This document shows positions 1-64,000 of a stretch of DNA of 64,000 bases, in pieces. Location of the stretch: positions 62,001 to 126,000 of the forward strand of contig CANOEC010000004.1 in assembly GCA_947564735.1 (NCBI GenBank), written 5' to 3'. Numbering within the stretch: the first letter of the stretch is position 1; each line of letters starts with the position of its first letter. The notes beneath the pieces were generated by a model, which did no database searches, was not told where the DNA came from, and was given only the letters and a program-made list of their open reading frames with translations. Source of the stretch: an uncultured Lachnospiraceae bacterium (GTDB taxonomy: Bacteria; Bacillota; Clostridia; Lachnospirales; Lachnospiraceae). Made by a program: the position numbers and the translations under genes.

Positions 1-593
1 ATATAAGAAATACCGGCACGTACAAATTCCTGATACTGGGACAACCTCTCATAAATCTCACTCATCGTAATGCGCAGCTCACACTGGCTTCCATCCGTAA
101 AATGCAGACACTGTATTTTCCCCTGCGCCTCACAGTATACGATATCATTTACCTCCACTCTGCGGATACTGTTGCCAATCCGAAAAAGCAGATATTTTTT
201 GCGCACTTCCTTATTTTCTTCAATCAGACGATCCAGAATCGGAAACAACACTTCCTCCGACAATGGTTTCACGAGGTACTGCGTTGCTTCCACGCCAAAT
301 GCATCCAACGCATGTTCTTTTGAGGTCGTAAGGAAAATAATATTACAGCTGCTCCCCATGGCGCGCAACTCTTTTGCCGCATCAATCCCCATCTTCTTTG
401 GCATATAAATATCCATCACAATCAAATCCGGCGTATACTGATAATCTCTTATACGGGCAAGAAGCTTATCCGCATTGTCAAAAAAAACCACTTCCAGACA
501 CGCTTCAGAACGTTTTATTCCGTATCCATCTAATATTTCTTTCGTCTTATTCATTTCTTTTTCTTCATCGTCACAGAGCGCTATACGATACAT
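1..593 (-). CDS. LytTR-family response regulator (3' end cut by window edge)
   Basis: Cytoplasmic response regulator of a LytTR two-component pair; it should bind DNA in answer to the kinase encoded next to it. Only the first 197 residues are visible because the gene runs off the left edge. Residues 1-120 form a receiver domain: acidic pocket CDDEE at 7-11, phosphoacceptor Asp61 in VMDIYMP, Thr89/Thr90 and Lys109 in VKPL. From about residue 135 a LytTR DNA-binding domain begins (IVYCEAQGK, typical of its early strands). The ATG is preceded by a purine-rich GGGGAGGGGG tract. The kinase gene lies 39 bp upstream on the same strand, so the two are probably co-transcribed. Family assignment is firm; the signal and targets are unknown. 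Confidence 0.9.
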   Translation of the reverse strand, partial: MYRIALCDDEEKEMNKTKEILDGYGIKRSEACLEVVFFDNADKLLARIRDYQYTPDLIVMDIYMPKKMGIDAAKELRAMGSSCNIIFLTTSKEHALDAFGVEATQYLVKPLSEEVLFPILDRLIEENKEVRKKYLLFRIGNSIRRVEVNDIVYCEAQGKIQCLHFTDGSQCELRITMSEIYERLSQYQEFVRAGISY

Positions 594-632
594 CAGGATT
601 CTTTTCCCCCTCCCCTCTTATATTTTTCAAAT

Positions 633-1952
633 TCATGCTTCAGATATCGGCGGAATATTCATAATCAACCGAAAGACAAATACACCGTTATCATTTTTAA
701 AATCATATTCTCCCGCAAACTTTTCTGCTGTCCTTAAAATACTTGAAACGCCGACTCCGCCCGTAAATTCCGGCTTCGGCTGACCATTTTTAAGTTCCGT
801 CTCCAGTCTGCATGTGTTACTGCAATAAATAACCAATTTATTCTTTTTCTTTTTTAGCATCAGCTGAATAGAGCATTCTCTTTCTTTAGACTGTTTCCTT
901 ACTTCAACACAGCCATAAATGGCATTTTCATAAGCATTTGCCAAGATGGTCACCAAATCTATATTTGGTATGCCCAGATTCTTTTTCTGTTCTATATCCA
1001 ATGTGACTTTTATCTGCTCTTTTCTCGCCCTTCTTGTATATGCCGACAGGATATTGTTCACTGCAGAATTGGCACATATTTTTTCCAGACCTTGTTCTTC
1101 CGTCATTTTGTTATATTCGTCCAGATATTGAAGCAATTCTTCTATTTGTCCTCTCTGGGCATACTCCGCTATCAGTGCATTATGATGCCGCACATCGTGA
1201 CGTATCCTTTTACCCGATTCCACAGACTCCTCTAACAGTTCCATATTCCGTTCCAGCAGTCTATGATTCAGCTGCATCAACTGATTCTCCTGCTGGTACT
1301 CTTTTTCCTTACCGATGTGCAGATAAAGTCTGAACACAAGAAGCTGTAAAGCTCCCGTTAGGAAAAAGTTCACCATAATCTGAAAAAGGCGGTATGGCGT
1401 CTTTATGGTAATGTCCGGATTCAAGATAAATCCAATGCCAAACAGCAGACTGATGATCATGACCGCCGCACTGAATTTATCCAATTCGTTTTCCACATAA
1501 TAACCAAATCCTCTGATGGATACTTTAATCTTCGCATTAATGAAAAATGCCATCACTGCAATCAGCACAATACGGACAATGATATCCGCCCACACGTTTC
1601 TGTCAAAAAAGATAATCGAAACCTCAATCCCGCCAATCAGAAATGCCGCCAGCATATAAAACGTAAGCGCAAGCTTATAAATCGACAGATAAATCTGATC
1701 CCTGCTCATACAGACGGCAAATATAGTAAAACATACATACATCAGAATCGCAACAGTTCTAGAGCAGTTTTTCTGGTCAATTGCATACCATATACATGCC
1801 CCTGTAATCAGAACCGCTCCGAAGCACCCATAGTAGAAAGCCGTTTTCTTCCAGCCATATTTTGATTCACTCATCAGAGAAAATAACAAAATCACTCCTG
1901 CCAAGCTGATTGCGTAGCGTATGAGTGCTATGTATACCGGACCTCCTAACAT
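633..1952 (-). CDS. GHKL-domain sensor histidine kinase (AgrC/LytS-like)
   Basis: Membrane sensor kinase of 439 aa, partner of the LytTR regulator just downstream. The N-terminal half (to about residue 205) is a run of hydrophobic segments, probably six or seven helices, without a large extracellular domain. The cytoplasmic half holds a dimerisation helix with the H-box HDVRHHN (about residue 252), as in quorum-sensing AgrC-type kinases, an N-box (ILANAYENAIYG) and a short G-box (GGVGVSSI) of a HATPase_c_5/GHKL ATPase domain. The start is preceded by GGGAGG. AgrC-type kinases commonly sense peptides, but no peptide precursor gene was seen nearby, so the ligand is unknown. Confidence 0.88.
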   Translation of the reverse strand: MLGGPVYIALIRYAISLAGVILLFSLMSESKYGWKKTAFYYGCFGAVLITGACIWYAIDQKNCSRTVAILMYVCFTIFAVCMSRDQIYLSIYKLALTFYMLAAFLIGGIEVSIIFFDRNVWADIIVRIVLIAVMAFFINAKIKVSIRGFGYYVENELDKFSAAVMIISLLFGIGFILNPDITIKTPYRLFQIMVNFFLTGALQLLVFRLYLHIGKEKEYQQENQLMQLNHRLLERNMELLEESVESGKRIRHDVRHHNALIAEYAQRGQIEELLQYLDEYNKMTEEQGLEKICANSAVNNILSAYTRRARKEQIKVTLDIEQKKNLGIPNIDLVTILANAYENAIYGCVEVRKQSKERECSIQLMLKKKKNKLVIYCSNTCRLETELKNGQPKPEFTGGVGVSSILRTAEKFAGEYDFKNDNGVFVFRLIMNIPPISEA

Positions 1953-2031
1953 TTTCTTACATGCCTCCCATTCCTTTTACACATCTATACTACCATCGGC
2001 GTTTTCTTCCCGACTATGATTTTGCGGCACA

Positions 2032-4041
2032 TCACACCTTAAATGAAGCCACGGTCTTATTTAAAAGCTCACTGAGACGGAACAGCTCTCCCATCTGTTT
2101 CATAACTGCAGCAGAATTATCGTTAGAATCCTGTGCTGATTTTTCCATATTCTCCACGAAAGCAGTCACTTCGCCTACAAGTTCCGTAATCTCAAGAATC
2201 GATTCGTTAATGCCTGCCATACTGGCGCTCATCTCCTGTGAGGACGCCCCCAGTTCGCTTGAAATATCATTATAAAATGATGCATCCTTTTGATAAATAC
2301 CGGCAAGCTGCGTCATTCCCTTGTAATCCTCCATCACTTTTCCGTTCATGAACTCCAAGAGCTTGCCGGAGCTTTCGGACAAAAAAACCACATTATGCAC
2401 CACGCTTTCCGTCACACGGCGTATCTCATCTACCGCCTTTCTTGAATTATCTGCCAATTCTCTGATTTCATCCGCCACAACGGCAAAACCTTTGCCTGCT
2501 TCGCCTGCTCTTGCCGCCTCGATAGAAGCATTTAACGCCAGCAGATTTGTCTTGGAACTGATGGAAAGTATCTCTTCTGTCAGCGTATCTATCTCCCGCA
2601 CCCTCTGGCTGTCCGCAATTGCCCTCTCTAAATCCTCTCTTGTATTCTCATAAATTGCAACCGCTTCGTCTGCAGCCTTCTCGGATTCCTCATTCTGTCT
2701 TTCTGCACGCCCCATAATACTGTTGGACTGCTGTGCCGCTTCTTCTGCTTTTTTTGCTACATTTTCTATGGCATATCCCAGTTCCTGCCCGTTCATCTTG
2801 ATGCTCTGGGCCAATTCTTTGGTTCTTTCCGCCTGTCCCATAACCTGCTGTGCCAGTCCGGAAATACCGGAAATATCTTCATTTAAAACCGACATCTTGG
2901 ATGAAGTGCTCTCGGCAATGACGCCGATATTTTCCGCCTCCTGCTTGGTATTCAGAATAATCTCCCTGATTTGCTGCTTCACCTCTGCTGTCGCCATCTT
3001 AATTTGTTCCGTCTCATTTTTGTACTCTTTCGGGATTGCCTTTATTGCAGCTGTCTTCCCGGAATTCTCTGAAAAATCTCCGGAAGCAAACTGTTTTAAC
3101 GTCTGCACCGGTGCCAGCATCTTCCCAATCAGACCTGTCATAAATATTGCCACGAACAGGATTACCACCAGCACAATTGCAACCCCCACCATCATCATCG
3201 TCATCAAAGAACTCATGACGTTAGCAGTAGGCACGACAACGCCTAATTGCCAATTGCATCCCGTAATATCCGCCAATGCAAAATAACATTCACTGCCATC
3301 GTAATCCTTCAGCTTTTTCACACTGTTGTCCATACCGGATAACAGATTCTCCAAACCCGGCATAATGTCTGTCACTGCAACCGATGCCGTATCCGTCGGC
3401 TCATACTCTTTGTTTCTATGCGCCACATAATGTCCGCTGCTGTCCACAAGGAATCCGTACACACCCGCATCATAGTTAATACTTCCCGTCAAATTGGTCA
3501 CGGTATTCAACGTCACGTCCAAACCGATAACGCCGACGAGTTCTTCGTCTATGTAAATCGGCGCCGCAATCGTTGTACACATCTGATTTGTAAGCACATC
3601 CCAGTACGGATCCGTCACGATGACTTTCTGCTCCTGTGCTGCCTGCTTATACCAGCCGCGTTCTACCGGGTCATACCCTTCCGGTATTTCCGCCTCTCTA
3701 TTCGACTGTATAAACCGGCTGTCCTTGGTTCCGCAATACAGATTTAAAAGCTCTATTCTGCCTGCCGCATGCGTATCAACCACAGACTGTATGATATCCG
3801 TATCAATAGATTTCCCCGCCGAGATACTACCTGCCGCTCCCGCCGCAAGCATCTTCTCATTGGCAATCCACGTGTTAATCTCTTCAGCATATTTATCTGC
3901 ATTCAACTGCAGCGCCTGCGTCTGATCATCCACCATGCGTTTGCCTGCCACTGCGATAATACCCATTGTTGTCAGAATAATGCTCACCACAACGATTCCT
4001 ATCACGCTGATTGTAAGCCTCCCCTTAATTGTCTTTAACAC
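2032..4041 (-). CDS. Methyl-accepting chemotaxis protein, dCache sensor
   Basis: Transmembrane chemoreceptor that would feed CheA/CheW. Read from the GTG at 4041 it is 669 aa: one membrane helix near residues 9-30, an extracellular double-Cache ligand-binding region (about 35-270, with RGWYKQA and the VIGLDVTLN strand typical of dCache_1), a second helix near 280-307, and a long coiled-coil signalling domain. The hairpin tip is intact ([18 protein letters not shown], about residue 500). The GTG start is chosen because AAAGGGG lies nine bases upstream and the protein then begins directly before the first membrane helix. The frame is open up to 4176, but those upstream codons have poor ribosome sites. 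The ligand cannot be told; dCache_1 receptors often bind amino acids. Confidence 0.9.
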
Positions 4042-4124
4042 AATTTTGTACCCCTTTTCCGTCTGTAATATTTTGTTTTTACAATAATATTTCATTTTCT
4101 TAGCACAGACTTTTCTAGTTTCTA

Positions 4125-4147
4125 AGTATATAATATTTTTTGTCGAA
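4125..4147 (-). promoter_or_regulatory. Chemoreceptor promoter with Spo0A-box-like TGTCGAA
   Basis: On the minus strand TATACT (4130-4125) is a good -10 element. About 10 bp upstream lies the exact heptamer TGTCGAA (4141-4147, plus-strand reading) inside an A/T run, matching the 0A-box consensus TGNCGAA. No good -35 hexamer is present, which fits an activator-dependent promoter. A seven-base match is weak evidence alone. Confidence 0.3.
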
Positions 4148-4277
4148 AAAAAATCTTTTCGGTATAATTTGCACATTTAAGGGTATGCTTTGCACAAAAA
4201 AAAGAAAAAGAAGGGGCACCGAAGGGACACGGGCATGAGAAAATGAAGGAAATGAAGAAAATGATAAAATAAAAAAT

Positions 4278-4327
4278 TTGGGATAAGAGAGTGGTTATTT
4301 TTATATATCCCCGCTCTTTTATCCCAA
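4278..4327 (-). terminator. Intrinsic terminator, probably bidirectional
   Basis: 14-bp inverted repeat (TTGGGATAAGAGAG with its complement, one G-U pair) around a 22-base loop. On the minus strand it is followed by six U residues, so it ends transcription of the repeat protein gene. The plus strand also has a T run after the stem. Confidence 0.75.
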
Positions 4328-4411
4328 TCGCTTTTTTGTTGTTATATCATTTTTAACTATTTATCTGATTCACCCGGCAAAAACTTTCGTCCGGTTTCTT
4401 CCTATTTTCTA

Positions 4412-5500
4412 CTAATTTCCTATAATATCCACCGCATGCATATAAGCATCGGAACCCCGCGCACATGTTACCGTAACTTTCCTGCCTGAGACAAGGACTT
4501 TACAGCCGGTAATACTGCGCACCACATCCATCTTAAGCTCCATATCGCCCGCCGACGTGCTCAGATACAATACGTTTTCGGTTGATTTATTTCCGATTGT
4601 GCCGGATACCGTAGAGGTAGACGAGGTATCAACCTGCGCCGGAAGAACGGCTTCCTTTGCCCCGACGATTGTCGCCGCGTGCATGTAAGCATCCGACCCA
4701 CGGTAAACGGAAACCACCAGCGTCCTGCCGGGTACAAGGAACAAACCGTTTCTGGAATCCGTATTGGCATCAATTACAATCTCCATCTCACCATATTTTG
4801 TTGACAGATAAAGCATATTATCCTTCGTCTTGTCACTGACGGTACCGGTGACCGTCGATGTGCCTGTCGTAACTGGTGATACAGGCGCAGGTGTCAAGGA
4901 AGATACCGGCGTTGTAGACGCTGTAGAGCTGCTCCCGAGACCACCTCCCGCCGTATCCGTAATACTCGTCGCGTGCATATAAGCATCTGAGCCTCTCACG
5001 CAGGTTATGCTGTACGTCCTGTCAGCCACCAGCACGGAACATCCGCTCAGATTCGTATTTGTGTCCAGCTTAATCTGCATCTCACCCTGCGGTGTCTTAA
5101 CTACCAGCACATCCCCTGCAGATTTTTCACTGATGGTTCCCGTAACAGTCGAACTTGAAGACGTATCGAGCGTCACCGTCGAATTCTGCGCCCCACTCGT
5201 TATTCTGACCGCATGAAGATATCCGTCAGAGCCATGGGATACGGCAACATATATATTGCTGCCCGGAAGCAAGACTTTGCATGTACTGGCATCCGTTCCG
5301 CTATCCAGCTTAATCTCCATATTGCCCTCGTTCGTTGCAAGCTTTAACAAATCCGTCGTTGTACCGGACATCACATTGCCCTGTACCGTCGCAATCACCT
5401 CCGCCGCTTGCACGCTCATCCGGCTGCACGGCGCAATGGCGACGCTAAGCGCCAGACATGCTATCGCACCCGCTTTCCTCAAAATGTTCTTTTTTTTCAT
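4412..5500 (-). CDS. Secreted protein of four about 65-residue repeats, function unknown
   Basis: A 362-aa exported protein that I do not recognise. It starts with a Sec signal peptide (KKKNILRKAG, hydrophobic core, likely cut after VQA). The rest is four copies of one module: V-x-G-T/N, a hydrophobic strand, G-x-MEIKLD-like strand, CKVLV-x-G-like strand, then a highly conserved end R/H-GSDAYMHA-x-x-I. The modules lie at about residues 36-97, 118-180, 215-277 and 295-360; a Ser/Thr/Pro-rich linker separates the second and third. Each module reads as five or six beta strands and could be a small barrel. The ATG at 5500 is chosen for the GGAGGG six bases upstream. It is a monocistronic gene ending at a strong terminator. 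No membrane anchor or sortase signal is visible. Confidence 0.75.
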   Translation of the reverse strand: MKKKNILRKAGAIACLALSVAIAPCSRMSVQAAEVIATVQGNVMSGTTTDLLKLATNEGNMEIKLDSGTDASTCKVLLPGSNIYVAVSHGSDGYLHAVRITSGAQNSTVTLDTSSSSTVTGTISEKSAGDVLVVKTPQGEMQIKLDTNTNLSGCSVLVADRTYSITCVRGSDAYMHATSITDTAGGGLGSSSTASTTPVSSLTPAPVSPVTTGTSTVTGTVSDKTKDNMLYLSTKYGEMEIVIDANTDSRNGLFLVPGRTLVVSVYRGSDAYMHAATIVGAKEAVLPAQVDTSSTSTVSGTIGNKSTENVLYLSTSAGDMELKMDVVRSITGCKVLVSGRKVTVTCARGSDAYMHAVDIIGN

Positions 5501-5589
5501 AATAATCCCTCCACTACGCAATCTATTAGAAATCTGTCACTCATACTCCAAATATACTCCAAATTATGTAAATTTGATTATGTAAACTC

Positions 5590-5618
5590 ATCATACAACA
5601 TTTTCCAATGTAAATCAA
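5590..5618 (-). promoter_or_regulatory. Promoter of the secreted repeat protein
   Basis: Minus strand: -35 TTGATT (5618-5613), 17-bp spacer, -10 TATGAT (5595-5590), a good sigma-A fit. The leader that follows has two pairs of direct repeats: ATTATGTAAA at 5563 and 5577, and ATACTCCAAAT twice in tandem at 5543-5564 (plus-strand reading). Confidence 0.5.
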
Positions 5619-5778
5619 TATATTTTCCGTATATTAAAGTAGTTTTTCCACACATATTATTTTTTATGTCATTTATCAGAGATTACATAACATTTCAATC
5701 CCTTGACACGGTATTTTGATATTGAAACCTTTTCCGCTTTTTGATAAGATAAGTATTCAATCGGGGCAACCGGGTAGA

Positions 5779-5794
5779 CTGTCCGGCAGGACAG
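5779..5794 (+). other. Perfect hairpin in the leader of the MATE gene
   Basis: CTGTCC-GGCA-GGACAG, a six-base-pair stem with a four-base loop, 52 bp before the MATE start. A weak promoter lies upstream (TTGAAA at 5722-5727, 17 bp, TAAGAT at 5745-5750), so the hairpin would be transcribed. It matches no riboswitch that I can recognise. Confidence 0.35.
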
Positions 5795-5845
5795 ATGCAT
5801 TTTGGGGATGAACAGCAAAGTATTTTACAGATGAGGTATGACGAT

Positions 5846-7210
5846 ATGTCTTCACGAATTAAAAATATGACCGACGGCAGACCTGCCGTCCTTATTTTCA
5901 CTTTTGCACTGCCGCTTATGATTGGCAATGTCTTTCAACAGCTTTATACCGTTGTAGACACAATGGTGGTGGGAAAGGGGCTTGGAGTAAATGCCCTCGC
6001 CGCCTTAGGCGCCGCCGACTGGATGAACTGGCTGATGCTTGGCATTATCCAAGGCATCACACAGGGGTTCGGCATTCTGATGGCGCAGGAATTTGGTGCC
6101 GGCAAATATGAGAAGCTTCGGAAAACAATCGGCTGCTCTATCGTTCTGTCACTGCTATTTTCCGTTATTTTACTGTGTGGCGGACAGGCGGTCGCACGCC
6201 CCGTCCTTATGCTTTTGCAGACTCCGCCTGAAATCATCGGCAATACCCTTTTATATCTGCGCCTGATGTATCTCGGTGTCCCGATTGTAATGTCCTACAA
6301 TCTGTTCGCAACGATTCTGCGTTCTCTCGGCGACGGCAGGACGCCGTTACATGCCATGATTGTCGCCGCCATAACTAACATTGTGCTTGACCTGCTGTTT
6401 GTGCTGGTCTTAAACTTCGGTATCAGCGGCGCAGCAATTGCCACTCTGATTGCCCAGATTATTTCTAGCCTCTACTGCCTGCACCACATCCGCAAGATTG
6501 AGATACTAACACTTACCGCTTCCGATTACCGTCTAAACGGTCAGTTGTCCTCCAAGCTTTTAATGCTTGGATTCCCCATGGCATTCCAGAATGCCATCAT
6601 ATCGGTCGGCGGGATGATCGTGCAGACCGTAGTCAACGGATTCGGCGTCATCTTTATCGCCGGGTTTACCGCCACCAACAAACTCTACGGCGTACTGGAA
6701 GTAGCGGCAACCTCCTACGGTTATTCCATGGTCACCTACTCCGGACAGAATCTGGGTGCAGGCAGACTCGACCGCGTCCGCAAAGGTATGCGCGCAGCGC
6801 TTCTGATTGCGCTTATCACTTCGGCGGTCATTGCCGTCACCATGCTTGCCGGCGGTAAAATAATCCTAAGCTGTTTTATCTCCGGAACGCCGGAAGAATT
6901 TGAACAGACCCTGCAGATAGCCTACTACTATCTGACAATCATGAGCGTCTGCCTGCCCATCCTCTATATTCTGCATGTGTCCCGTTCTACCATTCAAGGC
7001 ATGGGCAACACCGTCCTGCCCATGGTTTCCGGCATCGCAGAGTTTATCATGCGGGCGGTCACTGCCATCCTGCTGCCGATGGTCGTCGGAGAAACCGGCA
7101 TCTTCTATGCGGAGATTATGGCTTGGCTCGGCGCGGACATGATACTGATAAGCAGCTACTTCTTCGTGATGAAAAGAGCAGAACACATAATGTCCTGCTC
7201 CAATCAATAA
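5846..7210 (+). CDS. MATE family multidrug/cation exporter
   Basis: Inner-membrane antiporter of the MATE (MatE) family, 454 aa from the ATG at 5846, the usual family length. Two homologous halves of six helices are visible; the first opens with ALPLMIGNVFQQLYTVVDTM, the classic MATE N-terminal helix, and the second with KLLMLGFPMAFQNAIIS. The start is chosen for GAGG nine bases upstream; ATG codons at 5795 and 5831 lack this. It is the only plus-strand gene in this part and is convergent with the rubrerythrin gene. The substrate cannot be predicted. It is closer to the DinF-like clostridial branch than to the other MATE protein at 26576-27952. Confidence 0.92.
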   Translation: MSSRIKNMTDGRPAVLIFTFALPLMIGNVFQQLYTVVDTMVVGKGLGVNALAALGAADWMNWLMLGIIQGITQGFGILMAQEFGAGKYEKLRKTIGCSIVLSLLFSVILLCGGQAVARPVLMLLQTPPEIIGNTLLYLRLMYLGVPIVMSYNLFATILRSLGDGRTPLHAMIVAAITNIVLDLLFVLVLNFGISGAAIATLIAQIISSLYCLHHIRKIEILTLTASDYRLNGQLSSKLLMLGFPMAFQNAIISVGGMIVQTVVNGFGVIFIAGFTATNKLYGVLEVAATSYGYSMVTYSGQNLGAGRLDRVRKGMRAALLIALITSAVIAVTMLAGGKIILSCFISGTPEEFEQTLQIAYYYLTIMSVCLPILYILHVSRSTIQGMGNTVLPMVSGIAEFIMRAVTAILLPMVVGETGIFYAEIMAWLGADMILISSYFFVMKRAEHIMSCSNQ

Positions 7211-7239
7211 AGTATCCTCTGCTATCATACTTCCTGCTA

Positions 7240-7794
7240 TCAATAATTGTCCGCACTGATTTCAAAATACGCCTGCGGATGTGCACATACCGGACAAACC
7301 TCCGGCGCTGCGGTGCCAACCACAATATGACCGCAGTTCCTGCACTCCCAGACTTTAACTTCACTCTTCTTGAACACTTCCTGCATCTCCACATTCTTCA
7401 GCAGTGCACGATACCGTTCTTCATGATGTTTCTCGATTTCCGCAACCATGCGGAACTTTGCTGCCAACTCCGGGAATCCCTCTTCCTCGGCTGTCTTGGC
7501 AAATCCGGCATACATTTCCGTCCACTCATAATTCTCTCCCTGTGCCGCTGCCGCCAGATTCTCCGCCGTAGTTCCGATTCCATACAGCTCCTTGTACCAG
7601 ATTTTGGCATGTTCTTTCTCGTTGTCCGCCGTCTCCTGAAAAATTGCTGCAATCTGCTCAAAGCCGTCTTTTTTTGCCTTCGATGCAAAAAAAGTATAAT
7701 TATTTCTCGCCGTTGATTCTCCGGCAATCGCCGCCTGCAGATTTTTCTCCGTCTGTGTGCCCGCATATGGGTTCTTTTTCTCTGATTGAGTCAT
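7240..7794 (-). CDS. Rubrerythrin family protein
   Basis: Cytoplasmic non-haem di-iron peroxide reductase that protects anaerobes from hydrogen peroxide, 184 aa. The four-helix di-iron domain carries the paired carboxylate motifs ([24 protein letters not shown] and EIEKHHEER). The C-terminus is a rubredoxin-like zinc or iron ribbon with CRNCG and CPVC. The ATG at 7794 has GGAGG five bases upstream; the ATG three bases before it is too close. The length and domain order equal those of classical rubrerythrin. It is followed by a convergent MATE gene and sits downstream of a carbonic anhydrase gene read the same way. Confidence 0.95.
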
Positions 7795-7861
7795 CATGTC
7801 CTCCATTCTGAATTGCTTCCGTTCTTCACCGATGATTCCACTGCGGAACCATCCTGCAGAA

Positions 7862-8425
7862 TCAGTCTAAAAATTCCACACGACCGCTGTCAATGTGATA
7901 AACTGCTCCGCATACTTTCAGTCTATCCGTAACTGAAAGTTTTAAACCTTCTTTGATGCGCGCAACGCTTCTTTCCACATTCAGGCAGCTTGCCTTATAT
8001 TCATCCTTTTCGTCGCCGATTGCCGCACGTATCTCATCCGTTATGTATTTAACAAATCCAGAAGGCTCACTGCTTATCGTTGCACCTACGGCGCCGCAGT
8101 TCGTATGCCCAAGCACCACCACCAGATTACAGCCCAGATGGTCTGCTGCATACTCCACACTTCCAAGCTGATGATTGTCCATCACGTTACCTGCCACGCG
8201 GATTGTAAACAACTCGCCAATTCCTGCCATAAAAATGCTCTCCGGTATTACCCTTGAATCTGAACAGGTTATCACGATGGCATAGGGTGTCTGCCCCTCA
8301 TCGCAGGTCTTCTGTCTGATTTTGGGTGAGATATCTCCGGTATTAGCCGTCGCTGTCAGATACGCCTCATTCCCTTTCTTTAATTTGTCCATTGCATCTG
8401 TTGCCGATAAATTCTGATGTTCCAT
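7862..8425 (-). CDS. Beta-class carbonic anhydrase
   Basis: Cytoplasmic zinc enzyme that interconverts CO2 and bicarbonate, 187 aa. The zinc ligands and catalytic dyad are visible: CSDSR (about residues 53-57) and HTNCGAVG (about 105-112). The short form without extra domains fits the clade of small clostridial beta carbonic anhydrases. The ribosome site AAAGGGG precedes the ATG. Bicarbonate supply to carboxylases is the usual role. Confidence 0.94.
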
Positions 8426-8641
8426 ATAATACCCCTTTCTGCTTCATAACACTGTTTACCGTTATTTCTGCGCAGTGTCATCCCTCTTTGCCTTGTTTGA
8501 AGTATACCACAGATAACGTGCAAAATCATCTTTTTCCACCAGATTTTCCTATCTTTTTCCCGCTTCCTAACCATTACGTGATTGTCTTATCTGATTTTAA
8601 AAAAGATAATCATCTGCTTCTTGGGAAGGTAACGAACTGAT

Positions 8642-10468
8642 TCATGAACAGATAATCTCCTTGGTCGCCTCCTGCAGCCACTGCAATTCTTCTCCCTCAA
8701 AATGCGGTCGTAACGTCTCATATACCTTACTGTGATAGTCATTCAGCCATTGCAATTCCTTATCCGTCATCAGTTCTGGCAGAATCGCATCCCGGTCAAA
8801 GGGCACCATCGTCAGCGGTTCTAAATACATAAACTGCCCGTAACCGTTTTGCTCTCCCTTACGGCACAGCACAAGATTTTCATGCCGGATGCCAAACCGC
8901 CCCTCCAGATAGATGCCCGGTTCATTGGAAATGATCATGCCTTCCTCCAACGGAATGCTCGTCGCATTCATGGGAATACGCCACTGGAATCTCTGTGGTC
9001 CTTCATGCACGCCCAGAAGGAAGCCCACACCATGCCCGGTGCCGTGGTTATAGTCCAGCCCGTTCTCCCACAGTGGTTCTCTAGCCAGCACATCCAGATT
9101 CTGCCCGCAGACGCCGTACAAAAATCTGGCGGCTCCAAGCGCCAGATGCCCCCGCAGCGCTATCGTATAATATCTTTTTTCTTCCTCCGTCACGCTCCCT
9201 AACGCCACCGTGCGGGTAACGTCCGTCGTTCCATCCCGATAATGCCCGCCGGTGTCCGCCAGACAAAAACTGCCGCTCCTTAGCTCTGCATCCGTCTGCC
9301 TGGTCGGTTCATAATGTACGATTGCACCGTGGGAAGCATATGCAATGATAGGCTCAAAGCTTGCTCCGAGATACCCCTCCTGCTGCAAACGAAATTCTTC
9401 CAGCTTTGCCGCCGCACTCATCTCCGTAATCTTTTCCCTGCTTCCGGCTGTCCGCACATCCTCATCCACGCTCATCTTCAGCCAGCGGATAAACTTCGTC
9501 ACCGCCACACCGTCTTTGATATGGGCATTTCGCATATGTGTCATCTCCTGCGGTGTCTTTACGGCTTTCATAAGCAGGATGGGGCTGCATTTGTCCACCT
9601 TGCTTACCTGTGATGGCAGACTGTTTAAGAGACTGTAATTTACGCTCCTGCCGTCAACCCATACCCTTGCCTGTTCCGGAACGTCATGCAGCATTTTCTC
9701 AACAGCTCCATACGGACAGATGTCAATCCCTGCCCCTGTCAGCTTCTTTCGGATATCCTGCGGCAAAATCCGTTCATTGACACAGAGCGCCGCTTTTTCT
9801 TGCATCACAAGCATATATGCCAAAAAAACCGGCGTATACTTCACATCGTTTCCACGCAGATTGAGAAGCCATGCAATCTCGTCAAGGGCAGTTAAAAGCA
9901 GCATGTCCGCCCCCTCTTCCTTCATTTTCTCCCTGACGGCACAAAGCTTCTCCTCCCTGCTCTCTCCTGTATCACTTGCCTCCATTTCCCATACGGGTTC
10001 CGCAGAAATCTTCGGACGGTTCTCCCAGATAAAATCCACCAAATCTTCTCCGCCCGCAAACCTCATCCGCTTTGCATCCGTCTTCTCGGAAATCGTCTCT
10101 ACAAACTGCCCCGTAACGGTCCGTCCGTCAAACCCGATGATGCTCTCTTCTTCCAATTCATCCGCCAGATACTCCGCTATTGTGGGCACCCCCGGCTGTC
10201 CCGCCTTCATCAGCACAATGCTGCTGTCCGCAAGCTGCTCCTTTGCCTGTATAAAATATCTGCCGTCCGTCCAAAGTGCCGCCTTATCGCACAATACAAT
10301 CAGGGTTCCCGCTGAACCGGTGAACCCTGACATATACTCTCTTGCCTTAAAATATTCTCCCACATACTCAGAGCAGTGGTAATCATCTGTCGGAATGATA
10401 TACGCCGAAAGATTCCTCTCCCGCATCAGCCTGCGCAGCGCATCCAGTTTCTCATCCACATTCCTCAT
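8642..10468 (-). CDS. M24B Xaa-Pro aminopeptidase
   Basis: Cytosolic aminopeptidase P that removes an N-terminal residue before proline, 608 aa. It has the three-part layout of long aminopeptidase P: two creatinase-like N-terminal domains (to about residue 310) and a pita-bread catalytic domain. Dinuclear metal ligands are present: two Asp in ADTGGHYRDGTTDVTRT, His in GTGHGVGFLLGVHEG, Glu in SNEPGIY and Glu in RHENLVL. A C-terminal Peptidase_M24_C tail follows. It is the last gene before the carbonic anhydrase on the same strand, with 216 bp between them. Confidence 0.93.
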   Translation of the reverse strand: MRNVDEKLDALRRLMRERNLSAYIIPTDDYHCSEYVGEYFKAREYMSGFTGSAGTLIVLCDKAALWTDGRYFIQAKEQLADSSIVLMKAGQPGVPTIAEYLADELEEESIIGFDGRTVTGQFVETISEKTDAKRMRFAGGEDLVDFIWENRPKISAEPVWEMEASDTGESREEKLCAVREKMKEEGADMLLLTALDEIAWLLNLRGNDVKYTPVFLAYMLVMQEKAALCVNERILPQDIRKKLTGAGIDICPYGAVEKMLHDVPEQARVWVDGRSVNYSLLNSLPSQVSKVDKCSPILLMKAVKTPQEMTHMRNAHIKDGVAVTKFIRWLKMSVDEDVRTAGSREKITEMSAAAKLEEFRLQQEGYLGASFEPIIAYASHGAIVHYEPTRQTDAELRSGSFCLADTGGHYRDGTTDVTRTVALGSVTEEEKRYYTIALRGHLALGAARFLYGVCGQNLDVLAREPLWENGLDYNHGTGHGVGFLLGVHEGPQRFQWRIPMNATSIPLEEGMIISNEPGIYLEGRFGIRHENLVLCRKGEQNGYGQFMYLEPLTMVPFDRDAILPELMTDKELQWLNDYHSKVYETLRPHFEGEELQWLQEATKEIICS

Positions 10469-10540
10469 GAATCAACTTTGCCTTTCTCTTTCTATTATCC
10501 GTTTTTTACACTCTGTTACTATCATCTGACTGTACGGCTG

Positions 10541-11665
10541 TCAGATTCTGATCAATTCATACTGGTCCGTACCCAGTCCGATTTTTACGGCATGGGCAAT
10601 GCAGCTTCTCCACTCCGTGTCGGGATGGGTCATATGGAAATGATCGTGCCCCTCATCATTGCCGTGTTCTTTTATGTTTTCACCCAAGATACTGCTTTCC
10701 ACGGGCGTCATCTGATTGCATAAATCCGCACATGCCTGATCCAATGCCACCGGGTCGAAGGACGCAAGCATACCGACATTGGGAATAATCGGGATATCAT
10801 TCTCGGAATGGCAATCACAATTCGGCGACACATCACAAATCAAAGATACATGGAAACACGGGCGATCTTTGCAGACTGCCAGACTGTACTCCGCCATTTT
10901 GTAATTCAGAACCGCAATCGAATCCGCAAAATCCGCCGCAATGGCATCCTTCGGACATACCGCAAGGCATCGTCCGCAGCCCACACACTTATCATGGTCA
11001 ATATGTGCTTTGCCATTTTCGATGATCGGCGCGCCATGTGCACAGATTCTGTCGCAGGCGCCGCAGCCTACACAGGCGGAAGCATCAACGCTCGGCTTGC
11101 CTTCACAGTGCTGCTCCATCTTGCCGGCTCTGGAACCGCAGCCCATACCGATATTCTTAAGCGTGCCGCCGAATCCCGCCATCTCGTGTCCTTTAAAATG
11201 TGTCAGCGAAATGAAGATATCCGCATCCATAACCGCATGCCCAATCTTCGCTTCCTTGACATATTCACCGTTAATGGGAACCAGTGTTTCATCCGTTCCC
11301 TTTAACCCGTCGCCGATAATCACATGACATCCCGTCTGATACGGAGAAAATCCGTTCACATAGGCTGTCTCCAGATGGTCAAGCGCATTCTTCCTGCTGC
11401 CCACGTAGAGCGTGTTGCAGTCGGTAAGATAAGGCTTTCCTCCCAGCTCCTTGACATAATCCGCTACCACTCTCGCGTAATTCGGACGAAGGAACGCCAG
11501 ATTCCCGTACTCGCCGAAATGAATCTTGATCGCCGCATATTTATCCGCAAAATCAATGTTCTCAAATCCCGCCGTCTTCATCAGACGATGCAGCTTCTGC
11601 AATAAATTTTCATGCTCTGTCGCTTTAAATGTTGTAAAATACACGTTTGCTTTTTCCATACTCAT
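10541..11665 (-). CDS. DUF362 protein with 2[4Fe-4S] ferredoxin domain
   Basis: 374-aa iron-sulphur protein. The N-terminal about 180 residues and the C-terminal part form a DUF362 domain (KIHFGEYGN, FISLTHFKGHEMAGFGGTLK). Inserted at about residues 185-240 are two 4Fe-4S motifs (CVGCGACDRICAHG and CVGCGRCLAVCPK). DUF362 proteins are thought to be electron carriers or maturation factors, but no reaction is established. The second in-frame ATG (11665) is chosen because AAAGGA stands six bases before it. A short inverted repeat (TCTGAC/GTCAGA) at the gene end lacks a U tract. Confidence 0.88.
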   Translation of the reverse strand: MSMEKANVYFTTFKATEHENLLQKLHRLMKTAGFENIDFADKYAAIKIHFGEYGNLAFLRPNYARVVADYVKELGGKPYLTDCNTLYVGSRKNALDHLETAYVNGFSPYQTGCHVIIGDGLKGTDETLVPINGEYVKEAKIGHAVMDADIFISLTHFKGHEMAGFGGTLKNIGMGCGSRAGKMEQHCEGKPSVDASACVGCGACDRICAHGAPIIENGKAHIDHDKCVGCGRCLAVCPKDAIAADFADSIAVLNYKMAEYSLAVCKDRPCFHVSLICDVSPNCDCHSENDIPIIPNVGMLASFDPVALDQACADLCNQMTPVESSILGENIKEHGNDEGHDHFHMTHPDTEWRSCIAHAVKIGLGTDQYELIRI

Positions 11666-11703
11666 ATCCATTCCTTTCTCTTAGTCTGCAACTCTTTCTC
11701 ACG

Positions 11704-12975
11704 CTAGTCAAACATTTTAAACCTCTCGCTTATGACTGCATATTGTTCTTTAATCTTAAGATACAGCCCGATTGTATTCTCCTTCTCTTTCTCAAACTCT
11801 TTGATAATCTTGTCGTAATTCCGTTCCAGACTGTTTACCACATTCATGTTAATCTTACCGCGCTCCGCATCGCCCTTCATGATATCCAGTATCTTCTCTT
11901 TACTGAACGCTTCCTTGTAGCTGCGCTTGCCATACAGCGCGCTTAAGATATCCGCCACTGCGATAATCTGCTGGGTCAGTGTCAAGTCCTCCGCCTTCAG
12001 CCCCTTGTGATAGCCCGTTCCGTCCAGCTTCTCATGGTGTCTGACCGCTATCTGCAGCACCGCATCGTCCACGACTCCTTCCAGAATCATCTCCGTGATA
12101 CGGACATGCGCCTTCATAATCTTCATCTCATCGTCGCTTAATCTGCCGGTGGACTCCAGTATATTGAGCGGAATCGCTATTTTGCCAAGGTCATGTAACA
12201 GTGCGCCGTAGTGAAGATCCCTTAAGTCCCTTCCCGACACTCTCGCAAGCCTTCCAAGCTGCTCGGCAAAATTCACCGTAGCCAGCGTATGTATTACCGT
12301 GTGCTCGCTTCTGAAATCAATGGTGTAGACGAGCATTTCCAGAAAGCCTCTTTTATACTGTTCGGAGAAGGCTCTCTTGGCGAGCAGTACATCCAGCTCT
12401 TCCCTGTACTTGCCGTTAATGAGATTCTCCGTAATACCGTACCGCTCCTCTGCTTTGTGAAAAAGGTCGAGCGCCGCCCCGGAAAACTTAATGTCACGAT
12501 ATTTTGCAAAATAGTCCGGCGCCAGACTTTCCTCCTTCAGATGCAGAAAAGTATCCATGGAATCCGCCAGATTTAAAAGCTCAATGATATGCATATATCT
12601 GCTCTGAATCAGATTATGTCTGTTATAGTCAAGATGATGATACAGCACTATCTCCGCCTTATCCCCCATAGGCGAAAGATATTTCAAAAACAAAAATCCA
12701 TAAATGGAATGAGGCCACAAATTCTTCGTCTCAAAATCGGATACATTCTTGACATTCTCTTCCTTATACAGTCCGATATCGTGCAGAATGCCAATCATCG
12801 TATAATCAACCAGATCCTGCTCCGTATAGTGCTGCTCCGTATAAGTGTTCTCGTACTCCATCATCTTATAAAGAATATACCCCGTAATCTCCCCGTGGTT
12901 CATAATCTTATGGTTGATGATGCCCAATGTCTTTCTGATAATTTCGTTGACATCCTTACTGCTGATTACGCTCAT
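11704..12975 (-). CDS. Two-HD-domain (HD-GYP-like) phosphohydrolase
   Basis: Cytoplasmic 423-aa protein with two HD domains. The first (about residues 15-130) has GILHDIG and a HxxD-like ILYHHLDYN segment. The second (about 215-355) is an HD-GYP-type unit: HTLATVNFAE, LLHDLGKIAIP, and RHHEKLDGTGYHKG where GTGYH replaces the canonical GYP. HD-GYP proteins hydrolyse cyclic di-GMP; the altered motif makes activity uncertain. A coiled-coil tail rich in Glu and Lys ends the protein. With the diguanylate cyclase at 14688-16598 and the regulator at 48358-50349 it points to active cyclic-nucleotide signalling. The ribosome site is AAGGGA. Confidence 0.85.
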   Translation of the reverse strand: MSVISSKDVNEIIRKTLGIINHKIMNHGEITGYILYKMMEYENTYTEQHYTEQDLVDYTMIGILHDIGLYKEENVKNVSDFETKNLWPHSIYGFLFLKYLSPMGDKAEIVLYHHLDYNRHNLIQSRYMHIIELLNLADSMDTFLHLKEESLAPDYFAKYRDIKFSGAALDLFHKAEERYGITENLINGKYREELDVLLAKRAFSEQYKRGFLEMLVYTIDFRSEHTVIHTLATVNFAEQLGRLARVSGRDLRDLHYGALLHDLGKIAIPLNILESTGRLSDDEMKIMKAHVRITEMILEGVVDDAVLQIAVRHHEKLDGTGYHKGLKAEDLTLTQQIIAVADILSALYGKRSYKEAFSKEKILDIMKGDAERGKINMNVVNSLERNYDKIIKEFEKEKENTIGLYLKIKEQYAVISERFKMFD

Positions 12976-13140
12976 TTGTAGTTTTTCCCTTCATGATATA
13001 CTCTGCGCTGCCCCTTTGTTTCCCCTTTTTAAACAGTCTTAACTATTTTATCATTTTTTCTATGTCTTGTCTCTATTTCTTTTAAAAAACGTAAAAATAT
13101 GAAAAGGCATCCTTTTTCATCCAATCATAAAATTTTCCAA

Positions 13141-13169
13141 TATACAAACATATGTTCTTATGCTATACT
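13141..13169 (+). promoter_or_regulatory. dinB-like promoter with LexA (SOS) box in the spacer
   Basis: -35 TATACA (13141-13146), 17-bp spacer, -10 TATACT (13164-13169). In the spacer lies AAACATATGTTC (13146-13157), one base from the Gram-positive LexA consensus GAAC-N4-GTTC. A repressor bound here would block RNA polymerase, the usual arrangement of SOS genes. The site was recognised by eye. Confidence 0.6.
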
Positions 13170-13199
13170 AATCCTATCCCAACGAAAGGAGTTTATTTC

Positions 13200-14465
13200 G
13201 TGAAGCAGCACATTTATCTTTGTATCGACCTGAAATCTTTTTATGCTTCCGTGGAATGTGTGGCGCGCGGTCTGGACCCGATGACCACCAATCTGGTCGT
13301 TGCAGACCCGGAACGCACTGAGAAAACAATCTGCCTTGCGATTACGCCTGCCATGAAGGCGCTTGGCATTCATAACCGCTGCCGGATTTTCGAAATTCCA
13401 AAACATGTGGAATATATCACCGCACCGCCGCGTATGCAGAAATATATTGACACCTCCGCCGATATCTATGCTATTTATCTGAAATATATTGCCAAAGAAG
13501 ATATCCATGTATACTCGATTGACGAAGCATTCATGGACGTCACCGACTATCTGGAATTGTATCACCTGTCCGCCCGTAAGCTGGGGCAGACAATCATGGA
13601 AGACATCTACCAGACGACCGGCATCCGGGCGACCTGCGGCATCGGCACCAATCTGTATCTTGCCAAGATTGCCCTAGACATCACTGCCAAGCACGCCTCT
13701 GATTTTATCGGAGAGCTTGACGAAGAAAGCTACCGCCAAAGCTTATGGCATCACAAACCACTCACTGACTTCTGGCGTATCGGCTCCGGCATTGCAAGAA
13801 GGCTGGAACCTTACGGCATCCGCACGATGAAAGATATCGCCGAAGCTGACGAAGATTTTCTGTACAGACTTTTCGGCGTTGACGCCGAGCTTTTAATTGA
13901 CCACGCATGGGGACGCGAACCCGTCACCATGAAAGACATTAAGTCCTATAAATCCCGCACCAACTGTATCAGCAGCGGGCAGGTGCTTGCCGGTGACTAT
14001 TCCTTTGAAAAGGGATTACTGGTTGTCAAAGAAATGATGGATTTGCTCTGCCTTGATTTGGTGGAACAGAATCTGGTCACTAAGTCTGTCACCCTGCATG
14101 TCGGTTACTCCAACCGGCTGAATGTTCCATCCGCCCACGGCACCACGTCATTAGACGTTGAAACCAACTCCGACATGCTGCTCATTCCGGCGATAACAAA
14201 GCTTTATCAGCAGATTGTCCGCCCCGGCTGCGGCATCCGCCGCGTCAACATTACCTGCAACAATGTGACTCCTGAGACCTATCATCAGTATCATTTTCTG
14301 GTGGACGGAGATGAACTGGAACGCAGCCGCAAGCTGCAGCGGACCGTCTTGGATATCAAACACAAATTCGGTAAAGACGCTATTCTGAAAGGAATGAATT
14401 TTGAAGAAGGCGCTACGACAAGAGAGCGCAATCATCAGATAGGAGGACACAAAAGTGGCGAATAA
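13200..14465 (+). CDS. Y-family DNA polymerase (DinB/UmuC type)
   Basis: Translesion DNA polymerase of 421 aa. The palm carries the metal-binding motifs DLKSFYASVE near the start and YSIDEAFMDVTDY (about residue 105); helix-hairpin-helix and little-finger regions follow. The GTG at 13200 is chosen because AAAGGAG is eight bases upstream and it places the catalytic motif where the family has it. The gene overlaps the next small gene by 11 bp. A probable LexA box in the promoter suggests DNA-damage induction. The UmuC-like branch is preferred over DinB proper because of the YolD-like partner. Confidence 0.92.
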   Translation: MKQHIYLCIDLKSFYASVECVARGLDPMTTNLVVADPERTEKTICLAITPAMKALGIHNRCRIFEIPKHVEYITAPPRMQKYIDTSADIYAIYLKYIAKEDIHVYSIDEAFMDVTDYLELYHLSARKLGQTIMEDIYQTTGIRATCGIGTNLYLAKIALDITAKHASDFIGELDEESYRQSLWHHKPLTDFWRIGSGIARRLEPYGIRTMKDIAEADEDFLYRLFGVDAELLIDHAWGREPVTMKDIKSYKSRTNCISSGQVLAGDYSFEKGLLVVKEMMDLLCLDLVEQNLVTKSVTLHVGYSNRLNVPSAHGTTSLDVETNSDMLLIPAITKLYQQIVRPGCGIRRVNITCNNVTPETYHQYHFLVDGDELERSRKLQRTVLDIKHKFGKDAILKGMNFEEGATTRERNHQIGGHKSGE

Positions 14466-14634
14466 ACCAAGACATAAGATGCCCGTAGAGGAAAGGGCAA
14501 AGCAGTTCATGCCCTTCGCCGCATTAAAGGGGCTGCCGGAGGCGCTTGCCGCCAAAGAAAAAACGGTCACAGAAACCTTCTCCCCTAATCAGCCGGATAC
14601 CTCTTCTGCGCCGTCCCACAGGCAAAAGCGCTGA
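14455..14634 (+). CDS. Small YolD-like protein
   Basis: 59-aa protein starting at a GTG with AGGAGG upstream, overlapping the polymerase gene by 11 bp, so translation is likely coupled. The segment MPVEERAKQFMPFAALKG is the signature of YolD-like proteins, which in Firmicutes often accompany Y-family polymerases and are proposed to act like UmuD. It is shorter than YolD of Bacillus, as is common for the clostridial form. The rest is polar and low in complexity. Confidence 0.75.
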   Translation: MANKPRHKMPVEERAKQFMPFAALKGLPEALAAKEKTVTETFSPNQPDTSSAPSHRQKR

Positions 14635-14674
14635 GATTCCCGTTCTTATGGAGTACTCTGTGATACACAGCAAT

Positions 14675-14704
14675 GGGCGGAAGCATATTACGATGCTCCG
14701 CCCC
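14675..14704. terminator. Shared hairpin between convergent genes
   Basis: GGGCGGAAGCAT and ATGCTCCGCCC pair with one bulged A around a six-base loop. The plus strand continues with a moderately T-rich stretch, so it serves the polymerase operon. The stop codon of the opposing cyclase gene (14688) lies inside the hairpin. Confidence 0.6.
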
Positions 14705-16598
14705 TTTCCTTACGTCTTCTTTTATTCTCATACATCTTCTCATCCGCCTCTTTTAACAGATTCTGATAGTCCCTCCGTTCTCCTGTCAGACTATAACCAA
14801 AGGAAAATCTGAGCGGAACACTGATGCCTTCCCCAAGCGATGCCTCCCTGTTTTCCTGCACGATTTCCAGCTGGTTTAACATCCCACAAAGCTCCCTCTC
14901 ACTGTCATATCCATACAGGAACAGAACGAACTCGTCTCCGCCCCATCTTGCCGCCACGGATGCTTTCGTCTCCAAGTCCATAAGCAGTTTTGCAATCTGT
15001 TCCAGATAGGCGTCACCCTTCTCGTGCCCATAACTGTCATTGATTACTTTCAAATTGTCGGCGTCAATCATGACCAGCGCACTGCTGCCAAGTTCTTCCC
15101 CGCTGCCAAACAATCTTTCCAGCCTTATTTCCAATCCCCGTCTGTTATACAATCCGGTCAGCATATCAATATCTCTCTCGTCTTCTATCCGCCTGCGTTT
15201 CATCACTTCGCCCGTCACATCAATCACGACGCCGAATACACCGCCATCCTCGCCAATTTCCTCAAGTTTCACATAATGGTCTTTCACTTCAAAGGTCCCC
15301 GCCTCATCCGGAACCGGATGTGCGCGCAGCTTATTGATAAATTGTTGGAAAGCTTTACAATCGGATGCCAGTCTCTTCGCCTCTTCCTTATCCAGTAGCA
15401 GAATCCTTGGGATATACTCGGTAAAACGGACTCTTTTCATATGTTCATTGTACTCATATACACCGATATACATTTTGGTCTTGCTCAATACAAAAGACAT
15501 CTTTTTGTTGCTGTCTAAAAGACTTTTTTTCATGCTGTTGATATAACTGCTCAATTCCAGAAACTCTGTGCTGCTCTGAATATCGACCAATTCGTCCAGA
15601 TTTCCCTGCGCAATCCTGTGCAGCTTCTCGTTCACACGGTAAATATCGTCCACCACATACCGGTTCATATAGCGTATCACTGCCCGCGCAAGAATCAGCG
15701 CTATCACAATAAGACAGACTGCTACCGTTGCCGTTGTCCACAACACTCTCTTATACAGCTGCCTGCTGGAAAGAATCCGCCCTACATATCTCCCGCCAAC
15801 CTCTTGAAAAACGCAAAAGGAATCTCTTCCGTTGACCACCGCATGGAACCCTTTACTGCCATCTTCAAGCTGTCCCTGCCTTAATCCCACTTCCGTCAGA
15901 TTCTTTCCCACGCACTCTAACTCCGTAGAGCCTACTATCCGCCCACTCTCCATATCAATTGCATAATATTGGGCATCCGGGTTCACGCGGAACAAGGAAA
16001 ACAGATACGACAGCTCGTTCTTTTTGGTCGCCTTCATGACATTGACCGGTTCCATCCCCACCTGCACAATGAATTGTCCATTCGCACTCCACAACGCCGA
16101 ATACTGCATTAACTTAGCCTCCGCAGTATTAGGCGTAATCTCCTGCACAAGCTTTAATGACTTATCCTCCAGCATCGGTTTAAAAAAATTCATCTGCTTA
16201 CCCGAATCAAATGTAAAATCATAATACTCCGGATGCGTGCCTGCATAGATGCGCCCGGTATCGTCGAAAATGTGGATTTCATCCACTTCCACACACGCGG
16301 CAATTCTCTTTAATTCTTCGACGCTTCCTAACACAGACGGGTCGCTCTGGATGATGTAAGCAATCACTTCCGCGTTGTGCAGACAGGTCTCACTGTATTC
16401 CTTACGGATTTCTTCAAGTTCCTCCTGATTCTGCTCTAAAAGCTGTTCAATCTGCAGAAATGTCCTGACGGCACTCTCATAAGCCATTCTCTGCTCATTT
16501 GTTATCTGAATATATGCAAAGATAATCAATAGTATCACTGCCAATATACACGTAATCATCCGCATATACCGGCTGATGATTTCTTTCAATGTCCTCAT
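14688..16598 (-). CDS. Membrane diguanylate cyclase with extracellular sensor (Cache-like) and GGDEF domain
   Basis: 636-aa integral membrane enzyme that would make cyclic di-GMP. The N-terminal helix (about 12-32) is followed by a large extracellular Cache-like sensor (to about 285), a second helix (about 287-308), a linker with PAS-like character (about 370-465) and a GGDEF domain (about 470-632). The active site is complete (RWGGDEFVLFLYG), and the NDSYGHEKGDAYL nucleotide-binding segment is present. The ribosome site is GAGGGA. It is convergent with the polymerase operon and has a long repeat-bearing region upstream. Confidence 0.92.
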   Translation of the reverse strand: MRTLKEIISRYMRMITCILAVILLIIFAYIQITNEQRMAYESAVRTFLQIEQLLEQNQEELEEIRKEYSETCLHNAEVIAYIIQSDPSVLGSVEELKRIAACVEVDEIHIFDDTGRIYAGTHPEYYDFTFDSGKQMNFFKPMLEDKSLKLVQEITPNTAEAKLMQYSALWSANGQFIVQVGMEPVNVMKATKKNELSYLFSLFRVNPDAQYYAIDMESGRIVGSTELECVGKNLTEVGLRQGQLEDGSKGFHAVVNGRDSFCVFQEVGGRYVGRILSSRQLYKRVLWTTATVAVCLIVIALILARAVIRYMNRYVVDDIYRVNEKLHRIAQGNLDELVDIQSSTEFLELSSYINSMKKSLLDSNKKMSFVLSKTKMYIGVYEYNEHMKRVRFTEYIPRILLLDKEEAKRLASDCKAFQQFINKLRAHPVPDEAGTFEVKDHYVKLEEIGEDGGVFGVVIDVTGEVMKRRRIEDERDIDMLTGLYNRRGLEIRLERLFGSGEELGSSALVMIDADNLKVINDSYGHEKGDAYLEQIAKLLMDLETKASVAARWGGDEFVLFLYGYDSERELCGMLNQLEIVQENREASLGEGISVPLRFSFGYSLTGERRDYQNLLKEADEKMYENKRRRKERGGAS

Positions 16599-16685
16599 TT
16601 TTCCGTATTCCCTCAGTCTTATCGTAGCAAGACGTTATATCTCATATATTTTCTCACTTTTTGCAGTATCTATCCCATAAGGATG

Positions 16686-16826
16686 GTAAAAAAACGAGCT
16701 CCGCTCGTTTGCGAGATTCGCTTCGCGAACTCGTGCATAAACGTAGGCATTTTCTATTATGTAAAAAAACGAGCTCCGCTCGTTTGCGAGATTCGCTCAT
16801 TTGCGAGATTCGCTTCGCGAACTCGA
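16686..16826. repeat. Two tandem copies of a palindromic intergenic repeat
   Basis: Copy one is 16686-16733 and copy two starts at 16761. Each begins GTAAAAAAACGAGCTCCGCT, holds a perfect hairpin ACGAGC-TCC-GCTCGT, and then a second hairpin built from GAGATTCGC and GCGAACTC around TT. Copy two has a 16-bp internal duplication of the second hairpin's left arm. The copies are separated by 27 bp of unrelated AT-rich sequence. No gene overlaps. It resembles a dispersed REP- or MITE-like element. Confidence 0.7.
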
Positions 16827-17000
16827 AATAAGCATAGAAATTTCCTATAGAATAAAAAACATGGCTAGTATATCATAAGCACTATGCTTTCGCAACCTAT
16901 CTAGTTGTTCGATTCTTCGCATTTTTGCTGATTTATGGTCTTTTATAAGTCTTATCCTTTGATACTGCAAATTTGTCTTACCTCTTTTCTTGACTTATGC

Positions 17001-17018
17001 AGACTATTGTGATAGTCT
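17001..17018 (+). promoter_or_regulatory. BlaI-type operator, site 1
   Basis: AGACTATTGTGATAGTCT, seven-base arms around a four-base centre. A TTGACT (-35-like) at 16990-16995 stands just upstream. It shares its half-site GACTATTG with site 2. BlaI/MecI dimers bind inverted repeats of this kind. Confidence 0.65.
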
Positions 17019-17032
17019 ATATGTATGGCATG

Positions 17033-17048
17033 GACTATTGCAATAGTC
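17033..17048 (+). promoter_or_regulatory. BlaI-type operator, site 2
   Basis: GACTATTGCAATAGTC, a perfect 16-bp palindrome. Its centre is 31 bp from that of site 1, three helical turns, so two repressor dimers would sit on the same face. It lies about 185 bp before the repressor gene. Confidence 0.65.
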
Positions 17049-17158
17049 TGTATGGGTACGGATAGCTAAAAGTACGCTGGCAAATCTTTTTCACACCGAA
17101 GAATGACCTAAAAACCGGCGTTCTTCATTCTGATTTGAGATTTTGCGAAGCACACAGG

Positions 17159-17193
17159 TGGGATTTGTGTCTGTGCGCACTTGACACAAACCC
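17159..17193 (+). other. Hairpin in the leader of the BlaI-like gene
   Basis: GGGATTTGTGTC and GACACAAACCC pair with one bulged A. The stem ends about 40 bp before the start codon. There is no U tract, so it is not a classical terminator. Confidence 0.4.
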
Positions 17194-17231
17194 GCTATAC
17201 GCAAAAAACGTGCGCAGAAATGAGGATTTGT

Positions 17232-17585
17232 ATGAAGTTATTTGATTCAGAATTAAAAGTGATGGAGGTCCTATGGGAACAGGGAGAAAAGCCTGCCCGC
17301 GATATCGTGGATGTTTTGTCCGAACGCATTGGCTGGAATAAGAACACTACCTATACCGTCATCAAGAAATGTATCGAGAAAGGCGCCATAGCGCGCGAGG
17401 AACCAAACTTTTTATGTAAACCGCTTGTCACGAAAGACGAAGTGGCGCAGAGTGAAACGGAACAGCTTATTGACAAAATGTTCGGCGGTTCCAGTGAACT
17501 GTTTTTTTCATCTTTTCTCAAAAACCAAGGAATTTCAGAAGCAGACGCTGCGCGTCTTGCCCGGATGATTAAGGAGGCGAAATAA
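17232..17585 (+). CDS. BlaI/MecI family transcriptional repressor
   Basis: 117-aa winged-helix repressor (Penicillinase_R family) of normal length. It starts MKLFDSELKVMEVLWEQGEK, characteristic of BlaI; the recognition helix region is NKNTTYTVIKKCIEKG. The ATG at 17232 is chosen for TGAGGA upstream. The gene is one base from the M56 peptidase gene, which makes the pair a blaR1-blaI-like switch: the membrane peptidase senses a signal and the repressor is removed from DNA. Two palindromes upstream are the likely operators. No beta-lactamase gene is visible, so the targets may be elsewhere. Confidence 0.92.
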   Translation: MKLFDSELKVMEVLWEQGEKPARDIVDVLSERIGWNKNTTYTVIKKCIEKGAIAREEPNFLCKPLVTKDEVAQSETEQLIDKMFGGSSELFFSSFLKNQGISEADAARLARMIKEAK

Positions 17586-17586
17586 T

Positions 17587-19182
17587 ATGCTGCATTTTGG
17601 AATGGATATGCCCTTTTTACTGATGTCCCTTTACGGAGGCATGATGATTCTGATTGTCTTTTTCCTGCGTGCCCTGTTCAAAAAGAAACTGCCAAAGTTT
17701 GTGTTTCCTCTGCTCTGGTGCGTTATCCTGATACGCCTGCTTGTTCCCTTTTCTTTCAGCAGTCCACTCACCATTAGGATATCCGGGGACTCCCCCTTTT
17801 CTGCTCTTTTGGACTATCTCTCCTCTTCCACGGAGACAATTCATGTCACTGAGACTGCAAAAGTTATGGAAGGCGCGGAGACAGCCTATGCAGAAACAGC
17901 AATAGAAGAGGTCGCAATACGCACTATGCCGGCTGTGGCTGACGCCAGCATAGCGGAAGACAATGAACCCCATACAGTCTCATATGACATTGCCGCATCC
18001 AAGTATCTGCCTTTTAGAAACAGACATGCCATGGCGCGTATGATCTATATGGTCGGCTTTGTACTGACGGCAGTTATTTTATTATGGCAAAGACACCGCT
18101 ATTTCCAAAAATTAAAAAATTCTCTTCTGGTGGAACATAATGGAACAATAAACGAACTGCTGCGCGAAATGGACATGGGACATACCTTGGTCTTTACCAA
18201 TGATGAGATTGCCTCTCCGTTAACCTGCGGCTTACTGTCCCCACGTATCTATCTGCCCACACGCATGAACTTTCAAGACAGGGAATTGATGCGTCACATC
18301 CTGCTGCATGAGACGATGCATATCAAACGCAAAGATAACTGGGTGAAAACATTCATGCTCGCCGCGTTAATCGTAAACTGGTTCAACCTGCTTGTCTGGG
18401 TTATGTCCAGATATCTTGCAACAGACCTTGAATCCGCCTGCGATGAAGCCGTCCTGCACCATTGCCGCGACGAAGAAGAACGAAAAAATTATGCGTTCCA
18501 TCTACTCACCATGGCAATCACCGGCAGGCGCGCCTCGCTGCTCTACAGCGCCTTTTCAAAAACCGAGGTGGAAAAAAGGATTCAGAGTATTTTACATTAT
18601 AAAAAAGCCTCCGTTTTTCTCCTTGCCATCGCTGTCTGCTTTATGACATGCAGCACCGTCGCCTTTGCCACCTGCGCGCAGGCGCCCTTTTCTCCCTACC
18701 TGACCAGCTCCTGTGCCAGCGACGCTTCCCGCTGGGGCGTGAAGGTTTCTACCACCCGCAGCCTTACGCTCGGAAAAGACGCGCCAAACCGGGCGGAAAA
18801 CATCGTTTTTACTATTCTGAAACAAAATACGGACAACGACCCTGTCCGCATGAACAAGGAACTGCTGTCCGCCCTTGCCAATGAATTTCATGTGGAGCCG
18901 GGCGCCTTTTGCACCGACTTCTTCCTCTGCCTGAGCGACGAAGAACTTGAAAAGGAATATGTATCGTGGGAACTGACGCAGAGCGAGGACGGTCTCTGGT
19001 ATTACGGGAAAGAACCAGTCCGCATCCTCGTAGACGAGATGGGTGGCCGCTTTTATTCCCAGTCGGAAGGAACGGTTGACATAACAGTTATCAGGGATCG
19101 TTTCGGATTTATTTCCGACATCCGAACACGGTACGAAAGCGAAGCCCTGTCTACTGGCAGAGTTTTGCCACAACCTGATTGA
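17587..19182 (+). CDS. M56 family membrane metallopeptidase (BlaR1/MecR1-like)
   Basis: 531-aa membrane sensor protease. Two hydrophobic helices (about 8-27 and 35-52), a loop, and a third helix (about 150-170) precede the M56 zinc site HETMH at residues 241-245; the distal Glu is probably in ESACDEAVLHH. Another helix follows near 340. The C-terminal about 150 residues are extracellular but lack the SxxK penicilloyl-binding motif of BlaR1, so the signal is probably not a beta-lactam. AAGGAGG stands nine bases before the ATG. Its last 32 bases overlap the 3' end of the opposing YqeY gene. Confidence 0.88.
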   Translation: MLHFGMDMPFLLMSLYGGMMILIVFFLRALFKKKLPKFVFPLLWCVILIRLLVPFSFSSPLTIRISGDSPFSALLDYLSSSTETIHVTETAKVMEGAETAYAETAIEEVAIRTMPAVADASIAEDNEPHTVSYDIAASKYLPFRNRHAMARMIYMVGFVLTAVILLWQRHRYFQKLKNSLLVEHNGTINELLREMDMGHTLVFTNDEIASPLTCGLLSPRIYLPTRMNFQDRELMRHILLHETMHIKRKDNWVKTFMLAALIVNWFNLLVWVMSRYLATDLESACDEAVLHHCRDEEERKNYAFHLLTMAITGRRASLLYSAFSKTEVEKRIQSILHYKKASVFLLAIAVCFMTCSTVAFATCAQAPFSPYLTSSCASDASRWGVKVSTTRSLTLGKDAPNRAENIVFTILKQNTDNDPVRMNKELLSALANEFHVEPGAFCTDFFLCLSDEELEKEYVSWELTQSEDGLWYYGKEPVRILVDEMGGRFYSQSEGTVDITVIRDRFGFISDIRTRYESEALSTGRVLPQPD

Positions 19183-19588
19183 TTACGCTTCCCTCTGCCT
19201 TGCCTTTCAGCTCCGGCATAACTGTCTTCATAACCAGACCTTTGTTTTTCTGCGCCAGCAAGTCGGCATATTTTTCCGTCAAAAATGCCTCTACTTCCTG
19301 CGCAGACATCATCTTCGGGGCATATTCCTGAAAAATATCATACCTAGCCTGATACTCCTGCCGTAAATCTTCGCGGGATGTCGGGCAGGTATCCAGCTGC
19401 TCCTTCACGGTCTTGATTTCTTTTAATATCACGCGGTCAACGATTTCCTCCGTGATATTGTCTCTTGTGCCTTCGTCAATCGCAACCTTCTTTGCCGCGG
19501 AAACCAACGCGGATATGGCATCCTTGCGCACTTTGTTCCGATCCTTCATGGCTGCTATCATGTCTTTTTGTAATTGTTCAAACTGCAT
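19151..19588 (-). CDS. GatB/YqeY domain protein
   Basis: 145-aa soluble protein, all helical, matching YqeY in full length (LQKDMIAAMKDRNKVRKDAI at the start and the tRNA-binding-like GLVMKTVMPELKGKAEGSVINQ at the end; quoted in parts). The domain resembles the C-terminal part of the GatB amidotransferase subunit that contacts tRNA, but the role of the free protein is not established. The gene ends 32 bp inside the opposing M56 gene, a tail-to-tail overlap. Confidence 0.9.
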   Translation of the reverse strand: MQFEQLQKDMIAAMKDRNKVRKDAISALVSAAKKVAIDEGTRDNITEEIVDRVILKEIKTVKEQLDTCPTSREDLRQEYQARYDIFQEYAPKMMSAQEVEAFLTEKYADLLAQKNKGLVMKTVMPELKGKAEGSVINQVVAKLCQ

Positions 19589-19693
19589 AAGCTTATCCTC
19601 TCTTTCTCAATCATCTTTTTCACAGATATACCACTTAAGAGCTGTAAATGCAAGTATGCTCTTTGAAATTTTTTTCACTTTATTCTTTTTACG

Positions 19694-20383
19694 CTACTGT
19701 AGTTGTCCATAATGCGCCGTAAACACTTTCTCATACCTGCCAAGTTCTTTCTTTATCTTAACAATAGACTCACGAGCCTGCCGGCGATTCATCGTATAAG
19801 GATGCACTTTGATTTCTCCACGGGATATCCTGCAGGCATCTCCGGTAAACAGATAGTTCCCATCCACCGCATACATCGCGGATCCTTTCGTATGTCCGGG
19901 CACATATAGGATACGCACACTGTGCCCGCCAAGATGCACCACTTCATTATCCGGCAGATATACGATTCTGTCCGCACCACACGTTTCCGGCAGTTTGTTT
20001 TTCTTCATTGGCTGTCTGTATGTGCTTCCGTCTATCATCTGCTTTTCCAGCTCACTCATATAAATCACCGCATTTGAAAATAGCGAAACGGCTGCCACAT
20101 GGTCATAATCCGTATGGGTCAGAAACACCCCTAAAACCTTCTTTGCATCAATCGAAAGTCTCTCCATCTGCAATTTTATCTCTCTGACATCAGAACCTGC
20201 ATCTATTACAATCCAATTTTCGCCAGACGGTATCAAAAACAGATTGTTGTTACGATTCTTAAGGGTTATGATATCTGTGCCTTCCACCTTGCCGCTGGCG
20301 AGCGGATGCATAAAACACATGGGTAAAATCTCCGCCAGCGCTATGATTACAACAAGAATGATGATCCCTGCAAAAATGTACAT
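19694..20383 (-). CDS. Metallo-beta-lactamase fold hydrolase, membrane anchored
   Basis: 229-aa protein with an N-terminal hydrophobic anchor (residues 2-22) and an MBL-fold domain. The metal motif reads HTDYDH, so the second His of HxHxDH is Asp. The later ligands are present: His in VPGHTKGSAMY, Asp in FTGDACR and His in TAHYGQ. The arrangement resembles glyoxalase II-like hydrolases. The substrate is unknown. GGAGGGG precedes the ATG. Confidence 0.85.
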   Translation of the reverse strand: MYIFAGIIILVVIIALAEILPMCFMHPLASGKVEGTDIITLKNRNNNLFLIPSGENWIVIDAGSDVREIKLQMERLSIDAKKVLGVFLTHTDYDHVAAVSLFSNAVIYMSELEKQMIDGSTYRQPMKKNKLPETCGADRIVYLPDNEVVHLGGHSVRILYVPGHTKGSAMYAVDGNYLFTGDACRISRGEIKVHPYTMNRRQARESIVKIKKELGRYEKVFTAHYGQLQ

Positions 20384-20430
20384 TTTCCCCTCCAGACATT
20401 CAGTTTGAAAATTCTTCTCTTTATTTTTAT

Positions 20431-22122
20431 CTAGTTATCCGCCAGTAGAACCTTACACCGTTTTTTATAGCAGGCAATCCCATATTTCAGAATCTTCTCT
20501 ATCCCGTCATCCAGAAGAATCGCTTCATACCGAGTATGTTCGACCTGCTTCAGTGCTTTCCTGCAGGCAGTATCCAAATCTCCATCGTGCGCATATTTTA
20601 TCTCAATGATAATCCCCATATCCCCGGTATCCGGTTCTGTAAGGATATCCGCATATCCTTCTCCCGCTTCATGGTTAGATGAAACTCCCCAGTGGTCTTT
20701 CACGCCCAGAATTCCCAAAAGAATTCCATGGTAAAAGTTTTCCTTCATGTCCTTTCTAACTGCTGTATCCCGGATGCTGATGGTTCTCCTTAAATATCCG
20801 GTGAAAATTCTCTCCACATCCTCTGCCTCTCCGTCTTTAAGAGCATCGCAGAAACGATTCAAGGTTTCCCCGTCTTTTTTGACAGTCTCTTTAAAAAATT
20901 CCATAATCTGCGTCTCATAAATATCCCGGATTTCCAGATTGGGAATTGCCAGCATCATCTTCCGCCCATCTTCTTTTCCTCTCTGTGTGAGGTATCCGGT
21001 TGTAAAAAGCAGACTCCAGATATTGTCAACGGTTTGATACATTTCTGGATAGGTAAGTTCCTGATGAATCTCCTTTGTAACGGTTTCTCCTGCCACCAGA
21101 AGTTCCAGTTCCCGTTTTATTGTAGAATCCTCCGATTTCCGGATAAAATGTCCTACCGCATCATTGCTGCTGGTGTTAATCCAGTAATTTTCCGGCTGTG
21201 CCTTCCTGTCATCCAGAAGAGCATCACAGTAATTCAAGACATCCCACGGGCAATATACGTCTACATTCCCAAAACGGTATCCATCATACCATTTTTTTGC
21301 CATATCATAATTATCCGGATATCCATAACACTCTAAAAGAGTTTTTACTTCTTGGTCTGTAAATCCAAAATATTCATCAAACCGCACATCTGTAATGGAA
21401 CGGACTTTTAAATTATTAAGTCCTGTAAAGATACTTTCCTTTGAAATCTGAAGACACCCTGTCAGGACTGCTAATTTTAGGCTGCTGTTTGTTTTGAGCG
21501 CCTCTCCAAGCAGACCCCGGATTAGGGAAATCATCTGTTCATAGTATCCATTCGCATGGGCTTTTGCCAGTGGAACATCATATTCATCAATCAGCAGAAT
21601 CACTTTTGTTCCATGATGTTTCTCCAACAATTCCGATAAAACTCTCAGGCTGTTACAAAAAACTGCCTCCGACATATGATCATCCAAAAGTTTCCTGTAT
21701 TCTGCTTTATCCTGCTCACTTAAAACTTCACTCTCCATAAGGTACTGTACTTTCAAAGGAACTCTTTTTATAATCTGGACTGCCATTTGAAACGCCATAT
21801 CATAATTCCGTGCCTCGATTCCCTTTAAGGAAATAGATACAACCGGATATTTCCCCATATGTTCTTTACAAAGGGCAGTTTCTTTTGAAATTTTCAATCC
21901 ATCGAAAATGCTTTTATCACCATTCAGTGAGAAAAAATGCTCCAACATGCTCATATTCAGCGTTTTCCCAAATCTTCTGGGACGAGTAAACAGATTCACC
22001 GCTCCCCAATTATGAAGCAGTTCAACAATAAGCCCCGTTTTATCTATATAGTAAAAATTCTCTTTCCTGAGCTCTTCAAAATTTTCAATCCCAATCGGAA
22101 GTTTCTTTCTTCGCATCTCCAT
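20431..22122 (-). CDS. AAA-ATPase-like / PD-(D/E)XK nuclease protein (DUF1703)
   Basis: 563-aa protein of the family that pairs an AAA-ATPase_like domain (PF09820) with a C-terminal PDDEXK_9 nuclease domain (PF08011). The N-terminus has the family start KLPIGIENFEELR, the atypical P-loop RPRRFGKT (about residue 46) and a Walker B LLIDEYDVPLAKAHA. The C-terminal nuclease motif is visible as YADILTE...GIIIEIKYA (Asp, then Glu-x-Lys). These proteins are abundant and often multi-copy in gut Clostridia and Bacteroidetes; their role is not established, with mobile-element or defence functions suggested. It is more AT-rich than its neighbours. It stands alone. Confidence 0.88.
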   Translation of the reverse strand: MEMRRKKLPIGIENFEELRKENFYYIDKTGLIVELLHNWGAVNLFTRPRRFGKTLNMSMLEHFFSLNGDKSIFDGLKISKETALCKEHMGKYPVVSISLKGIEARNYDMAFQMAVQIIKRVPLKVQYLMESEVLSEQDKAEYRKLLDDHMSEAVFCNSLRVLSELLEKHHGTKVILLIDEYDVPLAKAHANGYYEQMISLIRGLLGEALKTNSSLKLAVLTGCLQISKESIFTGLNNLKVRSITDVRFDEYFGFTDQEVKTLLECYGYPDNYDMAKKWYDGYRFGNVDVYCPWDVLNYCDALLDDRKAQPENYWINTSSNDAVGHFIRKSEDSTIKRELELLVAGETVTKEIHQELTYPEMYQTVDNIWSLLFTTGYLTQRGKEDGRKMMLAIPNLEIRDIYETQIMEFFKETVKKDGETLNRFCDALKDGEAEDVERIFTGYLRRTISIRDTAVRKDMKENFYHGILLGILGVKDHWGVSSNHEAGEGYADILTEPDTGDMGIIIEIKYAHDGDLDTACRKALKQVEHTRYEAILLDDGIEKILKYGIACYKKRCKVLLADN

Positions 22123-22266
22123 CTCTTTCTACGCCCCTTCCATTATCTTTCAGCAGTTTTCTGCCTTAGATTATGAAATACATTATAGCAATTATGCAGT
22201 CGCATTTCCATAAAAATCTTCTGTTATCCGACTCTGAAAGGGGAATCCTGCTTATCACCTGCAGGC

Positions 22267-23424
22267 TCATATCGAAAACATAATATACAGATATCCATCT
22301 TCAAATTTTGCCCCCTCTACCTCACAGTCCGCAAACTCCGGCGGTACCGGGAACCTGCGTTTTTCGTTCCGCACTCCCACCACCAGTTCACGCTGCTCCT
22401 GTTCCAGACACAATTCCTCTTTATCTGCAAAGGGCAGATAAATTTTGAGGGTTCTATCTTCTTGATTCACCTCATAAATCTCTTCTGTAAACAAAACCCC
22501 ATCCGGATCACACTGCGCAAAAATCTGCTCTCCCAGCCTGCGCAATACATCCAATGTGCGAATTTCACTCTGCTGCAATTCCACATAAAAACACGGCACT
22601 TCACTAAAGCTTCTGGCAATTTCCTGCAAGGCTTCCTCCTGTGCCTGCACCCATTTATTGAAGTATCCTTCCATTGCCCTTGCCGGATAAACATGGTTGA
22701 CAATCACTGCGTCCACATTGTAATGATATAAATACAGACAGGTAAAGTTGCGCTTCGCCTCACTGATAACGATTTTCTCCGGCGTGGTGACGACCCGCAG
22801 GCTCACAATCTGCCTGTTAAGCAGCAACCTCTGCAGCCGCTTCATCTTATCCATTAAATATTCAATATCGTCAAATACACTGTCTTTCGGCATGGGAAGC
22901 TTCATAGCGCTCTCCACTGCCTTTCCTATCGTCTTGACGCCAATTTTCTCAATCGGCAGAATCTTTTCTATGAAACCGGACAATTGTTCCGGATATTTGA
23001 GCAGCGACAAGGTCTCTCCTGTGGGCGCACAGTCCACGATAATCGTATCATAGGCGCCGCTCTCGTACACATCCAGAATCTTAAACATGGAAAACAACTC
23101 TTCCAAGCCCGGAAACACTAACAGCTCCTCCACTTCAATGCCATCTCCTCCCTTCAGTGTCAGAAGCTGTTTAAAGTAATCCTTAAGATTGCCCCAGCTT
23201 TTCTCACTCTCATAAACCGTATCGACCTCCAGCGCATACAGGCGCTCCGTAACCCTCGTCTCCTCTTTTCCGATTTTCATGTCAAAGGAATCTCCCAGAC
23301 TGTGCGCCTGATCCGTGCTCATAATGAGCACCCGCTTACCGCTCCCCGCTATTTTACATGCCGTCGCCGCCGCCATGCTTGTCTTGCCGACACCGCCTTT
23401 TCCCGTGTAAATGATAATTCTCAT
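22267..23424 (-). CDS. ArsA/GET3-family ATPase with C-terminal Hsp20-like domain (copy 1)
   Basis: 385-aa SIMIBI-class ATPase. The deviant Walker A GKGGVGKT is at residues 8-15, followed by the A-loop STDQAHSLGD and switch II DCAPTGETLSLL; Get3 has His where this has Glu. The last 75 residues form the small all-beta ArsA_HSP20 domain (LKIYLPFADKEE ... VEGAKFEDGYLYIMF). No CxxC zinc pair and no arsenic-binding Cys cluster is seen, so arsenite export is unlikely. The ATG at 23424 has CGGAG upstream. It is the last gene of the MarR-ArsA-small protein-ArsA group. A role in delivering membrane or client proteins is inference. Confidence 0.88.
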   Translation of the reverse strand: MRIIIYTGKGGVGKTSMAAATACKIAGSGKRVLIMSTDQAHSLGDSFDMKIGKEETRVTERLYALEVDTVYESEKSWGNLKDYFKQLLTLKGGDGIEVEELLVFPGLEELFSMFKILDVYESGAYDTIIVDCAPTGETLSLLKYPEQLSGFIEKILPIEKIGVKTIGKAVESAMKLPMPKDSVFDDIEYLMDKMKRLQRLLLNRQIVSLRVVTTPEKIVISEAKRNFTCLYLYHYNVDAVIVNHVYPARAMEGYFNKWVQAQEEALQEIARSFSEVPCFYVELQQSEIRTLDVLRRLGEQIFAQCDPDGVLFTEEIYEVNQEDRTLKIYLPFADKEELCLEQEQRELVVGVRNEKRRFPVPPEFADCEVEGAKFEDGYLYIMFSI

Positions 23425-23538
23425 GATAAACTCCGTTTCTGCGCCGCTTATGCGCATAAAAATATTGAGATTCGGGACGCAAAAGATGCGCTACCCCTTT
23501 GTCCAACGCACCCTTTGACGCTTGAATCATCCTATTGA

Positions 23539-23805
23539 TTATGTAATGTCGATTTTTCTCATACCCTTCTGCCTGCCGGTATTCTGCGCCCGACCGGCTG
23601 CATGGTCACTCCCATTGTTTTCACTTGTATCCTTCCTGCGCTTCTCATTTTGTACACACGCCTTCAAAAACTCCGCAGACATCATTTTCAATTCTTTCTC
23701 AATCACTTCCAAGTGACCGCTCATCTCTTCCGGAAACAGCGCGTAAAATGCTTTCTTCTGATATTCCTTCGCTGTCATGAGCCGCTCTAATAGTTCTGTA
23801 TTCAT
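23539..23805 (-). CDS. Small protein between two ArsA ATPases, function unknown
   Basis: 88-aa soluble protein that I do not recognise. Residues 1-50 are an amphipathic helical region (LLERLMTAKEYQKKAFYALF, then HLEVIEKELKMMSAEFLKAC); the rest is basic, polar and probably disordered (NEKRRKDTSENNG onward). The ATG at 23805 has GGGGAGG six bases before it, the best ribosome site in the area. It lies 70 bp after ArsA copy 2 and 114 bp before copy 1, on the same strand, so it is probably a dedicated partner or substrate of these ATPases. That link rests on position only. Confidence 0.7.
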   Translation of the reverse strand: MNTELLERLMTAKEYQKKAFYALFPEEMSGHLEVIEKELKMMSAEFLKACVQNEKRRKDTSENNGSDHAAGRAQNTGRQKGMRKIDIT

Positions 23806-23875
23806 TCTCTGCCTCCCCGTATGACTGTTCTTTTTTTCATCTGATACCGCTGCCGTCCAAACCTGTAATGCCGCT

Positions 23876-25090
23876 TTATGGAACAAAGTGGATATGTAAT
23901 TTTTCCTCCTCATATTTCGCTCCTGCGACCGTGTAGCTGCGCAGAATATTCGGCAACGGAATGTTGCGTTTGAAATTACCGACCTTTACAATCAAATCCG
24001 CGGCAGACTGATAAAGGTCGATATCCTCTTTGTCTACGCCCGGAAGATACATTTCCAGCATATAGCCGTCCTGTGTCTGTATGAATGTTTCCCGCTCCAT
24101 AACTGCCCCGCTTACAAACACATCCGTGCAGGCAAGCACATCGTCCACAATCCGCTGTATCGCACGCACTCCCTTTAGTTCCTCGTCATACCAAGGGATC
24201 TCGTAAACAGGCAGCGCCGCAAAACATTCTTTTATCTGTGCAATATATTCCTGCTGGATTTCCAGCCACTGGGCAAAAAACGCATTGCCAATCCCCGGCG
24301 GCAGAATACGGTTAATATAAACTGCGTCCGTATTGAAATGATAGAGATTCAGATACATATAATTTCTTTTTGTCTCTTCCACCACCATCTTCTCCGGTGT
24401 GGTTACAATCCTTACGCATGTAATGTCCCTGTCTTTCAACAATTCCTCCAGTTCTGCCAGCTTTAAGTACATTTTCTCTATATCGTTCATGGCGTGCTTA
24501 TTGGGCATCTCTACCTTAAGAACCGCTTTCGTTATGGGTGCGAGCACCCTCACGCCAACTTTTCCAATCGGAAAAATTTTCTCCATATACCATGAGAGCA
24601 GTTCCGGAAACTTCAACAAAGACAAGGTTTCTCCCGTGGGTGCACAATCTACCATCAATCTGTCATACTTTTTACTGTGGTAGACATCCAAAATTTTTAA
24701 CAGCGAAAAAAGCTCTTCCATCCCCGGCATCATTCCCAATTCCAGTAAGCCGTTCGATTCCGTTTTACCTGTGCCTTTTTTCTCAGCCTGTGCCTGCGCC
24801 GACTTGTGCACCACATTCTCCGACAGCAGTTTCCCCAAATATTCCATGATAAACGAAAACTCATTGCGCATCACATACTCCGGGTCAATTTCATAAATGT
24901 CCAGATTTGGCAGTACATTTTCCGGTTCCCTGCCAAGCTTTCTTACGAAAATGTCCCCCAGATTGTGCGCCATGTCCGTACTCATGAGCAACGTCCGCTT
25001 CCCCTCCTGTGCGCTCTTGATTGCATGGGCAGCCGCGACGCTGCTCTTGCCGACGCCTCCTTTTCCCGTAAAAATATAAATCTTCTGCAT
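23876..25090 (-). CDS. ArsA/GET3-family ATPase with C-terminal Hsp20-like domain (copy 2)
   Basis: 404-aa paralogue of the ATPase at 22267-23424. Motifs in order: GKGGVGKS (residues 8-15), STDMAHNLGD, DCAPTGETLSLLKFPE and TTPEKMVVEETKRN. It has an insertion at about 95-112 (AQAEKKGTGKTESNG) absent from copy 1. The C-terminal about 75 residues are again ArsA_HSP20-like (LEMYLPGVDKEDIDLYQSA, VKVGNFKRNIPLP). Most bacterial ArsA or Get3 proteins are homodimers or tandem fusions; two separate non-identical genes suggest a heterodimer. It is the first structural gene after the MarR regulator, with an operator-like inverted repeat in between. Confidence 0.9.
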   Translation of the reverse strand: MQKIYIFTGKGGVGKSSVAAAHAIKSAQEGKRTLLMSTDMAHNLGDIFVRKLGREPENVLPNLDIYEIDPEYVMRNEFSFIMEYLGKLLSENVVHKSAQAQAEKKGTGKTESNGLLELGMMPGMEELFSLLKILDVYHSKKYDRLMVDCAPTGETLSLLKFPELLSWYMEKIFPIGKVGVRVLAPITKAVLKVEMPNKHAMNDIEKMYLKLAELEELLKDRDITCVRIVTTPEKMVVEETKRNYMYLNLYHFNTDAVYINRILPPGIGNAFFAQWLEIQQEYIAQIKECFAALPVYEIPWYDEELKGVRAIQRIVDDVLACTDVFVSGAVMERETFIQTQDGYMLEMYLPGVDKEDIDLYQSAADLIVKVGNFKRNIPLPNILRSYTVAGAKYEEEKLHIHFVP

Positions 25091-25116
25091 GATACCCTCC
25101 TTTTATTCTCCTCTCG

Positions 25117-25139
25117 AATAGTTCCTTACTCGAAGTATT
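25117..25139 (-). promoter_or_regulatory. Inverted-repeat operator before the ArsA genes
   Basis: AATAGTTC, seven bases, GAAGTATT (7 of 8 positions symmetrical). The same 23-bp element occurs upstream of the MarR gene at 25751-25773 with the same spacing. It lies 27-49 bp before the ArsA start codon. Confidence 0.6.
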
Positions 25140-25202
25140 TGTGCTTTTATATGGCATCTACTGCTACTGCTCTCACAGATAGATGCCCTTTGCTTGCCTT
25201 GT

Positions 25203-25700
25203 TTACTCAATTTCAATCTTTCTGACTTTTTTAGGCGCTGTCTCCTTCTGCTTCTCCTGCCGCAGCACTCCTAAAACCTTTTCCGTCATCTTGTAAAGCA
25301 GCTCCATCTCCTCTTTTGTCAGAGAACCAACGACCTGCATTCCATAGCGGAACATTTCGTTCACCAGCGCTTCAAACTGCGTCATGCCTTTTTCATCGAA
25401 ACGAATGTGCACCACCCGTTTATCCTCCTCAGAACGCATGCGCATGACAAACCCGTTCTTCTCCATGCGGCTGATAATCCCGGTCGCCGTGTTGAGCGGC
25501 ACATGGATATAATCGGCAATCTCCGTCATGTTCACTTCTTCCTTCCGATACAGCAGCCAGAAAATAAGCACTTCGTTCTTGGAACAGTTCAGAAAAACAT
25601 TCTCCCATAGGTCAGAGGAAATCAGTTCTTTTACTTCCTCTATATAATCTATGATAAATTGGGACAGTTCCTCTGGAACTCCTAGATTTCTAAAGTTCAT
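25203..25700 (-). CDS. MarR family transcriptional regulator
   Basis: 165-aa winged-helix regulator. The helix-turn-helix reads EVNMTEIADYIHVPLNTATGI, continuing to the recognition helix end ISRMEKNGFV; the wing has RSEEDKRVVHIRFDEKG, the classic MarR DxRxxxxxLT-like region. Termini form the dimer helices, and a basic tail (KKVRKIEIE) is added. It is the first gene of the ArsA group. The same inverted repeat lies before this gene and before the ArsA genes, so it probably represses itself and the ATPases. The ligand is unknown. Confidence 0.9.
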   Translation of the reverse strand: MNFRNLGVPEELSQFIIDYIEEVKELISSDLWENVFLNCSKNEVLIFWLLYRKEEVNMTEIADYIHVPLNTATGIISRMEKNGFVMRMRSEEDKRVVHIRFDEKGMTQFEALVNEMFRYGMQVVGSLTKEEMELLYKMTEKVLGVLRQEKQKETAPKKVRKIEIE

Positions 25701-25750
25701 GGCGGCTCCTGTTTCATGGTTTCGGCGTATTATATTATCCTGTCACATAT

Positions 25751-25773
25751 AATAGTTCGTGTCTCGAAGTAAT
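25751..25773 (-). promoter_or_regulatory. Inverted-repeat operator before the MarR gene
   Basis: AATAGTTC, seven bases, GAAGTAAT. It matches the element at 25117-25139 at most positions, including CTCGAAGTA. It lies about 50-75 bp before the MarR start, where a promoter would be. Confidence 0.6.
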
Positions 25774-25895
25774 TTTATTTTAGTGCACATGGGCAGTGTT
25801 GTCAATAGGAATCTTGGATTCCGTAAGAAGCTCCTTTAGAAGCGCATCGGCTGCATTTAGATATTCCACAATCCATCCCTTGTTGTCCCCTGCCC

Positions 25896-26477
25896 CTACC
25901 GCAGAAAATATCCCATATTGATGCGCACTTCTTTCCTCTCCATATCCCTGTTAGAATAGCAGCATGTATCGAAGCCGATTGGTTCAAATCCTTCCTTCTG
26001 ATAAAAAGCGATGGCGTTCACATTGCAGGACTGCGTCTCCAGAATGATTGCCCGCCGCTGTTGTAAAAGCGCCTGCTCTTTTGCAATTGACATAAGGGCG
26101 TGCCCGACCCCCTGTCTTCTGATTGTTTCATGCACCCACAACTCTGTAACCATCAGACGGTTACTCCACTCTTCCGGGCATGTCTCAATGCAGGCACGCA
26201 ATTTCTGTTTACCCTCGCATTCTTCAACAATCCCCCATGCATTCGCCTTTTCCCAATGCTCCTGATACAATCTATCCGGGAAATCATATTCTTCCGGCGT
26301 ATGCGTCACCGGCGTCTCAAACCTTTTCTTATAAATTGCAATCTCATATGCAATGTCACCTCCGTCAGATATCTTTCGCATATCCACATCATAATATTCT
26401 TCCGTTGTATATCCTATTGGGACAACCGTCCCCTTCCACTGTTCTCTCGGAAGCGGAATAATCTTATCTTTCATCAT
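25896..26477 (-). CDS. GNAT family N-acetyltransferase
   Basis: 193-aa acetyl-CoA dependent acyltransferase. The GNAT core is visible at residues about 105-185: strand ELWVHETIRRQGVGHALM, which includes the acetyl-CoA loop RRQGVG, then ILETQSCNVNAIAFYQKEGF, the usual helix-strand end with Asn and Tyr. The N-terminal 60 residues are not typical of any GNAT I can name. The layout has some similarity to antibiotic-modifying acetyltransferases of the streptothricin type, but the substrate cannot be assigned. AAAGGA precedes the first ATG by nine bases. Confidence 0.85.
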   Translation of the reverse strand: MMKDKIIPLPREQWKGTVVPIGYTTEEYYDVDMRKISDGGDIAYEIAIYKKRFETPVTHTPEEYDFPDRLYQEHWEKANAWGIVEECEGKQKLRACIETCPEEWSNRLMVTELWVHETIRRQGVGHALMSIAKEQALLQQRRAIILETQSCNVNAIAFYQKEGFEPIGFDTCCYSNRDMERKEVRINMGYFLR

Positions 26478-26575
26478 CGTTTTACATCCTTTATAAATTC
26501 ATACAGCATCGCGGCATAGGGAGGTTCTCATTATCTGCCTGCTACAGCCAGACCTGCCCTGCGATTATGAAGCCT

Positions 26576-27952
26576 TCACTGCTCCGGCTGTTTCTTATTC
26601 TTGGAAAGCTCCGGAAATATCATACAGACCATTGCGATAAAGCAGGCGCTTCCTCCCAAAAAATTGGAAACCGGCTCGGCAACAAACACGCCCTTTGCCC
26701 CAAGATTTCCAATATAGGGAAGCGTAAAGGTCAAGGGAACCACAATTACCACCTTTCTGAGCAGAGAAAAGAAAATCGCCTGTTTCTTTTTATTGAGAGA
26801 TTTAAACACCGTCTGCCCGCTGTATTGCAGCGCCTGAAAGATAAAGGCAAAAAAGTAGATGCGAAGGGCAGGCACCGCAACCGCTACAAGAGAACCGTCT
26901 TTGTTAAAGATTCCAATAAACACTTCCGGCAACAGCAAAATCAATACCCACATTACCGCAGTATAGACAATCGCAGATAGTGTGACAACACGGATTGCCC
27001 TCTTCACATTCTCATATCTCTTGGCGCCATAATTATAGCTCAGAATCGGCGAAGCGCCTTCGGTAATCGCCAGTACCGGTGTGTCCAGAATCTGTCGCAC
27101 GGAATTGATAATCGTCATGGTGGAAATGTAAATATCTCCGCCGAAGGTTCCCAACATCCTGTTACATGCAATCTGTACCAGACTATTCGTACACTGCATC
27201 ACAAAACCGGCGCTCCCCAGTCCAATAATATCCAAAATACGGCTTTTACATAAAGAAGGTTTGCTGCTTAGTCTGATGCGCAGTTCCGCCCTGCCGCCCA
27301 GCAGGAAACGCATAACAAACACCGCCGATAAAATCTGGGAACAGACGGTAGCCCAAGCCGCCCCCTGCACGCCGAGACCAAAAAGAAAAATAAAAATCGG
27401 GTCTAAAATAATGTTCGCGGCGGCGCCAAGAAAAATGGTAGTCATGCCGACATTCGCAAACCCTTGAGAATTGATAAAGGGGTTCATTCCAAGCGCAATC
27501 ATGGAGAATATAGTCCCCATAAGATAAATCCGCATATAGGATAAGGCATACGGCAGCGAAGTGTCGGATGCACCGAACAACGTCAGAATCGGGCTGCAAA
27601 AAATGCTTCCCAGAACGGTCAGTATTCCTCCCGTAATCATGAGCAGCCAGAAAGAGGTATTCATGATTTCTTCCGCCTCTTTCTCGTTCCCCCGTCCCCG
27701 CTCAATCGAACAAAGAGGCGCACCTCCCGCTCCGTACAGATTCGTGAATGCCGTGATTAAGGAAATAAAAGGAAAGCACAGTCCCACACCTCCCAGTGCC
27801 AGAAGTCCTTCCCTCGGAATCCTCCCTATGTAAATCCTATCCACAATATTATACATCAGATTCAGAATCTGCGCTACTAACATAGGCGCCGCTACCCGGA
27901 TGATATTCTGCGTAACGCTTCCTTTAGAAAAATCGACCTGTTTCGCCTGCAC
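26576..27952 (-). CDS. MATE family efflux transporter (second copy)
   Basis: 458-aa twelve-helix antiporter. The N-terminus (DFSKGSVTQNIIRVAAPMLV) and the MYNIVDRIYIGRIP segment are typical of the clostridial MepA-like MATE branch. The second half begins near residue 235 (DIIGLGSAGFVMQCTNSLVQ). The start is GTG at 27952 with AGGGGG seven bases upstream. It follows an unrecognised gene and precedes the GNAT gene on the same strand. The substrate is unknown. Confidence 0.92.
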   Translation of the reverse strand: MQAKQVDFSKGSVTQNIIRVAAPMLVAQILNLMYNIVDRIYIGRIPREGLLALGGVGLCFPFISLITAFTNLYGAGGAPLCSIERGRGNEKEAEEIMNTSFWLLMITGGILTVLGSIFCSPILTLFGASDTSLPYALSYMRIYLMGTIFSMIALGMNPFINSQGFANVGMTTIFLGAAANIILDPIFIFLFGLGVQGAAWATVCSQILSAVFVMRFLLGGRAELRIRLSSKPSLCKSRILDIIGLGSAGFVMQCTNSLVQIACNRMLGTFGGDIYISTMTIINSVRQILDTPVLAITEGASPILSYNYGAKRYENVKRAIRVVTLSAIVYTAVMWVLILLLPEVFIGIFNKDGSLVAVAVPALRIYFFAFIFQALQYSGQTVFKSLNKKKQAIFFSLLRKVVIVVPLTFTLPYIGNLGAKGVFVAEPVSNFLGGSACFIAMVCMIFPELSKNKKQPEQ

Positions 27953-28039
27953 CGATATTCCCCCTTCTGCGCGTTCTTCTATTTTCCGTTATGCCCAATC
28001 CTTCTTTCCATTGAGATTCATAATCATTCCATGAACCAA

Positions 28040-28705
28040 TCATGACTTCGCATCAAAAAAAATTCTGTCCTCCAAATAATCGGGAACTTCAGCCAACTGT
28101 TCCTCTCTCTCACTTTTGACTGCCCTATACTCTTTCCAATAAATAGAATAGAATTCATTTTTCTTCTCAAGTTCAGCCGGCGTCATTTCATAACTCCACC
28201 CATATCCGGTATTGGACAGAACTTTCACGCCCTGATAACTGATTTCCGCCCCATATCCGCCGCCCGTCAGAATCGGACAGCTTAATGTAGCGCCGCCAGC
28301 CAAAGCAAAACTTTTCTCTGCAAGACTGCTTCCTCTTCCCTCTGCCGCTTCCAGAAAATCAAGCAGTGTTATCTCTCCCACGCCATGGCATCTCGGATTT
28401 CCATTCTGATTCTTCATCGCATTTTTCGCCTGCTGATATAATTGTTTGCGGTCGGGAGCCACATCCGATAAATATTCTGCGTTCAGTTGAACCACCCTAT
28501 TTGCAATATACTCCGCTTCTGTCTTATTCGCTGCCGTAGCCGCCCTTTTTGCATGGTCTTTTATTTCACTGACAAATTCCTGCTTGGACTTCCGGCTTTT
28601 TCCTGCAGACGGAATATACGACCAGTTCGGTTCGCCACCGCTGCCCGATGTGAGCAATGCTGCCCTCTGCAATTGATTCATGCCCGAAAAAGTTATCCCC
28701 ATCAT
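28040..28705 (-). CDS. Unrecognised 221-aa protein
   Basis: I do not recognise this protein. No signal peptide or membrane helix is visible. The N-terminal part carries a short glycine-rich stretch (LLTSGSGGEPNW); residues 35-110 are helical and charged (KQEFVSEIKDHAKRAATAAN); the middle has small-residue-rich ALAGGATLSCPILTGGGYGAE, in which a strand-turn-strand is likely; the C-terminus is helical again. The ATG at 28705 is chosen for AAGG upstream; a GTG at 28711 would be too close. The base use is like that of its neighbours. It is last on the minus strand before the tRNA region, so it has its own promoter. Confidence 0.6.
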   Translation of the reverse strand: MMGITFSGMNQLQRAALLTSGSGGEPNWSYIPSAGKSRKSKQEFVSEIKDHAKRAATAANKTEAEYIANRVVQLNAEYLSDVAPDRKQLYQQAKNAMKNQNGNPRCHGVGEITLLDFLEAAEGRGSSLAEKSFALAGGATLSCPILTGGGYGAEISYQGVKVLSNTGYGWSYEMTPAELEKKNEFYSIYWKEYRAVKSEREEQLAEVPDYLEDRIFFDAKS

Positions 28706-28797
28706 TTTCACCCTTGTATATGCAATATTTAACCAATTTTTATATCGTCAGTTTTGCGGTGTATGCTTAATCTGCAGAAATAATTATCATGCTGTCC

Positions 28798-28825
28798 TTG
28801 CATTCTTGGCATAATGTGCTATAAT
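28798..28825 (+). promoter_or_regulatory. tRNA-Ala promoter
   Basis: -35 TTGCAT (28798-28803), 16-bp spacer, -10 TATAAT (28820-28825). Transcription would start near 28832, inside the tandem repeat. Confidence 0.7.
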
Positions 28826-28829
28826 AGAC

Positions 28830-28917
28830 GCAAAGCAAAGCATTTGCGTCGGCAAAGCAAAGCATTTGCGTCGGCAAGGTAAAGCATTTGCGTCAGCAAA
28901 GCAAAGCATTTGCGTCG
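28830..28917 (+). repeat. Four tandem 22-bp repeats between promoter and tRNA-Ala
   Basis: Four units of 22 bp at 28830, 28852, 28874 and 28896. Units 1, 2 and 4 are identical; unit 3 differs at three positions (GCAAGGTAAAG start and a final A). Each unit can fold because GCAAA and TTTGC are complementary. A partial fifth unit (GCAAG) follows. The repeats would form the leader of the tRNA transcript. Confidence 0.85.
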
Positions 28918-28957
28918 GCAAGAAAGTGCTCTTGTTTTTAGATTACAAAAATTGTAT

Positions 28958-29030
28958 GGGGATATAGCTCAGTTGGGAGAGCGATACGTTCGCAACGTAT
29001 AGGTCAGGGGTTCGAGTCCCCCTATCTCCA
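28958..29030 (+). tRNA. tRNA-Ala(CGC)
   Basis: 73-nt cloverleaf. The acceptor GGGGATA pairs with TATCTCC and includes the G3-U70 wobble that marks alanine tRNAs. The anticodon stem ATACG/CGTAT closes loop TTCGCAA, giving anticodon CGC for codon GCG. The T arm holds GTTCGAGTC. The discriminator is A; no CCA is encoded. Confidence 0.95.
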
Positions 29031-29038
29031 CTTTAAGG

Positions 29039-29086
29039 GTGTCTGTAAGCTTTGATTTGATTGAAGTTTACGACACTTCTTTTTTT
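29039..29086 (+). terminator. Terminator of tRNA-Ala
   Basis: GTGTC-T-GTAAGC pairs with GTTTACGACAC around an about 16-base loop and is followed by TTCTTTTTTT. It closes the tRNA transcript. Confidence 0.8.
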
Positions 29087-29094
29087 AAGATTCC

Positions 29095-29123
29095 TTGCAT
29101 CCTCCCATAAACTGCTCTATAAT
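29095..29123 (+). promoter_or_regulatory. Strong promoter of the candidate small RNA
   Basis: -35 TTGCAT (29095-29100), exactly 17 bp, -10 TATAAT (29118-29123). It uses the same hexamers as the tRNA-Ala promoter. The predicted start, about 29130, is the first base of the structured element. Confidence 0.7.
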
Positions 29124-29129
29124 ATTCTT

Positions 29130-29230
29130 AGCATCAGTTCTGGGAGGAGTGCGGTTTATCCGTACTGCCAGTGTCTAGGTTCACACTTTTGATTATCCCG
29201 TAGAACACTTGGCAGCTGATGCTATTTTTT
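29130..29230 (+). ncRNA. Candidate structured small RNA, about 100 nt, unrecognised
   Basis: A consensus promoter stands 7 bp upstream and the element ends in ATTTTTT. Closing stem A pairs 29129-29137 with 29216-29224 (TAGCATCAG/CTGATGCTA). Stem B pairs 29138-29145 with 29196-29205 (TTCTGGGA with TCCC-gt-AGAA). Stem C pairs 29165-29174 with 29205-29215 (CTGCCAGTGT with ACAC-t-TGGCAG). B and C cross, so together they form a pseudoknot; they share only base 29205 at their edge. A small hairpin CGG/CCG lies at about 29152-29162. The closing stem plus U tract acts as a terminator. It overlaps the stop codon of the opposing SCP2 gene by three bases. I cannot match it to 6S, SRP RNA, tmRNA or a known riboswitch. 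Confidence 0.55.
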
Positions 29231-29596
29231 CTTTGTCTTTCCCTTTGCGTTCGCTTTTTCTGTTTTTGCCGGGGCTTTTACCGGAATCTCTTTTAACAGC
29301 GCCGCTTTTCCTACATTGCCTTCCACTTTAATTTTTCCTGTCAGAAATGCCTTGACTACATCCAGTTTTCCCTCCGCAATTTCCTCAAGAACCGTTGCTT
29401 TCGTGATAACAAGCGCATCACGGTCATAGTACTCATAAGGCTGTACGGTAACTTTTCCATCTGCTACCTCTAGGTAAAATGCTCCTGCCGCCTCGCCTTC
29501 CACATTAAACTGGATTGCCAGATGCTCCTTTACTTTGGAGGCGTCTGCATCCTGATATGCCTCCTGTACCTGTTTTACTAATTCTTCATAGGTCAT
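29222..29596 (-). CDS. SCP2 sterol-binding domain protein
   Basis: 124-aa cytoplasmic protein with one SCP2 fold over residues 1-105 (VKEHLAIQFNVEGEAAGAFY, then ALLITKATVLEEI-like helix and AFLTGKIKVEGNVGKA). SCP2 domains bind lipids in a hydrophobic tunnel; bacterial stand-alone copies have no settled function. The C-terminal tail is Lys/Ala-rich (KTEKANAKGKTKKK). GGAGG precedes the ATG. The stop codon lies in the closing stem of the small RNA encoded on the other strand. Confidence 0.9.
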   Translation of the reverse strand: MTYEELVKQVQEAYQDADASKVKEHLAIQFNVEGEAAGAFYLEVADGKVTVQPYEYYDRDALVITKATVLEEIAEGKLDVVKAFLTGKIKVEGNVGKAALLKEIPVKAPAKTEKANAKGKTKKK

Positions 29597-29709
29597 TCCA
29601 AATTCCTCCTATCTGCCTAATCTGCATATTGCACATTTATTATAACACAATACAGGAGCTCACGAAACATTCTCTTACCGCACCTCTCTGACAGCTTCTA
29701 TCAATCCTA

Positions 29710-30831
29710 CTACCCAAGCAGCGCCCCGCTCACCTTCGCAAGCATATCTCTGATTGCAATGTGCTGCGGGCATGCCTCTTCACATTTTCCACATTTGATA
29801 CATTCGTCCGCACGCTTTAACCCATGACCGTCCACAAGCCATCCATACTGATGCTTCGCCGCTCCAATATCACTGTAGAGGGTCAGATAATTCATCGCCG
29901 TAAAGGAGCCGGAAATGCCAATCTGCATCGGACATACTTTCGCACAGTAGTTGCAGGAAGTACACGGAATCAACGGAATCTTCTTTAACTCCTCCTGTGC
30001 CTTATGTAACGCTTCCCGCTGGTTTTCCGTAAGCCCGTCAAAAGTTTTCATATAAGACAGATTATCCTTCATCTGCTCTATAGTACTCATACCGGAGAGA
30101 ACCGTAATCACGCCTTCCAGACCGGCTGCAAAACGGACTGCCCAAGATGCCACCGACTTCTCCGGTTCCGCCGCCTTCAAAATCTTTGTCACCGACTCCG
30201 GCGGCGTCGCCAGCATACCACCCTTTACAGGCTCCATAATCACCACCGGCTTCCCGTGCTTTCTTGCCACCTCATAACAGCGTCCCGACTGCACCGCCGG
30301 ATTATCCCAATCTGCATAGTTAATCTGCAATTGGACAAACTCCATTTCCGGATGCGCATTCAGTATTTCCTCTAACTCTTCCGGCGTAGAATGAAAAGAA
30401 AAGCCTATATGTTTTATCAGCCCCTCTTTCTTTTTCTCCTGCACCCAGTTCCACATATCATAGTCATCAAAATAGTGCGACCTGCCCTCTCCCAGATTAT
30501 GCAACAGATAAAAATCGAAAAATCCGGCTCCCGTCTGTTTCAATGACGTGTCAAACTGCGCGTATGCCTCCTCTTTTGTCTTGCAATTAATCCAAGCTGC
30601 GTTCTTGGTCGCAAGCTGGAAGCTCTCCCTTGGATAACGTTCCACAAGCGCCTGCCGGATTGCATCCTCGCTGCCCGCGTATGCCCACGCCGTATCGAAA
30701 TAGGTAAACCCGGCTTCCATAAATAAATCCACCATTTCCTTTACCTGCTCCACATCAATGACACCGTCCTTTTGCGGCAGGCGCATCAGACCAAATCCCA
30801 ATTTTTTGATTTCTTCACCCAAATAGCCCAT
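29710..30831 (-). CDS. Aldo/keto reductase with C-terminal 4Fe-4S domain
   Basis: 373-aa NAD(P)H oxidoreductase. The (beta/alpha)8 barrel of the AKR family opens with KLGFGLMRLP and has the catalytic Asp and Tyr in FDTAWAYAGSE, Lys in ATKNAAW and a His in YLLHNLG. After residue 280 a ferredoxin-like segment follows with CTSCNYCAKVCP and CIKCGKCEEACP, typical of the clostridial AKR-ferredoxin fusion. The ATG at 30831 has AGGAG seven bases upstream; codons further upstream cover the promoter. The divergent MerR-type gene probably controls it through a 19-bp-spacer promoter. Confidence 0.92.
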   Translation of the reverse strand: MGYLGEEIKKLGFGLMRLPQKDGVIDVEQVKEMVDLFMEAGFTYFDTAWAYAGSEDAIRQALVERYPRESFQLATKNAAWINCKTKEEAYAQFDTSLKQTGAGFFDFYLLHNLGEGRSHYFDDYDMWNWVQEKKKEGLIKHIGFSFHSTPEELEEILNAHPEMEFVQLQINYADWDNPAVQSGRCYEVARKHGKPVVIMEPVKGGMLATPPESVTKILKAAEPEKSVASWAVRFAAGLEGVITVLSGMSTIEQMKDNLSYMKTFDGLTENQREALHKAQEELKKIPLIPCTSCNYCAKVCPMQIGISGSFTAMNYLTLYSDIGAAKHQYGWLVDGHGLKRADECIKCGKCEEACPQHIAIRDMLAKVSGALLG

Positions 30832-30904
30832 ATTTTCTCTCCTCTTTCCTATTTTTGATACCATGGAAATAAAGTTGCACAGAACCGTTTCTTGGTATAT
30901 GATA

Positions 30905-30935
30905 AGTCTATCAGCTTCGTGTAACTCGAAGTCAA
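30905..30935 (-). promoter_or_regulatory. MerR-type promoter with 19-bp spacer for the aldo/keto reductase
   Basis: Minus strand: -35 TTGACT (30935-30930), 19-bp spacer, -10 TAGACT (30910-30905). Inside the spacer is the dyad CTTCG-N7-CGAAG (30915-30931). Over-long spacers with a dyad are the hallmark of promoters activated by MerR regulators, and a MerR gene is divergent just to the right. Confidence 0.7.
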
Positions 30936-30993
30936 GCATCTTATGCATCATACTATATTGTGTCATCATGACCCCATCCAAAAGGAGACTCCT

Positions 30994-31419
30994 ATGGAAT
31001 ATACCATCAGACAATTCGCCCAGATGTTTCATACGACCGAGCACACCATCCGTTATTATACCGATATCGAACTGCTCCCCTGCCGCAGAGACGACAGTAA
31101 TCATCGCATATTTAACGACGAATCCGCAAACTGGATGCGGGGCATCACTTATCTGAAACGCTGTGGCACACCCATCAAAGATATTAAAAAATATTGTGAC
31201 TTATGCCGTATGGAAGAGTCAGAAGAAAATCTCCATGCAAGGTATCAAATTATCCTTAAGCAACGCGACAATGCTCACAAAAAACTAGCGGAGGCACAAG
31301 CCACCGCTGAATATATGGACTGCAAATTGAAGCATTATGAAGACATTCTGTCCGGCAGGATTCCGGATGATATGAATCCGGGAAAATGGGATTCGGAAAG
31401 TCCATCGTGCTGCAAATAA
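30994..31419 (+). CDS. MerR family transcriptional regulator
   Basis: 141-aa regulator. The N-terminal winged helix-turn-helix reads YTIRQFAQMFHTTEHTIRYY, the standard MerR start, followed by the wing RIFNDESANWM. A dimerisation coiled coil (about 75-125) and a short C-terminal tail with SCCK follow. No long effector domain is present; this fits the group of MerR proteins linked to aldo/keto reductases, which sense electrophiles or thiol stress through Cys residues. AAAAGGAG stands six bases before the ATG. The gene is divergent from the reductase. Confidence 0.92.
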   Translation: MEYTIRQFAQMFHTTEHTIRYYTDIELLPCRRDDSNHRIFNDESANWMRGITYLKRCGTPIKDIKKYCDLCRMEESEENLHARYQIILKQRDNAHKKLAEAQATAEYMDCKLKHYEDILSGRIPDDMNPGKWDSESPSCCK

Positions 31420-31433
31420 CGCGCCGGTTCTTT

Positions 31434-32069
31434 TCAGATTCCCAGCGCACTTTTCAAAAATGCAGTCAGATGCTCCCGATACTCTCCAAGCATCACATTT
31501 TCTTTTGCCGTATCATATTTGTTATTTCCCTCTTCCACAAAATAAGTCATTGTGTCCCGGTTGAGACTGATAGAATCCAGAGGCCAGCCGGGATGTCTGC
31601 TTTCTGACGGCTTATCAATCATAAAGAAGGCGCTCTGTCTTGTCGCTTCACTATTCTCCATATAAGAAAATGTCCTGCCGTGATTGTATACCGCAATTCC
31701 ATCCAGATAATAGGCGAGCACTTTTCCGCCTAACGATTTCACAAGTTCAGAATAGTATGCTATCATCCCTTCGTCGTCCAGCCGCTTGCATCCGCCGGGC
31801 GTTCTGATATGCAAGCCCGGCTGTCTGCCATCCTCAAGCGGAAGATTATCAAAATACAGCCCCGAATCATTACAGATGACCACGTTAAAAAACTGACCAT
31901 AATATTTTGCTTTCATGACTGCATTCTCTTCCGGCGTCTTACCAGTTTCTTCCGGCTCAGATTCTATCCCCAAATCTTTTAATGTACAAAATTCTATGTC
32001 ATTTCCATCGAGTAACTGTTCAAACCGCTTCACCTTGGATGGGTTTGTTGTGCCGATTAGTACTTTCAT
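31434..32069 (-). CDS. HAM1/RdgB-like non-canonical purine NTP pyrophosphatase
   Basis: 211-aa protein of the ITPase (Ham1p) family, which cleaves dITP and XTP to prevent their use in DNA or RNA. The nucleotide-binding start VLIGTTNPSKVKRFEQLL is present, as are EENAVMKAKYYGQ, NDSGLYFDNLP and EDGRQPGLHIRTPGG. The SFFMIDKP and WPLDSISLNRDTM regions replace the canonical GFGYDPIF and SHR motifs, so this is a divergent member rather than RdgB itself. It is convergent with the MerR gene, 14 bp apart. Confidence 0.75.
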   Translation of the reverse strand: MKVLIGTTNPSKVKRFEQLLDGNDIEFCTLKDLGIESEPEETGKTPEENAVMKAKYYGQFFNVVICNDSGLYFDNLPLEDGRQPGLHIRTPGGCKRLDDEGMIAYYSELVKSLGGKVLAYYLDGIAVYNHGRTFSYMENSEATRQSAFFMIDKPSESRHPGWPLDSISLNRDTMTYFVEEGNNKYDTAKENVMLGEYREHLTAFLKSALGI

Positions 32070-32220
32070 TGTTTTTGTTTTCTCCTCTGCGTTTTATATG
32101 ATGATTGTACTGTACCTCATTCTTTTTTTCAATCTCTGGCCACTGAATTTACATTATAATTCTCCATTCTTGCTTTACTTGCGAATTTGGACGCAGGCAC
32201 AATACTCGCAGAACATATCT

Positions 32221-33432
32221 TCACCTCCCCGACACCTGATATCGTCTGTAAATCTTAACACCCGCCACCGCTGCCACGGCGCCAAACAGAACATAAAAAA
32301 TCGGAACGCTCTGCCATGCCGTAAAACAATGTCCGCCGACCACAATAAGCCGCTGACTGAATATCCCTTTACAAGATAAAAACGACATGGGCAGGCTCTG
32401 CCAGATTTGTGCCGCAACTCTGTATTGATTCGGAATACCAAACATCGATCCGGCTACAATGAGCCCCGTAAACAGCGCCAGCGTTGCAATGCTGTTGTGC
32501 AATAACTCCGACACCACCATGACGAGTACACCCATCAAAACCGCTGTCACAAGAAAAATACCGTATACTATACAGCACGCCTCTCCAACGCTCATCGAAC
32601 CGGCATAGGTTTCAAGGTACGGGTACATCTGTACCGCCGACCAGAATCCTTCCGTCCCATAAATGAGAAGCGCCGATATCACCGCAACAAGACCCATCAG
32701 AACTGCACAGATAAATGACATACTCATTCCTGCAGACAGTTTCGCCCAATACGCCGCCGTCCGCCCTTTTGCGCTCGACAAGATCATCTGATCTGTTCTT
32801 CGCATATGTTCTTCGGGAAACACCCCAGACAAACAAACCGCAGTAAGTAAAAGCAGCAGTATGCCAACTGTGTCAATATCTTTCAGGATAACTGTGTATC
32901 CTTCATGATAAAAGTAAGTAAAAGGCTTATGAAGCTGTTCCTCCTGTTTTCTCCAAAATGACTTCTCCGTATCGGATAAAAACAATGACGTCCAATTCTC
33001 CTCCTGACAGTCTGTCCGCGAATCATATAGATCCTGCTCATCTGCACTCCATCCTTCATACAGCGGATTCCTCTGTATCCATCTCCATACCAACTGAAAA
33101 ATTTCACTGTATGGACGGGCATATTTCTGGTATTCCTCCGTCTCGGTATACCGATCTGCCGCAGCCGGAATCATGCCGTATGCTGTCATCATTTCCTCCA
33201 ACAGTTCCTGATTTACTATCCTGCCTGACAATGCCCTCCTATATGCACTGTCCACCTGAAACATATGGTAATGCGTATCGACAACTTCACCGTCCACATA
33301 ATAATTTCCAGATAAATTCCCAGCTTTCGCGAAGATAATACACCCAATACAGATAAACAGCGTAATCCATACCAGCTTCCGGCTGACAAGCTTTTTCAAT
33401 TCATAATGATATAATGTCAGAAAAATATTCAT
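32221..33432 (-). CDS. ABC transporter permease-like membrane protein
   Basis: 403-aa membrane protein, ABC-2-like. The first helix (about 22-40) is followed by a large extracellular domain (about 45-190), then about six helices (LLLLLTAVCLSGV, MSFICAVLMGLVAVISALLI and so on). It is the last gene of the operon sigma factor-membrane protein-ABC ATPase-permease, and AAGGAGG precedes its start. The likely partner is the ATPase 59 bp upstream. The substrate is unknown; similar four-gene operons are associated with envelope stress or antimicrobial peptides, which here is inference. Confidence 0.8.
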   Translation of the reverse strand: MNIFLTLYHYELKKLVSRKLVWITLFICIGCIIFAKAGNLSGNYYVDGEVVDTHYHMFQVDSAYRRALSGRIVNQELLEEMMTAYGMIPAAADRYTETEEYQKYARPYSEIFQLVWRWIQRNPLYEGWSADEQDLYDSRTDCQEENWTSLFLSDTEKSFWRKQEEQLHKPFTYFYHEGYTVILKDIDTVGILLLLLTAVCLSGVFPEEHMRRTDQMILSSAKGRTAAYWAKLSAGMSMSFICAVLMGLVAVISALLIYGTEGFWSAVQMYPYLETYAGSMSVGEACCIVYGIFLVTAVLMGVLVMVVSELLHNSIATLALFTGLIVAGSMFGIPNQYRVAAQIWQSLPMSFLSCKGIFSQRLIVVGGHCFTAWQSVPIFYVLFGAVAAVAGVKIYRRYQVSGR

Positions 33433-33491
33433 GCCTTACTCCTCCTTTGACATACTCCCTTCTATATTTCACTAAGCACAACGCACACACA

Positions 33492-34181
33492 TCATGCATT
33501 TTGTTCCAGATAAAATTGCTCCAAGTCTCCTTTCATTCCATTCCATTTCCCCTGATAAATCAGCTGCCCGCCTTTCATCATAAGGATTTCATCGGCGATA
33601 TGCTCGATATCCGAAACGATATGTGTAGACAGAAGTACAATACTTTCCCTGCCCAGACTTTCTATCAGTTCCCTAAAACGCACCCGCTCTTTTGGATCGA
33701 GTCCTGCTGTCGGTTCGTCCAGAATCAACAGCTTCGGCTCATTGAGAAGCGCCTGCGCAATTCCCAGCCTTTGTTTCATGCCACCCGAAAAGGTCTTCAC
33801 CTTCTTGTGGCGCACATCCTGCAAGGACACCAGTTCCAACAACTCCGTCGTCCTCCTCTTCGCCTGTGCCTTGGGGATTCCTTTTAATGCTGCAAGATAC
33901 AATAAGAAATCTGTCGCACTAAACTCCGGGTAATAACCGAAATCCTGCGGAAGATATCCAAGGATTGCACGGTATGCTTCCTCACCGACGTCAATCCCGT
34001 CATAGGTGATTGTCCCGCCAGTTGGTTTTAAAATACCGCAAATCATCCGCATCAGTGTTGTTTTACCCGCACCGTTGGCGCCAAGCAGTCCGTACACACC
34101 CTTTTCCAAATCCGCCGATATCCGGTCTACCGCGATAAGATTTTTATATTGTTTTGACACCCGGTCTATCGTAAGCTTCAT
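33492..34181 (-). CDS. ABC transporter ATP-binding protein
   Basis: 229-aa nucleotide-binding subunit. Walker A GANGAGKTT, Q-loop in YLPQDFGYYPEFS, signature FSGGMKQRLG, Walker B LLILDEPTAGLDP and the switch His in STHIVSDIE are all present. It belongs to the CcmA-like group serving ABC-2 permeases. The ATG at 34181 overlaps the stop of the preceding gene (ATGA) and has GGAGG upstream. The frame is open further upstream but lies within the preceding gene. Confidence 0.94.
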   Translation of the reverse strand: MKLTIDRVSKQYKNLIAVDRISADLEKGVYGLLGANGAGKTTLMRMICGILKPTGGTITYDGIDVGEEAYRAILGYLPQDFGYYPEFSATDFLLYLAALKGIPKAQAKRRTTELLELVSLQDVRHKKVKTFSGGMKQRLGIAQALLNEPKLLILDEPTAGLDPKERVRFRELIESLGRESIVLLSTHIVSDIEHIADEILMMKGGQLIYQGKWNGMKGDLEQFYLEQNA

Positions 34182-34882
34182 ACCAATTCCTCCGTTCCGA
34201 TTATAATATTTCGATACTGTCTGAAGATACCGCCGATAAGTAAAAGCAGCATACTTCCCCACCATAGCGGATTACTTCCACGATAAATCCGCATAAGCAT
34301 ATCCCCCGAAAGGAATACAAAAGAAGCGATTGCTACAGCAATACCCATACAAAAATAGATTGCTTCATTCCCCTTGAATCTGCGCACAATACACAGCCCG
34401 ATTAATGCAGTCAGCAGATATGGCATCAGAATAAATACCCCACTCTGAAAAGGCTCCCCCGTTCCATTCTGGATACCGATTGTTAATAGAAAACATAGCA
34501 CGACCAGATTCCAAATCCCTATAATTCCCACTCTGGCAAATACAACGCTTCTTAAGGAAAAACGCGTTGCCATCTCTAACTCCGACATCCCATAGCTGTC
34601 CGACCTTCCGCTCTCCGCAATGACCGTAACCGCAAGAAAAGGCGTGAGTGAAGAAACCATCCACATGAACTCCCTAGCTGTCATTGCCGCTCCAAATACC
34701 GCCGCCACAAAAATAGCGGCGGAAACTAGCCATATCCATTTGCGGATATACGCCGCCTGCGAGCACAAAACTTCCCAAGTACCCATACTTGGCTGATTCC
34801 ACTTCTGCATAAATTCTTTCTTATGCAGGGACGGCGGCGCCTCATAAACTGCCTTCAACTGTTCTCTTATCTCCCGTCTCAT
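34178..34882 (-). CDS. Membrane protein between sigma factor and ABC ATPase
   Basis: 234-aa protein with a cytoplasmic N-terminus of about 45 residues and six predicted membrane helices. It overlaps the sigma factor gene by 4 bp and the ABC ATPase gene by 4 bp, so it is translationally coupled to both. I see no zinc-binding anti-sigma motif, but position directly after an ECF sigma gene and a cytoplasmic N-terminal segment followed by membrane helices match an anti-sigma factor. It could instead be a second permease subunit. Confidence 0.75.
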   Translation of the reverse strand: MRREIREQLKAVYEAPPSLHKKEFMQKWNQPSMGTWEVLCSQAAYIRKWIWLVSAAIFVAAVFGAAMTAREFMWMVSSLTPFLAVTVIAESGRSDSYGMSELEMATRFSLRSVVFARVGIIGIWNLVVLCFLLTIGIQNGTGEPFQSGVFILMPYLLTALIGLCIVRRFKGNEAIYFCMGIAVAIASFVFLSGDMLMRIYRGSNPLWWGSMLLLLIGGIFRQYRNIIIGTEELV

Positions 34883-35448
34883 GTAAACCCCTCCTTTTCA
34901 AGCAATTTTCTGAATTTCTTCTCCACCGTAAGCAGACGGCGTCTTACTGCAAATCTGGACAATCCGAACATCTGTCCGATTGCGGCAACTGGCACCTCAT
35001 TCACATACCGGAGCAGAAGAAGTTCCTGTTCTTCCAGCGAAAGCTTTGACAAAGCCTTCCGGACAGTCAGTCTTGTGATAATCTGTCTCTCCTGCGTATC
35101 TGCACACACCGTCTCTTCCCATATGCCTCTTCGATAGATACCACTCCGGTTTTCATGACCTCTATTCTGGATATCCTCTTTCCCATTGTCGATTTGCATA
35201 AAAGTCTGCTCTCTGCTTGAACCCTTATAAGCTCTGTCTGCAGACTGCCTGCGATATTCGTCAATACAAAGATTCCGCGCAATCGTATATAAATATTTCA
35301 AAGGCCCATCTTTCGTATCATGTTGATACTTTTGAAAATAGCGGAGGAAGGTTTCCTGCGTAATGTCCTCGGCTGTCTGCTGATGCTGCAGCTTGAAATA
35401 GCAATAACGATATATTTTGTCGTACTGTTCTTCTACATCTATGGACAT
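34879..35448 (-). CDS. ECF-type RNA polymerase sigma factor
   Basis: 189-aa sigma-70 family protein. Region 2 is visible (YCYFKLQHQQTAEDITQETF and LKYLYTIARNLCIDEYRRQS) and region 4 (LSLEEQELLLLRYVNEVPVA, then the helix-turn-helix IGQMFGLSRFAVRRRL). The linker between them, about 60 residues, is longer than usual. The ATG at 35448 has AGGAGG seven bases upstream. It begins a tightly coupled operon with a membrane protein and an ABC transporter. The operon promoter probably includes TTGACA near 35552. Confidence 0.88.
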   Translation of the reverse strand: MSIDVEEQYDKIYRYCYFKLQHQQTAEDITQETFLRYFQKYQHDTKDGPLKYLYTIARNLCIDEYRRQSADRAYKGSSREQTFMQIDNGKEDIQNRGHENRSGIYRRGIWEETVCADTQERQIITRLTVRKALSKLSLEEQELLLLRYVNEVPVAAIGQMFGLSRFAVRRRLLTVEKKFRKLLEKEGFT

Positions 35449-35593
35449 GTCATAACCTCCTCTCATAATGTATAACGAAGTTATTATCGAAAATGTGCGG
35501 GGAAAAGAAAATCTTTCTTATAAAACTTTTTCTAACTATAAAAAAACGACACATGTCAATGCGCCGCTTTTAAAAATTTGCTTATATTCTCTA

Positions 35594-35722
35594 TCACAAT
35601 ATATAGAACCCTCTCTTATCTTCCGCTACAATTAAATAGGAGTTTGCTTTGGGCACATTAATTTCATGCCGCCTTTGTTTTCGTTCTTCTCTTCTTCTTT
35701 TGAATAAATCATCCGTGCCCAT
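35594..35722 (-). pseudogene. Truncated start of an RloB/AbiLii-like gene
   Basis: The start codon follows the stop of the ATPase gene directly (TAAATG). The 42-codon frame reads MGTDDLFKRRREERKQRRHE..., the usual N-terminus of RloB family proteins (MGTD-x-LF, Arg/Lys-rich), and reaches the first core strand (YLIVAE, normally LIVCEGE) before drifting into an unrelated sequence and a stop. The full family length is about 200 aa. No continuation was found in the other frames over the next 130 bp, so the rest is deleted. Confidence 0.6.
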
Positions 35723-36916
35723 TTATTTACCTTCTTTCAATTCAACTTCCTTAATAAACGGAATCCCGCCATAAACTCCCGCCAAATAATCCTTTTCAAA
35801 AGAAGCGTCTGACCGCACTTTAAAATCAGATAGAGCTGTCAATTCAGAATACCCAAATTCATCTTTCTGAACAAACCAGATTTGGTCTCTACGGAAAAAC
35901 TTTCTATCCAATAACGTAGTATCATGTGTCGTATAAATCAACTGTGCTGTTGAATTTTCCTCGTAAAACAAATCGACAATAAATTTAAGGAGCAATGGAT
36001 GCAATTTTATATTCAATTCATCAACAAACATAGAAGCTCCCGTTAAAACCGCTACTTTTGCATAAATATAGAGCAAAATGCTCTTAATTGTACCATCCGA
36101 TTCATTATCCAACCGTAAAGGATATTCTTTACCATCTTTTCCTCTATGCGACGTAATAAAATCAATCTGGTTTTCACTCTCAAGGTAGTCAATATCAATA
36201 ATCCCTGTATCAATCGCCTCGAGAAATTCTAGCACCGCTTCCTTTTCATTATCAATTAATTTCGGCAAAAGTTCTTCCAAAATGGAAGTATCCTCCCAAA
36301 AATCAGCCGGAACTACCAATGTACTCATAATGCTTGAATAAAGAGTTCTAAAAATCTCTGTTTTCAGTTTTAATTTATTAAAAAAGGACAAGACCAATGT
36401 TTCTGACGGAATCTGTTCTTTGTACATCTCACATTCTTTTCTGACAGATGAACCAAATTTTACAAAATCCGTCGTTCTTTCAAAAATAGTCGATGTCCTA
36501 TTTGTTTCTAGGTTCTTTTTATACATCCATTCTGTCACAATACATTCTGCATTATATTCAAAACCATATTTATATTCATCATTTCCAATCATCTCAATAA
36601 CTTGAAATTCCGAATTTTCCTCTTTTTCCTCAAAAGAAAAGGGCATATACCACCGTGCAATTGCTGTCAGGGCATCATCTTCCACATTGTTCAGTGATTC
36701 TATAATAATTCTCTGAAAGTACCTCATCGCCAGATACAAATTTGATTTTCCGCTTGCATTTGCCCCATAAATAGCAGCTACTTTCAGAAATCTTTCTTTG
36801 GTTCCAATATCAATCAAATTAGATGCATGTTCTTTATAGGCATTGACTGCTGTCATATCCAATATCGTTTCATCTTTGAACGATAACACATTTTTTAGCA
36901 TAAATTGTACCAACAT
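35723..36916 (-). CDS. AAA family ATPase of the RloA/AbiLi type
   Basis: 397-aa cytoplasmic ATPase (AAA_15/AAA_21, OLD-like). The N-terminus LVQFMLKNVLSFKDETILDM is followed by Walker A GANASGKSN (about residue 50), and the C-terminal half has an ABC-type signature region (NESDGTIKSILLYIYA), Walker B MFVDELNIKLHPL and the switch His in YTTHDTTLLD. The end (FEKDYLAGVYGGIPFI) is characteristic of the ATPases paired with RloB/AbiLii in phage defence. The partner is broken here, so the system is probably inactive. The gene is clearly more AT-rich than its neighbours, which suggests horizontal transfer. Confidence 0.85.
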   Translation of the reverse strand: MLVQFMLKNVLSFKDETILDMTAVNAYKEHASNLIDIGTKERFLKVAAIYGANASGKSNLYLAMRYFQRIIIESLNNVEDDALTAIARWYMPFSFEEKEENSEFQVIEMIGNDEYKYGFEYNAECIVTEWMYKKNLETNRTSTIFERTTDFVKFGSSVRKECEMYKEQIPSETLVLSFFNKLKLKTEIFRTLYSSIMSTLVVPADFWEDTSILEELLPKLIDNEKEAVLEFLEAIDTGIIDIDYLESENQIDFITSHRGKDGKEYPLRLDNESDGTIKSILLYIYAKVAVLTGASMFVDELNIKLHPLLLKFIVDLFYEENSTAQLIYTTHDTTLLDRKFFRRDQIWFVQKDEFGYSELTALSDFKVRSDASFEKDYLAGVYGGIPFIKEVELKEGK

Positions 36917-37022
36917 ACTGCAAGCCCTCCTATCAACATATAATATACAGTTTTTTAAATATTATATCAATAAAAATACGGATTTATCACAATTTTATCA
37001 ATATAAAATTATCTATACGTAT

Positions 37023-37063
37023 AAAAAACCTCCCGTAAGTCTTCTATCTCTTACGGGAGGTTT
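37023..37063 (-). terminator. Terminator of the glutamate dehydrogenase gene
   Basis: Perfect 14-bp stem (AAACCTCCCGTAAG with CTTACGGGAGGTTT) around a ten-base loop, followed by a U run on the minus strand. It lies 42 bp after the gdhA stop codon. Confidence 0.9.
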
Positions 37064-37104
37064 AACATACCATATATGATACTGCCAATATATTATTCTT
37101 CTAC

Positions 37105-38535
<1,431 letters not shown>

Positions 38536-38552
38536 TTAGCATATTAACGCGT

Positions 38553-38572
38553 AAAAATTTCATGAAATTTTT
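38553..38572. promoter_or_regulatory. 20-bp perfect palindrome upstream of gdhA
   Basis: AAAAATTTCATGAAATTTTT. It is far too AT-rich to be a strong terminator and stands just before the gdhA -35 element, where an activator would bind. Confidence 0.35.
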
Positions 38573-38702
38573 GTTTATTTTTGTGTCATATTGTACAATG
38601 ATACTCATATCCATAAATACACGTATACAATTTGGCGCTCATTTTATACATAACATTCCCCTTCCTCTTCATACACACTCCGCACGTCCTGCACCGCTCT
38701 TA

Positions 38703-39134
38703 TCACAAATATTCTTTCAAGCGCTGTATATTCTTTTCTTCAAAATCCACAAGCTCCTGCGCCAGCTCCACTGCCATGTCCGTCGCCATCTGATTGTGTT
38801 TCATAACCTTCCACATACTCGTAATCCCTCTGCTGCTTCCCTGAATCATCATTTCCGCCAGATGCTCCCGGCTGACATTTAATGCCGTATTCGCGTGTAT
38901 GCTTCCTTTTAACATCATATCCGCAATCTGGCTGCCGCGGTATATTTCTCCTTCGTTTTCCAGAATCCTGTCCAATGCTTTGTTATGAATCTCCGAATAG
39001 CGTAACGACTGTTTAGAAAGCTGCAAGGAAAATTCATCGTTTCCAATCTTATCCAGAATTGTGTCGATTGCCGTCATCCCCATTTCTGTATTACGCTGTA
39101 CTTCCTTTAAAATTTTAATGTCATCCTGTTTCAT
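38703..39134 (-). CDS. Helical protein of unknown function
   Basis: 143-aa cytoplasmic protein, almost wholly alpha-helical, probably a four-helix bundle; no signal or membrane helix. It starts KQDDIKILKEVQRNTEMGM and has Met-rich helices (SIHANTALNVSREHLAEMMI). It resembles clostridial hypothetical proteins of the same length, for which no role is known. GAGG is six bases before the ATG. It is monocistronic by position, with 165 bp to the SH3 gene upstream. Confidence 0.7.
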   Translation of the reverse strand: MKQDDIKILKEVQRNTEMGMTAIDTILDKIGNDEFSLQLSKQSLRYSEIHNKALDRILENEGEIYRGSQIADMMLKGSIHANTALNVSREHLAEMMIQGSSRGITSMWKVMKHNQMATDMAVELAQELVDFEEKNIQRLKEYL

Positions 39135-39299
39135 CGTCTACCTCTGTTTCCTCGAATTATGTTCGGAAGAACCTTCAGTTCTTTCACGCTTTGGAGAAAT
39201 TTCCTATTACGCAAAAAGGAGCACGGGATTCTCCCATACTCCTATCATTACCATTATTGACCTGTTTAATCATTATAAGCCCTATGCGCAATGCCGCTC

Positions 39300-40622
39300 T
39301 TATTCCACATAATCAGATTTCACATACGCAGTCCTGCCATTATACTTAACTTTTGTCCAGCCGTCAGCCTGCCTCATGATGAGTTCCAGCTTCTCACCGA
39401 CATATGCGGTTCCTAACTTCTCGCCGCTCTCACTCGCCGAAGCCCTGACACGTACATTCTCCTTAACCGTTACTGTACCGGTCGAAGCCGGCGTGCTGTT
39501 ACTGCTATTGTCTTCCTGTGTCGTCTCCGGTTCCTCTTCTTCCACTTCATCATTCTGCTCTGAAGCATCTGCCTCCACCGTCTCCACAGGCTCTAGGAAC
39601 TCACTCTTGATAAACGCTTCGCCGCCTTCGTAACTGACCTTGCTCCAACCGTTCCCTCTTTCTTCCAGCAGTGCAAATTCATCGCCTACCGCCGCCTTGC
39701 CCAGTTTATCGGCAGTTTCACTGTCAGACTTTCTGATGTTTACCACGTCCGTTGCCCTGACTCTCGTTGCGACGCGAACAGGCTCCGCCGTCTCCGTCTC
39801 TTCCGGCTCTTCTGTCTGTTCCGTTCCGCCCGCTTCCTCAGACGAATCGCCCGTCTCCGGTGTGGAACTTCCTTCCGCACGGGCAAGAGCCTCTCCTACA
39901 TTCTTGTCAATCTCGTCATTCAAATCAACAATAAAATCAAGCAGCTCTTCATCTTCCGCAACCATATCGTTATATGCGACAGCAACTTTATTGTTCAAAT
40001 CTATGACATCATCCTGCAGTGTCAGTTCACGGATATAATTCAGCACGTTCTGGTCTTCTTCGCCGTCTTCATTCAAATAATAATCACCGTTCTCATCCAC
40101 GCAGACATAATAAGTCCGCATTCCCGGAATCGGTTTGTCATAATCATAGAACTTCACCTCTGCATAGACATACGCAATATAAGTTCCCTCTTTTGGTCCA
40201 GTCTTCGTATAAACTTCCATCACCGGATAGGACTCGATATATTTACTCGTCTCCTGCGCTTTCAGAATCTCCGTTGCATCCAGCTTATCCACCAGCCTAT
40301 CCATCGTGTCGGTGTCTCCCTCCACCATGGCATTGTAATATGCTTTGAACAATTCGTTGATTTCCGGAACCGCATCCTGCTCCAGCGGCACCTCCGGCAC
40401 GGCGATGACGGCATTCGACATATCCACTTCTTCCGTTGTCTCCACCGTCTCTTCCTCTTCTACTTTTCTTTTGTTGGCATTCACTGCTACGACAACCGTA
40501 ATTGCCACACAGATTACAAGTATCACAGGCATAACAATTTTGGAATATCGAAACAGCCAATTTTTAAAGCTTTCTAATTTAGCCTTGATATAATCCGGTA
40601 TATTGTTATTTGATGTATTCAT
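39300..40622 (-). CDS. Membrane-anchored SH3b-domain protein
   Basis: 440-aa bitopic protein. A cytoplasmic segment of about 30 residues, one membrane helix (about 31-50, KIVMPVILVICVAITVVVAV), then an extracellular NTF2-like region (about 75-200, FKAYYNAMVEGDTDTMDRLV), an acidic and Thr/Pro-rich linker, and two bacterial SH3 domains (about 290-350 and 375-440), each with the VNIRKSDSETADKLG or VRVRASASESGEKLG pattern. Such proteins bind the peptidoglycan. AAAGG stands eight bases before the ATG at 40622. The tRNA-Arg gene is 52 bp upstream. Confidence 0.88.
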   Translation of the reverse strand: MNTSNNNIPDYIKAKLESFKNWLFRYSKIVMPVILVICVAITVVVAVNANKRKVEEEETVETTEEVDMSNAVIAVPEVPLEQDAVPEINELFKAYYNAMVEGDTDTMDRLVDKLDATEILKAQETSKYIESYPVMEVYTKTGPKEGTYIAYVYAEVKFYDYDKPIPGMRTYYVCVDENGDYYLNEDGEEDQNVLNYIRELTLQDDVIDLNNKVAVAYNDMVAEDEELLDFIVDLNDEIDKNVGEALARAEGSSTPETGDSSEEAGGTEQTEEPEETETAEPVRVATRVRATDVVNIRKSDSETADKLGKAAVGDEFALLEERGNGWSKVSYEGGEAFIKSEFLEPVETVEADASEQNDEVEEEEPETTQEDNSSNSTPASTGTVTVKENVRVRASASESGEKLGTAYVGEKLELIMRQADGWTKVKYNGRTAYVKSDYVE

Positions 40623-40673
40623 AATAACGACCTTTCTAATATCTCTTACATACAGCTCCCCTACGCTGTAAAG

Positions 40674-40745
40674 TGCACCCGACAGGACTCGAACCTGCAT
40701 CAAAGGCGTCGGAGGCCTACGTTTTATCCATTAGACTACGGGTGC
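40674..40745 (-). tRNA. tRNA-Arg(CCG)
   Basis: 72-nt cloverleaf on the minus strand. The acceptor GCACCCG/CGGGTGC is perfect; the anticodon loop CTCCGAC gives anticodon CCG (codon CGG), and the T arm holds AGGTTCGAGTCCT. The discriminator is A, without an encoded CCA. The promoter is listed separately. Confidence 0.95.
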
Positions 40746-40788
40746 CGACTGCGATGTACAAATGTTACGATTTTGTTACATCTTGATT

Positions 40789-40817
40789 ATCATACCATAA
40801 GCCGGCACCGTTGTCTA
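40789..40817 (-). promoter_or_regulatory. tRNA-Arg promoter
   Basis: Minus strand: -35 TAGACA (40817-40812), 17 bp, -10 TATGAT (40794-40789), about 45 bp before the tRNA. Confidence 0.6.
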
Positions 40818-40830
40818 GTACACTATTTCA

Positions 40831-41715
40831 TTAAACAATAATTTCCTCTATTTCCGCTTTTTTTCTGCTATAACGGTACAGACTGTAGGACAAAATCTCC
40901 TCCGGCTCCACCTGCGTCGTATTGACTTCCTCCACCATACGGCAAAAAAAGTCATACTTCTGCGCTCCACCATCCGGCAGCAGCAGTACTTCATGGACGG
41001 AACTGGGAAGAATCAGCAAATCCGAATCCAGCCTCTCTGCCAGCTTCCCGACTTCTTCCGCATACAGCAAAGCAGAAGCGCCAAACATCTTTTCCCGATT
41101 GGTCAGCACATACATTCCCACATCTTTTTCCTCTAAACGGACTCCTGTCAGATCGTTTAGCAGCTCCTGCATGGGTACAAGCAGCGCCGGCATATACCGT
41201 TTCATATTACACTGCGCCGTCTGATACAACGCATCGGGCGACTGATTCCACATTTCCATATGATTGCGGTGAATCAGTATGGATGCCTTTCCAATCTGCT
41301 CTTCCTCCATGGAATAATAAAATACTACCGCCAGATTGCACCATCTGAAATGGGGAACATCCTGTAACAGCTCTTTATTTTGCTCATAGTTGATGAGCTT
41401 ATGAAAAATTCTGTCCTTTACATATGCAAACTCATTAAAAAAACTCATATCCAGATTCATATCATGCATCTGTGCTTCATACAGCGCCACAATCCGCTCC
41501 GCAATCTCTTCAATTGTTGTCCCCTTACAATACTGACTGTAAGGCTCTTCCAGATAAATTGTCGGCGAAATCCGATCAGACTGTCTCATCATGATGACTC
41601 CCGTCAGACGGACGTCATTATTTTTGATTACTTTTGTGACTTTGATTTCAAAGTCCGCTCCCATTTTTTCCTGTAAAGCTTTCACAATAGTTTCTACAAA
41701 CACTTGAAATTCCAT
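40831..41715 (-). CDS. DUF5688 family protein
   Basis: 294-aa cytoplasmic protein of DUF5688, a family found almost only in Lachnospiraceae and relatives and often present in several copies. The start FQVFVETIVKALQEKMGADF and the strand DVRLTGVIMMRQSDRISPTI are typical. No catalytic motif is known. AGAGGG precedes the ATG. It is the clearest taxonomic marker in the window. Confidence 0.85.
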   Translation of the reverse strand: MEFQVFVETIVKALQEKMGADFEIKVTKVIKNNDVRLTGVIMMRQSDRISPTIYLEEPYSQYCKGTTIEEIAERIVALYEAQMHDMNLDMSFFNEFAYVKDRIFHKLINYEQNKELLQDVPHFRWCNLAVVFYYSMEEEQIGKASILIHRNHMEMWNQSPDALYQTAQCNMKRYMPALLVPMQELLNDLTGVRLEEKDVGMYVLTNREKMFGASALLYAEEVGKLAERLDSDLLILPSSVHEVLLLPDGGAQKYDFFCRMVEEVNTTQVEPEEILSYSLYRYSRKKAEIEEIIV

Positions 41716-41759
41716 TTTCCCTCTTTCCCATTCTCTCCGGGACTGGAATATTTATCTAT

Positions 41760-41852
41760 GGAGCAGCCACTACTCATGCCACTTGTGCCGCTTTTCCGCT
41801 TTTTTACAAAAAAAGTATCTCTTATCGTACAAAAAAAGACAATGGCTGCTCC
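41760..41852. repeat. Long-range inverted repeat between DUF5688 gene and efp
   Basis: GGAGCAGCCA (41760-41769) and TGGCTGCTCC (41843-41852) are perfect complements, 73 bases apart. The interior holds runs of A and T and two copies of GCGGAAAA-like sequence. No U tract follows, so it is not a plain terminator of efp. Confidence 0.4.
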
Positions 41853-41901
41853 TGCTTCCATTGTCTTATAGGCTTCCTTATAGAAAAAATACAATACCGG
41901 C

Positions 41902-42459
41902 TTATACTCTGGACAGATATTCACCTGTTCTGGTATCAATCTTAATTACTTCACCCTGCTCCACAAAGAGCGGAACCATAACCTTCGCCCCTGTCTCAAC
42001 GATTGCCGGCTTGGTTGCTCCTGTCGCCGTATCGCCTTTAAATCCCGGCTCCGTATCCGTAATCTCCAGTTCTACAAATAACGGCGGCTCAATCGCAAAT
42101 ACACTTCCGTTATAAGAACAAATCTTAACCATCTCGTTTTCTTTCACGAACTTCAGCGCATCGCCAACCGTCTCCGTATTGAGTGCAATCTGGTCGTATG
42201 TCTCTGTATCCATGAAATTAAATAAATCGCCATCTGAATATAAATACTGCATATCTTTTCTGTCAATCCGTGCCTGAGGGCATTTCTCAGTCGGTCTGAA
42301 GGTCTTCTCAACAACACCTCCGTTGATAATGTTCTTTAACTTCGTTCTCACAAATGCCGCGCCTTTACCGGGCTTCACATGCTGGAATTCAATTATCTGA
42401 TAAACATTGCCTTCAAACTCAATGGTAATACCGTTTCTGAAATCGCCTGCCGATATCAT
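41902..42459 (-). CDS. efp: Elongation factor P
   Basis: Translation factor that rescues ribosomes stalled at polyproline, 185 aa, the canonical length. Three beta-barrel domains: the KOW-like N-terminal domain with the exposed Lys in VKPGKGAAF, and the two OB domains ending with the family motif [22 protein letters not shown] stands before the ATG. Downstream of aroQ on the same strand, as often in Clostridia. Confidence 0.97.
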
Positions 42460-42591
42460 ATAATAATCCTCCTAATTTTTTCACAATATAATTCCTACTT
42501 AGTTTATACTATAAAGCTTGTTTTTTCAACCTCTTTCCCAAAAAAATACAAAAACTTTTGACTTTCTCTTCTTCAGTCTTCTAGAATACGG

Positions 42592-43020
42592 TTATTTTGC
42601 AAGAATATAATCAATCGCCATTAGGTATCCTTCCAGCCCCTGCCCATAAATCTGCTTATCGCAGGCGTCCGCCGTGACAGACACTTTGCGGAACGCTTCT
42701 CTTTCCATGATATTCGAGATGTGTATCTCCACCTTCGGCACCGTAATGCTCGCCAGTGCATCACGGATTGCATAACTGTAATGCGTATATGCGCCCGGAT
42801 TGATCACGATGCCTTCCGTTCCGTCAAAATAGGAATCCTGTATCCTGTCAATAATCGCTCCCTCATGATTGCTCTGAAATACCTCGATGGTACAGCCTTC
42901 CTTCTGTCCCTTTTCCCCAATCATATGCAGCAGATAATCATAATCCTGCGTGCCATACACGCTCTTTTCCCGGATTCCGAGAAAATTAATATTCGGTCCG
43001 TTAATTACTAAAATCTTCAT
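42592..43020 (-). CDS. aroQ: Type II 3-dehydroquinate dehydratase
   Basis: Third enzyme of the shikimate pathway, dehydrating 3-dehydroquinate; the type II form is a 12-subunit trans-dehydratase. 142 aa. Active-site motifs: GPNINFLGIREKSVYG, with the catalytic Tyr on its mobile lid, NPGAYTHYSYAIRDAL, and VEIHISN. The ATG at 43020 has GGAGGG four bases upstream. The gene is 22 bp downstream of aroK in the operon yqeG-aroE-aroK-aroQ. Confidence 0.96.
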   Translation of the reverse strand: MKILVINGPNINFLGIREKSVYGTQDYDYLLHMIGEKGQKEGCTIEVFQSNHEGAIIDRIQDSYFDGTEGIVINPGAYTHYSYAIRDALASITVPKVEIHISNIMEREAFRKVSVTADACDKQIYGQGLEGYLMAIDYILAK

Positions 43021-43042
43021 TTTACCCTCCGTTCCGGCAACC

Positions 43043-43558
43043 TCATGCATCCCGGTTAACCTGTTCTTCTATCTCGTTCAGAATCTGTTCAAAATCTTTG
43101 TCATCCACCACAATTGTCACATCCGCAGCAGCCGTATAACAGCCGTCCCGCTGTGCAAGCATGGTCCGGATTTTCTCCTGCGGATTCTCCCCCTGTAACA
43201 GCGGTCTTGTAGTATCATGCTTTACTCTCTCATAAATCGTCTCCGCAGAGGCCTTCAGATAAAATACTTGTCCCAGCTCATGCAACAGCTTCCTGTTTTC
43301 CTCCCGCAGCGGCAGTCCGCCGCCCACCGAAATGATATGGCTGCCCGTGCTTTGCGCCAGCCTGCGCAGCACCTTCGTCTCACTGTCCCTAAAATATTCC
43401 TCACCGTTCACTGCAAAAATTTCCGAGACAGTGCGCCTCTCTTCCTTCTCAATCTCTTTATCGGTATCTATCACCGCCCGGCGCAGACGATAGGAAAGTC
43501 TTACCCCCACAGTCGTTTTCCCGGAGCCCATAAACCCAATCAGTATCACATTCCGCAT
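43043..43558 (-). CDS. aroK: Shikimate kinase
   Basis: Phosphorylates shikimate at the 3-OH, 171 aa. The P-loop GFMGSGKTTVG is at residues 8-18; the shikimate-binding DTDKEIE, with the following FRDSETK, the GGGLPLREE strand and the lid TRPLLQGENPQEK are all present. It lies between aroE (66 bp) and aroQ (22 bp). The ribosome site is GGAGTGGTG. Confidence 0.97.
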   Translation of the reverse strand: MRNVILIGFMGSGKTTVGVRLSYRLRRAVIDTDKEIEKEERRTVSEIFAVNGEEYFRDSETKVLRRLAQSTGSHIISVGGGLPLREENRKLLHELGQVFYLKASAETIYERVKHDTTRPLLQGENPQEKIRTMLAQRDGCYTAAADVTIVVDDKDFEQILNEIEEQVNRDA

Positions 43559-43624
43559 GGTTTTTCACCACTCCTTTATCTGATGTTATCTGCTTCCGAT
43601 GCCGTCCCGCCAAGGACAGTGCAT

Positions 43625-44488
43625 CTATGTGAAATGCTCCTTTAACTTCTCATATACTATCTGTGCCTGTTCTTCTGACACGCTCACGTCGTTCCACAGT
43701 TCATAGGCGATAATGCCCTGATAGAGAAGCATTTTTAACCCGTTATATGCGTCGCCGCCCTGCTGCCGCACAAGGCGCATAAACTTTGTCTCCCACGGAT
43801 TATAAATCAAATCAAATCCCGTCTTTATTTTCTCATAAAACACCTTATCGGCAATCACCACATCTTCCGTGTGCGGCGCAAGCCCCACAGATGTACCCTG
43901 AATCGCCAGATACTTTCTCTCCGGCAATTTCACATAATCCTCCGTTATCATCGGCAGGATGACTTCCCTGCCCACGGTACGGTTCACTTCCTCCGCTACC
44001 GCCTGCACTTTGCTGATTGTACGATTTAACATATATACTTTTTCCGCCCCTTTGACGGCACACAGATACGCAACCGCTCTGGCAGCGCCTCCGGCGCCCA
44101 GCAGTACAATCTGTTCACCTTCAAGCCGGATCCCTTCGCTTTTCATGGCGCGGTATAACCCTTCCATATCCGTATTATAGCCCTTATAACCGCCCGCCGT
44201 CTTCACTAACGTATTGACCGCGCCGATATTTTTTGCCAAATCGTCAATCTCCTGCAGACATTGTATGACCTCGCTTTTATAGGGCACCGTCACATTCAGC
44301 CCGAGCAAATGCAGGGCATCCGCCCCCGTCACCGCCTCCGGCACCCTGCCTTCCTCCACCAAAAAAGGCACATACACCAGATTATGCCCGAGCAGTCCCG
44401 CCAATGTATTGTGAATCATCGGAGACAGCGTATGCTCCACCGGATTTCCGATAAGTCCGCAGATTCTTGTATGACCGTTTATTTCCAT
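43625..44488 (-). CDS. aroE: Shikimate dehydrogenase
   Basis: NADP-dependent reduction of 3-dehydroshikimate, 287 aa. Substrate-binding GNPVEHTLSPMIHN and NVTVPYK with catalytic Lys, Asp in NTDMEGL, the nucleotide-binding loop GAGGAARAVAY and the C-terminal GLKMLLYQG are all visible. The ATG at 44488 has GAGGAG four bases upstream. Typically located just after yqeG in Clostridia. Confidence 0.97.
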   Translation of the reverse strand: MEINGHTRICGLIGNPVEHTLSPMIHNTLAGLLGHNLVYVPFLVEEGRVPEAVTGADALHLLGLNVTVPYKSEVIQCLQEIDDLAKNIGAVNTLVKTAGGYKGYNTDMEGLYRAMKSEGIRLEGEQIVLLGAGGAARAVAYLCAVKGAEKVYMLNRTISKVQAVAEEVNRTVGREVILPMITEDYVKLPERKYLAIQGTSVGLAPHTEDVVIADKVFYEKIKTGFDLIYNPWETKFMRLVRQQGGDAYNGLKMLLYQGIIAYELWNDVSVSEEQAQIVYEKLKEHFT

Positions 44489-44542
44489 CGTTCTCCTCTT
44501 TTCTGAAATACCCGTCTTCCACACTGCCAAACAGCGCTTTTA

Positions 44543-45064
44543 CTATTTTAAATCCGCATACCTTCCCTTGGAACGCCTGTAAAAAAACAGAACAATCCAT
44601 TCCAGTCTGCGTTTTAGCACTATCTGTATTTCCTCTTTCGGGTGAATGGGCTTCACAAGCCATGTCCTGATTCCCGCCTTCTTCGCACCCCACACATCCG
44701 TGAACAGCTGGTCGCCCACAAACATTGTGGTCTCCGGCGCAGTGCCCATCAGTTCCATTGCCTTCACATAATTTCTTACCGCCGGTTTACCCGCTTTATA
44801 AATATACCTCGAATGCACCTTGTCATTAAACATCTTCACGCGAGGCTCCTTATTGTTAGACAACAAAAGACTCTCATACCCGATGCGCCTAAGCCGTTCA
44901 AACAGCTCGATGCTGTGCGCATCTGCCGGTGCGCCATGGGGAACCAATGTGTTATCAATATCAAAAATCACCCCCCGGTACCCTTTCGCATATAATTTCT
45001 CATAATCGATTTCATATGCACTATCCAGATATTCGTCCGGGTAAAATCGTTCCAACAGTTTCAT
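44543..45064 (-). CDS. YqeG family HAD-IIIA phosphatase
   Basis: 173-aa cytoplasmic HAD hydrolase. Nucleophile motif DIDNTLV (residues 36-42), motif II LLLSNN, and motif III FVGDQLFTDVWGAKKAG are all present, as is the KPxxxKEE-like end. YqeG of Bacillus is in an operon with aroE and is a phosphatidylglycerophosphatase candidate; the substrate is not settled. GGAGG precedes the ATG. First gene of the shikimate operon. Confidence 0.92.
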   Translation of the reverse strand: MKLLERFYPDEYLDSAYEIDYEKLYAKGYRGVIFDIDNTLVPHGAPADAHSIELFERLRRIGYESLLLSNNKEPRVKMFNDKVHSRYIYKAGKPAVRNYVKAMELMGTAPETTMFVGDQLFTDVWGAKKAGIRTWLVKPIHPKEEIQIVLKRRLEWIVLFFYRRSKGRYADLK

Positions 45065-45130
45065 ACTTCCTCCATCCGGAAATCTTATGTTTCTTCTTTT
45101 GATACAGAAAATCCTTCCCTATCATAACAA

Positions 45131-45157
45131 ATCCCCCTGCATATATGCAAGGGGTTT
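45131..45157. terminator. Hairpin between yqeG and the small membrane protein gene
   Basis: CCCCTGCATATATGCAAGGGG, a strong stem with one bulge. It lies after the small membrane protein gene (minus strand) but without a clean U tract; a weaker terminator or attenuator is likely. Confidence 0.5.
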
Positions 45158-45173
45158 CTATTATCCCACAGAG

Positions 45174-45443
45174 TCACAAATTTTTTACAATCCTGTTATA
45201 TCTCGCCGTAAAAGCAATGCGTATAATGTTACTGATAAGCATCAGCAGAATATCCCAAAGAAGCACCGTGTATGCCCTGCCTGATAGAGTCATATACCAC
45301 TCTGCCCCATCCCACAGCTTGTTCCCAAAAAATAGAAACAGTACGATAAATAGTGCCGCCATCAAAAAAATCCAACGAAACACATTGGCAATCGTCATTG
45401 GCACACTTGCTTTTGCAACAATTTCTTTTTCCTGTTCTGTCAT
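45174..45443 (-). CDS. Small two-helix membrane protein
   Basis: 89-aa protein with two hydrophobic helices (about 16-42 and 56-78) joined by a short loop with aromatic residues (KLWDGAEWYMTL). I do not recognise it. It follows nrdR by 13 bp on the same strand, so it shares the nrdR transcript. GGGAG precedes the ATG. A functional link to NrdR is not evident. Confidence 0.6.
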   Translation of the reverse strand: MTEQEKEIVAKASVPMTIANVFRWIFLMAALFIVLFLFFGNKLWDGAEWYMTLSGRAYTVLLWDILLMLISNIIRIAFTARYNRIVKNL

Positions 45444-45456
45444 ATCTGCTCCCTAC

Positions 45457-45906
45457 TCACTCCAATACCTTCTTAAGTTCATCCATAAAGGTATTGATAT
45501 CCTTAAATTCCCGATACACAGACGCAAATCTTACGTAAGCGACCGCCTCTAAATCTTTCAGCTTATTCATCACAAGCTCGCCAATGACCTGACTTGGAAT
45601 CTCCTTCTCTTCCATATTGAAGATTTCCGTCTCCACCTCGTCCACTAACTGATTAATCTGGGACGCACTGATTGGTCTTTTGTGACATGCACGCAAAACT
45701 CCTGCCTCTATCTTGGCGCGGTCATATGTTTCTCTGTTATTGTCCTTCTTAATAATAATTAACGGAATGGTCTCCACCTTCTCATAGGTAGTAAACCGCT
45801 TATCACATTCATCACAGACACGTCTCCTGCGAATGGAATTGTTATCTTCGGCGGGTCTGCTGTCGATTACTCTTGTATTCTCATGACCGCAAAAAGGGCA
45901 TTTCAT
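45457..45906 (-). CDS. nrdR: Transcriptional repressor NrdR
   Basis: 149-aa regulator of ribonucleotide reductase genes. Zinc ribbon MKCPFCGHENTRV with second pair CDECDKRF, then the ATP-cone domain (VETIPLIIIKKDNNRETYDR) that binds ATP or dATP. Full family length. GAGGAGG precedes the ATG. The position next to sporulation genes and ylmC-like gene is common in Clostridia. Confidence 0.97.
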   Translation of the reverse strand: MKCPFCGHENTRVIDSRPAEDNNSIRRRRVCDECDKRFTTYEKVETIPLIIIKKDNNRETYDRAKIEAGVLRACHKRPISASQINQLVDEVETEIFNMEEKEIPSQVIGELVMNKLKDLEAVAYVRFASVYREFKDINTFMDELKKVLE

Positions 45907-46057
45907 CTGGAATTTCCTCCTCAGTATCCATATTTTCTGTCAAAACGCATACAGACCGGCTGATGCGCCATATATTTATTATAGGTTGTTTCTAAAATTA
46001 TGTCAACTATTTTATGGAAACCACTTTGCCACTTTGCCACCCGCCAAGTTATCCAGC

Positions 46058-46294
46058 TTATATACAAATATCCACAATAATGATATCCGGTCCTATCTGT
46101 TTGATATCTTTATAGCATATGACATAATTGGAATCGCTGCTGCCGAACAATCCACACCACTTATTCTCTCCCGGAATGATCAATTTAAAAATTTGTCCGG
46201 TACATTCATCAAACTCAAAGTCGCATACTTTGCCCAGCTTCTGGCAGTTTTTTAAGTTGATGACTTCTTTCTTTTTCAACTCCGAAAATAACAT
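46058..46294 (-). CDS. YlmC/YmxH family sporulation protein (PRC-barrel)
   Basis: 78-aa single-domain PRC-barrel protein, MLFSELKKKEVINLKNCQKL at the start, characteristic of YlmC/YmxH. The family is limited to endospore formers and is transcribed during sporulation; the molecular role is unknown. The ATG at 46294 has GGAGAGG upstream, and an open upstream frame overlaps the next gene and is disregarded. Lies between the zinc-ribbon protein and nrdR. Confidence 0.9.
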   Translation of the reverse strand: MLFSELKKKEVINLKNCQKLGKVCDFEFDECTGQIFKLIIPGENKWCGLFGSSDSNYVICYKDIKQIGPDIIIVDICI

Positions 46295-46352
46295 AGGAAC
46301 CTCTCCGGGCTTTTTATTATTAAATGCTGCCGCCGCGAAAAGGTTCCTTACT

Positions 46353-47387
46353 CTATTCAATCGAAATATATTCGTGGAAAACATATCCTGTCGTACCATC
46401 TTCAAGAAGGATTTCATACCACTCTCCGCCATCCACGCTTCCGTAGCTGGTATAGGTCTCTCCCTCCTGTGCCACCTTTATGACATCGGTCCCGTAAGTA
46501 CTCGGATTGTTACGTACATTTACATTGTGTGTTATGAGCAGTGTAACCGTCTCTTTACCATCACCCTGCCCTGTATTTTCTCCACCGTCCGGTTTCTGTT
46601 CCTGTCCCTGCTGTTCCTGCCCCTGTTGCGCCTGTTCCTGTTGTTCCTCCTGCTCTTCTTCCGCCACCTTATCATAATCCTTTGGCACATACTGTCTGAA
46701 CAAATGAAATCCCAGCACAGCCACCACGATTAGGAGCACGCATCCTACGATTGCCGTCATAATTGTGATAACATCCACGCCGTCCTCGTCGTCATCCCAA
46801 TCATCCTCGTCCCAATCATCTTCTTCCCAGTCATCTTCTTCCCAATCATCCTCCTCCCAGTCTTCTTCCCGGTAGACTGCCCTTTTCTTCTTCGGCGGCT
46901 CAGGAGCCGGAGGTCGTTTCTTAACTGGCGCACTTTTGCCCGATGCGCTTCTTTCCGTTACTCTTCTCTCTGATGTATTCTTCTCCGATGCGCTGCGCGA
47001 AGACGAAGCTTTTGCCGCTCCGCTTCTCTCTGATACACTCCTCTCCGATGTACTGCGCGTGGATGTGCTCCTTGGCACAGCGCCTCTGCCCTGCGAAGAC
47101 GCCCCGCCTTTACGAACCGGCGCTCTATGGTCAGCCTTAATCTCCGAAGCCGTCTCAGACAAAATATTTCTTTCGATTGCATCGATCGGGATATCCAGTG
47201 TGTCCTCCGAAACCCCGCGCACCTTCTTTCCTTCCATTGCCCTGCCACATTTCGGACAAAATTTTACACCCTCTCGCAGCAGCGCACCACAGTCGGGACA
47301 TCTCCTGTCCTTTATCGCTTTCGTGCCGCATTTCGGACAGAACTGGTCTGCCTCCTGCAAACGGGCACCACAATTTGTACATAGCAT
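46353..47387 (-). CDS. Zinc-ribbon, single-pass membrane protein with SH3b domain
   Basis: 344-aa protein. Residues 1-50 hold two zinc ribbons (MLCTNCG, FCPKCG, CPDCG, FCPKCG). Residues 90-150 are Ser/Arg-rich low complexity. At about 165-205 an acidic repeat EEDDW/DEDDW is found five times in tandem, encoded by near-identical 18-bp units. One membrane helix follows (about 207-228, TIMTAIVGCVLLIVVAVLGF), a Gln/Glu-rich linker and a C-terminal SH3b domain (about 280-344, VNVRNNPSTYGTDVIK) outside the cell. The function is unknown; a link between cytoplasmic zinc ribbons and the cell wall is implied by topology. Its start stands divergent to sigG. Confidence 0.82.
   Translation of the reverse strand: MLCTNCGARLQEADQFCPKCGTKAIKDRRCPDCGALLREGVKFCPKCGRAMEGKKVRGVSEDTLDIPIDAIERNILSETASEIKADHRAPVRKGGASSQGRGAVPRSTSTRSTSERSVSERSGAAKASSSRSASEKNTSERRVTERSASGKSAPVKKRPPAPEPPKKKRAVYREEDWEEDDWEEDDWEEDDWDEDDWDDDEDGVDVITIMTAIVGCVLLIVVAVLGFHLFRQYVPKDYDKVAEEEQEEQQEQAQQGQEQQGQEQKPDGGENTGQGDGKETVTLLITHNVNVRNNPSTYGTDVIKVAQEGETYTSYGSVDGGEWYEILLEDGTTGYVFHEYISIE
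46792..46880 (-). repeat. Tandem 18-bp coding repeat (EEDDW)
   Basis: Five units of 18 bp encode EEDDWE or DEDDWD-type hexapeptides inside the zinc-ribbon SH3b gene. The units differ at synonymous positions only in places, so slippage could change their number. Confidence 0.7.
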
Positions 47388-47481
47388 TCCTCTTTCACCT
47401 CATTGTATTTTTCTCTATTAATGTACCAAAAAAATTCCTTTTTGTAAAACTATATAGAAAGATTTTTCCTTAAATTTTCAT

Positions 47482-47510
47482 GAATAATTCCTGCCGATTC
47501 GTACATCCTT
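47482..47510 (+). promoter_or_regulatory. Possible forespore (SigF/SigG-type) promoter of sigG
   Basis: GAATA (47482-47486), 17 bp, CATCCTT (47504-47510), similar to the SigG consensus GHATR-N17/18-CATNHTA apart from the last base. Start codon 47 bp downstream. Confidence 0.35.
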
Positions 47511-47556
47511 TTTAGAAAAGGATAATGACCAAAAACACGGAAAGGGAGATAAGAAT

Positions 47557-48336
47557 ATGATACAGGGTAAAGTAGAAATCTGCGGCGTCAACACCTCAAA
47601 ACTGCCGCTTCTGAAAAATGCGGAAAAAGAAGAATTATTCAGACGAATTGAAGACGGCGACGATGCCGCCCGCAAAGAATATATTAACGGAAATCTGCGC
47701 CTTGTCTTAAGTGTTATCAAACGCTTTCATTCCAGCAATGAAAATGTAGACGATTTGTTCCAGATTGGCTGCATCGGTCTCATCAAGGCAATCGACAACT
47801 TCGACAGTTCTCTCAACGTAAAGTTCTCGACCTATGCTGTTCCGATGATCGTCGGAGAGATCAGACGATATCTCCGCGACGCCAACAGCATACGCGTATC
47901 ACGCTCCTTAAAGGATACCGCCTACAAGGCAATCTATGCCAAGGAGCATCTCACCCGTGTCAATTCCAAAGAACCTACCGTCAATGAAATTGCCGATGAA
48001 ATCGGCATCCCAAAAGAAGATATCGTCTATGCGCTGGATGCCATCCAAGTCCCGATGAGCCTTTATGAACCGGTCTATACGGACGGCGGCGACACCCTCT
48101 ATGTAATGGACCAGATTAGCGATAAAAAAAACCGGGAAGAAAACTGGGTCGAGCACATCTCCCTAAGTGAAGCCATGAAAAAACTGAGCGACCGGGAATA
48201 CGAAATCATCACCCTGCGTTTCTTTGAAGGCAAAACACAGATGGAAGTCGCCACAAAAATCGGCATCTCGCAGGCACAGGTCTCACGTCTTGAGAAAAAC
48301 GCACTCAAAACCATGCGGCTGTACCTGACAGCCTGA
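47557..48336 (+). CDS. sigG: RNA polymerase sporulation sigma factor SigG
   Basis: 259-aa late forespore sigma factor. The N-terminus VEICGVNTSKLPLL is the anti-sigma-binding segment found in SigG alone; region 2 (NENVDDLFQIGCIGLIKAID), region 3 and region 4 with helix-turn-helix GKTQMEVATKIGISQAQVSR follow. Full family length. GGGAG precedes the ATG. The gene is on the strand opposite to spoIIGA-sigE and 2.1 kb away, unlike the collinear spoIIGA-sigE-sigG order of Bacillus. Confidence 0.97.
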   Translation: MIQGKVEICGVNTSKLPLLKNAEKEELFRRIEDGDDAARKEYINGNLRLVLSVIKRFHSSNENVDDLFQIGCIGLIKAIDNFDSSLNVKFSTYAVPMIVGEIRRYLRDANSIRVSRSLKDTAYKAIYAKEHLTRVNSKEPTVNEIADEIGIPKEDIVYALDAIQVPMSLYEPVYTDGGDTLYVMDQISDKKNREENWVEHISLSEAMKKLSDREYEIITLRFFEGKTQMEVATKIGISQAQVSRLEKNALKTMRLYLTA

Positions 48337-48357
48337 CCCTATATTGGAACATCTTTC

Positions 48358-50349
48358 CTAAAGATCCGCCGCATCAAACGTCAAGGTGATATCCTTCCCG
48401 CCGTACAGCTTAAAATAATTTTGTACGATACGATCAGTCACCACACGGATATTTTCTTTCTCAGTCCCCATCAGCACCACGAGAAACTGCGAACTGCTAT
48501 ATCTTGTTCCGACATCCACACCGCGCAGCGATTTGCAGATTGCCTGCTCCATACACTGCATGGCAATCTCCATACGCTCCAGCTTGATTTCACTGCCATC
48601 CGATGAGAACAGTGTAAACAAAAGAAGCTGGGTCTTCTGGCTGCTCCTTTGTGAAAACCGGTTCACAAACTCATAAATATGAGCAAACTCCTCATACTCA
48701 ATCTGAAACGCGCCGCTCTGGCTCTCACGATTCTTGATGAGATTAAGAATGGTCTCCAAATCGTTCTTAGACTGTTCTGGTGTACGTATCAGTCCGGCGC
48801 TCTGGAAGAATCCGTAACGGAGATTTTCATTCTGCTTCACATGATATAACGCCTTATCGGCTCTCTGATATAAATCCGCATAGTCATGTCCGTCCACTCC
48901 CGACAGGCTGATACCGATGGATAACTGCGTCTCCTTCAGGATATCCACCTCTTCCTGCTTCTTGGCGAAAGCATCCAGAATTTCATTTACCATGGTAATC
49001 GCACCGTCTCTGCTCGTCATGCCCTCCACAAAATAAATAAACTCATCTCCGCCGGTCCGGCATACGATATCCCTGCCGCACACCTCTCGCAGTACATCCG
49101 CAGTCACCTTCAGCGCATAATCGCCTGCCAGATGACCATGCGTCCGATTAATCTGCTTAAAGTGATCCAAATCAATAATCATAAGGCATCCGCCCGAAAC
49201 TCTCAGGCAGGCGTCAATTTCATTCTCTCCTTTGCGTTTGCTCAAAACACCTGTAAGATAATCCGTAGGCGCATCGAGAATACTCTCACTTCCCATGGAA
49301 ATCCCGCAAATCTTCTCACTGTTGAAAATCGGCGCCGCCATATCCTCTTCCAGCATCCACTGTTTCTCCAGCGCACCCTCTTTGATTAATTCCACAAAAA
49401 TATCTACCAGCTCCGGATCCCACTGGGTTCCCTTGCCCTTCTTCAGTTCCTCCATCACGATATCATCATTCAGCCTTCTTCTATAGACACGATTGCTCGT
49501 CATGGCATCGTAAGAATCCACCAGACCAATCACTCTTGCCACAAGCGGAATAGACTCTGCCCGCAATCCCTCCGGATAGCCCTTACCGTCATAACGCTCA
49601 TGATGATATTTTGCACCGACGCTGATATTCGCAAACATCTTAAAATCTTTGAGTATCTCGGCGCCCATAACGGTGTGACCCTTAATCAGACGAAATTCCA
49701 AATCAGTCAGTTTAAACGGCTTATTGAGCACGGCGTCGGGAATACCAATCTTGCCGACGTCATGCAGCATTGCCACATAATATATATTCTGAATATCATC
49801 CTCCGACCATCCGAGTCTCTGTGCCAGCAGCTTGGAATATGCCGCCACACGCAGGGAATGCCCCTTCGTATAATCGTCTTTGGCATCTACCGTATTGGCA
49901 ATCGTCATAATCGCCTGAATGGTGATGCGCTCCATCTCTCTCGTCTTCTCGTCCAGTCTGCGCTGCAAATCCTTACGGTATCCGTCTAATTCCAATGTGC
50001 TCTTGATACGGCTCAACATAATCTGGGGCTCGAATGGTTTGGATATATAATCACACGCCCCCATACGGAAACACTCCACTTCCGTCTCAGAACTTCTGTC
50101 CGCCGTCAAAAAAATAACCGGAATCTTCGCCCAGCGCAAATCCTTCTGTAACGCCCCCATAATCTCAAACCCGCCGATTTCCGGCATGTTGATATCCAAT
50201 AAAATCAAATCCGGCATATGTCTGTCCAGATATTTATATGCCTGCTTACCGGAATTAACGGCAACTACCTTATACATGCCGCCTAACAGATTCTGTGCTG
50301 TTGACAATGTTAACCTGTCATCATCAACAATTAAGATTATCTTTTTCAT
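48358..50349 (-). CDS. Response regulator: REC, HD-GYP, GGDEF and degenerate GGDEF domains
   Basis: 663-aa cytoplasmic regulator of cyclic di-GMP. Domains in order: receiver (1-120) with phosphoacceptor Asp in LLDINMP; HD-GYP phosphodiesterase (about 140-330) with MLHDVGKIGIPD and HHERYDGKGYPEGL, an intact catalytic motif; GGDEF cyclase (about 360-510) with CRTGGDEFIYF, also intact; and a C-terminal domain (about 515-663) that looks like a second GGDEF fold whose active-site loop is SSSQF (48484-48498) where GGDEF should be. Both making and breaking activities are thus possible in one chain. It stands between sigG and sigE; no kinase gene is next to it. GAGGG precedes the ATG. Confidence 0.88.
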   Translation of the reverse strand: MKKIILIVDDDRLTLSTAQNLLGGMYKVVAVNSGKQAYKYLDRHMPDLILLDINMPEIGGFEIMGALQKDLRWAKIPVIFLTADRSSETEVECFRMGACDYISKPFEPQIMLSRIKSTLELDGYRKDLQRRLDEKTREMERITIQAIMTIANTVDAKDDYTKGHSLRVAAYSKLLAQRLGWSEDDIQNIYYVAMLHDVGKIGIPDAVLNKPFKLTDLEFRLIKGHTVMGAEILKDFKMFANISVGAKYHHERYDGKGYPEGLRAESIPLVARVIGLVDSYDAMTSNRVYRRRLNDDIVMEELKKGKGTQWDPELVDIFVELIKEGALEKQWMLEEDMAAPIFNSEKICGISMGSESILDAPTDYLTGVLSKRKGENEIDACLRVSGGCLMIIDLDHFKQINRTHGHLAGDYALKVTADVLREVCGRDIVCRTGGDEFIYFVEGMTSRDGAITMVNEILDAFAKKQEEVDILKETQLSIGISLSGVDGHDYADLYQRADKALYHVKQNENLRYGFFQSAGLIRTPEQSKNDLETILNLIKNRESQSGAFQIEYEEFAHIYEFVNRFSQRSSQKTQLLLFTLFSSDGSEIKLERMEIAMQCMEQAICKSLRGVDVGTRYSSSQFLVVLMGTEKENIRVVTDRIVQNYFKLYGGKDITLTFDAADL

Positions 50350-50472
50350 TCGCCCTCACACATGTTTGCCCGGCTCACCGCCACTGACCAACATTTCTAC
50401 ATTTAAGAATATTTCTCACCGTACAACAAATAATCACTCTAAGATACATGATATCATCCCGGACTATAAAAA

Positions 50473-51213
50473 TCAATTATCTTTGCTCATCTCCTTCTTT
50501 AATCTGCGCATAATCTTTTTTTCCAGACGTGAAATATAGGATTGTGAAATACCTAACAATTCAGCAACTTCTTTCTGCGTCAGCTCCTTGCTGTCCGCAC
50601 TGCCTAGTCCGAACCGCAGTCTGATGATTGTCTGTTCTCTCTCCGATAGCTTTGCGATTGCCTTCAACAACAGCTTCCGCTCCACTTCGTTTTCCAAATC
50701 CTTATAGATGACATCCTCGTCCGTGCCGAGAATATCCGATAACAGCAGTTCGTTACCGTCCCAGTCCACATTGAGCGGCTCATCTATGGAAACCTCCATT
50801 TTATGCTTACTGTTTCTTCTCAAATACATTAATATTTCATTCTCAATACACCTCGACGCATAAGTCGCCAGCTTGATGTTCTTATCCGGATTAAATGTAT
50901 TGATGGATTTAATCAGTCCGATCGTGCCGATGGAAATCAAATCCTCCACACCAACCCCCGTATTGTCAAATTTCTTGGCGATATAGACCACCAGCCTCAA
51001 ATTATGTTCTATTAAAATTGCCTTGGCTTCATCCTCGTATTCCGTACCAAGGTCGTTTATGATTTCATTTTCTTTCTCGCTTTCAAGCGGCGGCGGCAGT
51101 ACCTCCGTCCCTCCTATGTAATGAATGTCTCCCTGCTTCGTCATAAGGAATCTCGTATCCTTATGAACCATCTTAAACTGAACCTTACCGGGAATTGCCA
51201 CTTTTAAAACCAT
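50473..51213 (-). CDS. sigE: RNA polymerase sporulation sigma factor SigE (pro-form)
   Basis: 246-aa early mother-cell sigma factor. The N-terminal about 35 residues are a pro-sequence ending before [12 protein letters not shown], the conserved cleavage neighbourhood (Bacillus has YIGGSEALPPPL). Region 2 ([20 protein letters not shown]) and region 4 ([20 protein letters not shown]) are intact. The ATG at 51213 has AGGAGG seven bases upstream; another ATG six bases earlier is too close. The protease SpoIIGA is encoded 11 bp upstream and activates it at the septum. Confidence 0.97.
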
Positions 51214-51224
51214 TATCATTCCTC

Positions 51225-52037
51225 CTAGTCTTCTAATAACCGGGGGTGAAGTATCATCTGATAGACACTTTCTTCTGGTATTCCCATATTACAAATTGCT
51301 ACAATAACATGCTCTTTTCTGACGTTCTGCTCATTGACGCTGATTGTCACTTCCGGCACTTCGTATGCATTCAGGATTCCCCTGTCCCTTCCAACGCTCT
51401 GAAAGGGAATGACATGATACTTTTCCGGCAGAAAGACGGATTTGATTTGTTCCGCCAGCTTCGCGCTGATCAAACTTACCGGTTCCTGACTGATCGGGTC
51501 TGTCAAGTGATTGCCCGTATCAATCAAAGCCTGTATCCTCACTTCCCTGCCGAGCTCCGGCACATAAATCGCTACCATTCTCAGGCAGTCTGCCTTTCTT
51601 TTTTGGACGGCATACACAATTTTCTTTATGATTCTGTAAGCAAGATATCCCGTCAAAAGCGTTATAAAAAGACTTAGGTTTCCTTTCAGAGCGATTCTCA
51701 ATTGTTTCAGAATCCATATCATGACACTGCCCAAAAAAAATCCACAGCCAGCCATCACCAGACTCCCGTGAATCAGCCCCTTGCCATGACGCATACGGAA
51801 AGAAACATGAAGCATACACATACTGACAGGAACTGCACTGAAAAGAAGCCGTATTCCCACCGTAGCGACCGGCGCCATTATCACTGTGCTGACCATCACT
51901 GCTCCTACTAACGCGCCAATCCAGATTCGTCTGTGCGTGGCAGTACACCTGAGAATCTGTCCGGTCAGGGACAGCAGATAGAAATTACTCGTCAGCTGCA
52001 GGATAAAAATGCTGTCAATATATAATTTGTAATACAC
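51225..52037 (-). CDS. spoIIGA: Sporulation sigma-E factor processing peptidase SpoIIGA
   Basis: 270-aa membrane aspartic protease that removes the pro-sequence of SigE. Five membrane helices occupy about residues 5-150; the cytoplasmic half carries the aspartic protease signature [14 protein letters not shown]. The start is GTG at 52037 with GGAGG six bases upstream (an overlapping ATG is out of frame). It forms an operon with sigE, after a terminator that closes ftsZ. Confidence 0.96.
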
Positions 52038-52061
52038 ATCCCACCTCCGTGCTTCTGCTCT

Positions 52062-52094
52062 ATTATAAAAAAACGGAGATGAATATTCTGTCAG
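52062..52094 (-). promoter_or_regulatory. spoIIGA-sigE promoter with wide spacer
   Basis: Minus strand: CTGACA (52094-52089), 21-bp spacer, TATAAT (52067-52062). The Bacillus spoIIG promoter also has a long spacer (22 bp) and needs Spo0A. The -35 half lies inside the perfect palindrome ATTCTG-T-CAGAAT (52085-52097). Confidence 0.45.
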
Positions 52095-52136
52095 AATGGG
52101 GGAGCATTTCCACTATTTTTACAGACAGATAGCAAC

Positions 52137-52165
52137 AAAAAACCACAGGATATTCTATCCTGTGG
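52137..52165 (-). terminator. Terminator of ftsZ
   Basis: CCACAGGATA and TATCCTGTGG pair perfectly around a three-base loop, followed on the minus strand by TTTTTT. It stands 10 bp after the ftsZ stop and separates the division cluster from spoIIGA. Confidence 0.9.
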
Positions 52166-52174
52166 CAATTGTGC

Positions 52175-53410
52175 TTATTTACTTTTCAAAAAGTCCGGAA
52201 TCTTCAGGGACTTCTCCTCCACGGAACTCTTAATGTCCTTCGTCTTATTGATTCCGCCGATGGTCTTGAGCTGTGCAGGATTCACTTGTCCTGCCGACAT
52301 ACCGCCGTCCGCCCGTACTCCCGGCTGTTTGAGCCCGCCGCCCGGCATCGCAAAATTACCAAGCCCGGCACCCGGCATCGTTCCAACCGTCTGCTTACCC
52401 TGCAATGAAGTCGGTGTTATGTATCCGGATTTGAACCCAAGACCGCCCACCTGCTTTGTCTTCTCTTCAATACCGGTCGCTATAATCGTAATATTACATG
52501 TATCCGTCATATTCGCATCATACATGGCGCCAAAAATAATGTTGACGTCGTCGCCTGTCAGATCCTGCACATAGCTTGCCGCATCGTTCGCATCTGCCAG
52601 AGAGATATCGCCGGACACATTTATAATGACATGCGTCGCACCGGAGATTGTGGTCTCAAGCAACGGACTCTCCACTGCCATCTTGACAGCTTCACTCGCC
52701 TTATCATCACCCTTGCCCGTACCAATACCGATATGCGCAATCCCCTTGTCCTTCATGACGGTCTGTACATCCGCAAAGTCAAGGTTGATAACAGAAGGCA
52801 CATTAATCAAATCCGTAATGCCCTGTACCGCCTGCTGCAACACTTCATCCGCTTTTTTCAAAGCATCGGGCATGGTTGTCCGCCTGTCAACAATCTCAAG
52901 AAGCTTATCATTCGGAATAACAATCAGTGTATCCACATTGTCTTTAATCTTATCAATTCCCGCAATCGCATTCGTCATACGGGCCTTCGCCTCAAACCGG
53001 AACGGCTTGGTCACTACGCCTACCGTCAATATCCCCATATCCTTAGCAAGCTTTGCCACAACCGGAGCAGCACCCGTACCGGTACCGCCACCCATACCAC
53101 ATGTGACAAATACCATATCCGCACCTTTGAGTGCAGCAGCCACTTCGTCTGAGCTTTCCTCCGCAGCCTTCTCTCCAATCTCCGGTTTTGCTCCAGCGCC
53201 CAGACCTTTTGTCAGCTTCTCTCCAATCTGTAAGAGAGTAGGCGCCTTACATAACTGTAACGCCTGCTTATCCGTATTGATTCCAATGAACTCCACACCG
53301 TCTATTTCTTCATCAATCATTCTATTTACAGCATTGTTGCCTGCACCGCCAACACCAACTACAATAATTTTGGCAGCAGACTCAGCATCATTTGACTTAA
53401 TCTCAAGCAA
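52175..53410 (-). CDS. ftsZ: Cell division protein FtsZ
   Basis: Tubulin-like GTPase that forms the Z-ring, 411 aa. The tubulin signature [13 protein letters not shown], the N-terminal [18 protein letters not shown] (P-loop-like), and the T7 loop [10 protein letters not shown] are intact. The C-terminal tail ends with the FtsA/EzrA-binding peptide [11 protein letters not shown]. The start is TTG at 53410 with AAGGAGG seven bases upstream, and gives the usual N-terminus; an ATG 12 codons further upstream lacks a ribosome site. It is the last gene of the division cluster. Confidence 0.97.
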
Positions 53411-53554
53411 GGTAATTCCTCCTTCTTTGTCCCCACAGACTCTCATTCATTATCATATAATTATTTTCCAAAATTCGCAACCCATTTTTTTGTTTTTTAC
53501 TTAATTATACGAAACTTCCAATTTTAACCAGTCATTACTCCTTTCTCATTGGTT

Positions 53555-54397
53555 CTAATCCTGTTCAAAACTGTATGATTTCGTGTCTTCACTGTATTCT
53601 CTCATGTCAAGCGTTCCCTTTTTGCCCTCCAGCTCCGGCAGGATATATTGCAGTTTCATGATTTTTTCATCAATATACTGACTATCTCCCAATGCGACTC
53701 TCGCCTCCCCGAACAGAAGCGTGACATTATATTCAGAATCAAAATAAATCCTGTCGGCGGACATGGAATACCTGTCCAGCTGCTGTGTAATCTTAAGCAC
53801 TTCATTGAAGATATTCGGATCTTCCACCGGAAGGGCTTCATGAAGAATCACATGGTCAAACTGAAGCCCCGTCACCTGTGGGATTCCAGCCGTCTTCTCA
53901 GTGGACGTCTCCACCACAATCCCGTCTTTGTCAAAATACACATACCGTCCCAGATATGACACATATCCTGCCAGCGCTTTCTCATACACCGTGATTCTGA
54001 CGGTGTCCTTCGCTTCTACCGTCACATCCATCGTCTGGATAAAGGGAATGTCTTCCATACCTTTATCCCTGTATTTCATAGAAAGGAATAAGGCATTATG
54101 ACCATATCTTCCACTCATGACCATTTCCATAATTTCTTCATTGGTATAATGGACATTTCCTTCCACATATACTGTAGTAATCGTATAGTTATGCACGATA
54201 TACTCATAACCGCCAATCAGGACAGTCAGCAAAACAAGCAGGATAACGGACAGAATCAGCATTCTCTTTTTTTTACTGAAGCGAAGCTTTTCCCCCTGCC
54301 CGTACCTGCTCTTCTCCGGCTTGCTGTCACTGTTCTTGACAAGCCGCAGATTGGGATTTTTTTTCTTTACTTTTCTGACTACTTTCTTGTTAGCCAT
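53555..54397 (-). CDS. divIB: Cell division protein DivIB/FtsQ
   Basis: 280-aa bitopic division protein. A basic cytoplasmic N-terminus (KKVVRKVKKKN), a membrane helix (about 48-68, MLILSVILLVLLTVLIGGYE) and an extracellular POTRA domain (about 70-140, YTITTVYVEGNVHYTNEEIM) precede the beta domain. It stabilises FtsL and class B PBP in the septal complex. 30 bp after murA. AGAGG before the ATG. Confidence 0.9.
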   Translation of the reverse strand: MANKKVVRKVKKKNPNLRLVKNSDSKPEKSRYGQGEKLRFSKKKRMLILSVILLVLLTVLIGGYEYIVHNYTITTVYVEGNVHYTNEEIMEMVMSGRYGHNALFLSMKYRDKGMEDIPFIQTMDVTVEAKDTVRITVYEKALAGYVSYLGRYVYFDKDGIVVETSTEKTAGIPQVTGLQFDHVILHEALPVEDPNIFNEVLKITQQLDRYSMSADRIYFDSEYNVTLLFGEARVALGDSQYIDEKIMKLQYILPELEGKKGTLDMREYSEDTKSYSFEQD

Positions 54398-54427
54398 CTA
54401 AAAACCTCTTGTTATCCGTATCCCGAA

Positions 54428-55678
54428 CTAAGCCAGCTCTGCATCCGCACCTAATTCCCTCAAACTGAGTACGATATCCTCGTATCCCCTGTCTATATAA
54501 TGCCTGTTCGTCACAATGCTGGTCCCTTCCGCCGCAAGCGCCGCAATTACGAGCGCCGCCCCGCCGCGCAGTTCCTCCGCCTGTACAATCGCGCCGTGCA
54601 GTTTACTGCTCCCGTCCACAAATGCCGTGTTTCCATGAACCGTAATCTCCGCGCCCATTTTGCAAAGCGCCGGCACGATACGGAACCGGTTCTCAAATAC
54701 AGTCTCTACGATACGCGCGGACTGCCCCGACGCTGCCATCACCGCCATAAAGGGCGACTGCATATCGGTCGGAAATTCCGGATAACAGCCCGTCTTTAAA
54801 ACATGGCATACCGGCTGGCGTTCTCTTCCGATAACCAGAATCCCATCCTTTTCGCGAACCACCGACGCCCCCATCTCTATTGCATAAGATAGAATACTTT
54901 CCATATGGGAAACCGGCGCATCGCGCAGAAAAATCTGTCCGCCGGCGCACATACACGCGCATAGATAAGTTCCTGCAACGATACGGTCTGCCGGCACACG
55001 ATATCTGACCGGATGCAGTCCCTCCACACCGCGGATGACAAGACAATCGGTGCCAATCCCCTCAATTTGCGCACCGGCGCACTGTAAAAATTCACACAAA
55101 GCCTGTATTTCCGGTTCCCTTGCCGCCGGTCTGATAACAGTCTCTCCCTCGGCAAGCACCGCCGCAAGAATGACATTCTCCGTCACACCCACACTGACAA
55201 AGGGCAGACTCACTACCGCCCCTTTCAGCCGTACCGTCTCAGCACAAAACTCCGTTTCATTTTCCTCTATCGTGACGCCCATTTTGCGAAGCGCCTGTAT
55301 ATGCAGGTTAATCGGTCTGGAACCGATAACACATCCTCCGGGATATTCCATACAGACATTTCCTGTTCTGGCAAGAAGCGCACCCAGAAGCATAATGGAA
55401 GAACGCATGACGCCTACAGAATCCGAAGGCATGTCACACTCCGACAACTTCTCCGTATTCACCCGCACAAGCGTTCCCTCTCTCTTTACCGCACATCCCA
55501 GACTTTTTAACAGTCTTAACATATGATACACGTCCGAAATGTCGGGGCAATTCTCTATTTCACAAGTACCGTTTATCAAAAGCGTCGCCGCAAGAATCGG
55601 CAGCGACGCATTTTTTGACCCTTGTATCGTAGTCTGTCCTTGCAGACATTTTCCACCATAGATACGAACAGCGTCCAT
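54428..55678 (-). CDS. murA: UDP-N-acetylglucosamine 1-carboxyvinyltransferase
   Basis: First committed enzyme of peptidoglycan synthesis, adding enolpyruvate from PEP, 416 aa. The inside-out alpha/beta barrel starts IYGGKCLQGQTTIQGSKNAS; the catalytic Cys is in YPGGCVIGSRP (fosfomycin target). The C-terminal end REELRGGAALVIAALAAEG is typical. The ATG has GGTAACGG upstream. Placed between ftsW and divIB, where Bacillus has murG and murB. Confidence 0.96.
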   Translation of the reverse strand: MDAVRIYGGKCLQGQTTIQGSKNASLPILAATLLINGTCEIENCPDISDVYHMLRLLKSLGCAVKREGTLVRVNTEKLSECDMPSDSVGVMRSSIMLLGALLARTGNVCMEYPGGCVIGSRPINLHIQALRKMGVTIEENETEFCAETVRLKGAVVSLPFVSVGVTENVILAAVLAEGETVIRPAAREPEIQALCEFLQCAGAQIEGIGTDCLVIRGVEGLHPVRYRVPADRIVAGTYLCACMCAGGQIFLRDAPVSHMESILSYAIEMGASVVREKDGILVIGRERQPVCHVLKTGCYPEFPTDMQSPFMAVMAASGQSARIVETVFENRFRIVPALCKMGAEITVHGNTAFVDGSSKLHGAIVQAEELRGGAALVIAALAAEGTSIVTNRHYIDRGYEDIVLSLRELGADAELA

Positions 55679-55752
55679 ATTCCGTTACCTCTAATCTTAA
55701 AAATATGACCTATTCTATCTATATGGTTTTTCGCTCAAAAGTTATCTTGTCC

Positions 55753-56919
55753 CTATAAATCTTTGAGCCGTATCCCCCTCGCCACGCTTAGGACAAGCCC
55801 GATTTCAATCAAAAGAAACATGACCGAAGAGCCGCCGTAGCTGATAAATGGCAATGAGATTCCGGTATTAGGAATCGTGTTTGTCACAACGGCAATATTT
55901 AAAATCACCTGAATGGCAATATGCCCAAGCACCCCCACAACGAGAAGCGCACCAAACAAATCCGGCGCATTGTTGGCGATTACCATAAACCGCCAGATGA
56001 GCAGAATAAACATGATGATGACCGCAAAGCCGCCGAACAGTCCAAGCTCTTCACAGATAATGGAGAAAATCATATCATTCTGCGCTTCGGGGAGGAAACC
56101 GAGCTTCTGCATACTCTGCCCCAGCCCCTTGCCGAGCACTCCCCCGCTTCCGATTGCATAAAGCGCCTGTATCGTCTGAAATCCCTTGCCGCTGGCATAT
56201 GCCTCCGGGTCAAGCCACGCCAGAATACGCGCGCCTCTGAAGTCCAGAGTATCCACTTGGTTTTCCGCCATCTTTACAATCACAAATACCACAACCGCCG
56301 CGCCCGCCAAGGCAGCCAGACCCAGAAGGACAAATCTCTTATAATCCGGGCAGGACACAAAAAGCATCAATACGGCGATACCGACCACAATAATCGCAGA
56401 GCTTAAGTTCTGCGTAATTCTCCACAACATCAATGCGATCGGCATGGGCACCATCAGTACCATCCAGAATCCTTTGCGGTTCCGTATCTGCTTCCCCATC
56501 GTACAAATCATACTCGCCAGAAACAGAATCATACATAACTTGGCGACCTCCGCCGGCTGAAGGGACAACGGTCCTATGTATAACCATCGCTTAGCACCGT
56601 GCGACTCGTGTCCGAAAGGAATAATCAGAAGAATCAGCACTACCGACACGATGTAGCCGATAACCGCAAATCGTTCCCAGAAATGATACGGAACATTCGC
56701 CACAAAAATCATCGCAGCCAGACCGAGTATCGTCGCAAACAACTGCTTCTTCAGATAATAAGCAGAATCTCCCCACTCCAGATTCGCCTCGTAAGAACTG
56801 GTAGAGTATACCATGATCATTCCAAAGCCAAGCAGGAACAATACGATAAACAGCAGGCTGTAATCCATAAAATTCTCGTTATTTGATTGTCTTCTACGGG
56901 AAGAATTTCTTTCTGCCAC
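55753..56919 (-). CDS. ftsW: FtsW-type SEDS glycosyltransferase
   Basis: 388-aa ten-helix membrane protein of the SEDS family (FtsW/RodA/SpoVE), a peptidoglycan glycosyltransferase that works with a class B PBP. The catalytic-region sequences GAKRWLYIGPLSLQPAEVAKL and NTGISLPFISYGGSSVMFLL (read in parts) are clear. The start is GTG at 56919, directly after the murD stop (TAAGTG). It is the FtsW of the cluster; a SpoVE role cannot be excluded. Confidence 0.94.
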   Translation of the reverse strand: MAERNSSRRRQSNNENFMDYSLLFIVLFLLGFGMIMVYSTSSYEANLEWGDSAYYLKKQLFATILGLAAMIFVANVPYHFWERFAVIGYIVSVVLILLIIPFGHESHGAKRWLYIGPLSLQPAEVAKLCMILFLASMICTMGKQIRNRKGFWMVLMVPMPIALMLWRITQNLSSAIIVVGIAVLMLFVSCPDYKRFVLLGLAALAGAAVVVFVIVKMAENQVDTLDFRGARILAWLDPEAYASGKGFQTIQALYAIGSGGVLGKGLGQSMQKLGFLPEAQNDMIFSIICEELGLFGGFAVIIMFILLIWRFMVIANNAPDLFGALLVVGVLGHIAIQVILNIAVVTNTIPNTGISLPFISYGGSSVMFLLIEIGLVLSVARGIRLKDL

Positions 56920-58299
56920 TTATTCCGATTCCTCCAACTGATTTACAAACTCTTTAAATAACTTCCCTCTGACTTCGTAATTCGGAAACATTCCCCAGCT
57001 TGCGCAGGCGGGTGACAATAACACCGCATCGCCGCTTTGTGCCTCCCGCACACATATTGCAAACGCCTCCTCAAAACTGTCCGCCAGAATGATATTCTCT
57101 ATCCCATGCTTTCGTGCGCAGTCCGCAATCTTCTCTCTCGTCTGACCGATTAACACCAGACATATCACTTTGTTGTCAAATGCCTCTATCCATTCGTCAT
57201 ACTCGCTCTGCTTATCATAACCGCCGCCAATCAATACCGTCGGCTTGCTCATCGCCTTGATTCCCTGAATTGCCGCATCCGGATTCGTTCCCTTGGAGTC
57301 GTTATAATAGTCTACGCCCCTTTTGGTCGCAACGAACTCAATTCTGTGTTCTACCGCCTTAAACTGTCTGACCACACGCAAAACCGTCTCCACAGGCACA
57401 CCCATTGCCCGCGTAATCGCGATTGCCGCCATCACATTCTCCACATTGCACATGCCCACCAGACGCATCTCGTGAATATTCATAAGTTCCCTACTGCTGC
57501 CGTCCTGCGCATAACAAATCATCTCGCCATCCAGATAATAGCCATCCGTTAACCGCTCTGACGACGAAAACCATACCACATGCGCCGGGCATCTGTCGCC
57601 AATTGCCTTCGTATATGGATTATCATAATTGAGCACACATGTCTGTCCTGCCCTCTGGTTCTTCGTAACAGCTTCCTTAACTGCGGCATAATTTTCCATT
57701 GTGTGATGCCTGTTCAAATGATCCGGCGTAATATTTAAGATTGCAGACACTTCCGGGCAAAACTGTTCTGTCGTCTCCAACTGGAAACTGCTGATTTCCG
57801 CCACCGTCACCGTCTCATCCGTGGAATCTGGCGCAGTCAGCGTATAGGGATTCCCGATGTTCCCTACCACCTGCACATCACTGCAGTGCGCCGCCATAAT
57901 CTCACCTACAAGCGATGTCGTCGTCGTCTTGCCGTTCGTGCCGGTGATGCCGATCACCTTTCCTCTGCCGAGCCGGTAAGCCAGTTCAATCTCCCCCCAG
58001 ATGGGAATCTTTTTCGCACGGAACCGCTCCGCAAACTCCGTGTCCGTAGGCACGCCCGGACTAAACACTGCCAGCGCGACATCCGTAAGAGCCTCATCCG
58101 GAAGAGAACCGAGAATCACATCCGCTTCGATCCCCTGTTTTAATTTAGCCCTCACCGCCTCCGCTTCCAGCTTCTCATTCGCATCATACAAAACCGGACG
58201 GGCGCCGACACGCCATAATGCTTCTACCGCACCGGTTCCGCTGAGTCCCGAACCAACTACCAATACTTTTTTATCTTTCCATTCATTTTTGTCAAGCAT
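56920..58299 (-). CDS. murD: UDP-N-acetylmuramoyl-L-alanine:D-glutamate ligase
   Basis: Cytoplasmic Mur ligase adding D-Glu, 459 aa. N-terminal Rossmann-like VLVVGSGLSGTGAVEAL, ATP loop GITGTNGKTTTTSL, HTMENY and NDSKGTNPDA segments are all present. The ATG at 58299 has GGGAG six bases upstream; an upstream ATG adds 14 non-homologous residues. Followed without a gap by ftsW. Confidence 0.97.
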   Translation of the reverse strand: MLDKNEWKDKKVLVVGSGLSGTGAVEALWRVGARPVLYDANEKLEAEAVRAKLKQGIEADVILGSLPDEALTDVALAVFSPGVPTDTEFAERFRAKKIPIWGEIELAYRLGRGKVIGITGTNGKTTTTSLVGEIMAAHCSDVQVVGNIGNPYTLTAPDSTDETVTVAEISSFQLETTEQFCPEVSAILNITPDHLNRHHTMENYAAVKEAVTKNQRAGQTCVLNYDNPYTKAIGDRCPAHVVWFSSSERLTDGYYLDGEMICYAQDGSSRELMNIHEMRLVGMCNVENVMAAIAITRAMGVPVETVLRVVRQFKAVEHRIEFVATKRGVDYYNDSKGTNPDAAIQGIKAMSKPTVLIGGGYDKQSEYDEWIEAFDNKVICLVLIGQTREKIADCARKHGIENIILADSFEEAFAICVREAQSGDAVLLSPACASWGMFPNYEVRGKLFKEFVNQLEESE

Positions 58300-58378
58300 T
58301 CTAATCTCCCATTCATCTACTTTGCAGATAACCAAATCCATGCAGGAAATGCCGCATTTTAGGCATTCTCATTGACTC

Positions 58379-59338
58379 CTACCACACCCCAAGCAATGCC
58401 GTCAGACATAGCAGCGCCGTCACAATGGAAAATACAGCAACTACCCTTGTCTCCGACCATCCGCACAATTCGAAATGGTGATGTATGGGCGCCATCTTAA
58501 AAATACGCTTTCCTCCGGTCATCTTAAAGTATGTGACCTGTATGATGACCGACAAAACTTCTATCATATAAATAAATCCTACGATGACAATAAAAAGAGG
58601 CATCTGCATCATATAAGCCGCCGCCGCCACAAAGCCGCCGAGCGCAAGCGAGCCCGTATCACCCATAAACACACTCGCCGGATAAACATTAAACAGCAAA
58701 AATCCTAGCAGCGCTCCCACCACCGCACAGGTAACCGGTTCAATCCCGCTTCCGGTGCCGATTGCCACTACGCTGAAAAAGGTTGCCACAAGCACCGTAA
58801 CCGAACTTGCCAGACCGTCCAGCCCGTCAGTAAAATTCGTTCCGTTAACCGTTCCTATCACAATAAAAAACAGAATTGGTATATTCAGCCATCCGAAATC
58901 CAGATATGTGCCTTCAAGGAAAGGAACCTTCATAACCAGCGACACATCCGTATAACGCAACAGATAAAAAGTAAAAATCCCTGTCACAACAACCTGCAGT
59001 GCAAATTTCTGCCATGCCCTAAGACCCATGGAGCGTTTTAATACAACCTTAATGTAATCATCCATAAATCCAATCAGTCCAAACCCAAGTGTCAAAAACA
59101 ATATCGGGATGATTTTCGGATAATCCCTGACAAAAAACATGGATGTGATTACCGTACTGACCAGAATAAGGATGCCTCCCATCGTCGGCGTACCGTTCTT
59201 CTTCAAATGGCTTTCCGGTCCTTCCTCTCTTACAGTCTGCCCGACCTTGAGCCGCCTCAAAAAAGGAATCACCACCGGACCTAAGACCACACTCACCGCA
59301 AAAGATATCATAACCGACATTAAAATCGTTGTATTCAT
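58379..59338 (-). CDS. mraY: Phospho-N-acetylmuramoyl-pentapeptide transferase
   Basis: Integral membrane enzyme forming lipid I, 319 aa with ten helices. Catalytic Asp pairs are visible in FMDDYIKV and TDGLDGLAS, and the substrate His in APIHHHFELCGWSE. GGAGGAG stands before the ATG. Downstream of the second PBP and upstream of murD, as in the canonical dcw cluster without murE/murF. Confidence 0.97.
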   Translation of the reverse strand: MNTTILMSVMISFAVSVVLGPVVIPFLRRLKVGQTVREEGPESHLKKNGTPTMGGILILVSTVITSMFFVRDYPKIIPILFLTLGFGLIGFMDDYIKVVLKRSMGLRAWQKFALQVVVTGIFTFYLLRYTDVSLVMKVPFLEGTYLDFGWLNIPILFFIVIGTVNGTNFTDGLDGLASSVTVLVATFFSVVAIGTGSGIEPVTCAVVGALLGFLLFNVYPASVFMGDTGSLALGGFVAAAAYMMQMPLFIVIVGFIYMIEVLSVIIQVTYFKMTGGKRIFKMAPIHHHFELCGWSETRVVAVFSIVTALLCLTALLGVW

Positions 59339-59412
59339 AACTCCTCCATCACCATCTACCCATCAAAAACCGCTTCTCTGTATGCCATGGAACGCATCCT
59401 TCACATCTACTC

Positions 59413-59435
59413 CAAGAACAGCAAAGCTGTTCTTG
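59413..59435. repeat. Perfect hairpin next to the tandem repeat
   Basis: CAAGAACAGC-AAA-GCTGTTCTTG, a 10-bp perfect stem. No U run follows on either strand. Confidence 0.5.
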
Positions 59436-59436
59436 A

Positions 59437-59552
59437 GAACATGACTTAGTTTTACTTAGGCTATGTTTTATGCAGCCTTAGTAAAACTTCATGTGAACAT
59501 GACTTAGTTTTACTTAGACCGCGTTTTTTGCAGCCTTAGTAAAACTTCATGT
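59437..59552. repeat. Two 58-bp tandem palindromic repeats after the PBP gene
   Basis: Units at 59437-59494 and 59495-59552, nearly identical except in the loop (GGCTATGTTTTAT against GACCGCGTTTTTT). In each, ACATGA-x-AGTTTTACT is complemented by AGTAAAACT-x-TCATGT, so each forms a long hairpin. The second unit contains the stop codon of the PBP gene (59547-59549). Together with the hairpin at 59413-59435 they fill the 208 bp before mraY. Confidence 0.8.
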
Positions 59553-61298
59553 TCTATTATAGTCCATCTTCTCCAAATATGGAAGAATGTTTTCAAAAAG
59601 CTGCCGGACCACCGGCGCCGCTATCTGCCCGCCATAATATGTCCCCTGCGGATGATTGATGATCGCCACAGCTAATATCTGCGGATTATCCGCCGGGGCA
59701 AATCCAAGGAACGAAGCAATATATTTGCCGCTTCCTCTGGGCAGTGTCTGGCTCGTAGCCGTCTTGCCGCCGACACGGTATCCTTCAACAGCCCCATTCT
59801 TGCCGCTTCCTTCCGCCACGACCTGCTCCAGAATATACCGCATCGTCTCGGAAGTCTCAGGGGACACCACATTGTCCCTGACCGGATAGCTGAACACATG
59901 ACTATTGCTCCCGTCAGAATCCGCCACCTTGACGCCGAAATGAGGCGTCACCCGCCTGCCGCCGTTCACAATCGAGGAAGCCGTCACCGCAAGCTGAATC
60001 GGCGTAATCTGAAAAGACTGCCCAAATGAAATTGTCGCAAGTTCTACCGGACCGATATTCTCCACATTATGCATAATCGTTCCGGCTTCTCCGGGCAAAT
60101 CTATGCCCGTCTTATCCAGCAGACCGAACTGCTTAAAATAGGAATAATACCGTTCTACTCCGATTCTAAGCCCGACGGTAATAAAGACCGGGTTGCAGGA
60201 ATTCATCGTGCCCTGCACAAAGTCCTCCGCACCGTGTCCGCCCACCTTATGGCATCTGATTCTACGGTCCTCCACCATAATATATCCCGGACAATTAAAC
60301 GTATCCGTGGGCTTCACCGCCCCCGATTCCAGCCCCGCGGCAGCCGTGATAATCTTAAAGGTAGAACCCGGTTCATAGGTATCGTTGATACAGCCGTTAC
60401 GCCACATCCCATTTAACAGCTCCTGCTTTTTCTCTTCACTGAGCGCGTCGCTTTCTACCGTATCGGGAAGTGTATACGGGTCGTTTAAGTTAAATTCCGG
60501 CACATTGACCATCGCCAGTATCTCTCCGTTCTGCGGATTCATCACGAGAATGGATACGCTGTCCGCCTCCTTGGTCTCCATCGTCTGCATCGCCAGCTGC
60601 GTCGCATAACTTTGAATGTTCATGTCAAGACTGACATAAAGATCCTGCCCTTCGACCGGTTCTACCCTCTCTTCGCCCTCCTCCGCCACTTCTACGCCCT
60701 TTGCGTCAGTCACTGTTAAAATAGTTCCCGCCTCACCCTGCAAATATTCCTCGTAAATGACTTCCAGTCCTATGATTCCCTGATTGTCTCCGCCGGTAAA
60801 TCCAAGCACCTTGGAACCCAGTGAATCATATGGATAATATCTCTTATAGTCTTCATCCACCTTCACGCCGTCCAAATCGTAGGCTCTGATTGCATCGCCA
60901 ATACTTTTGTCTACATTGCTCTTAATCTTCTCGATAGAAGAATACTTCTCCACCCTCTTACGGACATATTCCTCCGACAGTCCCAGCTCCTTGCACAGCA
61001 CAGCAATCACTTCCTCCTGATCGGTAATCTGGCTGTGAATCACGGATATGGTACATACGGTCCTGTTATCCGCCAATATCTTTCCGTTCGCATCAATAAT
61101 ACGTCCTCTTGCCGCCTTGATGCTCCGCTCCCTCTCATGCAGCTCTTTCGCCCGCATCGTATAATATTCCGACTGAAAAACCATCAGATATACCAGTCTT
61201 CCCATCAACACCGCAAATACGAACAGACAGAGAAACATCACCGTCACCGTCTTGCTCCTGTGATACGTCTTGTGTAAATGGGCTGTCTCCTGCGCCAT
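59547..61298 (-). CDS. Class B penicillin-binding protein (SpoVD/FtsI-like)
   Basis: 583-aa membrane transpeptidase. Short cytoplasmic N-terminus, one membrane helix (about 20-38), a dimerisation or pedestal domain (about 45-230) and a transpeptidase domain. Active-site motifs: STFK (catalytic Ser, about residue 310), SCN in MNSCNPVF, and KTAT where KTGT is usual. No PASTA domain is present. It is the second PBP in tandem, 102 bp after the first one, in the place of Bacillus spoVD, though its length is shorter. Function in vegetative septation or spore cortex cannot be separated by sequence. Confidence 0.88.
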   Translation of the reverse strand: MAQETAHLHKTYHRSKTVTVMFLCLFVFAVLMGRLVYLMVFQSEYYTMRAKELHERERSIKAARGRIIDANGKILADNRTVCTISVIHSQITDQEEVIAVLCKELGLSEEYVRKRVEKYSSIEKIKSNVDKSIGDAIRAYDLDGVKVDEDYKRYYPYDSLGSKVLGFTGGDNQGIIGLEVIYEEYLQGEAGTILTVTDAKGVEVAEEGEERVEPVEGQDLYVSLDMNIQSYATQLAMQTMETKEADSVSILVMNPQNGEILAMVNVPEFNLNDPYTLPDTVESDALSEEKKQELLNGMWRNGCINDTYEPGSTFKIITAAAGLESGAVKPTDTFNCPGYIMVEDRRIRCHKVGGHGAEDFVQGTMNSCNPVFITVGLRIGVERYYSYFKQFGLLDKTGIDLPGEAGTIMHNVENIGPVELATISFGQSFQITPIQLAVTASSIVNGGRRVTPHFGVKVADSDGSNSHVFSYPVRDNVVSPETSETMRYILEQVVAEGSGKNGAVEGYRVGGKTATSQTLPRGSGKYIASFLGFAPADNPQILAVAIINHPQGTYYGGQIAAPVVRQLFENILPYLEKMDYNRT

Positions 61299-61400
61299 AT
61301 AGAAAACCTCACAAAAAGGTATTAATATAATTTATTACCGTTTCCATGAGGTTATTCGTAATGTAAACTATTTGTGACTGAAAATGATTCTTATCCCATA

Positions 61401-63689
61401 CTATTCTTCCGCTTCACCCTCTGGCGGCGCCGGAGTATCTCCTTCGCCCGTTCCGGTTTCTTCCTCCGGTTCTTCCTCGCCTAATACACTGCCGCCGTTT
61501 ATCTGTGCTCCGGTATCCGGGTCAAACAAATCACCCGTCGCTGGATCTTTCAGATAACCTGTCTCCGGATCTAACGGAAATGTCTTCCACACTTCTCTCT
61601 GTGCCCTGTCTTCCGATGACTCGCCTTCCGCCGCGCCCTCTTCGTCACCTTCCGTTCCCGTTCCGTCTTCTTGACCCTCTCCTTCCGGATGAATGGGATT
61701 CCCCTCTTCGTCCAGCTCTTCTTCCGTAGCAGTATCCTGCATCCTAATCTGGATTTGTAATTCTTCCAGTTCCTCCCGCTCTTTATCCGTCAATTCCTCT
61801 GTCATAAAAATATTCAGATAGGGGAGCGCCTCCGTCAGTATTTTCTTGACGATTCGAGTTGCAAACTTTGCATCATCCTGATACTGGACATTCGGTCTGT
61901 CCACCACCACATAGATGGCTATCTGCGGGTCATCCGCCGGCGCATACCCGAAGAACGACACGACATACTCATTATTCCTACGCGGAATCGTCTCAGCTGT
62001 TCCGGTCTTGCCGCCAATCATATACCCCGCCGGCCGCGCCGTCTTACCGGTACCATTCTCACCTGTCACCACCGTATTACAGAATTCTATGATGGTATCG
62101 CTCGTTGTCCGCGAAACCGTCTGCTTTAAGACTCTCGGTTCGATATTTTCTAACGTCGCGCCGTCCGCTGTCGTAATCTTATCCACAACATGGGGTTCAT
62201 AGTAATAGCCGCCGTTAATCAACGAGCAGAATGCCGCCATCGTCTGAATCATCGTCGAGTTATAACCTTGTCCGAAGGAATTGGTGGCAAGCTCCACCAT
62301 TCCCATCGTATTTTTGTTGTATACCATGCTTGCCGTTCTGGCTTCTCCTGCCAGATCGATGTTGGTCTTTAATCCAAATCCAAACAGATGCTGATAATCC
62401 ACAAATTCACTCTTTCCCAGCTTAAACGCAACATTCATCAGCACCACATTGCAGGAGCGTTCAATACCCTCCTGCACGGAAAGATAGCCGTCACCGTACT
62501 TGTTGTGGCATTTGATGGGCTTTGGCCAATCCGCCACCTGCAGTCCGCCCTCACAGTTAAAGGATTCCGTACCGGTAATCGCCCCGCTCTCAAGCGCCGC
62601 CGCCACCGTAAAGGGCTTCGACACCGAACCCGGCTCATAGGCATTGACAATACAGAAATTCTTCCACAGGGAATCCAGCTGCCTGTATATCTCCTCGTCA
62701 TTCATGCCCCTGATATCTTCCTTCGTCACAGCTTCACCCGTTCTGTTGCCCTTTTCATCCACCAGCGGCATTCCGATTAAATTATCGGTATTCCTTACAT
62801 CATTCAAATCATATGCCGGGTAATTTGCCATCGCAAGCACCCTGCCCGTGTCTACCTCCATGATGATGCAGCCCACATTCTCCGCGCCGTTGCCGGGTCT
62901 GAAACTGTCTTTATACTCCTCATTATAGTCTACTAAATACTTTTCTACGATACTTTGCAGATTCGCATCGATTGACGTCTGGATATTGCAGCCATCCACC
63001 GCCGGAATGGTTGTCCGCTCCAGGTTGGAATCGTCATTTAAATAACCGTACTCTCTTCCATTCGTTCCGCTCAATATATCGTTGTAATATTCTTCCAGAC
63101 CATAGGTTCCCTGATTATCGTTGGTCGTAAACCCGACAACATCGCAGGCAAGCGAACCGTTCGGGTATTCTCTCTTATACTCATCCTCAAACCAGACACC
63201 TTTGATATTCTTACCGTTCTCCGGGTCTTTTGCCATCTCCTGAAACGCATTCATCTTCTCATATTCCACACGTCTTGCCATCACATAATATGAAGAATTG
63301 GGATGCTCCGCGATATATGTTCTGACCTCGTTTGTGTCAATCGAGAAGCATTTGCGGAGCGCGTTCAGTGTAGGCTCTAAGTTTGCCTCGTCGTTCATCA
63401 ATATCTTTGTGTCCAGAATCACATTGTATACTTTGTTGCTGACCGCCAGAATCGTGCCGTTGGAATCTACGATATTGCCTCTCTTAAAGGGAATCGTCGT
63501 CGAGTCATATTCCTGCTGTGACAATACGTTTTTCTTATATTCCTCTCCATTGTCTCTGGTAATCAGAAACATCTGGACGCTTAACCCCACAAAAGCTATC
63601 AGTATAAAAAGAAATAATACCAATAGCTTCTTCTGCATTTTAATTGTAAATCTGTTAACAGGACTACCTGCTTTCGTTTGCCTTTTCAA
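61401..63689 (-). CDS. Class B penicillin-binding protein (FtsI/PBP2B-like) with acidic tail
   Basis: 762-aa septal transpeptidase. Membrane helix (about 21-42), pedestal domain (about 55-260), transpeptidase domain with SVSK (catalytic Ser), SCN in ERSCNVVLM and KTGT. The last about 120 residues are an acidic, Gly/Glu/Pro-rich tail (EEELDEEGNPIHPEGEGQED onwards) that replaces the usual PASTA pair. The start is TTG with AGGTGA upstream, since no in-frame ATG fits. Follows the ftsL-like gene by 27 bp. Confidence 0.9.
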   Translation of the reverse strand: MKRQTKAGSPVNRFTIKMQKKLLVLFLFILIAFVGLSVQMFLITRDNGEEYKKNVLSQQEYDSTTIPFKRGNIVDSNGTILAVSNKVYNVILDTKILMNDEANLEPTLNALRKCFSIDTNEVRTYIAEHPNSSYYVMARRVEYEKMNAFQEMAKDPENGKNIKGVWFEDEYKREYPNGSLACDVVGFTTNDNQGTYGLEEYYNDILSGTNGREYGYLNDDSNLERTTIPAVDGCNIQTSIDANLQSIVEKYLVDYNEEYKDSFRPGNGAENVGCIIMEVDTGRVLAMANYPAYDLNDVRNTDNLIGMPLVDEKGNRTGEAVTKEDIRGMNDEEIYRQLDSLWKNFCIVNAYEPGSVSKPFTVAAALESGAITGTESFNCEGGLQVADWPKPIKCHNKYGDGYLSVQEGIERSCNVVLMNVAFKLGKSEFVDYQHLFGFGLKTNIDLAGEARTASMVYNKNTMGMVELATNSFGQGYNSTMIQTMAAFCSLINGGYYYEPHVVDKITTADGATLENIEPRVLKQTVSRTTSDTIIEFCNTVVTGENGTGKTARPAGYMIGGKTGTAETIPRRNNEYVVSFFGYAPADDPQIAIYVVVDRPNVQYQDDAKFATRIVKKILTEALPYLNIFMTEELTDKEREELEELQIQIRMQDTATEEELDEEGNPIHPEGEGQEDGTGTEGDEEGAAEGESSEDRAQREVWKTFPLDPETGYLKDPATGDLFDPDTGAQINGGSVLGEEEPEEETGTGEGDTPAPPEGEAEE

Positions 63690-63716
63690 CTGCTCACCTG
63701 CTTAAATCTGTTGCCA

Positions 63717-64000
63717 TTATTGCGGAATATCAGACATCTGCTTGACATAATCATGGTCTTCACTGGCAAACGATACTATCTGCCCCTCTTCCGCATAACG
63801 CATACCTAATTCCTGAATCGCAATTCTCTTAATCTCTTCCAAGTCGATATTACTTGTTATTCTACTATATTCCTCATCATTTGCAAGTTTTATATCATTC
63901 AGTTCTTTCTCCAATGTGGAAATATGTTTTACACTGTTGGTAATATCAGCCTGTAAACCGATATATTTCACCAGAATGATTCCGGTTGCCATAAGCGCCA
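63717..64000 (-). CDS. FtsL-like division protein (5' end outside window)
   Basis: The C-terminal 94 residues are visible; the frame stays open to the right edge, so the start lies outside. The visible N-terminus is the end of a membrane helix (ALMATGIILVKYIGL), followed by an extracellular coiled coil (SVKHISTLEKELNDIKLAND) and the region IKRIAIQELGMRYAEEGQIV, which is typical of FtsL/DivIC. It is located exactly where ftsL is, before the first PBP. It would link PBP and DivIB in the septal complex. Confidence 0.85.
   Translation of the reverse strand, partial: ALMATGIILVKYIGLQADITNSVKHISTLEKELNDIKLANDEEYSRITSNIDLEEIKRIAIQELGMRYAEEGQIVSFASEDHDYVKQMSDIPQ

Follow-up and report, generated by a model that had tools for sequence, protein, structure and literature searches.

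The window, that is, the whole stretch of 64,000 nucleotides analysed here, comes from an uncultured Lachnospiraceae bacterium. On its plus strand a tRNA-Ala gene (28958-29031) is followed by a terminator-like hairpin and then by a gene for a structured RNA (Table 1), towards which a convergent gene with an SCP2 domain (PF02036) runs on the minus strand (29222-29596). The stop codon of the SCP2 gene lies inside the 3' arm of helix P1 of the RNA. At 29222-29230 its final lysine codons stand opposite the U-run of the RNA, one stretch thereby serving both genes. The covariance-model match to the RNA spans 29128-29228 and scores 108.9 bits, the window copy being among the model's own sequences. 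The hairpin between the two genes had been described in the original prediction as a terminator, and 29036-29092 indeed folds at -18.7 kcal/mol (z -5.1). The closing stem followed by a U-run is likewise present in the sequence, as 29129-29137 paired with 29216-29224 and directly followed by TTTTTT.

Table 1. Features of the RNA locus, in window coordinates
Feature	Coordinates	Strand	Details or basis
Terminator-like hairpin of tRNA-Ala, separating the tRNA from the RNA gene	29038-29086	+	fold energy
Predicted promoter	29095-29123	+	TTGCAT 29095-29100, 17-nt spacer, TATAAT 29118-29123
RNA gene, predicted transcript of about 95-100 nt, ends inferred	29129-29230	+	covariance-model match, homologues
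P1, 5' arm	29129-29137	+	pairs with 29216-29224; U29138-G29215 may extend P1
P2 mini-hairpin UCU-GGGA-GGA, GNRA loop 29142-29145	29139-29148	+	pair changes, loop conservation
P3 hairpin, loop of variable length	29149-29165	+	paired cells, pair changes, fold energy
P4, 5' arm	29166-29174	+	pairs with 29205-29214, one bulge at 29209
P5, 5' arm CUAGG	29175-29179	+	CUA with UAG 29201-29203; G29179 with C29199
Apical loop, conserved ends UUCAC... and AUCC	29180-29198	+	conserved columns in alignments A1 and A3
3' arms of P4 (29205-29214) and P1 (29216-29224)	29205-29224	+	as for P4 and P1
U-run after P1, putative terminator TTTTTT	29225-29230	+	sequence

The predicted promoter ends 5 nt upstream of the first helix. 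The perfect spacing ascribed to it holds for the 17-nt spacer and the -10 element; the -35 element, TTGCAT, agrees with TTGACA at only three of six positions. At least five of the six TATAAT positions are found just upstream of the RNA in 89 of 98 relatives, compared with 11 of 98 in a shifted control. The -35 element starts with TTG in 65 of 95 relatives, with C as the next base in 43 of these 65, where the choice of spacing favoured TTG. Downstream of P1, five or more T within an 8-nt window occur in 59 of 98 relatives and in 23 of 98 in a downstream control; the remaining 39 have fewer than five, and the U-run is not universal. Neither the RNA promoter, the U-run nor the tRNA-Ala hairpin was among the signals that a generic promoter and terminator scan reported for 28700-29900. 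The RNA would thus have a promoter of its own by consensus, as suggested by the conservation of the -10 element in relatives. Transcription from this sigma-70-type promoter would start at about the first base pair of P1, and the transcript would end after P1, often at the U-run.

Exact matches to TTGCAT-N16-18-TATAAT number two in the window against 0.08 expected, one before tRNA-Ala and one before the RNA gene. The whole genome (G000) holds 19 such sites, including 28798-28825 and 29095-29123 of the window, and the reversed control none, which suggests that TTGCAT is a -35 variant in use in this genome. A tRNA-specific promoter type was considered and rejected, as tRNA-Ala is the only tRNA gene behind one of the 19 sites; at the 17 other loci no Rfam RNA was found. 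At 28830-28921 the tRNA-Ala promoter is separated from its tRNA by a tandem array of 4.2 copies of a 22-nt unit (GCAAAGCAAAGCATTTGCGTCG).

The RNA folds better than shuffled sequences (z -3.2), with one of 200 shuffles as good. According to the comparative model, helices P1, P2, P3 and P4 form a four-way junction, which leaves no unpaired junction bases if the U-G pair 29138/29215, kept in 98 of 100 sequences, is counted. The transcript would fold into P1, the P2 mini-hairpin, a P3 of variable length and a long P4-P5 arm with the conserved apical loop at its tip. The loop of P2 is of the GNRA type in 92 of 100 sequences; P2 by itself folds at only -0.3 kcal/mol, and the P3 region (29148-29166) by itself at -8.9 kcal/mol. 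In one relative (L274, 7923-8042, genome G024) an inverted repeat of about 40 nt lies in the P5 part, and P1-P4, judged by eye, are still able to form.

The helices were assessed in two alignments. Alignment A1, the basis of covariance model R1, contains 48 sequences aligned by MAFFT blind to structure; RNAalifold recovers P1, P2, P3 and P4 from it, with both-sided changes in 13 of 27 pairs. For alignment A3, eight doubtful sequences were removed (L203, L219, L250, L266, L267, L144 from G212, L145 from G104 and L147 from G936; G298 had never been included), which left 196 sequences, 129 of them non-redundant, and 100 of these 129 were modelled. A3 was fitted to P1, P3 and P4 and not to P2, and its counts, with both-sided changes in 19 of 26 pairs, thereby lean towards P1, P3 and P4. 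Its cells are paired in 96.9% of cases against 80.7% in shuffles, the double-change cells amount to 470 against 137.5, and the covariation score is 0.513 against 0.190 when shuffled and at most 0.124 when slid. Such shuffles ignore the relatedness of the sequences; therefore, a tree-based null was also run, in an R-scape-style implementation of our own that used 60 simulations and the 100 columns with the best filling in the 100-sequence alignment. Nine pairs reached E<=0.05, all of them in the model: five in P1, three in P4 and one in P3 (the latter at E 0.05). A tenth pair, in P4, had an E value of 0.07, and no pair outside the model, among the 4753 pairs tested, reached E<=0.5. In the same test 17 of the 26 model pairs, including all P2 pairs, missed E 0.05.

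Among the individual helices, both-sided changes were observed in eight of nine pairs of P1 and seven of nine of P4. P3 is paired in 99.6% of cells, with both-sided changes in two of five counted pairs. P2 is paired in 99.7% of cells, with both-sided changes in two of three pairs (UA to CG in two sequences, CG to UA in three) and a permutation z of 2.1. P5 occurs as CUA/UAG, CUC/GAG, CUAAG/CUUAG and CCA/UGG and has a permutation z of 11.5, in a permutation that ignores relatedness; none of its pairs appears in the tree-based test, a run in which the register of the P5 region was uncorrected. A conserved, covarying structure was thus found by RNAalifold, by pair counts and by the tree-based null. 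The original prediction was to be given up if relatives lacked conservation or covariation, and the RNA passed, with relatives and covariation both present. That the RNA gene and helices P1-P4 are real is, on this comparative evidence, almost certain.

It is accordingly of negligible probability that the structure arose by chance or that a small coding gene was missed here. Short ORFs (43 and 40 aa) do overlap the RNA. However, the compensatory changes lie far above both the shuffled and the tree-based nulls, and length differences among the relatives, compared by eye, do not come in multiples of three. It had been claimed that no ORF explains the region, and this holds: besides these two short ORFs, only the end of the SCP2 coding sequence, on the opposite strand, reaches into it.

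The architecture proposed originally, an H-type pseudoknot built from two crossing stems, was not borne out. One of these stems, 29165-29174 with 29205-29215, corresponds to P4 and covaries strongly. The other, 29138-29145 with 29196-29205, can be drawn in the window sequence itself and fails as drawn: its arm UUCY (29138-29141) gives a permutation z of 0.5 against the GAA side and pairs locally with RGA as P2. Of the two crossing helices only P4 is supported, and at the drawn arm the comparative data place a hairpin, mostly GNRA-capped, of the four-way junction. A short loop-loop contact between GGGA and UCCC is possible. Its permutation z of 4.1 gives weak support, with compensatory CGGA/UCCG in L135 and L140 and eight counter-examples, namely a GAAA loop with unchanged UCCC in L107, L116, L119 and L120 and poor pairing in L136, L139, L182 and L263 (all by eye). 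No crossing pair was significant in the all-pairs tree-based test, in which the relevant columns vary little. Mimicry of a Shine-Dalgarno sequence by GGGAGGAG was considered only; the purine strand changes in several members with P2 pairing kept.

The RNA gene is almost confined to Lachnospiraceae and is patchy within the family. By blastn, partial matches included, it was found in 37 of 78 genomes of the genus, and by blastn in 27 of 397 genomes of the family. Covariance model R1 found it in 60 of the 397 family genomes, or 57 without three matches that are doubtful as homologues: the pair G104 and G298 (56 nt, 27.8 bits) and the partial match in G212 (31.8 bits). A broader model, R2, matched 34 of 200 genomes in a family draw, the partial G212 included. 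There was one match per matching genome in both family searches. The order, class and phylum draws contain some family members. In the order draw R1 matched five of 295 genomes, all of the same family and one of them G104; in the phylum draw it matched two of 299, the window's own genome and G936; and in the class draw R2 matched one of 216, again the own genome. The G936 match (L147, 30.9 bits) lies across a long, mechanically called ORF and has the look of coding DNA. The phylum and class draws (299 and 216 genomes) contained no convincing match outside Lachnospiraceae. In the covariance-model searches no more than 10-20 prefiltered candidates were scored for each genome, so that a divergent copy may have gone unseen and the absences are soft ones.

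Titled genomes were also scanned by pattern, which returned at least 119 stretches, of which five (L203, L219, L250, L266 and L267) lack the fold by eye; all five come from records titled as other taxa. Among the matches listed, carriers include Blautia parvula, [Clostridium] citroniae, Hungatella hathewayi, Catenibacillus scindens, Parablautia muri, Parablautia intestinalis, Cuneatibacter, Marvinbryantia and Acetatifactor. Two fold-bearing records are titled outside the family, an Oscillospiraceae MAG (L184) and a 'Bacillus sp.' MAG (L167), the latter probably mislabelled. In alignment A2 the window RNA is 0.81 identical to its best match in another genus, and mostly 0.74-0.81 identical to members of its own genus, with three at 0.83-0.99. 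The value for the other genus falls within the range for most of the own genus, and therefore no claim of horizontal transfer is made.

The genes next to the RNA differ between genera. In the set of 55 wide loci, ORFs were called mechanically from 70 aa upwards; the first one downstream of the RNA runs antisense to it in 36 of 54 cases and along the same strand in 18 of 54. Over 84 loci, the two ORF clusters most recurrent across genera, with 15 and 10 loci, keep neither a constant distance nor a constant strand, and the largest cluster with a fixed place is a downstream cation P-type ATPase gene (named by eye), present in 10 loci and confined to one genus. The size of the RNA, its multi-helix junction and its conserved loops are aptamer-like, and in those 10 loci of the window's genus the ATPase gene follows in the same direction; an orphan riboswitch or another cis-acting leader is, however, very improbable. 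Besides the prevailing antisense orientation, the ATPase family was seen only in this genus, and in several loci (e.g. L005, L017 and L021) a TTGACA motif stands, by eye, between the RNA and the ATPase gene. A same-strand gene of one type downstream, as expected of a cis-riboswitch, was not found, and by this genomic context the RNA is not assigned to the riboswitches.

The two neighbours in the window do not generalize either. The position behind tRNA-Ala, part of the original description, turned out to be an enrichment and not a rule: 11 of 55 loci have a tRNA no more than 500 nt away, at a density of 0.20 per kb, which is about eight times the value at greater distances (about 0.02 per kb). 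In L103 and L109 a tRNA follows the RNA almost at once on the same strand, and the layout would make joint transcription possible there. Adjacency to SCP2 is not general: of six genomes whose SCP2 is 78-92% identical to that of the window, five (G011, G012, G014, G017 and G019, 78-90%) carry the RNA on a contig other than that of SCP2, and in one (G058, 92%) blastn found no match to the RNA anywhere in the genome. The SCP2 flanks of G058, G012, G014, G017 and G019, about 420 nt each, contain no RNA copy by eye. In G055 (SCP2 94% identical) the two are kept together. The changed address may reflect relocation, loss and regain, or transfer.

Different addresses within one genus and the raised tRNA density could also be expected if the RNA belonged to mobile DNA, as a component, a cargo or an integration site, and were not a cellular regulator. 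A pattern scan of viral contigs found one contig with a match, a phage- or plasmid-like IMG/VR contig (L270). On its minus strand, at 9212-9260, it carries the promoter followed by the 5' half of the RNA, and L308 shows the same site, up to about 1603. This copy breaks off in the P5 loop region, next to an ORF, possibly through recombination or integration, and it is the only copy cut inside a contig; a ParA-like gene (by eye) and a gene for a PAPS-reductase-domain protein lie nearby. Nevertheless, an origin in mobile DNA is distinctly unlikely, as matching genomes carry one match each, and neither 72,556 plasmids nor 50,697 phages gave a match by blastn with the window copy, a search that would miss divergent copies. 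The two other broken copies speak against it as well: that of G046 is split over two contig ends, which offers no evidence for the RNA as an attachment site, and that of G047 runs into what we take to be sequencing adapter.

The RNA had been reported as belonging to no known class, and Rfam agrees. Rfam 15 gave only tRNA matches in the window, with nothing at E<=10 for 29032-29300; 20 homologue loci gave only tRNA matches at gathering score, and at E<=1 no match overlapped the RNA in 18 loci. The genome has its own 6S RNA (RF00013, G000:C16:33427-33619) and SRP RNA (RF01854, G000:C77:1-230), both separate from the RNA gene, and the window RNA matches neither model. 6S RNA resembles it as a stand-alone structured bacterial RNA, but is a long bulged hairpin with a model of 187 positions and not a four-way junction; bacterial SRP RNA also stands alone and works as a scaffold of a ribonucleoprotein. 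The NiCo riboswitch, an aptamer of Clostridia, shares the size of about 100 nt and the four-way junction, and some loci of the window RNA lie beside a cation ATPase gene (by eye); unlike it, the window RNA has no Rfam match at E<=10 and no consistent downstream gene. Clostridiales-1 RNA (RF01699) is, by its Rfam name and type, an sRNA of Clostridiales; a sub-threshold match to it (36 of 48 bits) lies about 150 nt downstream of the RNA in L044 (1748-1872, minus strand), with no overlap. The raiA-motif RNA (ModT) is about twice as long as the window RNA, which lacks an Rfam match. It is likewise a conserved structured bacterial RNA, said to be present in more than 2,500 species of Bacillota and others (PMC11706538). 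Among titles and the beginnings of abstracts no description of the RNA was found, motif lists in supplements lying outside that search, so that an earlier listing is possible; the excerpts of PMC8632094 and PMC11109978 do not describe it. The RNA is a new class in the modest sense that no Rfam family includes it, and orphan structured RNAs in themselves are a familiar category. Of the independent, unannotated structured RNA originally proposed, the predicted promoter, the 3' U-run and the lack of an Rfam class stand, and the pseudoknot does not.

Because neighbours and orientations differ between loci, the RNA probably acts in trans and not on a neighbouring gene. The conserved nucleotides are tied to a compact fold, and therefore there is about an even chance that the folded RNA serves as a scaffold to which a protein or the ribosome binds, much as 6S and SRP RNA do, and not in antisense pairing. 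The conserved loops could equally be pairing sites, and a trans-acting antisense sRNA, in which the P5 apical loop (UUCAC..AUCC) and the P2 GGGA pair with mRNAs, is the main rival. The stand-alone gene with its predicted promoter and the conserved ends of the apical loop fit such an sRNA; most of the molecule, however, is locked in strongly covarying helices, and the P2 loop is of the GNRA type in 92 of 100 sequences, with a purine strand that changes in some members, which makes antisense action rather unlikely. Taken as a whole, the RNA is probably a stand-alone structured ncRNA of about 95 nt that would act in trans as a scaffold, with a protein or the ribosome as its partner. The patchy presence is odd for a housekeeping scaffold. 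Only tentatively, the RNA may be an exchangeable, one-per-genome four-way-junction RNA at the core of a ribonucleoprotein, whose gene changes address and stays single-copy, and not a fixed housekeeping gene.

Several stand-alone structured bacterial RNAs, such as 6S, SRP RNA, tmRNA and RNase P, do something basic. The covariance models and coordinates are enough to annotate the present RNA, and a new stand-alone RNA in named, culturable gut genera is directly open to experiment. Its patchy, single-copy and address-changing pattern raises the question of what a genome gains from one copy and why its sisters manage without it.
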